A stretch of DNA of 64,000 nucleotides from assembly GCA_937934135.1 (NCBI GenBank), contig CALHAW010000025.1, positions 1 to 64,000 on the forward strand, in the 5' to 3' direction. The translations under genes and the position numbers were made by a program. This DNA is from an uncultured Alphaproteobacteria bacterium (lineage in GTDB: Bacteria; Pseudomonadota; Alphaproteobacteria; Micavibrionales; Micavibrionaceae). The notes beneath the pieces were generated by a model, which worked only from the letters and a program-made list of their open reading frames with translations, searched no databases and was not told where the DNA came from. Each line of letters opens with the position of its first letter. Position 1 is the stretch's first letter. This document shows, piece after piece, positions 1-64,000 of this stretch.

Positions 1-458
1 GCTTGCATCGCGCTGGCTTGGGTTTGTGCCGTCCAGAATCTTTCAACATTTTGAAGGGTTTGAATTGCATCTTTAAAGCTTTCATTTGTCAGCTTCGTGC
101 CTTCTAAATTCCCCTCATGGCGGGAGAACATACCGTTCAAAATCGCATAAAGTTCTTTCCCTTTATCCGTCAAGCTAACCCGAATAGAGCGCTTATCATG
201 CACGGAACGATTTTGTTCGATATAGCCATTCTCGCTCATCTTCTTCACATTATAAGACACGTTCGAGCCGAGGTAATAGCCACGCAGGGTCAATTCCCCC
301 ACCGTCATGTCTTCATGGCCGATATTGTAAAGAATCATCGCCTGCACATTGTTAATATCTTCAACGCCCTTACGGTCGAGCTCTATTTTCACGACATCAA
401 GGAAATATCTGTGCAATCGTTCAATCATTTGTATTGTTTCAAAATAGGGAGTAGACAT
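1..458 (-). CDS. MarR-family winged-helix regulator, LdtR-like (partial, 3' end outside window)
   Basis: Reverse-strand translation from ATG at 458: MSTPYFETIQMIERLHRYFLDVVKIELDRKGVEDINNVQAMILYNIGHEDMTVGELTLRGYYLGSNVSYNVKKMSENGYIEQNRSVHDKRSIRVSLTDKG..., open to window edge; typical MarR wHTH/wing with DKRS. Confidence 0.85.
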   Translation of the reverse strand, partial: MSTPYFETIQMIERLHRYFLDVVKIELDRKGVEDINNVQAMILYNIGHEDMTVGELTLRGYYLGSNVSYNVKKMSENGYIEQNRSVHDKRSIRVSLTDKGKELYAILNGMFSRHEGNLEGTKLTNESFKDAIQTLQNVERFWTAQTQASAMQ

Positions 459-584
459 TTATTGTTCCTTTAATCAGTTCACAGTGACATCGTGCCATTG
501 TAGGAAAAGATTTACAATCCTACTTAAAAAGAATAAACCATAAGCGTTAAATGCGTTTAAATATTACATAAAATTAGAACTATT

Positions 585-1679
585 ATGACAGACTCAAAAT
601 TAGACAAGCTAAAATCCCTGCTCCCTGAAAATATTACAGAGCCGAAATCTCACGCAGAGATGATGAAACATAAGCGTTTAACAGAAAACGCATTCCCGCA
701 TGTGCGTATGCGCCGCTTGCGTCAAAATGACGCGATCCGCGCTATGGTTCAAGAAAACCATTTGCAGGTTAGCGATCTGATATACCCTATATTTGTCGAA
801 GAAAATATTGATGAGCCTGTTGCGATTAGCACAATGCCTGGCGTTGTCCGCGAGACGGAAAAAACGCTTGTTACAAAAATGAAGGAAGTCCAAGATCTGG
901 GTATTCCTTCGGTCATGTTATTTGGTGTGTCACATCATAAAGACCATACAGGCAGCGATTCAATGGATCCAAATGGTTTAATGGCGCGTATGATTGACCG
1001 CGCAAAACAGGCTGCACCAGATGTCGCCATTACAGCAGATCTTTGTTTTTGTGAATATACGGATCATGGTCATTGTGGCCCGATTGACGCCCGTAAAGAC
1101 GTTGATAACGATAAAACGGTCGAAAATGTTGCCATGCAGGCGGTCATCGCCGCCGAAGCAGGCGCAGACATGGTCGCCCCATCAGGCATGATGGATGGTC
1201 AGGTTTCTGGTATTCGTCATGCGTTGGATGTTACGGGATTCTCCCATATCCCTATCATGGCTTACGCCGCGAAGTTTGCTTCGGTATTTTATGGCCCATT
1301 CCGTGATGCGGCGGGGTGTTCTTTAGGGCATAATCCTGACGTACCAACACACCGCAAAACATATCAAATGAACCCCGCCAATGCGCGTGAAGCGATCCGT
1401 GACGCGCTTATGGATGAACAAGAAGGCGCCGATATTTTAATGGTAAAACCGGGTATGCCATATTTGGACATCCTGGCAAAGCTGCGCCAAGAAACAGACT
1501 TGCCCCTTGCTGCCTATCAGATTAGTGGGGAGTACGCGATGATTAGATTAGCAGCAGAGGCAGGCGCGCTTGAATATCAAAGCGCCATGATGGAAAGTTT
1601 GATGGCCTTTAAACGCGCCGGTGCAGATATGATCTTAACATACAGCGCCTGCGATGCGGCACGGTGGTTAAGCAAGTAA
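585..1679 (+). CDS. hemB: Delta-aminolevulinic acid dehydratase (porphobilinogen synthase)
   Basis: Motifs ADLCFCEYTDHGHCGPI, MAYAAKFASVFYGPFRDAAG, MVKPGMPYLDI, YQISGEYAMI. Confidence 0.97.
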   Translation: MTDSKLDKLKSLLPENITEPKSHAEMMKHKRLTENAFPHVRMRRLRQNDAIRAMVQENHLQVSDLIYPIFVEENIDEPVAISTMPGVVRETEKTLVTKMKEVQDLGIPSVMLFGVSHHKDHTGSDSMDPNGLMARMIDRAKQAAPDVAITADLCFCEYTDHGHCGPIDARKDVDNDKTVENVAMQAVIAAEAGADMVAPSGMMDGQVSGIRHALDVTGFSHIPIMAYAAKFASVFYGPFRDAAGCSLGHNPDVPTHRKTYQMNPANAREAIRDALMDEQEGADILMVKPGMPYLDILAKLRQETDLPLAAYQISGEYAMIRLAAEAGALEYQSAMMESLMAFKRAGADMILTYSACDAARWLSK

Positions 1680-1820
1680 TCATTGTTTTTATTTTTTCTA
1701 CCGCGGCATAAAAAAGTAATTTCAAAACAATAGAATCCGTATTCATCTTGATCAAAATTAAGATTCAGGTGATACTGATTGGGTTTTAGAAATAAACTTC
1801 AATTCAGGTAGAACGCCCCC

Positions 1821-2711
1821 ATGAAATATATTGCTCTTCTTTTTGTTTTTGTCATGACGTTTGGTGGCCTGATGGTGGCCGCAGGGGTTGATGGCGCCAT
1901 GGCGTTGATCACCAAAGCCATTTTACCGGCGCTTCCGGCAGAAATGATGATTATTTTTGGCGTTGCCGTTTGTGCCTTCCTCATCTCTAACCCGATGACT
2001 GTTGTGAAAGACACATTGGGTTATTTTAGATGTCTGGGTAAGCCCGCCGCGCATGATAAAGAAAGCTATGTTGACCTGCTCAGTTTGCTTTTCACAATAT
2101 TTAAATTGGCAAGAACCAAAGGCTGGCTCGCCTTGGAACAACATATTGAAAAACCAGAGGAAAGCAGCCTGTTTGGACAATTTCCTGCTGTACAAAATAA
2201 TCATCACGCGCTTGTTTTTCTGTGTGATTACTTACGTATTATTTCACTTGGGAATGATTCCCCACATGAAATTGATGCATTGATGGATGAAGAAATTGAA
2301 ACCATCACCCATCATGAACAACACCCCGGACACGCCATCCAAGGAATGGCCGATGGTCTTCCCGCGCTTGGGATTGTGGCCGCCGTGCTTGGAGTTATTA
2401 AAACAATGGCTTCTATCAATGAACCGCCTGCCATCCTTGGTAAAATGATTGGCTCTGCGCTTGTTGGGACATTCCTTGGGGTTTGGCTTGGTTATGGTTT
2501 TGTTGGGCCGATTGGAAACGCCATGTTATCACGCGCCGATACTGAGATCATGTATTACAAATGCATCAAGGCAGGCATTATCGCCTTCTTAAACGGCGCC
2601 GCGCCGCAAGTTGCCGTGGAGTTTTCACGCAAGCTTTTACCCCATGATGTACAGCCCTCTTTCCTTGAATTGGAAGAAAAGCTTAACGATCTTCCCGCAC
2701 CAACATCATAG
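1821..2711 (+). CDS. motA: Flagellar motor stator protein MotA
   Basis: MotA/ExbB-type TM organisation; GHAIQGMADGLPALGIVAAVLGVIKTM, GSALVGTFLGVWLGYGFVGPI; followed by motB. Confidence 0.95.
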   Translation: MKYIALLFVFVMTFGGLMVAAGVDGAMALITKAILPALPAEMMIIFGVAVCAFLISNPMTVVKDTLGYFRCLGKPAAHDKESYVDLLSLLFTIFKLARTKGWLALEQHIEKPEESSLFGQFPAVQNNHHALVFLCDYLRIISLGNDSPHEIDALMDEEIETITHHEQHPGHAIQGMADGLPALGIVAAVLGVIKTMASINEPPAILGKMIGSALVGTFLGVWLGYGFVGPIGNAMLSRADTEIMYYKCIKAGIIAFLNGAAPQVAVEFSRKLLPHDVQPSFLELEEKLNDLPAPTS

Positions 2712-2722
2712 GGTAAGATTCT

Positions 2723-3688
2723 ATGAGCAATAAGCAGGACGAACTCCAACCCATCATTATTAAAAAGATCAAAAAAGGCGGTCATGGGCATCATGGCGGC
2801 GCATGGAAAGTGGCCTATGCGGATTTTGTCACGGCGATGATGGCGTTCTTTCTCTTGCTATGGTTGCTCAGTACAACAGATGAAGTAAAGCGTGATGGCA
2901 TTGCCGATTATTTTTCCTCCCAACCCATGATTACAAAAGCAGAGAGCGGGTCATCTGGCCTTCTTGCAGGTACAACTGTTTCAAAAGACGGTGTCCTGAC
3001 CGAAAAAGTGACCCCCCTTGTTGAAAAACCAGCAACACAGACACCGGCTTTACGCCAAGCGGGAGAACTCACCGATGAAGAATTTGCCAAAGAAAAAGAA
3101 AAGCGCGAAAAAGCAGAATTTAAACGGGCTGAAAAAGCGCTGAAAAAAGCCATTGAATCCAATCCTGAACTTAAAGAGCTTTCGAGCGCTTTAAAAATAG
3201 ACACAACGCCCGAAGGGTTGCGTATTCAAATTATTGACCAAGAAGGCAAGCCGCTTTTTGCAAGTGGGAGCGCGACGCTTCTCCCCCACACCAAAAAACT
3301 ATTGCGCACGGTATCTGAAGTCATTCAAAAATTACCCAATGAAATTTCTGTCCGTGGCCATACCGATAGCGTCCCATACGGCCCTGGCGCGGCCTATACA
3401 AACTGGGAGCTTTCGGCCGATCGCGCCAATGCCTCGCGCCGTATCCTTAAACAGTCTGGCCTGCCTGCCGCGCGGCTGAATAATGTTGTTGGTAAAGCGG
3501 ACACAGACCATCTTTTTCCAAACAATCCGCGTGATGGGCGCAACCGCCGTATCAGTGTTATTCTCCTTCATGAAGGGCGCACAACCCAAGAAGGCGCAAA
3601 CAAATCCTCGCGCGCCGTTCGTAAGCAAGAAGCGGAAGTGAAAAAGAAGCTCTATGAGCGCAGCGACGGTGAGATCAGTTTTCCTTAA
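2723..3688 (+). CDS. motB: Flagellar motor stator protein MotB (OmpA-like C-terminus)
   Basis: GGAWKVAYADFVTAMMAFFLLLWLLSTT plug/TM signature; C-terminal OmpA-like VRGHTDSVPYG...NRRISVILL. Confidence 0.95.
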   Translation: MSNKQDELQPIIIKKIKKGGHGHHGGAWKVAYADFVTAMMAFFLLLWLLSTTDEVKRDGIADYFSSQPMITKAESGSSGLLAGTTVSKDGVLTEKVTPLVEKPATQTPALRQAGELTDEEFAKEKEKREKAEFKRAEKALKKAIESNPELKELSSALKIDTTPEGLRIQIIDQEGKPLFASGSATLLPHTKKLLRTVSEVIQKLPNEISVRGHTDSVPYGPGAAYTNWELSADRANASRRILKQSGLPAARLNNVVGKADTDHLFPNNPRDGRNRRISVILLHEGRTTQEGANKSSRAVRKQEAEVKKKLYERSDGEISFP

Positions 3689-3756
3689 AAATAGAAAAAT
3701 ATTGACATAATGTAAATTTACGTTTACGTTGTTTTAAAATTTATAAGGAAAAATCA

Positions 3757-4023
3757 ATGTCAGTAGAAAAAATACCTAAAGAAGTAGGTCAAACCATAGT
3801 CCTTTTAGGGTCTTTTAATGTTGGCGTTCCCTTTATGGGGGCTGCATTATACGCAGCAGAGGAAATCAATGGTTACAGACCAACAATTGCAAGCGTCTTT
3901 GAAAAATCATGGGACGGCGCAACAAAAGCTTTAGAGCTTGTTGTAACTGTCGATGCTGGATTAGCGGGTGCCGCCATAGGTGGATATGCAGCCGCAAAAG
4001 CTTATACAAAACTAACCCAATAA
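3757..4023 (+). CDS. Orphan short protein, 88 aa, glycine/alanine-rich with hydrophobic segments
   Basis: Intact ORF with RBS-like AAGGAAAAA; preceded by ATTGACATAAT at 3701-3711; no family recognised. Confidence 0.65.
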   Translation: MSVEKIPKEVGQTIVLLGSFNVGVPFMGAALYAAEEINGYRPTIASVFEKSWDGATKALELVVTVDAGLAGAAIGGYAAAKAYTKLTQ

Positions 4024-4026
4024 AAA

Positions 4027-6294
4027 TCACCCAAATTTCTTACTACGTGGAAAACCATTAGGTGGTAAGCGTCCAGCCTGTGCGCGCTCACCGAGCCATG
4101 GGTTTAGATCTTCGACTAGTGTTTCACCTGCGCCGTACTTATAGCCGAGGCCGTCATCCCATTTAAATGTTTTCAGGTCACTTAAACCGCCATCTTTATA
4201 ACGTTGTAAGATGACGCCGCGCCCCTTTGACATTTCGGGGATTTGTGACAGGTCAAACACAATCATCTTACGGTTATCCCCCATCACGGCAATATGGTCA
4301 TGATCCGGTGCAATGAACTTACAAAGCTTCGCTTCAGTCGTACCAGAGACATTCAAAATTTGCTTCCCATTTTTGGTCTGCGCCAGACAATCTTCCATCT
4401 TCACGATAAAGCCACGGCCATCATCTGCCGCGACAATCAATTTGGCCGCGCTGTCATAAATGTCCATGTCCACCACATCGGCATCCTTTGGAATATCAAC
4501 AAGGAGTTTTACAGGTTCACCAAAGCCACGCCCTGGTGGTAATTTATCGCCGCCCACGGTGTAAAAACGCCCATTCGAGGCAAAAAAGAGGATCTTGTCG
4601 GTGGTCATTGCCTCGACGCGGAATCGCTCCCTGTCCCCATCTTTATATTTCACCGCCTTCGGGTCAAGGTCGTGACCCTTCATCGCCTTCACCCAGCCTT
4701 TGGCAGAACAAAGAATAGTGATTGGTTCACGCTCAATCATTGCTTCTTCAAGCTGTTCCATATCAACGGGTTCTAGTGCCTTACCAATTTTCGTGCGGCG
4801 CTTACCGAGGAAAGTGTTTGACCCAAATTCTTCATGTAATGACTTAATCTGCTTCTTAATGACTGTCCATTGACGTGCTTCGGATTTGATAAGTTTTTCT
4901 AAATCATCGCGTTCCTTCGCAAGGTCATCACGCTCTGCTTTTAATTCAATTTCTTGTAACTTATTCAAAGAACGAAGGCGCATATTTAAAATTGCTTCGG
5001 CCTGAATTTCCGTTAACTTAAATTCTTTAATTAGCTCTTCTTTTGGCTTGTCTTTTGTACGGATAATCTGGATAACGCGATCCACGTTAAGATAAACAGT
5101 CAAAAACCCTTCTAAAACCTCTAAACGATGTTTCACTTTTTCAAGACGATGATTAGAGCGACGCACCAAGACTTCTTGTTGATGATTAAGCCATGCTTGC
5201 AATACTTCCTTAAGTGGCATCACACGCGGCACAAGCGCGCCCCCATCTTTATTAGAGGAGGGTTGGTGTTCCAGAACGTTCATATTCATATTGAAACGCG
5301 TTTCAAGGTCAGTGACACGATAAAGCGCCTCCATCAAAAGCTCATCATCTACGTTGCCAGAGCGTGGAACAAGAACAATGCGGATATCTTCCGCACTTTC
5401 ATCACACACATCATCCAATAACGGAATCTTCTTCGCGTTGATAAGGTCTGCAATTTTTTCGATCAATTTTGATTTTTGAACCTGATACGGAATCTCTGTA
5501 ATGACAAGCTGATACGTGCCGCGGCCTAACTCTTCACGCTCCCATTTTGCACGAACACGAAACGCGCCTTTACCTGTTTCATAGGCATGAATAATATTTG
5601 CTTTGGGTTCAATTAATGTGCCACCCGTTGGGAAATCTGGCCCTTTAATAATTTTTGCTAATCCTTTTGCATCAATGTCTCCTTCAAGCATCGCAAGCGA
5701 CGCTTCGCAAAGCTCACTAATATTGAAGGGCGGGATATTGGTCGCCATACCCACGGCAATGCCGCTGGCGCCATTTGCCAAAATATTAGGGAAAGCGCCG
5801 GGCAGAACAACGGGTTCATTTTCTGAACCATCATAAGTTTCCCGGAAATCAACGGCGTCTTGTTCAATACCGTCCAGCATGAGCTGCGCCACGCGGGTTA
5901 AACGCGCTTCGGTATACCGCATGGCGGCGGCGTTATCGCCATCAATATTACCAAAATTCCCCTGTCCATCGACCATTGGATAACGCACAGCAAAATCCTG
6001 CGCCAAGCGCACCATAGCATCGTAAACGGAGCTATCCCCGTGTGGGTGATATTTACCAATGACGTCACCCACAACGCGCGCGGATTTCTTTGGCGGTAGA
6101 TCATGTTTTAAATTTAATTGTGACATCGCATAGAGCAAGCGGCGATGAACGGGTTTCATCCCATCACGCACATCTGGCAAAGACCGTGAGGTAATTGTTG
6201 ATAGCGCATAAGACAAATAACGCTCTGATAGGATTTCTCCCATTTGCTGATTGATAACTTTAGATTCAATTCTTGGTGTCTTCTTTTTCGCCAT
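4027..6294 (-). CDS. parC: DNA topoisomerase IV subunit A
   Basis: GyrA/ParC N-terminal YLSYALSTITSRSLPDVRDGMKPVHRRLLYAM, catalytic region AAAMRYTEARLT, C-terminal beta-pinwheel. Confidence 0.96.
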   Translation of the reverse strand: MAKKKTPRIESKVINQQMGEILSERYLSYALSTITSRSLPDVRDGMKPVHRRLLYAMSQLNLKHDLPPKKSARVVGDVIGKYHPHGDSSVYDAMVRLAQDFAVRYPMVDGQGNFGNIDGDNAAAMRYTEARLTRVAQLMLDGIEQDAVDFRETYDGSENEPVVLPGAFPNILANGASGIAVGMATNIPPFNISELCEASLAMLEGDIDAKGLAKIIKGPDFPTGGTLIEPKANIIHAYETGKGAFRVRAKWEREELGRGTYQLVITEIPYQVQKSKLIEKIADLINAKKIPLLDDVCDESAEDIRIVLVPRSGNVDDELLMEALYRVTDLETRFNMNMNVLEHQPSSNKDGGALVPRVMPLKEVLQAWLNHQQEVLVRRSNHRLEKVKHRLEVLEGFLTVYLNVDRVIQIIRTKDKPKEELIKEFKLTEIQAEAILNMRLRSLNKLQEIELKAERDDLAKERDDLEKLIKSEARQWTVIKKQIKSLHEEFGSNTFLGKRRTKIGKALEPVDMEQLEEAMIEREPITILCSAKGWVKAMKGHDLDPKAVKYKDGDRERFRVEAMTTDKILFFASNGRFYTVGGDKLPPGRGFGEPVKLLVDIPKDADVVDMDIYDSAAKLIVAADDGRGFIVKMEDCLAQTKNGKQILNVSGTTEAKLCKFIAPDHDHIAVMGDNRKMIVFDLSQIPEMSKGRGVILQRYKDGGLSDLKTFKWDDGLGYKYGAGETLVEDLNPWLGERAQAGRLPPNGFPRSKKFG

Positions 6295-6353
6295 GATAGT
6301 GTTGTAACATTAAGCCCATCATAGAATCCAACCTTTTGATAGACTATCACCAA

Positions 6354-6380
6354 TAAAAAAGCGCCATAATGGCGCTCTTT
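6354..6380 (-). terminator. Rho-independent terminator downstream of the 6403-6825 gene
   Basis: Reverse strand AGCGCC-ATTAT-GGCGCT followed by TTTTT. Confidence 0.75.
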
Positions 6381-6402
6381 CGCTTTCTGAAATAAGCAGC
6401 GT

Positions 6403-6825
6403 TTATTGAGCCGCCATATAATGAACCAACGCCGCTTGGTAGAGAATAAAATTACGGCGAAGCATATCGGCTTCATGATCTTCCGCCGCCAAATGCACTT
6501 TTTCTAATTTTTCTGCAAGGGGCGTTAAGTTATATTTGCTTTTCTTCTTTAAAAACATTACCGCATCTTCGGTGACATAGCTGGTTTGGTGAATTTGTTC
6601 CATCTGTGTCACATTAAGCGTCTCTGCCGCGGCAATTTCGGCCATTTGTGCGGATGTTTTAATTAAGGCCTGCATGGCTTGTTTCTTTTTGGTAAATGCC
6701 TTGCCTTCATAATGCTCCACTTGATGCTCCCGCTCACCCGCATGAACAGTCATGTTATGGCCAGCTAACCCCAAGGTAAGAATAAAAGCGAAGAAGGATA
6801 AAATTAAAATACATTGTTTTGTCAT
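6403..6825 (-). CDS. Secreted small helical protein (DUF6746/cytochrome b562-like fold suspected)
   Basis: N-terminal signal-peptide-like hydrophobic segment ending ...TVHAGEREHQ; helical HYEGKAFTKKKQAMQALIKTSAQMAEI... body. Confidence 0.6.
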   Translation of the reverse strand: MTKQCILILSFFAFILTLGLAGHNMTVHAGEREHQVEHYEGKAFTKKKQAMQALIKTSAQMAEIAAAETLNVTQMEQIHQTSYVTEDAVMFLKKKSKYNLTPLAEKLEKVHLAAEDHEADMLRRNFILYQAALVHYMAAQ

Positions 6826-6852
6826 GCTGTATGTTCCTTTGTTCTACAGTTC

Positions 6853-6881
6853 TTTTAATTAAGAATCATTCTCACTGTCAA
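6853..6881 (-). promoter_or_regulatory. Promoter TTGACA-N17-TTAAAA with Fur-box-like spacer (TGAGAATGATTCTTA)
   Basis: Reverse strand ATTGACAGTGAGAATGATTCTTAATTAAAA; 7-1-7 inverted repeat with one mismatch at 6860-6874, 35 bp upstream of the 6825 start. Confidence 0.5.
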
Positions 6882-7620
6882 TCACCTTCGCCATATTTAT
6901 TATTTTCTCCCCCATTAACACCCGCGCCTGCGGCAGACCATTTGTATGATGAGTGAAGACCCAATGCTCCAAAAAATGAGTCGTCATCGTAATGCCAAGC
7001 GCAATATCCTCCGCTTCGTCCCGTCCTTCCTTCATCGCCGTAGGACGCAGAAAATCAGGGAGTGTCAGTAACTTTTCTTTATATGGCGCGGCTTTATCCG
7101 CACTAACGGCGCGCCCAGATTTTGGGCTAACATGAGTCAATTTTTGCGGGTCACCACCGGCGGCGCATTTATCCAGCTCTAACCGAAACCCCAATTCCCG
7201 TAACAGTTGAATTTCCCACATGACATAAGCATATTGCCAATGCTCTCCCTCAAAACTTTCTATCAGAGCGGTAAGCCCATGATAAAGCCCCGCATGCCCC
7301 TCGCGTTCTGGCAGGGTCACATCACACAGCGCGCAGGCGGATAATAAAGATTTTAATTTAAGGGAGCTTTCTAAAACATTGATAGAAAGACTCTTTTCAC
7401 TTTCAAGAATATATGTGCCTAAATTATCAGAGACCCGCGATTGCCACTGCGCCCGGACGCAGGTTCCTGGTTCAATCAAATGCCGTTTCTTTGATGACAT
7501 CCCCCCATGAACATACCCGCCATGCCGCCCATGATTCTCTGTCAAGAGCGCAACCACCGCGCCCCCTTCCCCATGACGGCGCGCACTTAAAACGATAGCT
7601 TGATCTGACCAATGTTCCAT
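6859..7620 (-). CDS. recO: DNA repair protein RecO
   Basis: N-term SDQAIVLSARRHGEGGAVVALLTENHGRHGGYVHGGMSSKKRHLIEPGTCV. Confidence 0.93.
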   Translation of the reverse strand: MEHWSDQAIVLSARRHGEGGAVVALLTENHGRHGGYVHGGMSSKKRHLIEPGTCVRAQWQSRVSDNLGTYILESEKSLSINVLESSLKLKSLLSACALCDVTLPEREGHAGLYHGLTALIESFEGEHWQYAYVMWEIQLLRELGFRLELDKCAAGGDPQKLTHVSPKSGRAVSADKAAPYKEKLLTLPDFLRPTAMKEGRDEAEDIALGITMTTHFLEHWVFTHHTNGLPQARVLMGEKIINMAKVIDSENDS

Positions 7621-7629
7621 GCTTTTTAA

Positions 7630-7663
7630 TTTATTCTATAATTAACCTTAATTATAGAATAAA
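7630..7663. repeat. Perfect 16-bp inverted repeat TTTATTCTATAATTAA-CC-TTAATTATAGAATAAA in divergent recO/nadX intergenic region
   Basis: Direct reading; both arms contain TATAAT on opposite strands. Confidence 0.9.
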
Positions 7664-7719
7664 AAGACCATTATGCGCGCAAGCGCGAGGATAGAGGGTA
7701 GAAGACGAAGGATTATGCC

Positions 7720-8502
7720 ATGGCTAAAAAAATAAAAATAGGCGTTGCAGGATGCGGGGCGTTGGGGAGTATTGTTTGTAACGCCCTTCAAGATGGCATT
7801 AATGGATATATATTTATTGGTGTGTCCGATGTTAATGATACACCATACACCGTTCCGAACCTGAGCTTTGATGAATTGGCGACGCAATGCGACATGGTTG
7901 TTGAGTGTTTGCCGCCTGCGATTGTGCCAACGCTGGCCAAAGCTGTCTTTAGTCACGATAAAACATTAGTGATGATCAGTGCCTGCGCCATGCTTCTCTA
8001 CCCTGACATCAAAGATATGGCCGCACAATCAAACGGCCGCTTACTTATTCCATCAGGTGCAATAGCGGGTCTTGATGCAATTTCCGCGCTTAAAGTCGCA
8101 GGCATTGAGAGCGCCACAATCGCCACAACTAAGCTGCCCAAGGGATTAAAAGGCGCACCTTATATTGTTGAAAATAATATTGACCTTGAAGCACTAAATG
8201 ACCCTAAAATGATCTTCCGTGGTAACGCCTATGAAGCCGCCAAAGCTTTTCCGGCAAACGTTAACGTCGCCGCGACTCTTTCCATCGCGGGCATCGGGCC
8301 AGAGAAAACCATGGTCGAAGTTTGGGCGGACCCGCATGCTCCAGGCAATAAGCATGAAATTATTGTCACTGGCGGCAGCAGTACGATCCGCACCGCCGTC
8401 GAAAACATGCCTGACCCGACGAATCCCAAAAGTTCGATGCTCGCAGGATACTCCATTGTTGCGGCGCTGAAGAAGCAAACCGAAATGATAGCGGTGGTTT
8501 AA
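7720..8502 (+). CDS. L-aspartate dehydrogenase family (NadX/DUF108)
   Basis: GVAGCGALGSIV Rossmann motif; IPSGAIAGLDAI; TTKLPKGLKGAPYI; NVNVAATLSIAGIG. Confidence 0.88.
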   Translation: MAKKIKIGVAGCGALGSIVCNALQDGINGYIFIGVSDVNDTPYTVPNLSFDELATQCDMVVECLPPAIVPTLAKAVFSHDKTLVMISACAMLLYPDIKDMAAQSNGRLLIPSGAIAGLDAISALKVAGIESATIATTKLPKGLKGAPYIVENNIDLEALNDPKMIFRGNAYEAAKAFPANVNVAATLSIAGIGPEKTMVEVWADPHAPGNKHEIIVTGGSSTIRTAVENMPDPTNPKSSMLAGYSIVAALKKQTEMIAVV

Positions 8503-9075
8503 ATGCTACCCTCCATCATCCCTCTCAAACCCTTCTACATGATCCGCCATGGGGAGAGTATCGCAAACCGTGATGGATATTTTAGCGGCAACCAAGATGT
8601 GGCCTTAACCGATAGAGGTATTGCCCAAGCCAAAGAAGCGCAGCGTATCTTTGACCACCTGCCCACCAGACCAACCCTTATCATTCATTCCCATTTAACC
8701 CGTGCCAGAGACACCGCACGCATTATTAATGAGCCATATGATTTACCTATGGTTAAAAATGCAGATTTTGGTGAACATGGGTTTGGGGATTGGGAAAACC
8801 AAAGATGGGAAAATGTAAGAGAGCTATTCTATGCTGGTGAAGACCCGCCCAATGGCGAAACAAATAAAGATTTTTTAACGCGTATCACCAGAGGGTTCAA
8901 TAATGCGTTATCACACCCTGAAACAGTTTTAATTGTCTGCCATGGCGGTGTGTTTCGTGGGTTTCCGATGATTTATGGCGCACGCGGCAAAAGCGTTGAA
9001 AATTCTAAATTTTATTACTTTACCCCCAACCAAAACACACCCGATTTTCCATGGGATATTACGCTGGTTGAATAG
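8503..9075 (+). CDS. Histidine phosphatase family protein
   Basis: MIRHGESIANRDGYFSGNQDVALTDRGIAQA and C-terminal VCHGGVFRG. Confidence 0.9.
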   Translation: MLPSIIPLKPFYMIRHGESIANRDGYFSGNQDVALTDRGIAQAKEAQRIFDHLPTRPTLIIHSHLTRARDTARIINEPYDLPMVKNADFGEHGFGDWENQRWENVRELFYAGEDPPNGETNKDFLTRITRGFNNALSHPETVLIVCHGGVFRGFPMIYGARGKSVENSKFYYFTPNQNTPDFPWDITLVE

Positions 9076-9128
9076 CATTTATGCTTATTTCATTGACAAA
9101 TAGCATTAATTAATGTTATGTAAATAGA

Positions 9129-9725
9129 ATGAATTCCTTATCAAAGAAAATAGACAAAAATAAGCTTCTTGAATCTATCCATCATGCTAGTACAAATTTA
9201 AACACGATCTTAGATAGTCAAAGCGTTAACATTATTCTTGTTGAAGACAACAACACACAAGTCATAGAAGATTGCGCACAACAATGGCAGGGCCTTATTA
9301 AGCAGCACTGGACCACTTTACTAGAAAACCGCCCAGCATCACTAAGCACTTTTAATCTCGCTTTATATTCAGGAGAGACATTAAGTGGCCTGTGTCAATA
9401 TAGCGTCAGCACGCCCCCTCTTACAAAAAGAATACTAAACATTCGAAACATAGAAGGACAAGACGGTAATCACCCCTTAAAGGGTTACGTCATTCCAGCC
9501 TTTAGCGAAGCAGCACTAGAAATAGGGAGAGCGTTAAACATGGGTGAGTTACGCGTTCTAGGCCCCAAAGAACATACGATAGATTCCTGTTTAAGGCTTG
9601 GTTTTGAAGCCTCCAAAACAAAGGGATTATTCAAATCCGTTCATAAACAAGCGTCATTAAATTGGAACAAATTATTTGAGTATCGCCAATCAAAAGGCCA
9701 GCCTACACCTAGTCACTTCTCATAG
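9129..9725 (+). CDS. Orphan protein with GNAT-like C-terminal segment
   Basis: AALEIGRALNMGELRVLGPKEHTIDSCLRLGFEASKTKGLFK resembles the terminal motif of GNAT folds; own promoter TTGACA-N17-TTATGT at 9094-9122. Confidence 0.55.
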   Translation: MNSLSKKIDKNKLLESIHHASTNLNTILDSQSVNIILVEDNNTQVIEDCAQQWQGLIKQHWTTLLENRPASLSTFNLALYSGETLSGLCQYSVSTPPLTKRILNIRNIEGQDGNHPLKGYVIPAFSEAALEIGRALNMGELRVLGPKEHTIDSCLRLGFEASKTKGLFKSVHKQASLNWNKLFEYRQSKGQPTPSHFS

Positions 9726-10536
9726 CTCTCCATACATCGAAGGTTTGCTTGGTCTGACGCACGTCATGAACCCTGAATAGTTGCACATTCTGTTCTAACC
9801 CCTGAAGGGCGGCGGCGAGCGAGCCTGCCAAACGCTGGTCTGCGGGGGTATTGGGGCAGATTGCCTCAATGAAGCTTTTACGCGAAGCCCCAAGCAAAAC
9901 AGGTACGCCTAAGTCATGAAAACGGTTCAAGTGGCGGAGCAAAGCCAGATTATCCGCCAGCGTCTTACCAAACCCGATACCAGGATCAACAATAATGTTT
10001 TCCCGCTTAATACCTGCATCGGTGCAGACCTGAATGCGCGCCTGTAAAAATGAAAATATTTCGGTGACAACATCATCATAATGGGGCTTATCTTGCATGG
10101 TTTGGGGTGTCCCTTGCATGTGCATTAATATGACTGGTATTTGCGCCTTACTGACTATATTTAAGGAATGAGAGTTATATTGTAACGAACTGATATCATT
10201 AATAATATCTACGCCAAGATCTATCCCTTTTTGCATCGTTTCTGCATTCCGAGTATCAAGGGAAAGTGGCACTATATTACCTGTTTTTGCCATCGCTTTT
10301 TTAAGCCCTTCAATCACGGGAAGCACTCTATTTTGCTCTTCAAGGGGTGACACGATATCGGCATTTGGGCGGGTCGACTCGCCACCTATATCTAAAATAT
10401 TCGCGCCCTGTTCAATTAATTTTAATCCATGTTGCACCGCACCATCAGGGTCAAGAAAATTGCCACCATCAGAAAAACTATCTGGGGTCACATTCACCAC
10501 ACCTATTAAGTGCGGTCCTTTTGTAAAATCTATCAT
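9709..10536 (-). CDS. folP: Dihydropteroate synthase
   Basis: GVVNVTPDSFSDGG, DIGGESTRP, IVDPGIGFGKT, LLGASRKSFI. Confidence 0.97.
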   Translation of the reverse strand: MIDFTKGPHLIGVVNVTPDSFSDGGNFLDPDGAVQHGLKLIEQGANILDIGGESTRPNADIVSPLEEQNRVLPVIEGLKKAMAKTGNIVPLSLDTRNAETMQKGIDLGVDIINDISSLQYNSHSLNIVSKAQIPVILMHMQGTPQTMQDKPHYDDVVTEIFSFLQARIQVCTDAGIKRENIIVDPGIGFGKTLADNLALLRHLNRFHDLGVPVLLGASRKSFIEAICPNTPADQRLAGSLAAALQGLEQNVQLFRVHDVRQTKQTFDVWRAMRSD

Positions 10537-11030
10537 AGCTTCTTTATATCCTGATCCTGCTTCGTATCAAGGTACATAATAAAATCATCAATTTTTTGAC
10601 CCGATATTGGATGAGTCCAATTCTTATCTAATTCCTGTAAAGGCATTAAAACAAACAATCTTTTATCCATACGCGGATGTGGCACGATAAGACGGTCTGC
10701 GTCTTTAATAATATCATCATGGTAAGCAATCAAATCAAGATCAAGCAAGCGCGGGGCATTTTTCACGCCTCGTTCACGGCCAAATTCTGCTTCTATATTA
10801 AGCAAAAAATCGAGCAAGTCATGCGCCGATAATGATGTTTCAACGGCGATAATCTCATTGTGGAACCATTCTTGCTCTACATTGAAAGGGACAGGCGCGC
10901 TGAGCCATGTGCTTGACTGCGCCACAATATGAAGCCCGCGTTTTGATAGAACGTCTTTTGCGGCATTTAATGTTTCAGGGGGTAACCCAAATTTGCTGGG
11001 TAAATTTGCGCCAAGGCCAATATAAATCAT
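10533..11030 (-). CDS. folK: 2-amino-4-hydroxy-6-hydroxymethyldihydropteridine pyrophosphokinase
   Basis: IGLGANLPS, PRLLDLDLIAYHD, VPHPRMDKRLFVLMPL; 4-bp overlap with folP. Confidence 0.95.
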   Translation of the reverse strand: MIYIGLGANLPSKFGLPPETLNAAKDVLSKRGLHIVAQSSTWLSAPVPFNVEQEWFHNEIIAVETSLSAHDLLDFLLNIEAEFGRERGVKNAPRLLDLDLIAYHDDIIKDADRLIVPHPRMDKRLFVLMPLQELDKNWTHPISGQKIDDFIMYLDTKQDQDIKKL

Positions 11031-11600
11031 TTACCAGTCGCGGACATCACCGGAATCAAGATGCACAAAATTGCTCTTACGGTAATACCCAACACCACCC
11101 GCGCCCAGATGGATCGCTAAATCACGCAAGCGTGCCGTGTCAAAATCTTCCATACGTAAATCAACCGCGCGGCCTTCCATATGAAGGGATTTCTTAGCGA
11201 CGCCATTGGTTGAACCACGCAACATGTTATTTGTTTGGGGGGAACGATACCCTGAAATAATCTCAAATGGTGTGCTTTTTCCCGTCATACGTTGCACCGC
11301 ATTCAGGATATCCATCGCTCTTGGATCCATCGCATGCACTTCATCTGTTCTAAAATCACGCATAACCATGTTAATTTGCTTAAACGCGTCAGGCAGATAT
11401 TTATTGCCCACGCGATACACGCCAGAAAAACTCTCCCCTGTATGGGCGTTGCGGAAAGCCAAACGGCGCGTCCCGCTTTCTACGACGCCTGTTTTAAATT
11501 GCGCCGCCTGCACAAGTCCGGGAACCATAACAGTTCCCATTGTTGCAGCGCCAAGGGCCAAGAAGGATCGTCTATTCATATCTTTATTCATCATAGTCAT
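11031..11600 (-). CDS. mepK: DUF882/YcbK-type murein endopeptidase with twin-arginine signal (MepK-like)
   Basis: MNRRSFLALGAATMGTVMVPGLVQAAQ; SGYRSPQTNNMLRG...KKSLHMEGRAVDLRM; NFVHLDSGDVRDW. Confidence 0.9.
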   Translation of the reverse strand: MTMMNKDMNRRSFLALGAATMGTVMVPGLVQAAQFKTGVVESGTRRLAFRNAHTGESFSGVYRVGNKYLPDAFKQINMVMRDFRTDEVHAMDPRAMDILNAVQRMTGKSTPFEIISGYRSPQTNNMLRGSTNGVAKKSLHMEGRAVDLRMEDFDTARLRDLAIHLGAGGVGYYRKSNFVHLDSGDVRDW

Positions 11601-11731
11601 TTGATTATATCGTTCAGTATCTATTTTGATTTTATCGTAAGGGGATTACTAACAGATTAAGAATATAGGGCAATTTATTTATTACCTATAGATACAAGAA
11701 TAAGCGATTTTTGAGGAAAAACAAGCATTTC

Positions 11732-13360
11732 TTACTCATTTAAAGCCGTTCGTAGCTCTTCCCTCACAGGGAAAGCCACCGCATTTTCTTTTTTTAATGC
11801 CTTTAAAAGCACATCATCATGGCCATATAAATCATGTCCATAAACTAATTGCCCCTGATCTCCCAACCAAATTGTCTGATACAACAAGTAAACAGGGATG
11901 GGGTTTTCGGCAATAATATCAATCTGTTTTCCCCGATCAAGCAGGCGTTGCTTACGCTCTGTTGACCATCCGTCATTTGTAGAAAGGACAAAATCTGCGA
12001 GAGCTTGGGGGTCCTCCATCCGTACGCACCCTGAACTAAGTGCGCGGTTATCGCGTTTAAACGCGGCCTTTGATGGCGTGTCATGTAGGTAAATATTATA
12101 TGGGTTATTCATGATCACGCGCACGCGCCCTAACGGGTTACGGTTGCCTGACCCCTGCACCATCCGCATTTGATTCACATCTGTCCAGCTGGCATTTTGC
12201 CAATCGACTGTGCCGGGATCCACAGTCATTCTTCCATTCATTAGCTCAATCCCGCGATTAGAAAGATAATAAGGGTCTTCGCGGAGCTTTGGTAAATAGT
12301 CGTCTTTTTTAATTGTTGGCGGCACTGTCCATGTTGGATTAAATCGAATACCGGTGATACTGGTGCTGAATATTTTCGTTGGGCGTTTTTTGCGCCCTAC
12401 AATAACGGGCATTTCTAATTTTACTTTTCCCTTTTCCACCGCCCATAAGCGCGCCGCAGGCACATTCACCATCACATAACGATCAGGCTTTTCTGGTTCA
12501 ACCCAGCGAAGCCGTTCTAAATTCACCAAAATCTGATTTATTTTATCATCACGCGTGATGTTCATTAATTTTGCTGTTTGCGGCCCAATAATTCCATCAG
12601 GGCGCACCCCGCGCGAGCGTTGAAACGCCATCACGGCCTGCGCCAAATCATCATCATAATAATTAACACCCTGCGGCGCCGTTAAAGAGGACATCCCCAT
12701 CCGCGCACGTATCACACGAACCGCATTATTGACCTGCCCCGGTTTCAATAAACCAGAGACACGCACTTTCACGTCTGCTTCTGGATTTTCTATCACTTCA
12801 TAAAGCTCTATTAGGTTTTTCTGAAGTGATTTATAAAGCTGCCCACGCGGCGCTAAGCTCCGCAATCCGCTTTCCACGTCTGATTTTTTAGCAACATGAT
12901 TTAAAATATCAATACCCAATAAAGGCTGTCTCCAATACTTGGAACGCTGACCAATCACACGCGGATTAACGCGCATGCCCGTTAAGTCGCGCCCATATTT
13001 AATGATGGCATCACTTAAGATTAATTCCAGTTGATATTTATTCTTTCCCTTATCATCTTCCATTAAGGTCTTTATCGCTACCAGATTATAACGATCAGGG
13101 TTCAGGCCGTGTTTCCACGATTCCTCCAAAACAGACACAATATCCTTCGCCTTGTTTGATCCAAAAATAGAACTGGATGTCCATGCCAGATCTTGCCCGC
13201 GCTGCTCATAAAACGCTTCTATTGCGGGACGGTCAGAAAAATCAGAACGATCCAGTTCCTCCAAGGCTTGGGAAAGACCAAGTTGTGCCAACGGCCCCGC
13301 GACAATAGGCGCAGAGATAAAAGACAAGCTGATAAAGAGGGTCAATAATATTAATTTCAC
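11732..13360 (-). CDS. ldtD: L,D-transpeptidase, YcbB/LdtD type, with peptidoglycan-binding domain
   Basis: PG_binding AFQRSRGVRPDGIIGPQTAKLMN; YkuD catalytic HDTPSKAAFKRDNRALSSGCVRMEDP. Confidence 0.93.
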   Translation of the reverse strand: MKLILLTLFISLSFISAPIVAGPLAQLGLSQALEELDRSDFSDRPAIEAFYEQRGQDLAWTSSSIFGSNKAKDIVSVLEESWKHGLNPDRYNLVAIKTLMEDDKGKNKYQLELILSDAIIKYGRDLTGMRVNPRVIGQRSKYWRQPLLGIDILNHVAKKSDVESGLRSLAPRGQLYKSLQKNLIELYEVIENPEADVKVRVSGLLKPGQVNNAVRVIRARMGMSSLTAPQGVNYYDDDLAQAVMAFQRSRGVRPDGIIGPQTAKLMNITRDDKINQILVNLERLRWVEPEKPDRYVMVNVPAARLWAVEKGKVKLEMPVIVGRKKRPTKIFSTSITGIRFNPTWTVPPTIKKDDYLPKLREDPYYLSNRGIELMNGRMTVDPGTVDWQNASWTDVNQMRMVQGSGNRNPLGRVRVIMNNPYNIYLHDTPSKAAFKRDNRALSSGCVRMEDPQALADFVLSTNDGWSTERKQRLLDRGKQIDIIAENPIPVYLLYQTIWLGDQGQLVYGHDLYGHDDVLLKALKKENAVAFPVREELRTALNE

Positions 13361-13443
13361 GAGGCGAGTATAAAACGCTTCAACACAAATGATAGACGAA
13401 AAATAAAGTTATGCGGCGATATTATGCGCAAAAAGCCCGCTTA

Positions 13444-13644
13444 TCAGGCAATAATATCAGGGATCATATCGCTTTTAATTTGCTGAATTTGATCTTTGAT
13501 GCCGAGCTTCTTTTTTTGCAGGCGTTTTAGCTCAAGAAAATTAACAGGCGGCTTATTACGAAGCTCCTCGATCAACAGATCAAGGGCTTTATGCTCTTCC
13601 TGCAAAACAGCGAGCTTTTCTTCGAGTTCAAAAATATCTTCCAT
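13444..13644 (-). CDS. DUF465-family short coiled-coil protein
   Basis: MEDIFELEEKLAVLQEEHKALDLLIEELRNKPPVNFLELKRLQKKKLGIKDQIQQI; start chosen at 13644 rather than the track start. Confidence 0.85.
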   Translation of the reverse strand: MEDIFELEEKLAVLQEEHKALDLLIEELRNKPPVNFLELKRLQKKKLGIKDQIQQIKSDMIPDIIA

Positions 13645-13794
13645 TACCGTATAAGGACTACTAACCTGATTATTGAAGATATAGTATAACAAAAAAAATA
13701 AGATTTGGATAGAAAAAGAAACGCGAGATTTAATTTTATTTATATTTTATAATAACTTATTGAAATTTATTACAGCAGTTTAAGAAGAGGTAAT

Positions 13795-14871
13795 ATGACT
13801 AAAAAAATAGGAATCCTAACCAGTGGTGGCGATTGCGCCGGCCTTAATGCCGTCATCCATTCCGTCGTTCATGCCGCGCACCATAAGGGTTGGGAGGTTC
13901 TGGGTATTCTTGATGGCACAGCAGGACTTTTGGGCGAATCGCCACAATATAAAACATTGTCCCTTGATGAATTTGACGGCAATATTATGCGCCGTGGGGG
14001 AACTATTTTAGGGACAACAAATAAGGGTGACCCGTTCCATTACCCCATGGCTGATGGTACGCATCAGGATCGCACCGAAGAAATCATCGCCAATTATAAT
14101 AAGCTCGGCCTTGAAGCAATTATCGGGATTGGCGGTGATGGCAGCCACGATATCTTGCGCCGCATCTGTCAACAGGGTGGCATTAATATGGTAGGTATCC
14201 CGAAGACAATCGATAATGACATCGGCGAAACAGAAGCTTCCGTAGGTTATGACACCGCCGTAATGGTTGCGACCGAAGCGTTAGATAGATTACAGCCCAC
14301 AGCCGCGTCGCATGACCGTATCATGATCCTTGAGGTGATGGGCCGCGATGCCGGACATATTGCCCTTTCTGCAGGAATTGCAGGCGGCGCAGACATTATC
14401 CTTATCCCTGAAATTCAATATGACATGGATAAATTGCTGGCACGAATCAACGACATTGAAAAACGCACACAAAATTCAGCGATTATGATTGTTTCAGAGG
14501 CCGTCAAAGCCCCTGACGGACAAAAAATAATGGTAACAGACAGCACCGGCGCACAACGTTATGGCGGGATTGGAACATATTTAGCCGAACAAATTACCGC
14601 GCGCAGTAATATTGAAGCCCGCACCACCGTATTGGGTCATGTGCAACGCGGCAGTCCCCCGACCTATCGGGACCGCTTAATGGCTATGGCCTTTGGCGTG
14701 AAGGCCGTTGATTTAATTGCGACGGGTCAATTTGACCGCATGGTAACATGGAAAAACCGTAACGTTGTTGATATCCCTATCAGTGACGCCATTGCCGCCT
14801 ATCACGCCGTAAGCATGGATGATATAATGGTGCATACCGCCCGGTCGCTTGGCATTTCATTTGGAGATTAA
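13795..14871 (+). CDS. pfkA: 6-phosphofructokinase
   Basis: GILTSGGDCAGLNAVI, GIGGDGSHDIL, GIPKTIDNDI, LGHVQRGSPPTYRDRL. Confidence 0.95.
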   Translation: MTKKIGILTSGGDCAGLNAVIHSVVHAAHHKGWEVLGILDGTAGLLGESPQYKTLSLDEFDGNIMRRGGTILGTTNKGDPFHYPMADGTHQDRTEEIIANYNKLGLEAIIGIGGDGSHDILRRICQQGGINMVGIPKTIDNDIGETEASVGYDTAVMVATEALDRLQPTAASHDRIMILEVMGRDAGHIALSAGIAGGADIILIPEIQYDMDKLLARINDIEKRTQNSAIMIVSEAVKAPDGQKIMVTDSTGAQRYGGIGTYLAEQITARSNIEARTTVLGHVQRGSPPTYRDRLMAMAFGVKAVDLIATGQFDRMVTWKNRNVVDIPISDAIAAYHAVSMDDIMVHTARSLGISFGD

Positions 14872-14872
14872 A

Positions 14873-15472
14873 ATGGTTCATAATAAAAACAAAGCCCCAT
14901 CCGATTATATTCGCCAATCATTAAGTGCGGATGAAAAGCTTATTCATATCGCCAAATTTCATTGGGTTTATAATATTAGCGCCGTGTTGAATATCGTATT
15001 TTCTTTTGCGCTCGCGCTTGGGGTCATTCTGATTGCAATTAAATATCAACCGATGATCTTAAAAACTCCACCCACCGATGGGCTTTCGTTTTTGGATCAA
15101 ATACGCACCCTTCATCCAGGGGTCAAAATCGTCTCATTCTTTTTAATCATATTCGGTATTTTAAAATGTACCCAAATGATGGTGGTAAAGGCCACAACAG
15201 AGATTGGCGTGACAGATATCCGCATGGTGTATAAACAAGGCCTTGTTGCCCGTGCCGTTGGTGAAATCAACATTGACCGTATTGAAGGGGTCAATGTGCT
15301 TCAGGGGGTTATGGGTCGATTATTTGGTTATGGTCGTGTGATGGTACGCGGAATGGGTGTTGGTGAAGTCATTTTACCGCCTATTGAACAACCCATTCGT
15401 TTTAAAAAATCGATTGAGCAAGCGCGCGCTGCTTCTAAAAAGAAAAACATGAGCGCGCCTCCAGTGATTTAA
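14873..15472 (+). CDS. PH-domain (bPH2-like) membrane protein
   Basis: Two TM segments followed by TEIGVTDIRMVYKQGLVARAVGEINIDRIEGVNVLQGVMGRLFGYGRVMVRG. Confidence 0.85.
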   Translation: MVHNKNKAPSDYIRQSLSADEKLIHIAKFHWVYNISAVLNIVFSFALALGVILIAIKYQPMILKTPPTDGLSFLDQIRTLHPGVKIVSFFLIIFGILKCTQMMVVKATTEIGVTDIRMVYKQGLVARAVGEINIDRIEGVNVLQGVMGRLFGYGRVMVRGMGVGEVILPPIEQPIRFKKSIEQARAASKKKNMSAPPVI

Positions 15473-15544
15473 ATAATACTTTACATATTGTAATAAATTT
15501 GCTAGATTTTGCCTCTTCAATAATAAAGAGAGAGCCAAATCGAT

Positions 15545-15931
15545 ATGTCATTAAAAAGCCTTGCCCCCTTGCTTATCACCAGCGCTTTCGCCATTAGCGG
15601 CTGTAACAGTACCATAACAAAAATGCAGTCTCCTTTAACAACAGGGGCAATATCGGCAAATGACGCCTTCGCAATAAAAACACCCGACTTCACAAAACAA
15701 ATGCTATGTGAGGCTTTCACATTCAATACCAACTGTCAGCTACATCAATTACCTGTAGACACCAGAATACGCGCTTGTAACAGTCTGGAAAATCAAGAAA
15801 CAGCGTATATTGAAGAGGCCCCTTATAGCGAAGATCATTCCGAAAATCATTCCTATGAGAAATATCAACAGGCTCAATTTTATACAGCCTTAGATCACAA
15901 CAGATCATTATTTAAATGTGACAAATTATAA
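15545..15931 (+). CDS. Putative lipoprotein of unknown function
   Basis: Signal peptide and lipobox ISGC: MSLKSLAPLLITSAFAISGCNST; Cys-rich mature part. Confidence 0.65.
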   Translation: MSLKSLAPLLITSAFAISGCNSTITKMQSPLTTGAISANDAFAIKTPDFTKQMLCEAFTFNTNCQLHQLPVDTRIRACNSLENQETAYIEEAPYSEDHSENHSYEKYQQAQFYTALDHNRSLFKCDKL

Positions 15932-15976
15932 GACAGAGTGTGTCTCCTCTTGGCCTATACATGTCAATGGTGTAAA

Positions 15977-15999
15977 ACTCCTTTGAAATCAAAAGGAGT
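15977..15999 (+). promoter_or_regulatory. Hairpin sequestering the ilvD Shine-Dalgarno
   Basis: ACTCCTTT-GAAATCA-AAAGGAGT, 8-bp perfect stem containing AAAGGAG, 5 nt before ATG at 16005. Confidence 0.75.
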
Positions 16000-16004
16000 G
16001 CTTC

Positions 16005-17741
16005 ATGACCAATAAAAACACTAACGGCAAATGGGATAAAACCAACCTCGTATCACGTTATGTGACGGAAGGGGCAAAGTCTGCGCCGCACCGTTCTTAT
16101 TATTATGCCATGGGCATGACCGAAGAAGAAATTCACCAGCCCCTTGTTGGAGTTGCCACCTGTTGGAACGAAGCAGCGCCATGTAACATCGCCCTATCCC
16201 GTCAAGCACAAGCCGTTAAAAAAGGCGTCAAAGCGGCCCATGGTAGCCCACGTGAATTTACCACCATTACCGTGACAGACGGCATTGCGATGGGGCATGA
16301 GGGCATGCGCTCTTCCCTCGTTTCACGCGAAGTGATTGCGGATTCTGTTGAACTTACCATGCGCGGTCATTGTTACGATGCGCTTGTGGGGTTGGCGGGC
16401 TGTGATAAATCCCTTCCGGGGATGATGATGGTGATGTTGCGCCTGAACGTGCCATCCGTTTTCATGTATGGCGGATCAATCCTTCCTGGTAAATTTCGCG
16501 GCGAAGATGTTGATGTTATTAGTGTTTTTGAAGGTGTAGGAAAACACGCCGCCGGTGAATTTTCTGACGAAGACTTGAAGGAATTAGAATGCGTTGCCTG
16601 TCCTTCTGCGGGGGCATGTGGAGGACAATTTACCGCCAATACAATGGCGTGTGTCAGTGAAGCAATCGGCCTTGCCCTTCCAAATTCTGCCGGCGCACCT
16701 GCACCTTATGAAAGCCGTGACGATTACGCCGCCGCCTCTGGTGAAGCGGTGATGAATCTAATTAAAAATAACTTACGCCCCCGTGACATTGTGACCCGCA
16801 AAAGCTTTGAAAATGCGGCCGCCATTGTCGCCGCAACAGGCGGGTCAACCAATGCAGGCTTGCATTTACCAGCGATGGCGCATGAATGCGGTATCGATTT
16901 TGACCTGCATGATGTGGGTGAAGTGTTTAAGCGCACGCCGCTGATCGCAAACCTTCGCCCAGGGGGTAAATATGTTGCCAAAGACCTCTATGATGTCGGC
17001 GGTGTTGGTATCGTATTAAAAGAACTCCTCGATAGCGGCTTCATCCATGGCGATTGTATGACCGTGACGGGCAAAACTTTGGCTGAAAATCTAGAAGGCG
17101 TGACCCTGCCGAAAGATCAAGACGTGGTCTTTCCTGTGTCAAACCCCATTCATCCAACGGGCGGCGTTGTGACGCTAAAAGGAAATCTATGCCCCGAAGG
17201 CGCGATTGTGAAGATTGCGGGTCTTGAAAACCTTATTTTTGAAGGCCCTGCCCGCGTCTTCGAAGGGGAACAAGCCTGCTTTGATGCAGTTCAAAATAAA
17301 GAAATAGTTGAGGGCCAAGTCCTTGTAATCCGTAATGAAGGGCCAAAGGGCGGCCCAGGCATGCGCGAAATGCTTTCCACCACTTCTGCCATTTATGGTC
17401 AGGGATTAGGCGATAAAGTCGCACTTATTACCGATGGTCGCTTTTCTGGTGGGACACGTGGCTTTTGTATTGGCCATGTTGCGCCCGAAGCTTATGTGGG
17501 TGGTCCTATTGGCCTTATTGAGGATGGGGACATCATCACCATTAATGCTGAAGACGGGTCAATGACGGTTCAACTCACCGAAGAGCAACTGGCAGAACGC
17601 AAGAAAAACTGGAAGCCTAGAGCGCATAATTACCAATCAGGCGCCATTTGGAAATACACCCAAACCGTCGGCTCCGCCCGTGAAGGGGCCGTCACCCACC
17701 CCGGCGCCAAAGGTGAAACGCATACGTTTGTTGATTTATAA
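16005..17741 (+). CDS. ilvD: Dihydroxy-acid dehydratase
   Basis: [64 protein letters not shown]. Confidence 0.97.
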
Positions 17742-17747
17742 GATTTG

Positions 17748-17800
17748 AACCACAGAGACACATAAGCACAGGGAATAAGTCACTCAAAGCTCTGTGCCTC
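17748..17800. repeat. Degenerate CACAGAG...CTCTGTGCCTC intergenic repeat (copy 1)
   Basis: AACCACAGAGACACATAAGCACAG...CTCTGTGCCTC; exact 11-mer CTCTGTGCCTC recurs at 20630-20640. Confidence 0.5.
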
Positions 17801-17892
17801 TATTATGCTTCTGCCGTAAATATCTTGACCTCCCCTTGTGGATAAGCCATATTACGTTGCTCGATAACCTATTAAAATAGCGGAGCAACTTC

Positions 17893-18396
17893 ATGACACA
17901 TAGCGATAACAATCCGATAGTCGGCATTATCATGGGATCTCAATCTGATTGGGAAACAATGAGCGAAGCGCATGAGATCTTACATGCACTTAATATCCCT
18001 CATGAATGCAAAATCGTGTCCGCACACCGCACGCCTGACCGCATGGTCGAATACGCAAAAGCCGCGAAAGGGCGTGGTCTGAAGGTTATTATCGCTGGTG
18101 CAGGTGGCGCGGCGCATCTGCCTGGTATGGTCGCCAGCATGACTGCCCTTCCCGTTCTTGGTGTTCCTGTTGAAAGTAAAGCTTTAAGCGGTATGGACAG
18201 CCTTCTGTCTATCGCACAAATGCCCGGCGGCGTACCTGTTGGGACATTAGCGATTGGTAAAGCAGGTGCAAAAAATGCTGGCCTATTAGCCGCGGCAATT
18301 ATTGGCACGCAAAATGAAGATGTGATGACATCGCTTGAGTCCTACCGCACGACGCAAACAGGCAGTGTTACTGAAGAGCCTAAGGCGCAGGGCTAA
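17893..18396 (+). CDS. purE: N5-carboxyaminoimidazole ribonucleotide mutase
   Basis: [39 protein letters not shown]. Confidence 0.97.
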
Positions 18397-18865
18397 AAGA
18401 ATTTTCAAGTTCGTTTATTTTTTCATGTGATTTAGCAATAGACCATACAGCGTTCGCCCCTTGCAGTACATTTGGAATTATCCCTAGCAATAATGTTGAT
18501 GGATCACCGCTTGTATAATAAGCGGCGGCGGCGAAAATAATCGCTCCAGCCGTTTCCAAACGCGCTCTATTAATATTTGATTGATAAATCTCTTTTATAC
18601 CGCTCTCTATTGAAGACGAAGCTTTCTCATCTTTCTTTTTAGAGGGAAAAGCTTCACTCAAAACTCTATCTAGCTCCTTAATGTTTGGTTCACCTATATT
18701 TTGAACTTCTTGACTGAAATTTTCGTTTGATCCCAGAATTCTTTCTGGCACGATATCCAAAATGGCCAGATTCGCTGCACCAGCGTTCAAATCTTCCATT
18801 TCTTCAGTAGAAAATGACGTTCCTAGGACTTCAGCAGCAACATGCTGACGAGCTGTAATAGACAT
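18380..18865 (-). CDS. Orphan protein, two predicted hydrophobic segments at C-terminus
   Basis: Intact 161-aa ORF with [46 protein letters not shown]; no family recognised; tail overlaps purE by 17 bp. Confidence 0.65.
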
Positions 18866-19006
18866 ATTATATTCCCTTTTCCGTTTTTGATTATTACGTA
18901 AAATACATAATAAAGATTAACAAAGTGTTAAGATTAAAATAAAAATTTAAATGCGGGCGATAAAAATATATGTTAAAAAAAACCTATATTTTTAAGGAGC
19001 TTATCT

Positions 19007-20095
19007 ATGTTTTCTAAGATCAAAAAAATCGGAATACTCGGTGGTGGGCAGTTGGGACGCATGTCGGCCTTATCTGCCGCGCATTTGGGGTTCAAAATAC
19101 ATATTTTATGCCCTGAAAAAGATTGCCCTGCCTCACTTGTCACACCTTATTTCACTTGTGCAGATTATGAAGATTTTAAAGCATTAGAAGAATTTGCAGG
19201 CAACGTTGATGTAATTACTTATGAATTTGAAAATATCCCATTGAAAACAATAGAATTTCTGGAAAAATTTAAACCTGTTTATCCTAAAAGTAATCTTTTA
19301 GAAATATCGCAAAACCGCTTGAATGAAAAAGATTTTTTAAATTCTTTAAATATTCTAACAGCCCCTTGGGCGCCCTGCCGTAAGCCTGATGATATTGACG
19401 ATATTTTGACAAAATGGGATACACAAGAATGCATCATAAAGACGACCCGTTTCGGTTATGATGGAAAAGGACAGTTAAAACATGATGTTAACAGTAAGAG
19501 TCAAGAGTCATGGAATGACCTCAACACGGATGAAGCTGTTATTGAAGGTATAATTGATTTTGATTTCGAAATTTCTGTCGTAATTGCACGTGATGTAAGG
19601 GGGCAATCCGCCGCCTATCCTGCCGTTAAAAATGAGCATAAAAACCATATTTTAAGCAAAACAATCGCCCCTGCGCCTAATTTATCACCCGAAATAGCCA
19701 AACAGGCCTCTGACATGGCGCATAAAATTGCAGATGCTGTTGATTTGGTCGGCATTCTCGCGCTTGAGCTGTTCGTGACCAAGGATGGTGGACTTATTGC
19801 TAATGAAATAGCGCCCAGAACGCATAATAGCGGCCATTGGACCATGGATGCCTGCGCGGTATCTCAATTTGATAATCATATTCGCTGCGTTGCGGGGCTG
19901 TCTGTTGGCGCCACAACACCACACAGCGCGGCAGAGATGATTAATCTGATTGGAGATGATGTAAACGGTTTAGATCAGTATCTGACCATGGATCACGCCC
20001 ATGTCCACCTTTACGGCAAAGAAGACGTCAAACCCGGCCGCAAAATGGGCCATGTTAATATTTTGAAGATGCCGCACAAAGAGCTTTCCGCTTAA
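19007..20095 (+). CDS. purK: 5-(carboxyamino)imidazole ribonucleotide synthase
   Basis: IGILGGGQLGRM, ITYEFENIP, KTTRFGYDGKGQ, NEIAPRTHNSGHWTMDAC. Confidence 0.97.
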   Translation: MFSKIKKIGILGGGQLGRMSALSAAHLGFKIHILCPEKDCPASLVTPYFTCADYEDFKALEEFAGNVDVITYEFENIPLKTIEFLEKFKPVYPKSNLLEISQNRLNEKDFLNSLNILTAPWAPCRKPDDIDDILTKWDTQECIIKTTRFGYDGKGQLKHDVNSKSQESWNDLNTDEAVIEGIIDFDFEISVVIARDVRGQSAAYPAVKNEHKNHILSKTIAPAPNLSPEIAKQASDMAHKIADAVDLVGILALELFVTKDGGLIANEIAPRTHNSGHWTMDACAVSQFDNHIRCVAGLSVGATTPHSAAEMINLIGDDVNGLDQYLTMDHAHVHLYGKEDVKPGRKMGHVNILKMPHKELSA

Positions 20096-20128
20096 TGCTT
20101 TTCCTATAAAACAAAACTTAAATATTGA

Positions 20129-20539
20129 TTATTTAGGAGTAAAAGGAGTGCAAGGCGGCAGTGGATTATCATTAGCCGCGGATAACCTAGCCTCCGTAGG
20201 CTTCTTCTCAATATCCAAAATAACCTCATCAATAACAGGCTGATCTAAAACAAATTGTGCAATTTTAATATCTTTGGTTTGTGCCGCGCTGTTCGCCAAC
20301 ATAATTAAGCATATTAAACGCTGGTCTATTGGCAAGTCTTCATTTACTCCTGCAACTTGAAGCTCTTCAATACTATGAGTATGAAAGGCGATAAGGTCTT
20401 CATATGCCCCTTCCCCTAAAAAATCTTGATAATAGTGCAAGATATCATGGATATCTTTCCATGCCTCTGTTTTTATACGCCTCTCAATCACCGCGTTTGC
20501 ATTAAAAATATCTGCGCCTGTATGCTCATCATCAGTCAT
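20129..20539 (-). CDS. Orphan acidic soluble protein, 136 aa
   Basis: Intact ORF with RBS AAAGGG; preceded by ATTGACATAAT (20585-20595); no family recognised. Confidence 0.65.
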   Translation of the reverse strand: MTDDEHTGADIFNANAVIERRIKTEAWKDIHDILHYYQDFLGEGAYEDLIAFHTHSIEELQVAGVNEDLPIDQRLICLIMLANSAAQTKDIKIAQFVLDQPVIDEVILDIEKKPTEARLSAANDNPLPPCTPFTPK

Positions 20540-20666
20540 TATCTATTACCCTTTATTTGTATCCTTTTTTAGCAAAAAATAAATATTATGTCAATAAAAA
20601 GCAGCTAGACTCTCTCCTCCCTGCGTGTACTCTGTGCCTCATAATTTAGAACGATAAAGGCACATC

Positions 20667-22061
20667 ATGACCAAAACACGTATTGAAACAGACTCCCTTG
20701 GTGAAGTAGAAGTCCCCGCAGACGCTTATTACGGCGCGCAGACGCAACGCTCGAAAGAAAATTTTAAAATTGGTGGGGAAACAATGCCTGCCGCGCTTAT
20801 TCGGGCGCTTGGTATTCAAAAGAAAGCTGCCGCCATGACCAACGTAGAAATGGGTGGCCTGGATAAGAAAATTAGTGATGCGATCATCAACGCCGCCGAT
20901 GAAATCATTGATGGCACGCTGAGCGATCAATTCCCCCTTGTCGTATGGCAAACGGGTTCAGGCACACAAAGCAACATGAACGCCAACGAAGTCATTGCAG
21001 GACGCGCCAACGAAGCATTAAGCGGCGCACGCGGCGGTAAAGACCCCGTGCATCCCAATGACCATGTGAACATGGCGCAAAGCTCTAATGATACCTTCCC
21101 TACGGCCATGACGATTGCCGCAGCAATGCAGTTACACCATCACCTTGTTCCTGCCTTGCAAGAGCTTCACGAGGCGCTTGATGCTAAAGCCGTCGCCTTT
21201 AAAGACATTGTTAAGAACGGTCGCACTCATTTACAAGACGCAACGCCGCTCACGCTAGGTCAGGAATTTTCTGGCTATGCCAAACAAATTGAATATGGGC
21301 TGGCGCGCCTTGAGACAACATTGCCACGCCTGATGGAGCTGGCACAGGGCGGCACCGCCGTTGGCACGGGCATTAATTCCAAAATTGGTTTTGCTGAAAA
21401 ATTTGCAGATAACGTCAATAAAATCACAGGCCTTGATTTTGTCACGGCGGATAATAAATTCGAAGCCCTTGCCGCGCATGACGCGATGGTGGAGCTTTCA
21501 GGGGCATTGAATACGATTGCAGTATCTTTGATGAAGATTGCCAATGACTTACGCTTGCTTGGCTCTGGCCCACGCTCTGGCATTGGGGAGATCAGCCTGC
21601 CGGCGAATGAGCCAGGCTCTTCCATTATGCCGGGTAAAGTCAACCCAACACAGTGCGAAGCGCTGACGATGGTGTGTGCGCAAGTCATGGGCAATAACAC
21701 AACCGTTTCCGTTGCGGGAAGTAACGGGCATTTCGAACTGAACGTATTTAAGCCCGTGATTATTTACAACGTACTTCAATCTATTCAACTGATCGCCGAT
21801 GGCGCGCACAGCTTTACCAAAAATTGTGTGGTCGGGATTGAAGCCAATGAGGCGCGCATTAAATCCCTCATGGAAAACTCTCTCATGCTCGTCACATCGC
21901 TTAATCCGCATATTGGGTATGATAACGCGGCGAAGATCGCCAAGACCGCCTACGCAAACGGTACAACTCTGAAAGAAGAAGGGGTTGCCCTTGGTTTACT
22001 AACCGAAGCGCAATTTGATGAATGGGTGCGGCCAGAATTAATGACCTCACCATCAAAATGA
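20667..22061 (+). CDS. fumC: Class II fumarate hydratase
   Basis: [51 protein letters not shown]. Confidence 0.98.
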
Positions 22062-22315
22062 ATGAAGAAGAGTTAAAAGAACTCCTATCTTCTCCCGTCA
22101 TTAAACGTTCTGTCATGATTGCAGGACATGCGAGCAGCGTGACAATTGAAGAGCCATTTTGGGACGCTTTCAAAGAGCTTGCCAAGACGCAAGGCAAATC
22201 AATCAATGTCCTCGTGACTGAGCTGGACGATACCCGCCCCCAAGATGGCAGTAGCGCCAACCTTTCAAGCGCCATAAGGCTTTATGTTCTAAAGAACCTT
22301 AAAACAACCCCTTAA
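22058..22315 (+). CDS. Ribbon-helix-helix domain protein (RHH_4-like)
   Basis: MNEEEL...[47 protein letters not shown] overlap with fumC stop. Confidence 0.75.
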
Positions 22316-25300
22316 GCAAATTATTCACGGCATCTTCAGGACTGCCCGAGCCATTTAAGATTGAATCAAGTGCATCTGCTGGTTTCTTAATTTTCTTTGG
22401 CTCTTCCTTCGGTGCAACTGGCGCGGGTGCATTATTATTGCTCGGCACAGGGGGGTGCGCAGGTGCTTTTTCTTTCTGCGGTAAGATACCAAATTTTTGT
22501 AATTTATCCGTCACATCACTGCCCAAAATATCGGGTAGTTCTTTGGCCAACTTACGCTTTAATTTATCCGCCAAATAATCTTCTAAAATATTTTTACCAA
22601 ATGTGTCTGATGGATTATCAAGCGGCCCTTTAATTTTAACTTCAAATGGTTTTAATCCTTCGACCCCTTTCAATGCAATGGTGTTATCCAAATTGATAAA
22701 CCATTTAGGAAAATTGGCAAACCCCGTTGTTGTAATGGTTGCGGCATCCCCATCCATCACCATCTTCATTACATTCGCCACACCGTTCGTAATTTTATAA
22801 TCACCAACAACAGTTTTAAAGCGCGTTTCACCGCCGCGTGTTGCTCCCTCAACCAAACTACTGACGGATGTTGCTAATTTTTCTTCCACGGCCAAACCGC
22901 GCGCCATTTTGGCAAGGTCAAATCCCTGTAACGCAATATTTGTACCATTTAAATTGGCAGAACCATTCAGGGCATTAACCAACGCATGAGCGCTTCCCCC
23001 TGCTGACACAATATCCATTTTAAAGCTAACTGTTCCACTGCTTTTTAATTTATTGCCCCCTGTCACCGCCTTGGCCAATTTTTCTAAATCAATATTATTC
23101 ATCATACTATTCAATGTCACACTCACAGGGGTAGCCGTTACGGTTGTGTCCAAATTGGCTTGTCCACCAAACACACCTGCTTTCACATTCTTGGCTGTCA
23201 TTTGTCCATTGGCAATCTTCAGATTGGTTGAAGGGTTGCTCAAAACCCAATGACCATGCGTGATCGACGTTGCCGCCAAATCAACTGCGACATCAACCGT
23301 TTTCATCCAACCTAAATCAATCGTAGATTTTGAAAATCTTGCGGCTGATGATTTTTTCTTTGCTGATGATGCAGCGCCGCCAGAAGAAGCGCCCATTAAT
23401 TGGTCAAGCGCAATACGACCGGCTTTAATTGATCCACGTACAGAAATGGGAGTCGCGCCCGTATTAATTGTTAAATTCCCACCAAAATTTGTTTGACCAA
23501 GGCGCACTTTCATTTCATTCAGGGTGTAACTCTTACCGTTGCTGCTCGCCTTTGTATAAAAGTCAACAGATTGCGCCAATCCTGGATTGCCTTTAAAGTC
23601 TGACACAACCGCCTTTAACGCATTGGATAAATTGCTATGTTTTACCCGCACGGCAAGATTATCAAATGCAGGATTTTCTAACAGGCGTGTCGCCTTACCA
23701 GACGCATCAATTTGCCCACCAAGCGCCTTAATATTTGCATCAAAATTAAGCGCGTCAATAGCGCCAGTTGCTTTCACATTTCCATCCAGTGAATTTAAAC
23801 TGTTAGGGAACTGCGCTGTATCAACTTTAAACGCCTCGGCCAATTTCTTAACATCACTGGTTTTTACCGCCGCCGTAATATCTAATCCCGTCAACGTATT
23901 CAGGTTCGCAATCGCGCCTTTCACACTCATAACTGCGCCCGCATAATTATTCACGGAGGCGTTTTTAATTGCCAATTTATTGCCTGTTAAATCACCCGTT
24001 GCACGCACCCCTTGAATGTCCGCGCCATTCAAGCGCAGTTTTTGAACACTCACATCAAAACCCAGATCAAGGGGGAGTGACAAATCTTGTAATGGTTTTA
24101 ACGCTTCTTTTGAGGACGTTTTTTGTTCTGATGTCGTTGCCGGTGCGGCTTGTTTTTTGCCTTGCGCGGCCTGAATTTTATCAAAATCTACGCTACCCGC
24201 ACTTATATCAATAATGGCTTTGGCACGCTTACCGTTTACGGCGGGTTGGTAACGCCCCCCCAATCCAATCACAAAATCATCAAGCTTAATCACACTGTCT
24301 TTTAAGGACACTGCATCAGATGAAATTTTACCATCTAATTCAAACTGCGCCGTTTTATAAAGCGCCGTTACCACCTTCGTATCCGCATCAGAGGCAAAGG
24401 CCTTTAAAAAGCTTTCTAACTGTCCCACTTGTCCATTTACTTTATAAGACGCCGTGGGATCCGCATAAATCACTTGCCCTGTTTTGGGTGATTCAGATGC
24501 CGATGCATAAGAGACATTTAACATCCCTTGTGCCTTGCCCTGCCCTGGTAATTCTAAGGTTTTAAAGCTTGCTGTCATATTTGATTTTTCTTTTTTAAAA
24601 TCAACAAACACACCCTTAATGGTTTGACCTTGTATTTTTAAACCGCCTAAATCAAATTTTACGTCCGCGCTGATGGGCATTGGTACGGTAAGTGACGTTG
24701 GAATTAACCCTTTTTCTTTTTTTGCTTTACCACTTTCTTTCAGTGCCTTTTCTGATGATGGCACAGATGATTTTTGTGACACCATAAATGGTTCTAAATT
24801 TAAAATAGATCCTGATTTAATATTACCGTTAATGGAAACAGGATTTTTTGTTTGTAAATTTTGAACAGAAAATTTTCCATTTCCAATAAAATCCCCCAAT
24901 GATAATTTCAAATTATTATAATCAATTTTATTTTGATTGGCAGTGAGCAAGCCATCTAATTTTAATGACTCATTTGCTGCCGTCGCACCAAACAACGCCG
25001 CAACTTTTTGTAAAGACGCAACATTAATATTTGTTTGCCCCTGCACTTCGAATGGTTCTGATATTGACGCAACACCGCCAAAAGAAAAATGAGCATTTGC
25101 ATCAGGTAGACTTATTTTTGTTTGGATTTTTAATTCCTCACCTGCCGCAGGTAAACGCCCAATGGCAGCCTCTATCGCCAACTTCTTCTCATCATATACA
25201 AGCGTACTATCCAGATCAAATGGGCCTTTTAGGCTGCCTGCCTTTAAAGTCACATTAACATCTTTCACGGCGTAATCTTGTTTTGTTTTGTGATCCACAA

Positions 25301-25826
25301 AATTAAGAACGCCCTTTTCAATTTTTAATTTATTGACTGAAATCGCATCAAGCGCCTGATTAGCAATCTGCCCACCTTCTGTTTTAATACCCGCTTTAAC
25401 ATCTGCAGGCGCGGCATCAGATATTTTTTTGGCTTGTGCCAATTTTTCTGTTTCCCATGAAGGTTTTCCATCGCTCAATATTTCAACATTAATCATCGGC
25501 TCAATAAGACGTACTGTATCAACGACAATTTTTTTACTAAGGAGCGGAAGCAAAGAAACACTGACTTCGGCTTGCTTCATTTGCAATAGATTTTCAAACT
25601 TTACTTTGCGTGGCGCAATAACGGTTAAATCATTAATTTTCACATGTGGCGCAGGCAAAACACCCATCGCAATATCACCATCAATTTTTACCTTTAAGCC
25701 CGTTGCATTATCAACTTGTTCAATGATTTGACCTTTATATTTATTCCAATCAACGAAGCTTGGCCCAATCAGGGCTACTCCCACTAAAAGAACAAGGACA
25801 GATAATAAAATGGCAATAAGGCGCAT
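22299..25826 (-). CDS. AsmA-family outer-membrane assembly/lipid-transport protein
   Basis: N-term LLVGVALIGPSFVDWNKYKGQIIEQVDNATGLKVKIDGDI; C-term SGTVSFKMDIVSAGGSAHALVNALNGSANLNGTNIALQGFDLAKM. Confidence 0.93.
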   Translation of the reverse strand: MRLIAILLSVLVLLVGVALIGPSFVDWNKYKGQIIEQVDNATGLKVKIDGDIAMGVLPAPHVKINDLTVIAPRKVKFENLLQMKQAEVSVSLLPLLSKKIVVDTVRLIEPMINVEILSDGKPSWETEKLAQAKKISDAAPADVKAGIKTEGGQIANQALDAISVNKLKIEKGVLNFVDHKTKQDYAVKDVNVTLKAGSLKGPFDLDSTLVYDEKKLAIEAAIGRLPAAGEELKIQTKISLPDANAHFSFGGVASISEPFEVQGQTNINVASLQKVAALFGATAANESLKLDGLLTANQNKIDYNNLKLSLGDFIGNGKFSVQNLQTKNPVSINGNIKSGSILNLEPFMVSQKSSVPSSEKALKESGKAKKEKGLIPTSLTVPMPISADVKFDLGGLKIQGQTIKGVFVDFKKEKSNMTASFKTLELPGQGKAQGMLNVSYASASESPKTGQVIYADPTASYKVNGQVGQLESFLKAFASDADTKVVTALYKTAQFELDGKISSDAVSLKDSVIKLDDFVIGLGGRYQPAVNGKRAKAIIDISAGSVDFDKIQAAQGKKQAAPATTSEQKTSSKEALKPLQDLSLPLDLGFDVSVQKLRLNGADIQGVRATGDLTGNKLAIKNASVNNYAGAVMSVKGAIANLNTLTGLDITAAVKTSDVKKLAEAFKVDTAQFPNSLNSLDGNVKATGAIDALNFDANIKALGGQIDASGKATRLLENPAFDNLAVRVKHSNLSNALKAVVSDFKGNPGLAQSVDFYTKASSNGKSYTLNEMKVRLGQTNFGGNLTINTGATPISVRGSIKAGRIALDQLMGASSGGAASSAKKKSSAARFSKSTIDLGWMKTVDVAVDLAATSITHGHWVLSNPSTNLKIANGQMTAKNVKAGVFGGQANLDTTVTATPVSVTLNSMMNNIDLEKLAKAVTGGNKLKSSGTVSFKMDIVSAGGSAHALVNALNGSANLNGTNIALQGFDLAKMARGLAVEEKLATSVSSLVEGATRGGETRFKTVVGDYKITNGVANVMKMVMDGDAATITTTGFANFPKWFINLDNTIALKGVEGLKPFEVKIKGPLDNPSDTFGKNILEDYLADKLKRKLAKELPDILGSDVTDKLQKFGILPQKEKAPAHPPVPSNNNAPAPVAPKEEPKKIKKPADALDSILNGSGSPEDAVNNLLKGLF

Positions 25827-25939
25827 ATGTTTTCTCCAAAACGGTCAGTATTTTAAATATGGTTTTGTTATACGGGAAAAAATGGCGTACTTCAACGTAT
25901 CAAGAATGGCGATAAAATGGCAGTTTTTAAGAAAACCGC

Positions 25940-28900
25940 CTACAACCTATCTGCAATCCGGTCACGTAGATCAATCGCAAGGTCAAGATTATCTGTATTG
26001 GTGCTATGCGCTATTGCCAAGAGATTTTGGTCTTTGGCGGCAAAAATTACCGAAGACGCGGTATTCGTACTGCCATCAACACATACAATATCATAAGTAC
26101 GGCGGGCGGCGTTGGCACGCGGCGTTTCAGATGATGCAAAATCCCCCTGACAGCGTTTCTTCGCCGTACTAATATATTGCTGAACGAATTGATCAATCGA
26201 TCCCCCGCGTTGCGTAGGCACAATTTGCGCTGTTCCTGCAATATTACCCGCCTGCCAGCGATACTGCCCATTTGGCGCAGCGCTGATGGAGGAAGACTGC
26301 ACACCTGCCTGGCGTAGCAAATTGCGTAAATCAACAGGCTCTTTTCTAACCACCTGTATGGGCGCTGGACGGTCCTGCACAACGGGCGGTTGTACACGTA
26401 TTTGTGGTACAGCAACAGGAGCAGGCGTAAGCGCTTCGCGGATAACGGGTGCTGGTGGCGCGGCCATCGCCGTGCTTAATTTTTGTGGCGCAGGCATTCT
26501 GGGTGCAACTTTCGGTGTAACACTGGGCGAAGCATTGGGTGCCGTATTGGATATCACTCTGGGCGCAGGGGAAATTCCCGCTACATCAAGGCGCGCCAGT
26601 GATCCATCGTAACGATCTTGCGCACGCGCTCTTCCCATTGCTTCCAACTGTTTTTCTGCCGCCAATAGCTTAGATTCTAATTCTACCAAACGGCGACGCT
26701 GTTGCTTATCGGTCACGGCAGGATCAAACAGCATTTGTTCCAACTGGACTTTTTCTGCGCGGTGTCCCGTGCGTTGTTGTTCTAATAACATACCAAGGCG
26801 TCTGATTTCCCGCTCTGCTTCGTTATAACGGTGCGTTGCTTTTTCTAAATCCCAATCACCAGAGGAATTGTTGGTTTTTGATTTAGCGCCTATATTATTT
26901 TGTGCTTCGCGCATGGATTCTATTTCACGCGATAGCGTTAAATTATCCGCCTTGGCAAGTTCCAGCTGTTTTTCAAACATACGGATTTTATCAAAGGCAA
27001 CATTGCCCGCATCAACACGCGCCCCATCAATTTGGCTATTGGCTTTTTTGCGTTCTTGCGCCAAACGTTCATTATCGGCGCGTAAGTTGGCAATTTCCAT
27101 ACGCATTTTCTCCAGCTCTTTTTCTGCCTTCGGAGACAACGCATCGAAAGAATCCATTTTCTTTTCCTGCGCGCCTAATGATGAGACCAGCTTTTTATTT
27201 TCTGCGCGCAACATCGCAATCTCTGCCGTCATTTCAGGCGATACAAATGGTTTTACTTCTGATTTTTCTTTTATCTGTGCTTCCAATTTTGCAATTTGCG
27301 CGCGCAACGATTTTACTTCTGCAGGATCGGCCTTTGGCGCTTGTATAGCTGGTACGGGTTTAACCGGTACGGCAGTGGGCATGGATGTGACTGTTGGCGG
27401 CGCAATCGCTGTGCGTTCTGGTTTCTTTGTCTCCGCCCTTAACGCTTCATTTAAACGCTTATTTTCTTCTTTAATACGTACCAATTCGTCTTGCTGCTTT
27501 TTCTCAACTGTTTGGTTCCAAAGACGTGGTTTATTGCGTGGAATATTTTCAGGCGCATTACTGATAATAATTTGCTCCCGCTTTGAAACACGACGCGACG
27601 CATCAATGACGGGCGCTTTCGGTGCAACATCTGCTCCTTCTACATCTGCCAAAGACGCCACAACAGCTTTCTTACTTTTAATTACCTCAGGCTTAGGTAT
27701 GGCAGGCGTGACCACCTTTTTTTCAGAAATAGAAGGCGCTGTTTTAGATTCTATATCTGGCGCTACTACTTTCTTAATCTCCTCTTTCCTACCCACAATA
27801 ATAGGATCAGGCGTTACAATAGCTTCTGGCGTTATAATTGATTTTGGCTTTGCAATAGATTGAGGTTGGAACGCTATAATAGGTTGCGATGGCGCAGGCG
27901 ACTTTGACTCAATAACATTACTTTTCACAATTTCAGGCTTCGGTACAGCCGCCGCTACACTCTTTGAGGGGGCGGGCCTTGAGGGGATAGGAAAATCTAA
28001 TGATGGCGTGCTTAAAGATGATGCGCTTAAGGATGGAACACTTGCAGAAGGAAGCGTCGGACGCTCCCTTAAACTAGATGGCAAAACAACACCATTTGTG
28101 CTGACTTTGGATGCGGGTTCAATCTTTGAAACAGCATTGCGCGATGTCACATTAGACAATGTATTTTGCGCCACTTTTTGTGGCGGTAACGGTGTATTAT
28201 CAATCGCATTTTTTACGGCAACTGCTTTTTGCGGCGCACTCACAACTTTAGGCACAGTGGTGGCAGCACGCTCAATAATCGGCGCGGGCGCCGCAATCGT
28301 GCGCTCTACCATCACAGGGGGCGGCGTTTCAATCGCTGTTACTGTTTTTTGTAGGTTGGCATCTTTGATGGGGGCGGACATAAAGGCCGGTGGCTTAATA
28401 TCAGAAGCCACATCTGCCATGGCGCGCTCTACCTTTACGGGTTTTTCAATCTTAGATTGGATTACATTCTTAGCCGCGCTCTGCGCTTGAGGGGCAGTCA
28501 CAGGGCTGGAGTCAATTTTTTGTGGCGTAATAGGCACAGTTATTTTTGGTGCATCCGCAACCTTCATAGGCGCTCCGTCATTCAAATTCGCCATACACTG
28601 ATTAAGCTGTGCTTCGCCTTCGTGATAATCCGTTAAATTAAACAGATAATTTTGCCCATCAATTTGCGCTTTTAATTCTTTCGATTCATTAATGGATTTA
28701 AAAAAGCCATCATCAAAACCAAGCCGCACCACCAGCGCCCGTTGTGATGCAGGGCGTAATTGATAGGCACGCACCTGCCCTGGACCGGGTTGTAATGCAA
28801 CTTTATATGACTTACCCGTATCTAAACCTGCATTTTCAAAATCAATCGCCAGCGAATATTCTTTTTTCGCACTTTTGCCCAATGTCAAAACCAAACCCTG

Positions 28901-29098
28901 ATCATAAGCACGTGATAACGCACAATAGCTTTGCGCGCCCCGCCCTATTTGATTAATACCCCACGCATTAACGGGGTTTAAGGCATTAACACCAGGCTGC
29001 GCAACTGCAGGAGCAACCCCATAACTGCCGATAAGAATACCTGCAATGAGGAAGGAAGAAAGGGCTGTCGTAGAAATAATACGTTTCATGTTATTCAA
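25940..29098 (-). CDS. Large secreted Pro/Ala-rich coiled-coil protein; N-terminal domain paralogous to upstream gene
   Basis: Signal peptide; N-domain ...SYCALSRAYDQGLVLTLG...SLAIDF...FNLTDYHEGEAQLNQCM; long heptad-rich middle; C-terminal globular domain ending DLAIDLRDRIADRL. Confidence 0.75.
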   Translation of the reverse strand: MNNMKRIISTTALSSFLIAGILIGSYGVAPAVAQPGVNALNPVNAWGINQIGRGAQSYCALSRAYDQGLVLTLGKSAKKEYSLAIDFENAGLDTGKSYKVALQPGPGQVRAYQLRPASQRALVVRLGFDDGFFKSINESKELKAQIDGQNYLFNLTDYHEGEAQLNQCMANLNDGAPMKVADAPKITVPITPQKIDSSPVTAPQAQSAAKNVIQSKIEKPVKVERAMADVASDIKPPAFMSAPIKDANLQKTVTAIETPPPVMVERTIAAPAPIIERAATTVPKVVSAPQKAVAVKNAIDNTPLPPQKVAQNTLSNVTSRNAVSKIEPASKVSTNGVVLPSSLRERPTLPSASVPSLSASSLSTPSLDFPIPSRPAPSKSVAAAVPKPEIVKSNVIESKSPAPSQPIIAFQPQSIAKPKSIITPEAIVTPDPIIVGRKEEIKKVVAPDIESKTAPSISEKKVVTPAIPKPEVIKSKKAVVASLADVEGADVAPKAPVIDASRRVSKREQIIISNAPENIPRNKPRLWNQTVEKKQQDELVRIKEENKRLNEALRAETKKPERTAIAPPTVTSMPTAVPVKPVPAIQAPKADPAEVKSLRAQIAKLEAQIKEKSEVKPFVSPEMTAEIAMLRAENKKLVSSLGAQEKKMDSFDALSPKAEKELEKMRMEIANLRADNERLAQERKKANSQIDGARVDAGNVAFDKIRMFEKQLELAKADNLTLSREIESMREAQNNIGAKSKTNNSSGDWDLEKATHRYNEAEREIRRLGMLLEQQRTGHRAEKVQLEQMLFDPAVTDKQQRRRLVELESKLLAAEKQLEAMGRARAQDRYDGSLARLDVAGISPAPRVISNTAPNASPSVTPKVAPRMPAPQKLSTAMAAPPAPVIREALTPAPVAVPQIRVQPPVVQDRPAPIQVVRKEPVDLRNLLRQAGVQSSSISAAPNGQYRWQAGNIAGTAQIVPTQRGGSIDQFVQQYISTAKKRCQGDFASSETPRANAARRTYDIVCVDGSTNTASSVIFAAKDQNLLAIAHSTNTDNLDLAIDLRDRIADRL

Positions 29099-30713
29099 CA
29101 GTCAAAAGCTTATTACCTGAGGATGGATCGACGTTAAATGCCGCCGCTGGGCGTATTGTATCATCCGCATACTGATTGAGCAATTCTTGTAACGCTTGCG
29201 TGTAATCGCCATTATTTTGGACAGGCTCTTTCACTTTAAACTCACGCCCTGCTTTCCACAAAAACGCTGTACCATCTTTTACAGACCAACTTTGCAAAGT
29301 TTCCCGAAGACTCGCCCCGCGCGCGGCAATCCATTTTGACCCTCCCAGACCCCCTTCCCACGCCGCACCTGATGCGTGCGATATAGAATGTGTTGCCTGT
29401 GTTGGTTGTCTCATATCTGCGGCCAATCCCATGGCGGTTGCATTTTGCGCCATTAAGGTCTGCACCGCTTGTTCAAACGATCCTATCACATTGACGTTAC
29501 TAGCTACGCTTCCATTATTTGACGCTTCCCATTGTAAATCAACATCTGCGCGTGAAGCCCAGCGCTCTAAGACTGCGCGCATATCCTCACCCGCTTGTGC
29601 GCTCCAGCTCTCTGGCGTGGCGCGTAACGGCGTGGGCGCTTTGTTGGCCGTCATTTGGCCAATCGGCATGTTTGATGGTGTTGGGATTGTAATATCTTGC
29701 GCTGCCGCCGCTCTGGTGCTGGGGCTTGCCACACGGATACGCGGCGCCGATTGATCATCTTCGATCGCGCGGCTCACCCGCGCGCCCCTTAATCCAACAG
29801 GGGACGGTAAAGGCTGGTTTACCTCCGGAATATCCAGCTTTCTTAGGCGTGTTGGCGCTTGTGGCGTTGCTTGTGGAACAGATTGTACAATTTCTGGGTC
29901 GTGGACACGCGGTATCCGCACTTCTGGTGTTTGAACGAGGGGTAACACATGCCCTGCATCTCCGCCAATACGTGGCTCGCGCATTGATTTTGTCGTTTCT
30001 GACGCGGCAACACGCGGACTATTATCAACTGACGTACCACCACCTATCACAGGGCGCGATAAACGTGGACGGGATAAATTCGTATCAGAATATACTTCTG
30101 GTGCAGCTTGCGATGATTGAATACGGTTACGTGCCATACTGTCTGGTAAGCTAGATTTTGGTATAACCGCAGTACGCAAACCCGTTGTTCCCGTAAAACA
30201 CGCATCAAGGCGCGCCGCGCCTTCACTGATATTACCCAGATTAAACGCCATACTGTTTCCTTCAACCTCAAGCCGTAGGACGCGGGTTTTCAGAAGTTGC
30301 GGGTAAATATTCCCCAGCGTTTCTAAATTAAATAATAACACACTGTCGGAAAAGGCCGTCGCCTGGACATCGCGTGATACCGCCGCATCAAAATGGACGC
30401 GAGCGTTATATTCTTGTCCTGTGATGAAAATCGGTTGGCGGAAATCCGCCGCCATAGACAATATACGCTTTCCCCCACCTGCAAAACGCAGGATAAAACC
30501 GTTATCGTATGTTGCCTTCATCACGCAAGGGAGCTTCAACGCTTCTAACCCGCGTAACGTTCCCATGTTTGTTGGTTTAATCTCCCACTCTGACGCAGGC
30601 ATAAACTGTGGAATGCCCGCCCGCGTGCTTTGCGCATAAGAAGCTGTAATCGTTGAAGAAAACAACAAAGCGGTCAGACAAACATTTAAGCAAAGAAAAA
30701 CAGCTATTCTCAC
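29091..30713 (-). CDS. Secreted envelope protein with paralogous N-domain and two TcpQ-C-like repeats
   Basis: Signal peptide; LPCVMKATYDNGFILRFAGG...; repeats SWSAQAGEDMRAVLERWASRADVDLQWEA and KWIAARGASLRETLQSWSVKDGTAFLWKAG each followed by (F/Y)xxAxxxL. Confidence 0.75.
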   Translation of the reverse strand: MRIAVFLCLNVCLTALLFSSTITASYAQSTRAGIPQFMPASEWEIKPTNMGTLRGLEALKLPCVMKATYDNGFILRFAGGGKRILSMAADFRQPIFITGQEYNARVHFDAAVSRDVQATAFSDSVLLFNLETLGNIYPQLLKTRVLRLEVEGNSMAFNLGNISEGAARLDACFTGTTGLRTAVIPKSSLPDSMARNRIQSSQAAPEVYSDTNLSRPRLSRPVIGGGTSVDNSPRVAASETTKSMREPRIGGDAGHVLPLVQTPEVRIPRVHDPEIVQSVPQATPQAPTRLRKLDIPEVNQPLPSPVGLRGARVSRAIEDDQSAPRIRVASPSTRAAAAQDITIPTPSNMPIGQMTANKAPTPLRATPESWSAQAGEDMRAVLERWASRADVDLQWEASNNGSVASNVNVIGSFEQAVQTLMAQNATAMGLAADMRQPTQATHSISHASGAAWEGGLGGSKWIAARGASLRETLQSWSVKDGTAFLWKAGREFKVKEPVQNNGDYTQALQELLNQYADDTIRPAAAFNVDPSSGNKLLTVE

Positions 30714-30819
30714 GGATTAAGCTCCCAATAAATCGAAATCAAGTTTGACCATAAAGCCCCTATTTAAGCGGGGCAAGTCCCTTTCGAAAGCTTTCCCGTT
30801 ATAATTTAGCTTTATGATT

Positions 30820-31933
30820 TTAACTTTCCTGGCTATCCTCCAAACGATGCGCTAGTGCCGCCTCTAGGAACGGATCTAGCTTTCCATCAAGAACGCCTTG
30901 GCTATCCGTTGTTTCGCAGGCGGTGCGTTGATCTTTTACCATTTGATACGGATGTAACACATAAGAGCGGATTGCATGCCCCCATCCAATATCACTCTTT
31001 TCGCTATGCGCGTCTGATGCGGCATCTTCGCGGCGTTGAATTTCGGCTTCATACAGGCGGGCTTTTAACATGCTCATCGCCGTATCTTTATTTTTATGCT
31101 GTGATCGCTCGTTCTGACAGGCCACCACAATGCCCGATGGTTCATGCGTAATACGAACGGCTGAATCCGTTGTATTAACGTGTTGACCGCCACTTCCGCT
31201 TGAACGATACGTATCGATACGTAAATCTTTCTCTTCAATTTCAATGTCGATACTGTCATCAATCACAGGAGAGACAGAAACAGAGGCAAAACTGGTATGA
31301 CGGCGTGCATTTGAATCATAGGGGGATATCCGTACGAGCCGATGCACCCCTGTTTCGGTTTTAATCCACCCATAAGCCATATCACCAGAAATTTGGATCG
31401 TCGCGGACTTAATTCCCGCCTCTTCCCCATCACTGCGGTCTAAAACGGTAGCCTTAAAACCGCGTTTCTCCGCCCAGCGCAAATACATCCGCAAGATCAT
31501 TTCCGCCCAATCTTGAGCTTCTGTGCCGCCTGCACCAGAATTAACCTCGAGGAACGCATCATTACCATCCGCCTCACCCGACAGCATGCTTTCCAGTTGG
31601 CGCTTATCAAGGTCGATTTTAATGGCTTGAAGGGCGGTTTCAGATTCAGCGACGATACTGTCATCGCCCTCTGCCTCCCCCATTTCGATCATCTCACTAT
31701 GATCACTAATATCAGTTTCTATTTGTCGAACGGCGCCAATCTGATCTTCGAGGCGGTTACGCTCACGCATGATGGCTTGCGCCTTTTCGGAATCATTCCA
31801 AAGATCAGGATCTTCCACCAGCGCATTCAGCTCATCCAGCCGCTTAACCGCCACATCCCAGTCAAAGATGCCTCCTCAGCAACGCTAAGGCGCTCCTAAT
31901 ATCATCAATAAGGGACTGTGTTTCTGCTTTCAT
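30820..31933 (-). CDS. prfB: Peptide chain release factor 2, with programmed +1 frameshift at in-frame TGA (31864-31862)
   Basis: GGQHVNTTDSAVRITH, VHRLVRISPYDSNARRHTSFASV; upstream frame MKAETQSLIDDIRSALALLRRHL-TGA with AGGAGG CAT CTT TGA C; downstream frame DWDVAVKRLDEL. Confidence 0.95.
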
Positions 31934-31982
31934 GAGAACTCTTTACCAGCATTCACATCAGATGAAAATAGAGATGTGAAAC

Positions 31983-32405
31983 TTACCCAAACTTTAAAGT
32001 ATGTCCTTTAAGCACAGGATAAACTGGTACATCATTCAAAACTTGCTCATGCCGCGATACAGGCAATTCTATTTGCGATATTTCGGAATTATCGTTGGTA
32101 TTTTCAGATGCTAAACTAAACGCTAATAAAGCTCCCCCAGCTAATCCCGAAAAATACCCTAATATTGCTGATTTCGGATTATCAGATGAACGTTCAGCCA
32201 AAGGAGAAGGATTTTGAAAACTAAATACAGCCTCACGCGCCATTGCATAAAACGCAAAAGCACTTACAGGAAGCAACGCTAAAGTAGGACTATTAAATAC
32301 AGTGCCTAAGGCACCTCCAGAAGCGCCCAGAGCAAAACCAGCAACAGACACCTTAGAGTCCATTCGTTGCATTCTGTTCTTTAAATTTTCTGTTAATTCA
32401 CTCAT
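31983..32405 (-). CDS. Orphan membrane protein, 140 aa
   Basis: Hydrophobic segments VAGFALGASGGALGTVF, ALLPVSAFAFYAMA, ILGYFSGLAGGALLAFSLA; preceded by ATTGACATAAT (32457-32467). Confidence 0.65.
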   Translation of the reverse strand: MSELTENLKNRMQRMDSKVSVAGFALGASGGALGTVFNSPTLALLPVSAFAFYAMAREAVFSFQNPSPLAERSSDNPKSAILGYFSGLAGGALLAFSLASENTNDNSEISQIELPVSRHEQVLNDVPVYPVLKGHTLKFG

Positions 32406-32489
32406 ATCAAATACCTTTTCCTTGATTAGAGCATTAAAACTAGCAGAACGCCTTAAATTATGTCAATAATAAAATGCGCAATACAAAAA

Positions 32490-33011
32490 CTATGCGGCTT
32501 CTTTCATATCAACCATTGAGGTTCCCATTATTTTTTGCATGGCCATCATGTATTCCGCAAGCATTTCTGCATTATTACATGCACCACTCAACACCATCTT
32601 ATCAAGGCAAACGGCTTCGGCGTCTGATACTTTGCACTCCACTGGCATTTCCATGTCACGCATTAAGTATGCTGCATCGGCCATTAAACAAACAGGCTTT
32701 ACGGAACTCATGACACTGCTGATAAAACGGCGCGTATGCGCGGTTTGTTTTAATTTATCAAGGCTGCGTTCACCACCAACCACAACCACCGCATCATAAT
32801 CCACACCCAACGCAGTATTAATTGGCGCATCTACCATGTAATTATGCCCCCATCCAGCGTCATTCCACCCATTTACAAGCCCTTGGTTAGAGCTAACGAG
32901 CGACATTTGAGCGCCCATTAATTGGATTTGTTTTTGGAGAGCGAGAAATTGCGCTTCGTCAAAGCCATTTGACGCGAGTACAGCGATTTTATAATCGTTA
33001 AATGATTGCAT
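32490..33011 (-). CDS. DJ-1/PfpI-family (class I glutamine amidotransferase-like) protein
   Basis: KIAVLASNGFDEAQFLALQKQIQLMGAQMSLVS...GVDYDAVVVVGGERSLDKL. Confidence 0.75.
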   Translation of the reverse strand: MQSFNDYKIAVLASNGFDEAQFLALQKQIQLMGAQMSLVSSNQGLVNGWNDAGWGHNYMVDAPINTALGVDYDAVVVVGGERSLDKLKQTAHTRRFISSVMSSVKPVCLMADAAYLMRDMEMPVECKVSDAEAVCLDKMVLSGACNNAEMLAEYMMAMQKIMGTSMVDMKEAA

Positions 33012-33180
33012 AGGTACACCTTCTATTGTTTTGGCTATTATTTTTTGAAATTTGAGCGGAAAATGCCGAATCCGCGGGTCAGAGTCAACCTTTTCCTGTC
33101 ATAATCATTAACAGCATAAGAAAAGCACCCGCCCTATCACCGACAAAGCCCTGAAAAATAACGCAGAAAGTGAATAGTTC

Positions 33181-33208
33181 TTTACAATAATCTGATCTGC
33201 TTTATAAA
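33181..33208 (+). promoter_or_regulatory. Putative sigma70-like promoter of the OmpA-family lipoprotein gene
   Basis: TTTACA-N16-TATAAA, about 70 bp upstream of ATG 33278. Confidence 0.5.
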
Positions 33209-33277
33209 TATAGACTGAATCGCGCCATCAAAAAGCGTGTCCAAAAGAATTCGCTATATTTTAAGGAGCTTTTTTAA

Positions 33278-34189
33278 ATGAAAAATACAATCTTACGTCC
33301 ACTTATGCTGACGGCCATTATTGCCCTTGTTGCTGCTTGTTCACCAAAGAAATTTGATGAAGTAAAAGCCTTAAACGATGCAAGCGGTTCAGGTAACGCC
33401 TTTACACAGGCTCTCACAACAGAATACAGATCATTCGTAAACAGCGAACTAGATTCATATGAAGATCACGCAGATGCGCTTCATTTTTCTAGAAAAGGAT
33501 TGGCCGCCGCCCGTGGTGACATGGTTATGGCCGAAGCCGTCAGTGATTGGAATCTTCACGCAGGTCATGCAGAAGAATTAATTGTTGCCCGCGCCCGCAT
33601 GGTTGACGTGTTTGCCCGTGGCGCGCGTGAAACACAACCACAGCTTTCTGCCGTAACCCAAGCAAGATTTGATTGCTGGATTGAAGAGCAAGAAGAGAAT
33701 TTCCAAGACAATAACATCGGCGTCTGTAAATCACAGTTCTTTGATGCGTTGGCACAATTAGAAGCGTCTATCCCTGCCGCCGCACCAGCGCCTGAGCCTG
33801 TTGCAATCGTCGATAATGGTGATCTTGGCATTGACCCATCACAACCAATGGCCGTTGAAAATGCCAAATACATCGTGTTCTTTGACTTTGACCAAAGCTC
33901 ATTAAATGCTGGTGCAAACAGCATTCTTGATGCCGCAGCGGAAGAAGCAAAATCGCGCAACTTGAACTCAATCTCCGTTGTTGGACATACTGATACATCA
34001 GGATCACGGTCTTACAACCAGACACTTTCAATGAAACGTGCTGAAGCAGTACGTTCAGGTCTGGCACAACGCGGCGTTAACGCCAGCATCATTCAAACAC
34101 AAAACCGTGGTGAGAGTGAGTTGCTCGTTGATACAGCCGACGGTGTTCGTGAGCCAGCAAATAGACGCGGTGAAATTACGTTTCAGTAA
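33278..34189 (+). CDS. OmpA-family lipoprotein
   Basis: Lipobox LVAAC; C-terminal IVFFDFDQSSLNAGANSIL...SVVGHTDTSGSRSYNQTLSMKRAEAVRSGLAQRGV...NRRGEITF. Confidence 0.93.
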   Translation: MKNTILRPLMLTAIIALVAACSPKKFDEVKALNDASGSGNAFTQALTTEYRSFVNSELDSYEDHADALHFSRKGLAAARGDMVMAEAVSDWNLHAGHAEELIVARARMVDVFARGARETQPQLSAVTQARFDCWIEEQEENFQDNNIGVCKSQFFDALAQLEASIPAAAPAPEPVAIVDNGDLGIDPSQPMAVENAKYIVFFDFDQSSLNAGANSILDAAAEEAKSRNLNSISVVGHTDTSGSRSYNQTLSMKRAEAVRSGLAQRGVNASIIQTQNRGESELLVDTADGVREPANRRGEITFQ

Positions 34190-34210
34190 TTTTTAACGAA
34201 TAGAATAAAT

Positions 34211-34243
34211 AAAAAGGCGGGATGTTATTTCCGCCTTTTTTTA
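34211..34243 (+). terminator. Rho-independent terminator after OmpA-family gene
   Basis: AAAAAGGCGG-GATGTTATTT-CCGCCTTTTT, 10-bp perfect stem with T-tract. Confidence 0.9.
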
Positions 34244-34311
34244 TGCGCAAAAACATATAACCCATCACATCACCGTTGCACCACGCGCCAACGCACTCTA
34301 AACTCTTATCC

Positions 34312-35754
34312 ATGGACTTTAGACCCATTCTTTACGTGACTGGCATTTTGCTCTGCGCCCTCGCATTCAGCATGCTACTCCCGCTTGCGACAGATCTACT
34401 CAATAACAATGAAGACTGGAAAGTCTTTTTGGTATGTTCCATTTCTACGGCATTTTTTGGTGGCGCTCTCGTCCTCACCAATGCCAGCAAGAAATTTCAT
34501 ATGACTGTGCGCCAAACTTTTATTATGACAGCCTTCAGCTGGGTAACACTTGCGTTATTTTCTGCGCTCCCTTTCGCCCTTTGCGGTTTAAACCTTAGCA
34601 TTACTGACTCTGTTTTTGAGGCAGTCTCTGGTATCACCACAACGGGATCCACCGTGATAACAACATTGGAACAATCTCCTCCGGGCATTCTCCTCTGGCG
34701 GGCGATTCTACAATGGCTTGGCGGAGTTGGTATCATTGTCATGGCGCTCTCTGTCCTGCCTTTTCTAAAAGTCGGGGGAATGCAGCTTTTCAAGACTGAA
34801 TCCTCCGAAAGTGAGAAAGCCTTGCCGCGCGCACGACAGCTCGCTGCTTATATTGGTTTTATTTATATTGCTCTCACTTTTATCTGCATGGTTTGCTACA
34901 TGCTTTCAGGGATGAACAACTTTAACGCCCTTGCCCACGCCATGACCACCATCGCCACGGGTGGCTTTTCAACATTCGATAGTTCTTTTGCTCTCATGGA
35001 TTCTGTCTCTATTGAGCTAACTGCGATTGTCTTTATGTTACTAGGCGGCTTACCGTTTATTTTATTCGTGAAAGCCTTACGCGGTAGCTGGGCAGATTTA
35101 TTTAACGACTCACAAGTGCGCACCTTTCTTACGCTTGTCGTCCTCGCTATTATAACCATGACTGCTTATTTGGTTGTGCAAAATGGAACAGCATCCCTCG
35201 AAGCTTTACGCCGTGCGGCCTTTAACGTCGTCTCTATCATTACGGGAACAGGATATACCAATGGGGATTATGGCGCATGGGGCGGTTTTGCCGTGACGTT
35301 GATTTTCTTTCTGATGGTTATTGGTGGATGTGCGGGTTCCACCACTTGTGGAATTAAGATTTTCCGCTTTCAAGTGATCTATGAAGTCACGAAGGTACAA
35401 TTAAAACAGCTTATTTATCCCAATGGCGTGTTTACCCCCCATTATAATCATCAACCCATCCCAAGCGGTGTTGCTGCTTCCGTAATGAGCTTCTTTTTCA
35501 TTTACGCGCTCAGTTTTGTTATCCTTGCGATTGGCCTTTCCTTTATCGGGCTAGACTTCCTTACCGCTATGTCTGGCGCGGTGACTTCTATTTCAAATGT
35601 TGGACCTGGTTTAGGTGATGTTATCGGACCCGCAGGGACGTTTGAACCCCTGCCTGATGCCGCAAAATGGCTCATGTGCCTTGGAATGCTTATGGGACGT
35701 TTAGAGCTTTTCACCGTATTGGTGCTGTTTTTACCTCAATTTTGGAAAAGATAA
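34312..35754 (+). CDS. trkH: Potassium uptake protein TrkH
   Basis: SGITTTGSTVITTLEQSPPGILLWRAILQWLGGVGIIVMAL; ATGGFSTFDSSF; STTCGIKIFRFQ; start chosen at MDFRPIL. Confidence 0.95.
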   Translation: MDFRPILYVTGILLCALAFSMLLPLATDLLNNNEDWKVFLVCSISTAFFGGALVLTNASKKFHMTVRQTFIMTAFSWVTLALFSALPFALCGLNLSITDSVFEAVSGITTTGSTVITTLEQSPPGILLWRAILQWLGGVGIIVMALSVLPFLKVGGMQLFKTESSESEKALPRARQLAAYIGFIYIALTFICMVCYMLSGMNNFNALAHAMTTIATGGFSTFDSSFALMDSVSIELTAIVFMLLGGLPFILFVKALRGSWADLFNDSQVRTFLTLVVLAIITMTAYLVVQNGTASLEALRRAAFNVVSIITGTGYTNGDYGAWGGFAVTLIFFLMVIGGCAGSTTCGIKIFRFQVIYEVTKVQLKQLIYPNGVFTPHYNHQPIPSGVAASVMSFFFIYALSFVILAIGLSFIGLDFLTAMSGAVTSISNVGPGLGDVIGPAGTFEPLPDAAKWLMCLGMLMGRLELFTVLVLFLPQFWKR

Positions 35755-35796
35755 GCTTTACACCTTATATGAACTTTAAGCTCTATATGTGAACGT

Positions 35797-36360
35797 TTAA
35801 CTACGGGCGTTTATCTTGCCCACAATCTGCGTCACCGCTTTATCTAAATCACTCATGATCTTTTCTAAAAATTCAAACTGCCTAAACTCACGCTCTGAAA
35901 TTGATAAATCAGGAGGCAGCGTTAACGTCCGATCCATATTAATGGTATAGGGCGTGCGTGCGGTTCCATCATTTGCCACGGGGATCATCGTGATAAATAA
36001 GTTAAAGCTATACACATCGCGTTCATTTCCAAATAAAGAATCAAAATATTTAAGTTTTTGCGTTGTCTTTGTCATGCTTAATTTTTGAACATCAAACACC
36101 ATATGCCGTACACCCGTAACCAAATCAAAACGGCTTAAAGCATAATTTTCTAAAGTTAATTCGGGCGAGCGTATAAAAGAGGCCTGCGCCGGACGCTCAT
36201 ACTCCGTATAGTTTTTGCGTACCTCAACGCGCCCTTTCTGCACCGTATAAGGGGTTAGAGCGCTATAATCAAAAGACGGCAATGGCTTGCCCATTGGATT
36301 TGGGGAAGAACTGCACCCTGCCAATAAACAGGCTATACTTAAGGTTATAAATTTATGCAT
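35797..36360 (-). CDS. Putative lipoprotein
   Basis: Lipobox LLAGCSSS; no family recognised. Confidence 0.7.
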   Translation of the reverse strand: MHKFITLSIACLLAGCSSSPNPMGKPLPSFDYSALTPYTVQKGRVEVRKNYTEYERPAQASFIRSPELTLENYALSRFDLVTGVRHMVFDVQKLSMTKTTQKLKYFDSLFGNERDVYSFNLFITMIPVANDGTARTPYTINMDRTLTLPPDLSISEREFRQFEFLEKIMSDLDKAVTQIVGKINARS

Positions 36361-37309
36361 CTTTGTTCATCTTTATATTGATTTTATAATCCGTACTGCA
36401 AAATTCACATTTCATGGTGACGATCCCCTCTTCCGTCAATTCTTCTTGATCCTCATCAGGCATCATTTTTAAAACATTCTCAACCCGTTCTTGTGAACAA
36501 CGGCATTGATGGCGCACCATAACGGGATCAAAAATTCGTATTCCTTCTTCATGGAATAACCGTATTAAAATCGCATGTGCATTTAATTCGGGGGAAAGTA
36601 ACTCTTCCTCCGTACAGCTTTGCATCAAAATCATCGCGCGCCGCCAATCATCTTCATTTAAATTACTAGCATCACGCACACCTTTATCGGGGGCGTTCTC
36701 ACCGCCCTCTTCAGGCATGTGTTGCAACATTAACCCCGCAGAACGCCACTTACCATCGCGCTCACCTACGGCCATTTTAATACCTGTGTCAATTTGTTCA
36801 GACTGGGTGAAATAATGTTGCACGCACTCCACCAAAGACTTCCCCTTTAATTCAACAATACCCTGATATCGTTCTGTTTTCAGGCCATGATCAACCGTAA
36901 AGGCAATATGTCCCTTCCCCAATAATTGTGCCAAATGATTGTCTGATCCTTCACCTGCTTCTTTACGTGAAAATGCTGCCAACTGTTTATTTGCGACTGC
37001 AACACGTTCTTCATTAAAACTGGCACATCCACGAATTTCACCTTTGCTGGTCACATCGGCAATCAACATGCTGATCGGTCCATCCCCTTGCGTTTGTAGG
37101 GTAAAGATTCCATCAAACTTCAACATAGACGATAACATCGCGCATAACGTAATCGTTTCCGCCAATAATTGGTTTACAATAGGCGGATAATCATGCGCCT
37201 TTAAGATATCATCCAACACTTCATTAAACCGTACAATGCGCCCGCGAAGGCTCGACACTTCCAACTGAAACGGACGGATCATATCACCAGATAAATCAAG
37301 TTTCGCCAT
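36353..37309 (-). CDS. hslO: Redox-regulated chaperone Hsp33
   Basis: N-term and ...QYFTQSEQIDTGIKMAVG; Zn-binding HQCRCSQERV...MKCEFCSTDY. Confidence 0.95.
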   Translation of the reverse strand: MAKLDLSGDMIRPFQLEVSSLRGRIVRFNEVLDDILKAHDYPPIVNQLLAETITLCAMLSSMLKFDGIFTLQTQGDGPISMLIADVTSKGEIRGCASFNEERVAVANKQLAAFSRKEAGEGSDNHLAQLLGKGHIAFTVDHGLKTERYQGIVELKGKSLVECVQHYFTQSEQIDTGIKMAVGERDGKWRSAGLMLQHMPEEGGENAPDKGVRDASNLNEDDWRRAMILMQSCTEEELLSPELNAHAILIRLFHEEGIRIFDPVMVRHQCRCSQERVENVLKMMPDEDQEELTEEGIVTMKCEFCSTDYKINIKMNKDA

Positions 37310-37312
37310 TGT

Positions 37313-38134
37313 TTAACTCTTTATTCTATATCCGGTTTTCAACATCCAAAAAGCCAAGCTTCCGATCAAAATATTCGCAACAACCAATATAATAATACCC
37401 GTTGTTAAATCCCCATCAGCCTGCCCAATAAAGCCATATCTAAACCCATCAATCATGTAAAAGAATGGGTTATAATGCGCCACGGTCTGCCATCCTACGG
37501 GTAATTGCGTCACAGAATAAAATGTCCCCGAAAGAAATGTTAACGGCGTTACAAAGAAATTCGTAACCGCTGCAATATGATCAAATCTTTGTGACCAAAT
37601 CCCTGCCGCCAGACCAATGGAAGACAACAACATATTCCCCAACAGCCCAAATCCTAAGATATGCCAGAAAGAATGAATTTCAACACCCACGACCACCGCC
37701 ACAACCAAAATAGCGGAAACACCAACACTGACACCGCGACATATCCCCCCAATAATATATCCCCAAAATATTTCAAAGGCCGATAAAGGCGGCATTAAAA
37801 TATCAGAAATCGTGTCTGAAATTTTACCAATCATTAAAGAAGATGACGTATTGGCAAACGCATTTTGCACCATCGTCATCATCACTAAACCCGGTGCCAA
37901 GAACGTTAAGTAAGGAAGATCCCCTATCGTGCGCGTATTTCCGCCAAATGCCAACGCAAACACCGCATAAAACAACAACGTCATGATCACGGGCGCGACC
38001 ACCGTTTGCACGTAAACACTCGCAAAACGGCTCACTTCTTTTTTAATAAGCGTTTGCAGACCAACCCAATTCACGCCTTTCATATCTCTGGCGCCCAATG
38101 ATTGGGGACATGTCTGGTTATTTGTTTTGGTCAT
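37313..38134 (-). CDS. ABC-2 type transporter permease
   Basis: MTKTNNQTCPQSLGARDMKGVNWVGLQTLIKKEVSRF...FLAPGLVMMTMVQNAFANTSSSLMIGKI...YNPFFYMIDGFRYGFIG; start shortened from the track. Confidence 0.92.
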   Translation of the reverse strand: MTKTNNQTCPQSLGARDMKGVNWVGLQTLIKKEVSRFASVYVQTVVAPVIMTLLFYAVFALAFGGNTRTIGDLPYLTFLAPGLVMMTMVQNAFANTSSSLMIGKISDTISDILMPPLSAFEIFWGYIIGGICRGVSVGVSAILVVAVVVGVEIHSFWHILGFGLLGNMLLSSIGLAAGIWSQRFDHIAAVTNFFVTPLTFLSGTFYSVTQLPVGWQTVAHYNPFFYMIDGFRYGFIGQADGDLTTGIIILVVANILIGSLAFWMLKTGYRIKS

Positions 38135-38149
38135 GGTATGATCTTTCTC

Positions 38150-38815
38150 ATGGATAACATGTTTCAAGATAAAGAAGAACTGCCCAAAAACAAAGGGGGT
38201 AAAAGGAATAATCGCCAGAATAATAAACAAAATAATAAACAGAATAATAAGCGCGAATTTAAACCTCCTAAGAAAATCAGCGAAAAATACCTCTATAATT
38301 CTGGTCTTGCCTATCTCCAACGCTTCCCCGCCAGCTCCGCGCACTTCAAAAGCGTGATGATGCGCAAAATCGACCGCTCCTGCCGTCATCATGAAGAACA
38401 AGACCGTGATCAATGTGAAGAATGGCTTGATGCTTTGGTTATAAAGTTCAAAGATTTGGCCTTACTGGACGATGCGCTCTATTTAAAGGGCATGGTAACA
38501 TCCTTGCGGCGGCGTGGGACAGCGGCGCGGCATATTGAAATGCGCCTCGTTCAAAAAGGTCTTGATAAACAAGAAATAAAACGCGCCATCGCGTATTTTG
38601 ACCGTGAAGAATTACAAGATGAACAAAATGGAGATTTTCACGCCGCGCTGATTTGTGCGCGTAAAAAGCGCCTCGGCCCTTATGATATTAATACCCGCTA
38701 TACACCTGATAAGGCCTTAGCAAAGCTTGCCCGTGCTGGCTACCCTTATGATATCGCACAAAAAGTTCTCGCGCTTTCTTATGAAGAATGTGAAGAAATA
38801 TCAACGATGTTCTGA
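38150..38815 (+). CDS. recX: Regulatory protein RecX family
   Basis: YLYNSGLAYLQRFPASSAHFKSVMMRKI...LALLDDALYLKGMVTSLRRRGTAARHIEMRLVQKGLDKQEI. Confidence 0.8.
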   Translation: MDNMFQDKEELPKNKGGKRNNRQNNKQNNKQNNKREFKPPKKISEKYLYNSGLAYLQRFPASSAHFKSVMMRKIDRSCRHHEEQDRDQCEEWLDALVIKFKDLALLDDALYLKGMVTSLRRRGTAARHIEMRLVQKGLDKQEIKRAIAYFDREELQDEQNGDFHAALICARKKRLGPYDINTRYTPDKALAKLARAGYPYDIAQKVLALSYEECEEISTMF

Positions 38816-41355
38816 CCTTCTTTGGTCTTGGCCACCCGTTTTTCTGGGAAAATAAGCGTGACCGTCGTTCCAATTCCTTTTTGGGAAACAATCTCAAGCT
38901 TACCACCATGAAGCTCAATTAATGACTTCACCAATGTTAACCCCAACCCTGTTCCAGATTTGGTTCTAGAATGCTCCGTTTCAATTTGGCCAAACGGCGA
39001 TAGGGCTTTTTCAATCTCTTCTTCCGTCAGTCCCACACCTGTATCCGTCACAGAAACACGCAGGCGTTGCTTGCTATCAATTTCGGCATCCAACATCATC
39101 AGGCTGTTTTCAGGACTAAATTTAATAGCATTCGCCATCAGATTTAAAAGCATTTGTTTAATGGCTTGTTTTTCACCAATAACGCTTAAACCAGCATCAA
39201 TTTTCTTATTCTCAATGCGGAAATTTGCTTCCTTAATCTTACCTTGCATAAGTTGCAAACAATCAGCAAAAATATCTTTTATATTCACCACGCCTTCTTG
39301 CAAAGTGCGTTCCCCCACTTCAATGCGTGACACATCTAAAATTTCATTTATGACTTTAAGCAAGCCATGCCCGCTCTCATAAATATTGCTCGCATGATCT
39401 TTATATTCTGTCGATGGTAATTTACCGTAAACTTCATTGCGAATAATTTCTGAAAACCCAATAATAGCGTTGAGCGGCGTCCGCAATTCGTGACTCATAT
39501 TGGTCAAAAATTCTGATTTTGCACGGTTGGCTAAATCTGATTCAACCTTCGCGTCTTGTAAGGCAATCTCGGCCTTTTTACGTTTATCAATATCTTCAAT
39601 ACTGCCCTCAAAGAATAAAAACTCTCCCTCATCATCCATCACGGCGCGCACATTTTCGCGCACCCAAATCACATCGCCATCTTTTGTTTGAACTTGCGCT
39701 TCAAAATGGGTTGATTTTTTTGACATCAGCACGTGATGTAAACATTTTTCACGCGCAACACTGTCTTTATATAATAATATATTGGCGTCTTGCACATTTT
39801 CTAAAACATCTTCAGGATTATCATATCCTATAATCTTTGCATAAGCAGGGTTTGCACTAATAATTTTTCCCTCTTCTGACATTTGATAAATACCGCCCGC
39901 TGCATTTTCAACAATTCTACGATATTTCTTTTCCGCTTCGAATAACGCTTGCTCTACGCGGCGGCGTTCTTCTATATCGGTGATTGTCCCCACAACACGT
40001 AATTCTTTATCATCATCCATCACCAACATGGACATCGCCAATTCTACGGCGCGATATGTGCCATTCTCGCTGCGTATTCTTGTGAAGGTTCTATAGGATT
40101 GCTTCTTTCCACTGATTAACTGGTTAAAATTTTCTTTTTGCTCTGCTTGGTCTTGGATATGCAGTAACCCGTTTAATTCCTGCCCCATTGATCGTTCCAC
40201 ATCAAACCCGGTTACGCTGTGCCATGCCTCATTCAAAAAGATGATTTTTCCTTTATCATCCATTTCAAAAATAATATCTGTCACCGCATTAATAATAGCC
40301 CGATGTTCCCGCGCAGATTTTTGAATAATTTTATTTAAACGCTCCCGCTCGCTCACTTCTTGGCTCATTTCAAAGTTTTTATGCGCTAACTCCTTATTCA
40401 TCTCTGATAATTTACGTGATTGATTTTGATTATTTCGAACATAAAGCGTTCCAATCAACGTCAACGTCACCCCAAACAACAACATTAAAAGCGGAATTTT
40501 CTGCAAGAATGACTCCCGCGCACTGATTTTCAATTTAATGCGCGTATTAATTTCTTTATCTGCAAAACTGCTTGAAATAACATTTAAAAACTGCCTTGAT
40601 CCTGCGCTTTGTTCACCATTAAAGAAGGTAAAAACATTGCGGTCTTCTGTGACATTTAAAATTTGAAGGTCAACAACAGATGTTTTTTCTAAAACCTCTG
40701 CCGTATCAATTAAATTTGAAAATTCTCCAACACCAAACAAATATCCCTTGCTGGTTGCTTGTTTAATAATAAAGCCGAATGGATTAACATCTTCAGCCTG
40801 TGACCTTGTTTGCAATACCTTATTGTTATTTGGAAGGTTAGAAACAAAAGCTATTTTTTCTTTTGCTTTCAGCCGCTCTTTGATAAAATTAACAAGCGTT
40901 TCTTGCGTTCCCAACGTCCCGTCATAGGGCGCGCTCGTCAATAATGAAGTAATAGTCCAGCTTTCACCTTCTGATTGAACATTGGGTTTAATCCATAAAA
41001 TCTGATCATAATATTGAATCCCCATATTTTCATCTTGGGCATAATTGACAAAATCATTTGCGCTAATTTTATCTGACATATCAATAACAGAAGACAGCGC
41101 ATATAAACTCTGCTGTGCTTCCTCAACATGACTTTGAATATATTGCTGTGTTTCTTGTGTAGATTTTAAGAGGCCTTCACGGACAACCTCATCAATAAAA
41201 ACACTTAAAATGCCAAACGCCGTAATGGTAAGAATTAAACCATTCAGAAAAACCATAAGCTGCGCAAGATTACCCGATAGCCATCCGCTACCTGGTTTTA
41301 TTGGATCGGGCATATTGAGACCCGGTCGATAATTATCATTCCCTGCAAAGCTCAT
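38779..41355 (-). CDS. Membrane-bound PAS-domain sensor histidine kinase with CHASE-like periplasmic region
   Basis: Two PAS domains; HisKA SEFLTNMSHELRTPLNAIIGFSEI; HATPase VTDTGVGLTEEEI, SGTGLGLTLVKSL. Confidence 0.93.
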   Translation of the reverse strand: MSFAGNDNYRPGLNMPDPIKPGSGWLSGNLAQLMVFLNGLILTITAFGILSVFIDEVVREGLLKSTQETQQYIQSHVEEAQQSLYALSSVIDMSDKISANDFVNYAQDENMGIQYYDQILWIKPNVQSEGESWTITSLLTSAPYDGTLGTQETLVNFIKERLKAKEKIAFVSNLPNNNKVLQTRSQAEDVNPFGFIIKQATSKGYLFGVGEFSNLIDTAEVLEKTSVVDLQILNVTEDRNVFTFFNGEQSAGSRQFLNVISSSFADKEINTRIKLKISARESFLQKIPLLMLLFGVTLTLIGTLYVRNNQNQSRKLSEMNKELAHKNFEMSQEVSERERLNKIIQKSAREHRAIINAVTDIIFEMDDKGKIIFLNEAWHSVTGFDVERSMGQELNGLLHIQDQAEQKENFNQLISGKKQSYRTFTRIRSENGTYRAVELAMSMLVMDDDKELRVVGTITDIEERRRVEQALFEAEKKYRRIVENAAGGIYQMSEEGKIISANPAYAKIIGYDNPEDVLENVQDANILLYKDSVAREKCLHHVLMSKKSTHFEAQVQTKDGDVIWVRENVRAVMDDEGEFLFFEGSIEDIDKRKKAEIALQDAKVESDLANRAKSEFLTNMSHELRTPLNAIIGFSEIIRNEVYGKLPSTEYKDHASNIYESGHGLLKVINEILDVSRIEVGERTLQEGVVNIKDIFADCLQLMQGKIKEANFRIENKKIDAGLSVIGEKQAIKQMLLNLMANAIKFSPENSLMMLDAEIDSKQRLRVSVTDTGVGLTEEEIEKALSPFGQIETEHSRTKSGTGLGLTLVKSLIELHGGKLEIVSQKGIGTTVTLIFPEKRVAKTKEGQNIVDISSHSS

Positions 41356-41483
41356 TTTTTCTTCTTAGTATAGACGAATTTTCCATTCAGGACGAATATC
41401 CTTTCCTTACAATGGCGTAATGTGGTTAAAAGATTACTAAGATTTGACACTTAAAACGCTGTTTTATAAGGATTTATTGCATT

Positions 41484-41819
41484 ATGACAATTTCATATGA
41501 TGATTTTATGAATGTAAGCATCCATGCTGGCAAAATTATCAAAGCCGAAATTTTCGCCGAAGCACACCGCCCTGCTTATAAGCTACAAATTGATTTTGGC
41601 GCGGATATTGGAATAAAGAAAAGCTCCGCCCAAATCACAGATCATTATACAATAGGCGATCTAGAAGGAAAAATCATTGCCGCTGTGACAAATTTCCCAC
41701 CCAAACAAATCGGCCCCTTTATGTCAGAAGTACTGGTGCTTGGCTTTCATGATACAGAAAATAAAGTCGTTCTGGTATCACCCGATAAAGACATCAAGCT
41801 AGGCGCACGCCTGTCATAA
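41484..41819 (+). CDS. CsaA-like tRNA-binding (EMAP/OB-fold) protein
   Basis: VSIHAGKIIKAEIFAEAHRPAYKLQIDFGADIGIKKSSAQIT...VTNFPPKQIGPFMSEVLVLGF. Confidence 0.92.
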   Translation: MTISYDDFMNVSIHAGKIIKAEIFAEAHRPAYKLQIDFGADIGIKKSSAQITDHYTIGDLEGKIIAAVTNFPPKQIGPFMSEVLVLGFHDTENKVVLVSPDKDIKLGARLS

Positions 41820-41848
41820 AACAAAATACCGCCTTATAAGAAATAATA

Positions 41849-43165
41849 TTATATTGGCAATGTCACGGTGACTTGCAGGCCACCATCCACGCTTTGCCCC
41901 AACGCAATATCACCGCCATGCGCCAAAATAATGTCTTTTGTAATAGGCAACCCAAGGCCCGTCCCGCCTGTCTTTTGATTGCGGGATGTTTCTTCACGAT
42001 AAAACGGCTTAAACACATCTTCGTAATGATCAGGATGAACCCCTTTTCCATTATCACTAAAAATAAGGCGCAACACGTCCTCATCAACCGTGAAGGACAC
42101 CGATAAAATGGTCGCGTATTTATGCGCATTGGAAAATAAATTAGAAAAGGCGCGTTCTATCGCAACAGGCTTTAAGAATAAAAATAATTCTGACAACTGT
42201 TTATCAACATTAACTTTCAATCCCTCACGCTCAAAATTATTTTTTAAACGCTCCAATAATCCAACAACATCAATACGCTCCATTTCCTCTTGTCCGTCAC
42301 CACGTGCAAATTCTAAATACGCATTCATCATCCGTTCCATATCATCAATATCGGATAATAACGCATTCTTATCGGCGCTTTCTTGCAATATATTGGCCTG
42401 TAATTTAATGCGTGTTAATGGCGTGCGCAAATCATGTGAAACCCCTGCCAGCATCGCTGTTCGTTGTTCAATTTGCCGGCTAAGGCGGTCACGCATCCCC
42501 AAAAATGCACGGGCGGCTTGGCGTACCTCGCTTGCCCCCTCTACTTTAAAAAACGGCACATCCCGCCCCTTACCAAAACGGTCCGCGGCAATGGCAAGTC
42601 TTTTAATAGGTCGTATTTGATTACGCATAAATAAAATGGCAACAACCATCAAAAGCGCAGACACACCAATCATATACATTAAGAACACATAACCCGATGA
42701 TGAAAATAAACGCCTTTCTGGCGATGTGATCATTAAAACCCCATTTAAAAATTGAACCTGTATCTGAATCCATTTTTCTTTTGTATCAATAATAATACGG
42801 TACGGCTCATCCAATGTTTTCTGTAGTTGATGGTCTAATGTTTTTTCAATAATTGCTGCACGCCATTGATATTGTGACGGCGTAAAATTCAATGTTGAAT
42901 TGTCAAAAAATTGAACACTTAATTGTAAATGCTCCAATGCTTTTTTGGTCAACATATCGCGTTGCGCATCATTTGACGCATATTCATAACGATCCACAAT
43001 TAAGGCAACCTCACCCGCAACGGCCACGGCCAACCTGCTGGTCATTCGTTCCCAATGCCTTTCAAAAAAAACATAAGTGCTAATACTCAAAATAAGCAAC
43101 ACAGGCACGGTCAAGATAATCAAAGACCGCCCCAATAAGGAACGCGGTAAAAACTTTTTAATCAT
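41849..43165 (-). CDS. EnvZ-type sensor histidine kinase
   Basis: HAMP; MLAGVSHDLRTPLTRIKLQ; IFSDNGKGVHPD; GTGLGLPITKDII. Confidence 0.94.
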   Translation of the reverse strand: MIKKFLPRSLLGRSLIILTVPVLLILSISTYVFFERHWERMTSRLAVAVAGEVALIVDRYEYASNDAQRDMLTKKALEHLQLSVQFFDNSTLNFTPSQYQWRAAIIEKTLDHQLQKTLDEPYRIIIDTKEKWIQIQVQFLNGVLMITSPERRLFSSSGYVFLMYMIGVSALLMVVAILFMRNQIRPIKRLAIAADRFGKGRDVPFFKVEGASEVRQAARAFLGMRDRLSRQIEQRTAMLAGVSHDLRTPLTRIKLQANILQESADKNALLSDIDDMERMMNAYLEFARGDGQEEMERIDVVGLLERLKNNFEREGLKVNVDKQLSELFLFLKPVAIERAFSNLFSNAHKYATILSVSFTVDEDVLRLIFSDNGKGVHPDHYEDVFKPFYREETSRNQKTGGTGLGLPITKDIILAHGGDIALGQSVDGGLQVTVTLPI

Positions 43166-43875
43166 CCCCCAACCCTCAATAAATATCCCTTACCACGCAC
43201 CGTTTGTAACAAGCGCGGATTACCGCTATCTTCTTCTAACTTACGGCGCAGGCGCGTAACTTGTACATCCACCGTTCTATTTTCGGGGTCAATATCGCAG
43301 GCAGTCGCCAAATCATCGCGTGATACAACATTCCCCGCCTTCGCCACCAGCACGGATAACATCCGCGCCTCGCCATCGGTTAAATTCACGTTCTGCGAAG
43401 CTGAGCATAATTCTTTATAGTCGACCTTATAAATCCACGGACCAATTTGGTATTCTTTAATATCTTCAGGTTCATATTTGGGACGACGGCGCAATATTGC
43501 CTCAAGGCGTAACGTCAATTCCCGTGGATCAAACGGCTTGGTTAAATAATCATCGGCTCCCGTTTCAAGGCCGCTAATTTTATCTTCAACCTCCCCCATT
43601 GCCGTTAATAATAAAACAGGCACATCATTTGTCTGACGCAATTCTTGGGTAAATGCTTTACCATCTTGGCCGGGCATCATGACATCCACTACCAACGCGT
43701 CATATTCCGCCATCTGCAATATTTCTTTTGCTTTGGCCGCATCCGCCGCCGTGCTAACAAAATAACCATGCTCTACCAGATACCGCGAGACCAGCTCCCG
43801 TATACGGTCATCATCGTCCACCACCAAAATATGGGGCAGCGCGGCAAAGCTCTCTATTTCATCAGGATATCTCAC
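43162..43875 (-). CDS. OmpR-family response regulator
   Basis: ILVVDDDDRIRELVSRYL; DVMMPGQDG; winged-helix VDVQVTRLRRKLEEDSGNPRLLQTVRGKGYLLR; 4-bp overlap with kinase. Confidence 0.95.
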   Translation of the reverse strand: MRYPDEIESFAALPHILVVDDDDRIRELVSRYLVEHGYFVSTAADAAKAKEILQMAEYDALVVDVMMPGQDGKAFTQELRQTNDVPVLLLTAMGEVEDKISGLETGADDYLTKPFDPRELTLRLEAILRRRPKYEPEDIKEYQIGPWIYKVDYKELCSASQNVNLTDGEARMLSVLVAKAGNVVSRDDLATACDIDPENRTVDVQVTRLRRKLEEDSGNPRLLQTVRGKGYLLRVGG

Positions 43876-43983
43876 TAGATAGTTCTATCAGTTGCCCCCA
43901 CGACTGACAAGATTTCTAACAAGTAAGCTTGCATTTCAGGCCGTTTTGAAACAAAATTTACGAACAATAAAAGGAACAATATT

Positions 43984-44853
43984 ATGATTGCAGATTTCAG
44001 CGACCGCGACGGATTAATATGGATAGATGGCAAAATCATCCCATGGCGCGATGCAAAAGTACATGTTCTCACCCACGGCCTCCATTACGCTAGCTCTGTT
44101 TTTGAAGGGGAACGCGCCTATAACGGTAAAATCTTTTTGATGCGTGAACATTCACAGCGCCTAACACGCTCTTGCAACCTCATTGACATGGAAATGCCCT
44201 ACAGCCTTGAAGAACTCGACACCGCCAAAATGGAAATCCTAAAGGCCAACAATCTCACTGATGCCTATATCCGTCCTTTTGCATGGCGCGGCAGTGAACA
44301 AATGGCAATTTCTGCCCAAAACACAAAAACACATGTCGCCATCGCTTGTTGGGAATGGCCCAGCTACTTCGGGGCAGAAACGCGCGAAAAAGGAATCTCC
44401 CTCCAAACCGCCAAATGGCGCGCCCCCATGCCAGACACAGCAACAACCCAAAGCAAGGCCGCTGGCCTGTACGCCACCCACACCATGTCCAAACACGCCG
44501 CCGAAGCCAATGGATATACGGATGCGCTTATGCTTGATTATCGTGGTCTCGTCGCCGAAGCCACAGGCGCCAATATTTTCGTGATTAAAGACGGTAAAAT
44601 CAAAACCCCTGACCCTGATTGCTTCTTAGACGGGTTAACACGCCAAACCGTGATCAAACTCGCCAAAGAAAACAACATCCCCCTCGAAGTTTGCCAAATC
44701 AAACCAGAAGAACTGCTGGAAGCTGATGAAATCTTCCTCACCGGCACGGCCGCCGAAGTCACCGCTGTTGGTAAAATTGATGACACTACATACACCGTAG
44801 GCCCCATCACCCGCACCTTACGTGATGCGTATGAATCTCTCGTTCGGGCTTAA
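43984..44853 (+). CDS. ilvE: Branched-chain amino acid aminotransferase
   Basis: GLIWIDGKIIPWRDAKVHVLTHGLHYASSVFEGERAYNGKIF; EATGANIFVIKDGKI; FLDGLTRQTVIKLA. Confidence 0.95.
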   Translation: MIADFSDRDGLIWIDGKIIPWRDAKVHVLTHGLHYASSVFEGERAYNGKIFLMREHSQRLTRSCNLIDMEMPYSLEELDTAKMEILKANNLTDAYIRPFAWRGSEQMAISAQNTKTHVAIACWEWPSYFGAETREKGISLQTAKWRAPMPDTATTQSKAAGLYATHTMSKHAAEANGYTDALMLDYRGLVAEATGANIFVIKDGKIKTPDPDCFLDGLTRQTVIKLAKENNIPLEVCQIKPEELLEADEIFLTGTAAEVTAVGKIDDTTYTVGPITRTLRDAYESLVRA

Positions 44854-46307
44854 TGCTAAACTTCACCATCATACTTGGCCTGACGGCCTGTTACTTTGCC
44901 GTTATATTAGGCTTTGTTCTTTATGCGCGGTTTAAATCAACCAACCGTCTTCTTCCAGGCCTTAATGAATTTTTTCTGGCGGGGAAAAACCTGTCCCCCC
45001 TCGTCCTAACCTTCACCTATATCGGCAGTTTATTTAGCACCTTTACCGTACTTGGTATGCCGGGGCTGGCCTATACGCATGGGTTAGGCGCAATTATTTT
45101 TTACATGCTACTTCATTCTTTCGGAATTATTTTATTCTTAATGATTGCGAAGAAAATGCGCGCCTATGCGCAGGAAAAACGTATTTTCTCCCCCCTTGAA
45201 ATTATCAGTGACCATTATCAATCGCGTAAGCTCGGCCTGTTTATCGCTGTTATTTTTACGTTATTTTTAATGCCTTATATTGCCCTACAACTGGTGGGGA
45301 TTGGCGTATTTATCCATTCCTTCACGGATGGCGCGGTTACTTATGTATCGGGCGTTGGTTCCATGTTGATGATTATCTTTATCTATCTTTTCTTGGGCGG
45401 TATGCGCGCCGTGGCCTATACGGATTTTATCCAAATCGCCGCTTCTCTTTTGGGATTGATCGCAGGGCTATGGATGCTTTTCACTCATTTTGACCTCTCT
45501 TTCCTCTCCGTGATAGATCGTATGAATGCCGTCTCGTCCGAACATCTTACCATTGCAGGGGCAAAAGGAACTTATGCATGGCCGTTCCTGCTCACTGTTT
45601 CTCTCGTGACCGCCAGCATCTATTTACAACCTCATATTTTAACCCGCGCCATGATGGCCAAAAGCGATCATCACATTAATTTTATGGTCTGCGGCATTAT
45701 TATTGGTTTTCTTTTGACGGCAACCTTGGCGCTTTATTATGCTTTCACGCTCTATCTGGCGTACGGCACAGACCTTGAGCCCAATTTTGTGATGGGGCAT
45801 GTCTTTAAAGAAATCGGAACATGGGGAACGCTTGGTCTTGTTATCTCTGCATTAATGTTGATGGGTGCATTGGGCGCGGCAATGTCAACAGCAGACTCTC
45901 TGCTTATTTCAATCGGCCAAATCACCACACGTGATATGGTGCGTCCCTTCTTTCAAATGACACCAGAACGCCAAGTCATCCTCTCCAAAGCCGTGATGAT
46001 CAGTGTACTTATCGCCGCCTTCATCACGGGATTAAAACCACCTCAATTCATGACCGACCTTGCCGTTTATTCCGCCGCAGGAGGCGCACTGATGGTGCCA
46101 ACAATTTTAAGCTTTGCTTGGAAATACCGCTCAACCATGGCCGCGTATCTATCCATATCGCTTGGGCTGGTCGCGCTTTTTACCGCCGCACTTTATAAAA
46201 TAAAAACAGGCAACAATATCGCAGGATTACACATCGCAACCCTACCCGTACTCATTTCTTTCATGATTTATTATGGCGTTTGTTTAGCGAATAAAACTAA
46301 ACATTAA
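44853..46307 (+). CDS. Sodium:solute symporter family protein
   Basis: Multiple TM segments; FFLAGKNLSPLVLTFTYIGSLFSTFTVLGMPGLAY; GALGAAMSTADSLLISIG; TAATG overlap with ilvE. Confidence 0.92.
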   Translation: MLNFTIILGLTACYFAVILGFVLYARFKSTNRLLPGLNEFFLAGKNLSPLVLTFTYIGSLFSTFTVLGMPGLAYTHGLGAIIFYMLLHSFGIILFLMIAKKMRAYAQEKRIFSPLEIISDHYQSRKLGLFIAVIFTLFLMPYIALQLVGIGVFIHSFTDGAVTYVSGVGSMLMIIFIYLFLGGMRAVAYTDFIQIAASLLGLIAGLWMLFTHFDLSFLSVIDRMNAVSSEHLTIAGAKGTYAWPFLLTVSLVTASIYLQPHILTRAMMAKSDHHINFMVCGIIIGFLLTATLALYYAFTLYLAYGTDLEPNFVMGHVFKEIGTWGTLGLVISALMLMGALGAAMSTADSLLISIGQITTRDMVRPFFQMTPERQVILSKAVMISVLIAAFITGLKPPQFMTDLAVYSAAGGALMVPTILSFAWKYRSTMAAYLSISLGLVALFTAALYKIKTGNNIAGLHIATLPVLISFMIYYGVCLANKTKH

Positions 46308-47400
46308 ATCTAAACAAGATCACGTCGCCGTCTTTGACGTCGTAATCTTTACCTTCTTGGCGCATTTTCCCTTGGTCTTTACAGGCTTGCTCACCGCCTA
46401 AACCAACAAAATCGTCAAAAGCAATCACTTCGGCCTTAATGAAGCCTTTTTCAAAATCTGTATGAATGGCGCCCGCCGCTTCGGGCGCTTTGGCTTCTTT
46501 ACGCACGGTCCATGCACGCGCTTCTTTCGGACCCGCAGTGAAATATGTTTGTAGACCCAGCAAGTCATACCCCGCCTTAATAATACGGTCCAACCCTGCT
46601 TCTTCCAAACCAATCGCCTCTAAAAACTCGGTCTTTTCTTCGGCGCTTTCCAGTTGCGCAATTTCGGATTCAATCGATGCGCAAATTACAACGCTCGTTG
46701 CTCCTTGCGCGGCGGCCATATCGGCAACTTTTTTTGTTTGGTCATTACCATTTGCGGCGTCATCTTCGCTGACGTTACACACATACAGAATTGGTTTTGC
46801 GGTAAGCATCCCTAATTGCTGACTCCAACGCATTTCATCGGAATTATCTGGCGTAATAGCGCGGGCAGGTTTGCCGTCATCCAATGCCGCTTTCACACGC
46901 ACCATAAATTCATGCTGATCTTTAAATTCTTTATCGCCACCTTTGGCCTTACGTTCAATATTGATGATTTGTTTTTCAAGACTTTCCATGTCGGAAATAA
47001 GAAGCTCTGTTTCAATCGTTTCTGCGTCACGGATCGGGTCAACATTGCCATCCACATGGGTGATATCATCATCTTCAAAACATCGAAGCACATGGATAAT
47101 GGCATCAGTCTGGCGAATATTTCCAAGGAATTGATTGCCCAACCCCTCGCCCTGACTCGCGCCTTTTACAAGGCCGGCAATATCAACAAATTCTAGTTGT
47201 GTTGGTACAATCTTGGCAGATCCCGCAATGCTGGCAATTTTATCTAGCCGCGCATCGGGTACGCCCACCTTGCCCACATTGGGTTCAATCGTGCAAAACG
47301 GAAAGTTTGCCGCCTGCGCCGCCGCCGTTGCCGTCAACGCGTTAAATAAGGTCGATTTACCAACATTCGGCAAGCCCACAATCCCACAATTAAAACCCAT
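46297..47400 (-). CDS. ychF: Redox-regulated ATPase YchF (Obg-like)
   Basis: [39 protein letters not shown]-term TGS-like. Confidence 0.97.
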
Positions 47401-47538
47401 GATGTTTTCCTTTTATATCAGCCCGTTTTCTACCATATACGGCGCAGAACACCATATTAATTTAATTGACATAATGGTTAAAATTACTTAAAACTCTATA
47501 ATATTTTTTTACCACAAAGATAAAGCAGGAAACGCACA

Positions 47539-47805
47539 ATGTCTAAAAAACAACATATAGGGGCAGGAGAAGTTTTCTTAGCCGTTGGAATTGTCGCCAT
47601 TGCGGTCATTGCTGGCGTAACCATGAATACTTCTTCAGAATTAACAGAACAAGAAAAGCGTGACCGTAAAGATATATGTACTGCCGTTAATACATTAAAG
47701 AGCAAATTCAAAGACAGCACTAAAATTAAAATTAAAATTGAAATCGTAGATAGCAAAGATCAAAACATTAACTGCGCCGCGTACCTACAAAAGCCCAGCC
47801 CATAG
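47539..47805 (+). CDS. Orphan single-TM protein, 88 aa
   Basis: VFLAVGIVAIAVIAGVTM TM segment; RBS GCAGGAAA; preceded by ATTGACATAAT (47465-47475). Confidence 0.6.
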   Translation: MSKKQHIGAGEVFLAVGIVAIAVIAGVTMNTSSELTEQEKRDRKDICTAVNTLKSKFKDSTKIKIKIEIVDSKDQNINCAAYLQKPSP

Positions 47806-47806
47806 C

Positions 47807-48406
47807 TTATTTCAAATACTCACTCACCCGCGTCGTGAAATCATCTTTATTGCCCTCAATCAATAAATCACAATATTTGACCACGGCATAAATATAATCA
47901 TCCAGCTCCGCTTGCTCGGCCTTGCTAAAATCACTCAACACATACCCACTGACACGGTTTTTATCACCGGGATGATCAATGCCCATCCGCACCCGCCAAT
48001 AATCCTTATTGCCCAAATGGGCATCAATCGATTTAATGCCGTTATGTCCGCCAGAACCGCCGCCCTGTTTGATTTTCACACGCTTAAACGGAATATCCAG
48101 CTCATCATACATCACAATAATGTTGCTCGGCGGTATCTTATAAAATTTTGCCACCTTCCCCACACTCTGCCCACTTTCATTCATATAGGTTTGTGGCTTA
48201 AGCAGCATGACTTTTTGATTCGCAATGCGCCCTTCAGAATACGCCCCCTGAAACTTTGATTTAAATGCAGGGAAATGATTATCCCGCGCAATCTCATCCA
48301 CCGTCATAAATCCAATGTTATGACGATTTTTACTATATTCTTTGCCTGGATTGCCCAGCCCGACGATTAAATACATATCAGATTTCTTTTTTAAAAAATT
48401 AAACAT
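47807..48406 (-). CDS. pth: Peptidyl-tRNA hydrolase
   Basis: YLIVGLGNPGKEYSKNRHNIGFM; PQTYMNESGQSV; GGGSGGHNGIKSI. Confidence 0.97.
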   Translation of the reverse strand: MFNFLKKKSDMYLIVGLGNPGKEYSKNRHNIGFMTVDEIARDNHFPAFKSKFQGAYSEGRIANQKVMLLKPQTYMNESGQSVGKVAKFYKIPPSNIIVMYDELDIPFKRVKIKQGGGSGGHNGIKSIDAHLGNKDYWRVRMGIDHPGDKNRVSGYVLSDFSKAEQAELDDYIYAVVKYCDLLIEGNKDDFTTRVSEYLK

Positions 48407-48430
48407 CCATAAGATTTATAAAACAGAAAC

Positions 48431-48463
48431 AAAAAAGGGCACAGGATTAAATCCGCGCCCTTT
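48431..48463 (-). terminator. Rho-independent terminator after rplY
   Basis: Reverse strand AAAGGGC-GCGGATTTAATCCTGT-GCCCTTT-TTT, with an inner GGAT/ATCC stem. Confidence 0.8.
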
Positions 48464-48515
48464 ATAATTATTATGAAGCCATAGCGCGCCTGCGCGCCTG
48501 AGGCATCTAAAAATC

Positions 48516-49202
48516 TTACTCAGATTTGGCTTCTTCGCCGCCTTCTGCTTTTGCTTCACCTTCTTCGCCTTCGGCTGCTTGCTCGCCCTCTTCGCCTTCG
48601 GCACCTTCGGCTGGTTCATCTTCGATGATTGCTTTTGGTGCGGCGATAGCGGCCAATGTAAAGTCACGATCAGAAATCGCAGGCTTCGCCCCTTCTGGCA
48701 TATCTGCATCAGAAATTTTGATTGAATCACCAATAGCAAATTTACCGGCCATATCAACCGTGATTTCATCCGGAATAGAACGGGCCTTACAGATAATATC
48801 AACGTCATAACGAATGATGTTCAAAACACCTTTCTCTTTCACGCCGATTGATTCTTCTTGATTAATGAAGTTCACAGAAACGGCAACCGTAATGGTTGTC
48901 TTGTCATTCACACGTAAGAAATCAACATGCATCACGTTGTCCGTGACAGGGTGTAATTGGATATCCCGCGCAAGCAGCATGTGCTTTTCGCCTTCAACAT
49001 CCATGTCACACAATGTTGTGAACATTTGTCCGCGATTATATTCTCTATTCGCTTCCTTGGTCTGAATTGAAATTGTTACAGGGTCTTTATTATCACCGTA
49101 TATAACGGCGGGTGTCTGTTTATCTCGACGAAGTGCTCGTGCGACCCCCTTACCGGCGCGCTCACGTTTCGTCGCAGACAATGGGTAATGTTTTGTAGCC
49201 AT
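48516..49202 (-). CDS. rplY: 50S ribosomal protein L25/general stress protein Ctc
   Basis: KRERAGKGVARALRRDKQTPAVIYG; HVDFLRV; acidic E/G/A C-terminal tail. Confidence 0.95.
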   Translation of the reverse strand: MATKHYPLSATKRERAGKGVARALRRDKQTPAVIYGDNKDPVTISIQTKEANREYNRGQMFTTLCDMDVEGEKHMLLARDIQLHPVTDNVMHVDFLRVNDKTTITVAVSVNFINQEESIGVKEKGVLNIIRYDVDIICKARSIPDEITVDMAGKFAIGDSIKISDADMPEGAKPAISDRDFTLAAIAAPKAIIEDEPAEGAEGEEGEQAAEGEEGEAKAEGGEEAKSE

Positions 49203-49329
49203 AGCTGCATTCCTTTATAATTCGTCATAAACCCGTAAACGGGCAGGACATTGGTTTAAGTTAAGGCGGCCTCCAGGGGTGTTCCACCTCATAATAATAC
49301 CCCCGCGCATAAACACGAAGACTGGCAGT

Positions 49330-49358
49330 GTATAACAGGCTTTACAGACAGATTTCAA
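49330..49358 (-). promoter_or_regulatory. Putative rplY promoter
   Basis: Reverse strand TTGAAA-N17-TTATAC, leaving a leader of about 120 nt. Confidence 0.5.
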
Positions 49359-49371
49359 GGGAATAATATTG

Positions 49372-49400
49372 TTGACATAACATTTAAGCGTTTCTATAAT
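49372..49400 (+). promoter_or_regulatory. Perfect consensus sigma70 promoter with no downstream same-strand ORF
   Basis: TTGACA-TAACATTTAAGCGTTTC(17)-TATAAT. Confidence 0.75.
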
Positions 49401-49554
49401 CCTGTCATAATTAGTTTTATAAAATCAACGACTTAGAATGATAAATCACACCTCACCCTCTTAAGAACGACTTGAAAGTACTTAAAAACAGAAATAAACA
49501 AAAGAGTGTCTGTTTGTATTCCAAATATAGCAGTCTTTAAAAACCCAAAACCCT

Positions 49555-50487
49555 TTACTTAAACAACGCCGAGATTGAGCGTTCTTCATAGATCCGCTTA
49601 ATCGCTTCACCAATAAGCGGCGCAACGCTTAATTGTTCAATATTATGGGACACACGTACCGCTTCGGTTGCCGCGATTGAATCTGTAATCACCAGGCTCT
49701 CCATCGGGCTTTCCGCCACACGCGCCACCGCGCCGCCAGATAAAACCCCATGCACTACATAAGCATGAACGGCCTTTGCCCCTTTTTCCTTAAGCGCGAC
49801 AGCTGCATTACAAAGCGTTCCAGCTGAATCCACAATATCATCAACCATGATACAGGTTTTACCTTCAACCTCTCCAATAATATTCATAACCTCAGACACG
49901 CCTGCCCGTTCACGGCGTTTATCAATAATCGCCAAATCCGCATGAACACGCTTGGCTAATTGACGCGCACGGACAACGCCGCCCACATCGGGAGAAACCA
50001 TGACAAGCTCTTGCCCTTTAAATTTTGCTTCCATATCGGGCGTCATTGTCGGTGATGCAATTAGGTTATCTGTTGGAATATCAAAGAAGCCCTGAATTTG
50101 CCCCGCATGTAGATCAAGAGTCAAAACCCGATCCGCCCCCGCAGAAGTAATTAAGTTCGCCACTAATTTCGCAGTAATAGGCGTTCTTCCGCCTGTTTTT
50201 CGGTCTTGGCGCGCATAACCATAATATGGCAGCACCGCCGTGATCCGCTTCGCAGATCCCCGCTTTAACGCATCAATCGTGATCAACAGCTCCATTAAAT
50301 TATCATTAACGGGGGACGAAGTGGACTGCACCACAAACACATCTTCCCCACGGACATTTTCCATGATTTCAACAAATACCTCCATATCCGAAAAACGGCG
50401 GATGCTTGCTTTTGTAAGGGGGACAGAGAGATAAGCCGAGATTGCTTCGGCCAATGGTCGGTTGGAATTACCGGCTATAATTTTCAT
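49555..50487 (-). CDS. prs: Ribose-phosphate pyrophosphokinase
   Basis: [64 protein letters not shown]. Confidence 0.97.
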
Positions 50488-50582
50488 GTGGCGCTTTCCG
50501 TAACGTCATAATAATTGGATTTAACTGACTGTAAAAAAAGCCCCCTCATAAATCAATGATATATTTGACCTTATAGGGAATT

Positions 50583-51374
50583 TTATCCCTGATTAATACA
50601 AATGGCTGAGATTTGCCGCCCATAATCTGGATCACCCCTATGGGTTTTGCGGCGATAGCTGAAAAATTCTGCCTCCATCGCGCAGGTATCCTCACCCGTG
50701 ATCGTTACTTGGCGCAATCCCGCTTGCGCCAAACGGTTGGCAAGGTATCCTTGAAGATCAAACATCAAATGCCCCTCCCTTTGCGCCGCGCGGAAGAAAT
50801 GCTCATCCGCTGGATCACGCGCCAAAAACGGTTCTTCAAACCCAACGGACACCTCATATGATTTCGGCCCAATGCACGGGCCAACCGCCGCACGGATCGT
50901 CTCTAACACGGCGCCATGCTCCACCATCATGGCAATCGTGCTATCGGTTATCCCTTTTAAGGCACCGCCCCACCCTGCATGCGCCGCCCCAATAACAGGC
51001 GCGCCATTTGGCTTCTCTCCTGCGAATAAAACAGGGCCACAATCTGCCGTTAAAATCCCCAACACCAGTCCCGCTTGATCTGTCACCATCGCATCGGCTT
51101 TTGGTTTTTCGCCGTTAAATTGATCTACAGCATTGATATATATGCATTTTTCACTATGAATCTGCCAAACAGAAATTAACTTTTCTGGCTCTTGACTAAA
51201 ATATGTTGCCACACGCACACGATTTTCTTGCACCGTTTGCGGGTCATCATCTGACCCACTTCCGCAATTCAAACTGGCATAAATTCCTTCGCTCACGCCC
51301 CCTTGCCGCCCAAAAAAGCCATGCTGAATTTTACCATCCTCACCATTCAATCTTTTATCCGCAACAATAATCAT
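50583..51374 (-). CDS. pgeF: Purine nucleoside phosphorylase YfiH/laccase-domain protein
   Basis: HGFFGRQGGVSEGIYASLNCG; TADCGPVLF; GAAHAGWGGALKGI; GPCIGPKSYEV. Confidence 0.93.
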   Translation of the reverse strand: MIIVADKRLNGEDGKIQHGFFGRQGGVSEGIYASLNCGSGSDDDPQTVQENRVRVATYFSQEPEKLISVWQIHSEKCIYINAVDQFNGEKPKADAMVTDQAGLVLGILTADCGPVLFAGEKPNGAPVIGAAHAGWGGALKGITDSTIAMMVEHGAVLETIRAAVGPCIGPKSYEVSVGFEEPFLARDPADEHFFRAAQREGHLMFDLQGYLANRLAQAGLRQVTITGEDTCAMEAEFFSYRRKTHRGDPDYGRQISAICINQG

Positions 51375-52492
51375 ACAAACCCCTCTAACGTAATGGATGG
51401 ATCACTAGACAGCCCAATGACCTTAAACAGCACGCCCATCTCATTTTCTTTTATATTAACGCCGCTCAACCGTTGCACCGCACTTTGTATGTCTTGCGCC
51501 TGTTTTGGTGTCGCATGCGCCCTCAACATTTCCGCCCGCACATCAATCCCAAGCCGCTTCAAGAAGTCCGATTGTGACACAGGCCCATGAACCGTCACAT
51601 TATTTTCCATCGCAATGCGCGCTATTTCCGCAAATTGTATGTGCGACGTGATATCAACCTCTCCGGGGCGCTCTAACACATCAACTATTTTATGGGTTTT
51701 AACGGCCTGAATCGTATCAGAAGGGACAAGATAGGCAGAACCATAATCCAGGAATAATGCGCTACCTCCTTGTTTTAAAAGGATAGCAGAGGTATTTTTT
51801 ATAAACTCTTGTTGTTCAAGTGATACTTCAATTTGATCCCCTAACTGTGGTTCAATTAACAAGCGCGGGATTAAAGATAAAACCGCTTTATCGGCTCTTT
51901 TTTCATATAACCGAAGCGTATCGTTTATATTAATATCAATACAAATTTCGCGCCACTCCGTTCCGTTAAAATTCATTTGACGCACCGGTAATGCGTCAAG
52001 AAACTCGTTTCCAATGATAATAGTAGGATATTCAAACATATCCGGCTCAACCCCATCGCACCATGTTGGTGCATATTGACCCAATGCTTGTTTTTGCTTC
52101 TCCTTCAATACGGGACTACACTCCAACAGGCGCAACTGCATCGCATCATGAAAACCCGCTACGTGCTTCGTCGCCCGTAACGCGTCACACATCAACGTCC
52201 CGCGCCCTGGCCCACATTCCATCAAGATAAACGGATCAGGCTGCCCCAGCTTCATCCAGCAATCTGCCACCCACGCTCCTATTAACTCGCCAAAAATCTG
52301 CGATATCTCTGGCGCAGTGATGAAATCCCCCTCTGCCCCCAACGGATCGCGCGTCATGTAATATCCATGCGTTGGATGTGCCAAACACAACCCCATATAA
52401 GTCCCCATATCCATTGGCCCATCGGCCTTGATCCGTTCAACGATAATCTTTTCTAATGGGGTGGCTTTATGCGGGGTCATCGGCATGATCAT
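51371..52492 (-). CDS. MidA/NDUFAF7-family SAM-dependent methyltransferase
   Basis: GYYMTRDPLGAEGDFITAPEISQIFGELIGAW; MECGPGRGTLM; GNEFLDALPVRQ. Confidence 0.93.
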   Translation of the reverse strand: MIMPMTPHKATPLEKIIVERIKADGPMDMGTYMGLCLAHPTHGYYMTRDPLGAEGDFITAPEISQIFGELIGAWVADCWMKLGQPDPFILMECGPGRGTLMCDALRATKHVAGFHDAMQLRLLECSPVLKEKQKQALGQYAPTWCDGVEPDMFEYPTIIIGNEFLDALPVRQMNFNGTEWREICIDININDTLRLYEKRADKAVLSLIPRLLIEPQLGDQIEVSLEQQEFIKNTSAILLKQGGSALFLDYGSAYLVPSDTIQAVKTHKIVDVLERPGEVDITSHIQFAEIARIAMENNVTVHGPVSQSDFLKRLGIDVRAEMLRAHATPKQAQDIQSAVQRLSGVNIKENEMGVLFKVIGLSSDPSITLEGFV

Positions 52493-52497
52493 GCGCG

Positions 52498-53289
52498 CTA
52501 TTTCTGTAACGGCTTCATCAATGCATATCCTATCACACCCACACCAAGGGCGAACATCGGAATACTCAACAACTGCCCCATGGATGCTTGGCCGATAATA
52601 AAGCCCAAATGCGCATCGGGTTGCCTAAACTGTTCTACGAATAATCTAAACATGGCATAGCCCACCAAAAACGCGCCTGTGACAATTCCTGGCTCCAACT
52701 TTTTTCGGGCTAGAACATTGAGAATAAAGAATAAAATCGCCCCTTCTAATATCGCTTCGTATATTTGGCTGGGGTGACGGGGCAATAATCCACCCTGGGG
52801 AAACACAACACCCCATGGCTGTTCCGTTGTACGTCCAAATAATTCCCCATTAATAAAATTGGCAATACGGCCAAAGAACAAACCAATCGGCACCACCGCA
52901 CACACAATATCAGACAGGCGTAATAATGGTATCTTTCGCTTCCACGCATAGGCCAGCAACGCCACAATAACCCCCATTGCACCGCCATGAAACGCCATGC
53001 CGCCTTCCCAAACCTTCAATGCATCCAATGGGTTATCGGCATATAAGGCCGGTTGATAGAACAACACATACCCAATGCGCCCCCCTAAAATAACTCCCAA
53101 AATCGCCCAGGGCAGAAAATCATCAATATCGGTCTTATGAGGGCGCTTGCCTTCATGAAAACCACACAGATAAAGCGCATAACGCCAACCAAGCAAAAAA
53201 CCCGCTAAATAAGCGAGCGAATACCAACGGACGACCAACGGGCCAATTTCCAAAGCAATGGGGTCAATATCGGGGAATGGGAGGCTCAT
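52498..53289 (-). CDS. lgt: Prolipoprotein diacylglyceryl transferase
   Basis: VRWYSLAYLAGFLLGW; GGRIGYVLFY; GMAFHGGAMGV; GRIANFINGELFGRTT; HPSQIYEA. Confidence 0.97.
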   Translation of the reverse strand: MSLPFPDIDPIALEIGPLVVRWYSLAYLAGFLLGWRYALYLCGFHEGKRPHKTDIDDFLPWAILGVILGGRIGYVLFYQPALYADNPLDALKVWEGGMAFHGGAMGVIVALLAYAWKRKIPLLRLSDIVCAVVPIGLFFGRIANFINGELFGRTTEQPWGVVFPQGGLLPRHPSQIYEAILEGAILFFILNVLARKKLEPGIVTGAFLVGYAMFRLFVEQFRQPDAHLGFIIGQASMGQLLSIPMFALGVGVIGYALMKPLQK

Positions 53290-53388
53290 ATTATTTTTTC
53301 CTTATGTCCTGATTTATACGTGGATAGCTCGCCTACGACAACCGTTCCTTATTGTCTCTCCCCATGATTGTGGTAAAAACTTATCATC

Positions 53389-53610
53389 ATGAAAGACACT
53401 TCTCATATTATTGACGATCTTGCCAAACTTGCTGGCGGCGCCGCGGGTATCGCAGGCAGCCTTCAACAACAAATCCGCAGCGATATTAAAACCCGTATTG
53501 ACGACATGGCCAGCCAAATGGATCTTGTCCCGCGTGAGGATTTTGATAGATTAGAGGCACTTATCCAAACTCTCGAAAGCCGCATTGAAGAATTGGAAAA
53601 TAAAAAGTGA
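53389..53610 (+). CDS. BMFP/UbiK-like accessory coiled-coil protein
   Basis: IDDLAKLAGGAAGIAGSLQQQIRSDIKTRIDDMASQMDLVPREDFDRLEALIQTLESRIEELE. Confidence 0.9.
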   Translation: MKDTSHIIDDLAKLAGGAAGIAGSLQQQIRSDIKTRIDDMASQMDLVPREDFDRLEALIQTLESRIEELENKK

Positions 53611-54155
53611 CGACCAACAACGAACAAATCAAAATTGACCTTTATAGTGACGTTTCCAACCCGTTAGACGGCGTTGAAGAAATTATGATGAATAATGATT
53701 GGGTCTATAACCGCGTGGCTGATGATGAAATGACTGTGACAATCTCGAGCGAGCAAGGGCATTATAAGCTCCGCTTCCTCTGGCAGGATGAATTTTCCGC
53801 GATGCAACTTACATGCATGCCAGACATCACAATCTCTCCCAATAAATGCGATATGGCCGCACAAACATTACAAACCATCAATTCTGGCCTATGGCTTGGC
53901 CATTTTGACTTACAAAAAGATATGTCTGGCGAATTTGGGGGCGGCTCTGACGACATGATGATCTGCTTTCGCCACACCAGCCTGTTTCGCGGAAACGTCG
54001 AAAGCTCGGGCGTAGAACATATGGAAGACGTCATTGATGTCGCCATCGCCGAGTGCGAGCGCTATTATATGACGCTTGATCTTCTATCGCGCACAACAGC
54101 GCATGATGATCAGACTCTCACCCTTGCCATGATGGAAACACAAGGGCAATCTTAG
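53607..54155 (+). CDS. YbjN-domain protein
   Basis: NPLDGVEEIMMNNDWVYNRVADDEMTVTISSEQGHYKLRFLWQDEFSAMQLTC. Confidence 0.88.
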   Translation: MTTNNEQIKIDLYSDVSNPLDGVEEIMMNNDWVYNRVADDEMTVTISSEQGHYKLRFLWQDEFSAMQLTCMPDITISPNKCDMAAQTLQTINSGLWLGHFDLQKDMSGEFGGGSDDMMICFRHTSLFRGNVESSGVEHMEDVIDVAIAECERYYMTLDLLSRTTAHDDQTLTLAMMETQGQS

Positions 54156-54175
54156 ATGCATTTGAGCGTCACATC

Positions 54176-55009
54176 ATGACCCCTTCACCTCGCAGCAAAT
54201 TAAACGTCACCATCATCGGATGTGGGAAAATGGGCGCAGCGATGATTCACGGATGGATCAAGGCTGATTTATTACAGAGCATTGGAATCATTGACCCTTT
54301 TGACCCACCGAAATCGATTCATACGGCCCTTCAAAGATTCGATAATGCGTTTCATGTGAAACAAGCAGGGCGCGTGACGTTCGAACGTTCCGACATTGTC
54401 GTACTTGCCACCAAACCTCAGATCATGGATGACCTGCTTGTGACCCTTACAGATTTAATCCCCGAAGGCGTCCCTGTCCTATCCATTGCTGCAGGCAAGG
54501 ATATCGTTTATTTCCAAAAACATCTTGGTACGGATCGCCCCATCATCCGCACCATGCCCAACACCCCTGCTTCCATTGGCAAAGGGATCACCGCATTGAT
54601 GGGGGCAAATATCACAGATCACCATAAACAAATCGCCAGCCATCTTTTTAACGCGCTGGGGGAAACAATATGGCTCGACGATGAATCGCTTATGGATGCT
54701 GTTACCGCCATATCAGGCAGTGGCCCTGCCTATGTGTTTTATCTTATTGAAGCCCTCGCCAAGGCGGGCGAAAAAATTGGGCTTTCTGCCGGTCAATCCA
54801 TGCAGCTTGCAAGACAAACCGTGATTGGCGCAGCCGCATTGGCGGAGAGTGAAGACAACGCTGAGGCAAGCACTTTACGCAAAAACGTCACCAGCCCCGC
54901 CGGCACAACCGAAGCCGCCCTTAATGTGCTTATGAATGGAGAACTTCAAGATATCCTTGAAAAAACCGTCACTGCCGCCCGCAATCGCGGCAAAGAGTTA
55001 TCCAATTAA
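54176..55009 (+). CDS. proC: Pyrroline-5-carboxylate reductase
   Basis: IIGCGKMGAAMIHGW; TMPNTPASIGKGITAL; AISGSGPAYVFYLIEAL; TSPAGTTEAAL. Confidence 0.97.
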   Translation: MTPSPRSKLNVTIIGCGKMGAAMIHGWIKADLLQSIGIIDPFDPPKSIHTALQRFDNAFHVKQAGRVTFERSDIVVLATKPQIMDDLLVTLTDLIPEGVPVLSIAAGKDIVYFQKHLGTDRPIIRTMPNTPASIGKGITALMGANITDHHKQIASHLFNALGETIWLDDESLMDAVTAISGSGPAYVFYLIEALAKAGEKIGLSAGQSMQLARQTVIGAAALAESEDNAEASTLRKNVTSPAGTTEAALNVLMNGELQDILEKTVTAARNRGKELSN

Positions 55010-55018
55010 ATCAATGCT

Positions 55019-55702
55019 CTACATCGAGACAATCAATTTACGCGGTTTATTCTTCGGATAGGATACATCCGCACCGCGCAGGTAAACGGGGTTAAGTGTT
55101 CCCTCTTCTTGTGCCAACGCATAAGCCACCATCACTTCAGGATCGGGTTGGATTATATTATCTAATAGATTCAACGCTGTAGCATTTTCATTTTCGAAAC
55201 GCTCCAGACAGTCACCACCGATTTTAAATTCTTCGAACGGTGAATTATCTAATATTGTCAATGCATTAGATATTATCGGTTCGCCAACGGCTTGGCCTTT
55301 CACATCATAATATTGACCATAGAAATCTTGCCGTTTTGTTTCCAACACAATGAGCATTGGTACGCTTGATGTGTAATGATGTGCCATTAAATTGAGCGTA
55401 CTCATCGCTATTGTGGGGAGATCAAGGGCGAGCGCCAAACTGCGTGCGGCGCTTAACCCAATACGTAATCCTGTAAAAGACCCAGGGCCAACTGTACAGG
55501 AAATTTTATCTAGAACGCTGAAATCACTAGATAATTCTTTTAAAACTTCTTGAATTGTTGGAATGAGCAGTGCCGCTTGCTCACGCTGCATCGGCATTTT
55601 TCGCCCTGCAAACTGACCATCAACCTGCACACCAACAGATATGCCGCCCAATGCCGTATCTATGGCTAATATATTATTGGTAATAGTAGCTAAAGCATTC
55701 AT
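55019..55702 (-). CDS. tsaB: tRNA threonylcarbamoyladenosine biosynthesis protein TsaB
   Basis: ILAIDTALGGISVGV; GPGSFTGLRIGLSAARSLALAL. Confidence 0.93.
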   Translation of the reverse strand: MNALATITNNILAIDTALGGISVGVQVDGQFAGRKMPMQREQAALLIPTIQEVLKELSSDFSVLDKISCTVGPGSFTGLRIGLSAARSLALALDLPTIAMSTLNLMAHHYTSSVPMLIVLETKRQDFYGQYYDVKGQAVGEPIISNALTILDNSPFEEFKIGGDCLERFENENATALNLLDNIIQPDPEVMVAYALAQEEGTLNPVYLRGADVSYPKNKPRKLIVSM

Positions 55703-55723
55703 ATTGCTTCACTTTTTTTAACC

Positions 55724-56290
55724 TCATCCAACCTGCCGTACCTCAAGCACTTCGGGTATATAATGACGCAACATATTCTCGATACCGCTTTTAAGGGTTA
55801 CTGTCGCACTGGGGCAGCCCGCGCATGCACCGCGCATTTGTAAATAAACAATGCCTTGCTCAAACCGTTCAAAAACAATATCGCCACCATCCATGGCAAC
55901 TTGTGGTCTGACGCGCTCCTCGATTAGAACTTTGATTTGCTTCACTATTTCATCATCCAGCGTATCATCTGAACCGTCATTATCTTTTTCTTGTGGATCC
56001 ATACCGTCCCGAAAAAGCGGAAAGCCGGTCATATAGTGATCCATAATCGCGGCCATGATGCGTGTGTTTAAACCACTCCATTCGGTGTCCTCATCCTTGG
56101 TCACAGACACAAAGTCAGAACCGAAGAAAACACTCGCTACACCATTGAGTCCAATTATTTTTTGCGCAAGTTGTGAGCAGGAAGCCTCTTCCATAGATTT
56201 AAATTCCGCTACGCCGCGTTTCATCACTTCTTGTCCAGGAAGAAATTTAACAGTACTCGGGTTCGGTGTTTCTTGAGTTTGTATAAACAT
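55724..56290 (-). CDS. NifU family Fe-S scaffold protein (Nfu type)
   Basis: TQETPNPSTVKFLPG; C-term DGGDIVFERFEQGIVYLQMRGACAGCPSATVTLKSGIENML. Confidence 0.95.
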   Translation of the reverse strand: MFIQTQETPNPSTVKFLPGQEVMKRGVAEFKSMEEASCSQLAQKIIGLNGVASVFFGSDFVSVTKDEDTEWSGLNTRIMAAIMDHYMTGFPLFRDGMDPQEKDNDGSDDTLDDEIVKQIKVLIEERVRPQVAMDGGDIVFERFEQGIVYLQMRGACAGCPSATVTLKSGIENMLRHYIPEVLEVRQVG

Positions 56291-56351
56291 GATGGATAAC
56301 TAACAGATAAAGAACCAAATTAAAAGGGTCATTCGCGCCACGATATGCGAC

Positions 56352-57008
56352 TTAATATCTCACAGTTCCTTCTGGCCCCGTCTGCGCCCAAAAATAAAGA
56401 TCTGCGCCTTTTAAAAAGTCAGTATAATGCCCCGTCTTGCGTTCATTATGAACTTTCTTAAAATCGACTGATTTAATGATACTTTTAAAATTATCCTCCC
56501 ACACGCTATAAGTATGCCTGCGCGACGAACATTCAATCACATAAAGCGTATCATAATAAAGCGAAGCAAACATGATGCCGCGGCGTTGTTCACGTGCCGT
56601 ACCGTTATGGTGTGAATAAGTCGCAGTGGCATAACTGGCCAGCCAACGCCCTAAACCAGCGCCATCATAAACACGATCCAGCGCATAATTATCGTAATGC
56701 CCCATGTAAGATTCCCAAAATGAGGTACTCACGGCCACTTTCTGCACCGCATCCCCTAATTCTGGCGGATAAATGACATAGCGCTTATCTTCATTGGTTT
56801 TAATTGTACATACGGGGTCATCCCCGCCAGCCGGTCCAGAAATGGTTAGAACATCACGCGGATTACGGTTATTTTGCACTTTCCATGTATCAGGGAAAGA
56901 CAGGCTCAAACGGCTCTGCGCATCTTGCCAGACAAAATAATCCGCCTTTACGGATACAGGGACACCTACCAAAAGTAAAAAAAGAAAAAGCCTCAAATAC
57001 ATGTTCAT
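56352..57008 (-). CDS. Secreted protein of unknown function
   Basis: Signal peptide LRLFLFLLLVGVPVSVKADYF; soluble remainder. Confidence 0.7.
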   Translation of the reverse strand: MNMYLRLFLFLLLVGVPVSVKADYFVWQDAQSRLSLSFPDTWKVQNNRNPRDVLTISGPAGGDDPVCTIKTNEDKRYVIYPPELGDAVQKVAVSTSFWESYMGHYDNYALDRVYDGAGLGRWLASYATATYSHHNGTAREQRRGIMFASLYYDTLYVIECSSRRHTYSVWEDNFKSIIKSVDFKKVHNERKTGHYTDFLKGADLYFWAQTGPEGTVRY

Positions 57009-57053
57009 AGGAATCAGTATACCCCGAGGGTCATTTCATGAAAATGTATTATT

Positions 57054-57413
57054 TTAAGGCGCTGGCTTAAGGACGCTCGCTTTAGATGCCAACATGGGGT
57101 AACTATCAAAAACAGCGTTAATGATATGACTTACAACACTTTTAGAAAACGGCTTAGAAATTGTATCTCTGGTCATGCCTTGTTTCATTAAGGTAGCGAT
57201 ATATTGCGCGGCTTCCGCAGGATCGCCCATTATTTGCACCTGTTTCTCTTCATCATGCATAATGACACTTCCAGCAGGCAAGAGCTGAAGAAGCTCTTCC
57301 ATCCAAGGGGCATTGCTATCGCAATACTCCCTATATGTTGTATTATATTCGGCTGATAATCCGCTTAAACGAACACGGTCTGACTCGGCAAACAATTCTG
57401 ACACAACACACAC
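57054..57413 (-). CDS. Orphan protein, 119 aa
   Basis: Intact ORF, GTG start preceded by AAAAGG; no family recognised. Confidence 0.5.
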   Translation of the reverse strand: MCVVSELFAESDRVRLSGLSAEYNTTYREYCDSNAPWMEELLQLLPAGSVIMHDEEKQVQIMGDPAEAAQYIATLMKQGMTRDTISKPFSKSVVSHIINAVFDSYPMLASKASVLKPAP

Positions 57414-57561
57414 CCTTTTATTGTTTAATTATAATAATTAATTAATTTCCCTCATAAAACACTGATTTGGGGGAAGATTTCAACCATAAATTGGCGTGCA
57501 TCAGCTATCTTGTTGAAAATAAATAGGTATTTTATGTAAATAATTTTAAATGTTTAAAAAT

Positions 57562-58566
57562 TTAAGACCAAAAGCCCATAATTTCCATCACACCGTTTAA
57601 GGTCGGTTCGGCCAATTCATTGGCGCGGTCATTCCCTACCTTCAAGATTTTATCCAATTCCGCCGTATCATCCATCAATTCATTCATGCGCGAAGTGATG
57701 GGTGATAATTTTGCTACCGCCAAATCAGACAAGGCAGTTTTAAGGTCAGAAAATTGCTTACCGCCAAATTCATTCATCACGGCGTCTTTCGATGTGTCAG
57801 ACAGGGCCGCGTAAATACCTATTAAATTAAGCGCTTCGGCGCGCCCTTGCGCTTCGGCGGCGTTCGCAGGCACCATGCCTGCATCGGTTTTGGCTTTCTT
57901 AAATTTTTGCGCAATCATATCTGCATCATCGGTCAGGTTAATCCGCGTCATATCACTCTCGGCAGATTTACTCATCTTTTGTGTACCATCACGTAGACTC
58001 ATCACCCGTGTGGCCTCGCCGGTAATAAAAGGTTCTGGGATGGTAAAAAATTCGCGCTTGGCGTGATGTTGGTTAAATGAAATTGCAATATCACGCGTCA
58101 ATTCAAGGTGCTGTTTCTGATCATCCCCCACGGGAACATGCGTTGCCTGATACAGCAAAATATCCGCCGCCATCAAAACAGGATAGCTATACAGGCCAAG
58201 GGACGCTTGATCCTTCTTCTTCCCTGCTTTTTCCTTAAACTGCGTCATGCGGTTCAACCACCCCATCGGCGTCAGACAATTTAAAACCCATGCCAACTGC
58301 GCATGTGCAGGCACCGCGCTTTGCGTGAAGATAAAGGATTTCTTCGGATCAATACCCGCCGCAATATAGGCCGCCGCCGTTTCCCGCGTTGATTGACGCA
58401 AAATTTGCGGGTCTTGGGGGACTGTAATGGCATGCAAATCAACCACGCCATACAGGCACTCCGCCCCTTCTTCTTGAAGCTTCACGTAATTCACCAACGC
58501 TCCCAAATAATTACCCAGTTGGAGCTTATTAGTCGGTTGCATACAAGATAGAATACGTTTGGTCAT
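57562..58566 (-). CDS. trpS: Tryptophanyl-tRNA synthetase
   Basis: CMQPTNKLQLGNYLGAL (HIGH-like); KMSKS; PVLMAADILLYQATHVPVGDDQKQHLELTRDIA. Confidence 0.97.
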   Translation of the reverse strand: MTKRILSCMQPTNKLQLGNYLGALVNYVKLQEEGAECLYGVVDLHAITVPQDPQILRQSTRETAAAYIAAGIDPKKSFIFTQSAVPAHAQLAWVLNCLTPMGWLNRMTQFKEKAGKKKDQASLGLYSYPVLMAADILLYQATHVPVGDDQKQHLELTRDIAISFNQHHAKREFFTIPEPFITGEATRVMSLRDGTQKMSKSAESDMTRINLTDDADMIAQKFKKAKTDAGMVPANAAEAQGRAEALNLIGIYAALSDTSKDAVMNEFGGKQFSDLKTALSDLAVAKLSPITSRMNELMDDTAELDKILKVGNDRANELAEPTLNGVMEIMGFWS

Positions 58567-58569
58567 GGC

Positions 58570-60102
58570 TTACTTCTTTAATAAATATTTTTGAACTTCA
58601 TCAATGGATATAGCCTTTGTTGCTAAAATACTCAATCCATAAGTCACAAGCCCAAGAATCACCAAGGCCGTTAACGTCAAAATTTTTGACCATTCATCAA
58701 AGTCGATATATTTATCCCCCAATAATAATACCAGCGCCATAATAAGAGTCGACAGCGCAATCTTTGAAATCACGCGCTTAAACCGATCATCAAACGTGAT
58801 TTGTGTTTTTGTTTTTAAACCGCGATACAACAACATTAATTGAAGCCACCCCATCAACCCCGTCGCCATCGCAATACCCGCAACGCCAAATGGGACAATC
58901 AGAACTAAGCTTAATGCGATATTTAACACCGTGGTAATAATTGAAATTTTCACAGGACTCATCGTATCTTCACGCGACCAATAAGCCGTCGAGAAAACCT
59001 TCGCCGCAACATAAGCAGGCAAACCAATCGCATACCCCATTAAAACCTTGGCTGCAACCAATGTGTCTTCTTGTTCAAACGCGCCACGTTCAAACAACGT
59101 CCCTATTAATGTTTCTGGCAATACAAATAACGCCGCACCCGCAGGCAGCGCCAACAACAAACATATTTCTAATGCGCGGTTAAATAAGTTTTGCGTTTCT
59201 TGTCCATTCCCCGCCGCGATGGCGCGTGACAACATTGGCAATAATGCCGTTCCCACGGCAATCCCAACCATACCTAACGGTAATTGATTTAGTCGATCTG
59301 CATAATAAAGATAAGAAATTGACCCCGCAGAAAGCAAAGATGCAATCACCAAATCTGCAAATAAATTCACATGCATCACCCCTGCCCCCAAAACGCCAGG
59401 ACCCATTAATTTAAAAACTTTTTTAATTTTCGGTGTAAATTCAGGGCGCTTTATTACAATTTTTATATTGGCTTTTTTAATCGCCCGCACCAGCCACAAA
59501 AACTGCATCATCCCCGCCAACGCAATACCATAAGCCATGGCATGCCCCGCCGTTTCACTAAATTTGGTAAAAACAAGCAAGCCAATAATCAGGCTTAAAT
59601 TAAAAAAGATCGGCGCGCTGGCGAATGGTGCAAACTTATCATGGGCATTCATCACGCCGCCCAATAGCGCAGTCAAAGACATTAATAACAAATACGGGAA
59701 CGTCACACGGCTTAATTCAACCGCCAAATCATATCGGATAGGGTCATCATGAAAGCCCGGCGCAATGGCATATATAATATAGGGCATCGCCCATAACGCC
59801 AATAAGGTGAACGGGATCAACACCATCAACATCACCGCAAAGGCGTTTGATGCAAACAGACTGGCCTTTTCTTGCCCTTCTTCTTCCATTGTTTTTGAAT
59901 AAAGCGGCACAAACGCCACGCTAAATGCGCCCTCGGCAGTCACACGGCGAAAAAAATTAGGGAGCTTTAATGCAACAAAGAACGCATCCGCAATCGGCCC
60001 CGCGCCCAATACCGCCGCCGTTAAAACATCACGGACAAACCCTAAAACGCGGCTCACCCCCGTTAATCCGCCAATCGTCGCCATCGCTTTAAATAATTTC
60101 AT
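58570..60102 (-). CDS. murJ: Lipid II flippase MurJ
   Basis: GLTGVSRVLGFVRDVLTAAVLGAGPIADAFFVALKLPNFFRRVTAEGAFSVAFVPLYS. Confidence 0.97.
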   Translation of the reverse strand: MKLFKAMATIGGLTGVSRVLGFVRDVLTAAVLGAGPIADAFFVALKLPNFFRRVTAEGAFSVAFVPLYSKTMEEEGQEKASLFASNAFAVMLMVLIPFTLLALWAMPYIIYAIAPGFHDDPIRYDLAVELSRVTFPYLLLMSLTALLGGVMNAHDKFAPFASAPIFFNLSLIIGLLVFTKFSETAGHAMAYGIALAGMMQFLWLVRAIKKANIKIVIKRPEFTPKIKKVFKLMGPGVLGAGVMHVNLFADLVIASLLSAGSISYLYYADRLNQLPLGMVGIAVGTALLPMLSRAIAAGNGQETQNLFNRALEICLLLALPAGAALFVLPETLIGTLFERGAFEQEDTLVAAKVLMGYAIGLPAYVAAKVFSTAYWSREDTMSPVKISIITTVLNIALSLVLIVPFGVAGIAMATGLMGWLQLMLLYRGLKTKTQITFDDRFKRVISKIALSTLIMALVLLLGDKYIDFDEWSKILTLTALVILGLVTYGLSILATKAISIDEVQKYLLKK

Positions 60103-60133
60103 GCTTCATTCATAAAGTGAAACTGGAATAAAG

Positions 60134-60418
60134 TTAAGGGATATTACGCTTCATGGGAATTTTCACGTTTAAAAAATACAGCGATGACAAAATAATCACG
60201 CCACCGCTCAACACTTGAATGGTTGTCATGCTCTCCCCAAAGAAAAACACATTAGCCGCAGTAATCATAACAGGTTTTATCGCATTAAGACTTGCATATG
60301 CGCTTAAAGGCACCGTCTCCATTGCTTTGAATGAACGCATATGAACAAAAAAACTGCCTATACACGCAACTAAAAGCACAAAACCATAGTCTTTAATTAA
60401 GACCAATTTCATACTCAT
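60134..60418 (-). pseudogene. C-terminal half of an EamA/DMT-family transporter (5' half absent)
   Basis: GSFFVHMRSFKAMETVPLSAYASLNAIKPVMITAANVFFFGESMTTIQVLSGGVIILSSLYF matches the second EamA repeat; only 94 codons, no N-terminal half upstream. Confidence 0.6.
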
Positions 60419-60442
60419 ATATAATAAAATTATTTTGAAAAA

Positions 60443-61080
60443 TTACCTATTGGATTGCATGTGTAAAAGCTGATCTTGAAACTTTCTGTCTCTAAACAGC
60501 TTAGACGCCGCAGTACCCTCTATTACCACTTTACGCTCCCAACTTTCTGTTGCGGTATGATGTCCTAATGGTTTTTCTACATGGATACTAAAATCATACT
60601 CTACAGGAACATGTGGTTGGCTATTGTGAATAAAGCAAATTCCATTAGATTCTCTTACCGCTTCTAAAAAAACGCCAGCATAGGGATTTTCTGGGCTTTT
60701 ATTCGTCGCTTGAATAATATCTGACGGCGAAAGTTTTGGTAATATATCAGAATAGCCACTCATATAAGCAACATTAATAAAAGAAACTTGTAAGGATTTA
60801 TCATCCGACCTCACAAAAACCGTATATTCATCACGGTCTTTTTCACCCGCAGAATACGTATCTATCTTTTGGGGCGGGTTACCTGTAAGCATGCTACGAA
60901 TATGATTTACAGCAGTATCAGGAAATATTTTTTACCTGAATTTTCATCGCCATCTACCAGTACAACAACAGGTTGCCCTGTACGGAATAAAAATGACTTA
61001 TCAATTCCATGCATAAGCTGATGCACCAGTTCAACTAAAGCGCCGTGCTTTTTCGTTTCTTTTTCTAATGAAACAATCAT
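60443..61080 (-). pseudogene. P-loop-like orphan protein interrupted by a -1 frameshift at an A6 run (60928-60933)
   Basis: 5' ORF MIVSLEKETKKHGALVELVHQLMHGIDKSFLFRTGQPVVVLVDGDENSGKK|YFLILL*; -1 frame continues IFPDTAVNHIRSMLTGNPPQKIDTY... into track ORF 60443-60892. Confidence 0.6.
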
Positions 61081-61160
61081 TTAGATAAAATACAGAATAT
61101 TATATATTATGTCAATTAAATTCAGCGTGACAATGTCTTTTTCTCCTTTAAAACAAAGGC

Positions 61161-61928
61161 ATGACACAAAACACCGCACCAAACCCTGAAAGCACCCAAT
61201 TTGGCGAAAAGAACGTTACGCCAGAGCAAAAAACCGCCGCGGTGCGCGGGGTTTTTGATTCTGTCGCGGATAATTACGATATTATGAATGATTTAATGTC
61301 TGGGGGCATTCATCGCCTTTGGAAAGATCATCTAATCCGCCGTATTCGGCCAAAGGCTGGGCTTTCCTACCTTGATGTCGCGGGCGGTACAGGCGATATC
61401 GCTTTTCGTATTAAAAAGAAAATAGGCACGGCTGACGCAGATATAAGATTATGTGACCTGAATTGGGACATGCTACGCGTAGGGCGTGACCGCGCGATTG
61501 ATAAAGGCTGGCTGGATGAATTTGGCTGGATTACAGGCAATGCAGAGCATCTCCCCGTTCCGTCAAACAGTGTTGATGTCTATACCATCGCCTTTGGCTT
61601 GCGTAATGTAACCCGAATCGATGATGCCTTATCGGAAGTTTTTCGGGTTTTAAAACCAGGGGGACGGTTCTATTGCCTTGAGTTTTCCCATGTGGATAAC
61701 CCTTTGCTGGCGAAGGCTTATGATGCGTTCTCTTATAATGTCATTCCCCATATTGGTCAGGCCGTGGCGAAAGATAAGGATAGTTACCAGTATCTTGTTG
61801 AATCTATTCGGAAATTCCCCCGTCAAAAAGATCTCCAACACCGTATTATGGAAGCTGGATTAAGTCACTCGAAATATGAAAATTTAACCTTCGGAGTCGC
61901 CGCTATCCATAGCGCAATAAAATTATAA
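61161..61928 (+). CDS. ubiE: Ubiquinone/menaquinone biosynthesis methyltransferase
   Basis: VFDSVADNYDIMNDLMSGGIHRLWKD; LDVAGGTGDIAFR; AFGLRNVTRIDDALSEVFRVLKPGGRFYCLEFS. Confidence 0.97.
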   Translation: MTQNTAPNPESTQFGEKNVTPEQKTAAVRGVFDSVADNYDIMNDLMSGGIHRLWKDHLIRRIRPKAGLSYLDVAGGTGDIAFRIKKKIGTADADIRLCDLNWDMLRVGRDRAIDKGWLDEFGWITGNAEHLPVPSNSVDVYTIAFGLRNVTRIDDALSEVFRVLKPGGRFYCLEFSHVDNPLLAKAYDAFSYNVIPHIGQAVAKDKDSYQYLVESIRKFPRQKDLQHRIMEAGLSHSKYENLTFGVAAIHSAIKL

Positions 61929-62082
61929 TTTTCATATTCTTGCAATTAGTTGTTGCATTTTATCGTGAAATTCTCTTAATTAGGGCCAGTTCAAAAAGAA
62001 TTTTGGAGTTTTTCGGATGGGGTCATCCGGGGGTCATAATAATTTGAGAAATAACGAACATATATTAAGGAAGGTAACTCTC

Positions 62083-62580
62083 ATGAATAACAACGTATTA
62101 AAATCAGTCTTTTTCGCAGCTGTAGTCCTCGTCGCAGGTATTGTGGCAATGCAAGTTGTATATAACAACGTAACAGACAGTGACGCAGAAGGCTTTGCAA
62201 ACATTGCTCCTGCTGCTGGTGGCGCACTTGATGCTATCGGTGAAGGCATCGAAGGCGCAGCAAGCTCAGTAACAGAAGCAGCAACAGACGCTGTTGATGC
62301 GGCAACAGAAGCAACTGGCGAAGCAATGGACTCTGCGAAAGAAATGGCTGCTGACGCTGCTGACACTGCAACAGATAAAATTGAAGCTGCTAAAACTGAA
62401 GCAACTGAAATGATGGATAAAACAAAAGAAGCAATGAAAGCTCCTTCTGCAGACACTGCGGCGGAAGATGCAAAGAAAGCGGCAATGGACGCGGCGAAAG
62501 ACGCTGCTGACAAGGCACCTGCTGCTGGTTCTGATGCAAAAGACGCAATGGATTCAGCAAAAGATAAAATGGGCCTATAA
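62083..62580 (+). CDS. Membrane-anchored Ala/Lys/Asp-rich amphipathic-helix (LEA-like) protein
   Basis: Strong RBS AAGGAAGG; N-terminal TM NNVLKSVFFAAVVLVAGIVAMQVVY; C-terminal 11-mer-like repeats of the type AAxDAxDxAxxxxxExA. Confidence 0.75.
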   Translation: MNNNVLKSVFFAAVVLVAGIVAMQVVYNNVTDSDAEGFANIAPAAGGALDAIGEGIEGAASSVTEAATDAVDAATEATGEAMDSAKEMAADAADTATDKIEAAKTEATEMMDKTKEAMKAPSADTAAEDAKKAAMDAAKDAADKAPAAGSDAKDAMDSAKDKMGL

Positions 62581-62625
62581 TTACAACTTGTAATTAAACG
62601 CTACTTTTATTCGAATAATATTTTG

Positions 62626-62654
62626 AAAAGCCTCGCTTTCCCGCGGGGCTTTTT
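62626..62654 (+). terminator. Rho-independent terminator after LEA-like gene
   Basis: AAAAGCCTCGC-TTTCCC-GCGGGGCTTTT, 11-bp stem with one G.U, followed by a T-tract. Confidence 0.9.
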
Positions 62655-62721
62655 GCTTTTATAATGCCGTCATCTAGAAAAATCAGAAGGCGTTAAAATA
62701 CAAAAGAAAGAAAATTTGTTA

Positions 62722-63942
62722 ATGTTACACGGCAAAAAAATATTACTTATTATCTCTGGTGGCATCGCCGCCTATAAGGCATTAGAACTGATCCGCTTGT
62801 TCAAAAAATCTGGCGCGACTGTGCGGTGCGTGCTGACCAATGGTGGCGCGCAATTTGTTACCCCCATGTCTGTCGCCGCGCTAAGTGAGGAACAAGTCTT
62901 TACCGACCTCTTCTCCCTTAAGGATGAAAGTGAAATGGGGCATATCCGCCTTTCCCGCGAAGCCGATCTTGTCCTTGTTGCCCCTGCCAGTGCAAATATC
63001 CTTGCCCAAATGGCGCATGGCTTGGCAGAAGACTTGGCCTCAACAACCCTTCTTGCCACCAATAGCCCTGTTATGGTGTGTCCGGCAATGAACCCCATGA
63101 TGTGGAATCACGCCGCAACACAAGATAATTTAAAGATATTAGAAAAACGTGGCATTCACATTATTGCCCCAGATGTAGGGGAAATGGCCTGCGGAGAAAC
63201 AGGACAAGGGCGCCTTCCTGAACCTGAAAATATTTTAATGGCAATTACCAATTTTATTCAAAAAGACAAACCACTTTCTGGTTATCGTGCATTGGTTACC
63301 AGCGGCCCCACCCATGAACCCATTGACCCTGTGCGTTTCATCGGTAACCGCTCTTCGGGCAAACAGGGGCATGCCATTGCATCCGCCCTCGCCGCTAAGG
63401 GCGCGGCAGTTACCCTTATTTCTGGCCCTGTTAATATCCCACCCCCCAAAGGCGTTGAAACTATTTCCGTTCAAACCGCTCAGGAAATGTTAGCGGCATG
63501 TGAAAACAACCTCCCCGCAGACATTACTGTTTGCGCCGCCGCTGTTTCTGATTGGCGTGTTGACGGTTGCGCAGGTCAAAAAATTAAAAAGAGCGCTAAT
63601 AAAACGCCTCCCACATTTCAATTAACCGAAAATCCGGACATCTTAAAAACAATTTCCAATCATAAAAACCGCCCTGCGCTTGTGGTCGGTTTTGCGGCAG
63701 AAACAGAAAATCTGATCGACAATGCAAAATCAAAATTAATCAAAAAATCATGTGATTGGATTATTGCGAATAATGTAGGCGACAATGAAATATTCGGCGC
63801 GGATAACAATCTCGTCACCCTTGTTACCGCTCATGAAACAACCGAATGGCCACAGGCCTCCAAAGAAACGATTGCGCGTGACATTACCGACAAAATCGTG
63901 AAATATATGATCCACATTAAATCACAGAAAAAAGCCGCATAA
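62722..63942 (+). CDS. coaBC: Bifunctional phosphopantothenoylcysteine decarboxylase/phosphopantothenate-cysteine ligase
   Basis: ILLIISGGIAAYKALELIR; PAMNPMMWNHAATQDN; TSGPTHEPIDPVRFIGNRSSGKQGHAIA. Confidence 0.96.
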   Translation: MLHGKKILLIISGGIAAYKALELIRLFKKSGATVRCVLTNGGAQFVTPMSVAALSEEQVFTDLFSLKDESEMGHIRLSREADLVLVAPASANILAQMAHGLAEDLASTTLLATNSPVMVCPAMNPMMWNHAATQDNLKILEKRGIHIIAPDVGEMACGETGQGRLPEPENILMAITNFIQKDKPLSGYRALVTSGPTHEPIDPVRFIGNRSSGKQGHAIASALAAKGAAVTLISGPVNIPPPKGVETISVQTAQEMLAACENNLPADITVCAAAVSDWRVDGCAGQKIKKSANKTPPTFQLTENPDILKTISNHKNRPALVVGFAAETENLIDNAKSKLIKKSCDWIIANNVGDNEIFGADNNLVTLVTAHETTEWPQASKETIARDITDKIVKYMIHIKSQKKAA

Positions 63943-63945
63943 ATT

Positions 63946-64000
63946 ATGAATGATATTGTCAAAGTCTCCCTTACTCCGCTCGAAAATGCCGTTGGACTAC
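63946..64000 (+). CDS. dut: dUTP diphosphatase, N-terminal fragment (runs off window)
   Basis: MNDIVKVSLTPLENAVGL; position after coaBC matches a common arrangement. Confidence 0.5.
   Translation, partial: MNDIVKVSLTPLENAVGL

Follow-up and report, generated by a model that had tools for sequence, protein, structure and literature searches.

Two neighbouring genes on the minus strand of contig 25 of a 1.72-Mb genome, which we place in the family of Micavibrio aeruginosavorus, raise a simple question: do the proteins they encode, which begin with similar domains and end in different ones, work together, and if so, on what? The window analysed here is a 64,000-nucleotide part of that contig. 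We refer to gene 29091-30713 as P1 and to gene 25940-29089 (or 29098, depending on its start) as P2. The reading that we favour, to which we give about an even chance, is that both are exported through Sec, are soluble in the periplasm and belong to one modular adaptor complex whose members share a head; for that complex we infer a common partner and a bridging role. The genes, their starts and their neighbours are as follows.

29091..30713, minus strand: P1 gene, 540 aa; GTG start after GGGAG; signal peptide, N-domain, Pro-rich linker and two TcpQ domains
30630..30713, minus strand: probable Sec signal peptide of P1, ending ..ASYA-Q, without lipobox (sequence, by eye)
25940..29089, minus strand: P2 gene, 1049 aa; probable ATG start
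29098, minus strand: alternative TTG start of P2, giving 1052 aa; would create an 8-bp overlap with P1
28997..29089, minus strand: probable Sec signal peptide of P2, ending ..AVA-Q (sequence, by eye)
30820..31854, minus strand: prfB, conserved upstream neighbour
22299..25826, minus strand: AsmA-family gene (PF05170), neighbour; in relatives PHB genes usually intervene

The original prediction had described two overlapping, translationally coupled ORFs that encode secreted proteins, and both ORFs are present at the positions that it gave. The 8-bp overlap, by contrast, exists only if the TTG start is used; with the ATG three codons on, which agrees with the MK/MR start of most homologues, the junction reads TAA-C-ATG and leaves a 1-nt gap. 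In relatives, moreover, P1 and P2 lie between about 9 and 163 nt apart, a figure that shifts with the start assumed, and translational coupling as a conserved trait is therefore unsupported. Both proteins look exported, with signal peptides judged by eye, and from these sequences we infer a periplasmic location.

Conservation of the two genes together, which had been named as a check, is borne out: they sit together beside prfB in most lineages read. The AsmA-family gene that was said to follow P2 on the same strand is also there (PF05170, E=1e-41), as a loose neighbour, with PHB genes in between in most relatives. Many other genera have PHB/acetyl-CoA acetyltransferase genes between P2 and AsmA; the window lacks them (22299-25940), which brings AsmA next to P2. 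Most relatives read also retain, in the neighbourhood of prfB-P1-P2, an OmpA-family lipoprotein gene (window 33278-34189).

The strongest link between the two proteins is their N-terminal domain, for which the coordinates are as follows.

30183..30620, minus strand: P1 N-domain; same family as the P2 N-domain; invariant W, C, C
28580..28990, minus strand: P2 N-domain; AlphaFold2 pLDDT 94.2; predicted MotY-N/IalB-like fold

That these domains are paralogous had been proposed from an alignment by eye, and profile search, shuffles and HHalign all bear the homology out. Specifically, a P1 query retrieves P2 from the same genome at 34 bits, and a P2-type profile finds P1 of the window with E=7.7e-23; this profile scores the real P1 domain at 68.7 bits, against 8.4 for the top one of 10,000 shuffles. 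HHalign of the P1 against the P2 N-domain, the profile comparison that the original prediction had suggested, gives a probability of 99.6% over 152 columns. The two Cys noticed at matching positions are invariant, together with one Trp, in 36/36 and 53/53 sequences, and would probably form a disulfide bond in the head. Neither the N-domain nor the C-terminal domain of P2 (C-domain) is covered by a Pfam or NCBIfam family, so that the description of the module as undescribed fits, and neither has a relative among PDB sequences by sequence-profile search.

Structure prediction suggests a fold for the head. The N-domain model, built from alignments made here (pTM 0.88), was compared with the PDB by Foldseek, and its best matches are the LPHT ring (8z5n, E=1.1e-3, TM 0.65) and MotY (2zf8, E=2.5e-3, TM 0.57), with IalB (invasion associated locus B; 3dtd, E=5.5e-3, TM 0.60-0.63 both ways) also matched. 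The E-values are weak (about 1e-3 to 5e-3), yet the TM scores of 0.57-0.65 are good and the probability is 1.00; the model points to a MotY-N/IalB-like fold. There are differences from both proteins. The predicted fold of the P2 N-domain resembles the N-terminal domain of MotY at 9-12% identity, but MotY has a C-terminal OmpA-like peptidoglycan-binding domain, for which a Pfam search gave no match in P1 or P2. IalB and the N-domain proteins are all exported proteins of alphaproteobacteria, but in P1 and P2 the domain belongs to long multi-domain proteins, and Pfam IalB has no match at E<=1 among the window proteins and ten relatives. Against a viral structure library, the N-domain matched phage proteins without a name and a single phage IalB.

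Behind the head, P1 continues as follows.

29619..30173, minus strand: P1 Pro-rich linker
29439..29615, minus strand: P1 TcpQ domain repeat 1 (PF10671)
29094..29339, minus strand: P1 TcpQ domain repeat 2 (PF10671)

The TcpQ-C-like repeats that had been noted match PF10671 in two stretches with E=4.7e-21, at 75.1 bits against a curated cut-off of 27. P1 therefore ends in two domains of the family of toxin co-regulated pilus protein Q, but here the two repeats stand behind a large N-domain and a linker. In addition, TcpQ of type IVb pili is encoded with pilin, secretin and pilus ATPase genes and P1 is not; there are no pilus or secretin genes at the P1/P2 locus, where the neighbours are prfB, P2 and AsmA. 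Elsewhere, a TcpQ gene lies within an apparent type IVb pilus cluster (L090, genome G064).

P2 is built differently behind its head, and gives nothing significant against Pfam.

27317..28558, minus strand: P2 Pro/Ala/Ser-rich linker, about 414 aa (residues 181-594)
26570..27316, minus strand: P2 long helical segment, about 250 aa, few prolines (residues about 595-843)
26609..26860, minus strand: helical motif NWxLExAxxRYNEAERxIxRLG...EKxELExMLFDP; one copy per genome, on P2 or P3
25943..26338, minus strand: P2 C-terminal domain, two invariant Cys; AlphaFold2 pLDDT 91.7; predicted DcrB/PsbP (Mog1)-like fold

The roughly 400-residue coiled coil that P2 was thought to contain comes down to about 250 helical residues behind the linker. 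Because heptad periodicity is weak in a simple test, except at about 677-732, ‘long helix’ is a safer term than ‘coiled coil’. The model of the C-terminal globular domain, again from alignments built here (pTM 0.82), matches DcrB in the PDB with E=1.1e-5, probability 1.00 and TM 0.52; PsbP and LpqN are also among the matches. This supports a predicted DcrB/PsbP/Mog1-like fold (6e8a, 2vu4; TM about 0.5, 14% identity), which in P2 is fused behind a linker and a long helix and has a conserved Cys pair of its own.

How widely are these parts distributed? Counting a match to any part, P1 and P2 queries each find matches in 101/104 family genomes. With the N-domain profile, 137/142 genomes of the Micavibrio order give a match, as do all 98 of its 98 high-quality genomes (at least 90% complete, at most 5% contaminated). 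In a sample of the class the N-domain occurs in 40/387 genomes, five from the window’s family and 35 others; outside the order this is 35/382 Alphaproteobacteria genomes, or about 9%. Half of the outside-order loci read (7/14) encode a single protein of 374-502 aa with both N- and C-domains and without TcpQ, and at two of them (L173, L181) a PHB-type gene lies, by eye, near this [N+C] gene, as in the order. Family f6 has two adjacent N-domain genes, each still with a C-domain, one of which is weakly matched.

The behaviour of the helical motif bears on whether the parts work together. Of the 104 family genomes, 97 have the motif: 96 give exactly one match, and G006 gives two pieces in two reading frames. 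The other seven have none. Outside the family it occurs only in G121, twice within one gene. The motif and the C-domain are on one gene in 54 genomes and on separate genes in 25, and the C-domain is undetected in 18, a split made from contig, strand and distance in which incomplete genomes could swell the 25 and the 18. The alternative carrier, P3, is a separate N-domain gene with the motif. At the P3 loci read, the P3 N-domain is nearest the P1 type, P2 is without the motif, and P1 is absent or without its N-domain. In lineages such as g29 and g32, P2 retains the motif though P1 has no N-domain, and thus module exchange is not the sole route. Near P3 (L073, L080, L082, L085 and similar loci) lies a 596-aa gene whose recurring start is of the MPVYSPPLENIRFILHDVL type, by eye probably an acyl-CoA dehydrogenase.

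That a module present once per genome has changed places between two carrier genes is a useful sign of parts working together, and it indirectly supports the proposed partner complex. What speaks against a fixed pair is that in several lineages P2 persists while P1 is absent or headless, so that pairing of the P1 and P2 heads is not universal.

Among specific alternatives, the leading one is that P1 and P2 are accessories of a Dot/Icm-type system (T4BSS), in which TcpQ would dock at the outer-membrane ring of DotC and DotD and P2 would form a bridge to further components; we consider this unlikely. DotC occurs in 99/104 family genomes and 133/142 genomes of the order, nearly always as a single copy, and the window’s genome has DotC (single copy) and DotD. 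Beside DotC are DotD, a DotB-like ATPase, an SLT protein, a short IcmT-like protein (our reading; no Pfam match) and an STN-domain protein that is exported and has N0-type domains, as P1 does, with a P1-like TcpQ domain in 7/14 copies. Outside the order, the N-domain is found in 3/9 DotC-positive genomes, compared with 35/382 overall. However, P1 and P2 are not encoded in the dot/icm cluster, which in the window’s genome is on another contig (contig 17, G000:C17), and no N-domain is seen in the STN gene product. Both systems are near-universal in the order, and co-occurrence there says little, whereas outside it 32/35 N-domain genomes are without DotC. Three near-complete genomes, G055 (99% complete), G098 (100%) and G123 (99%), keep N-domain genes while lacking both DotC and DotD, although dotD adjoins dotC and one assembly gap in each could account for the absence; if the losses are real, these genomes weaken a strict T4BSS dependence. 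A recent move of TcpQ from the dot-cluster gene to P1 is unsupported: in a tree, a weak one of a short domain, P1 repeat 1 and P1 repeat 2 each stand in a group apart, and most TcpQ domains of the dot cluster stand in another. TcpQ counts in P1 and in the dot-cluster gene are merely loosely complementary across lineages, and in family f6 the TcpQ copies listed are mostly about 3 kb from DotC.

Other readings start from the individual folds. One of them, in which the proteins keep lipids or the envelope in balance and AsmA perhaps takes part, would build on the DcrB-like C-domain and the IalB-like head and treat TcpQ as a side development. AsmA is nearby in many family loci, DcrB and LpqN are among the C-domain matches and the [N+C] form outside the order lacks TcpQ, but AsmA is usually several genes off with PHB genes between, and the DcrB/PsbP-like fold serves many unrelated functions; we regard this role as improbable. 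A MotY/T-ring-like collar built from the N-domain proteins around the single polar flagellar motor appears quite improbable, despite the rank of MotY and the LPHT ring among the structural matches and the one polar flagellum of Micavibrio (PMC3189940). P1 and P2 are without the OmpA/peptidoglycan-binding domain of MotY, the match to IalB is comparable, and flgK and flgL were not found beside the dot cluster of the window’s genome (L144), which may mean that flagella are lost or the genes moved. We also know of no flagellar role for the TcpQ domain. Finally, P1 and P2 could simply lie side by side, both periplasmic and alike in the head but without a shared task, as their unconserved spacing and the loss of P1 in several lineages might suggest. 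Against this stands the exchange of the module between carrier genes while its copy number stays the same, and we hold such a lack of joint function to be very improbable.

Returning to the adaptor complex, we predict that the ancestor of the Micavibrio order carried an [N + DcrB/PsbP-like] gene that was duplicated there in tandem. Docking on a common periplasmic partner, or dimerisation, would be the task of the MotY-N/IalB-like head, and the linkers and long helix would hold the ends of P1 and P2 at a distance, with the TcpQ (N0/STN-like) domains of P1 sitting on an outer-membrane ring and the DcrB/PsbP-like domain contacting a lipid, a peptide or a membrane protein. The system might then serve as a bridge or assembly adaptor of an envelope machine, although the domains could also act separately. 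A bolder version, which we consider decidedly unlikely, is that P1 and P2 form part of a periplasmic machine peculiar to the lineage of predatory Micavibrio relatives, in which tandem-duplicated IalB/MotY-like heads with TcpQ ring-docking and DcrB-like ends couple the Dot/Icm-type system to the envelope during prey attachment. Virtually all good genomes of this order, which includes obligate epibiotic predators, have the N-domain family. Few molecular parts of Micavibrio predation are known, and conserved large exported proteins with domains of a ring-docking type are concrete targets.

The dot cluster has features of its own. DotC, DotD, the DotB-like ATPase and the IcmT-like gene form a cluster conserved across the order (G038 C1:2442559-2443209; L148 in G037; L144 in the window genome, contig 17). 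In an alignment of its STN gene (L144:11777-12673) with relatives (A5), TcpQ is missing from the copies of the window’s genus. In the congeners G007 and G010 (L145, L146), flgK and flgL adjoin the cluster.
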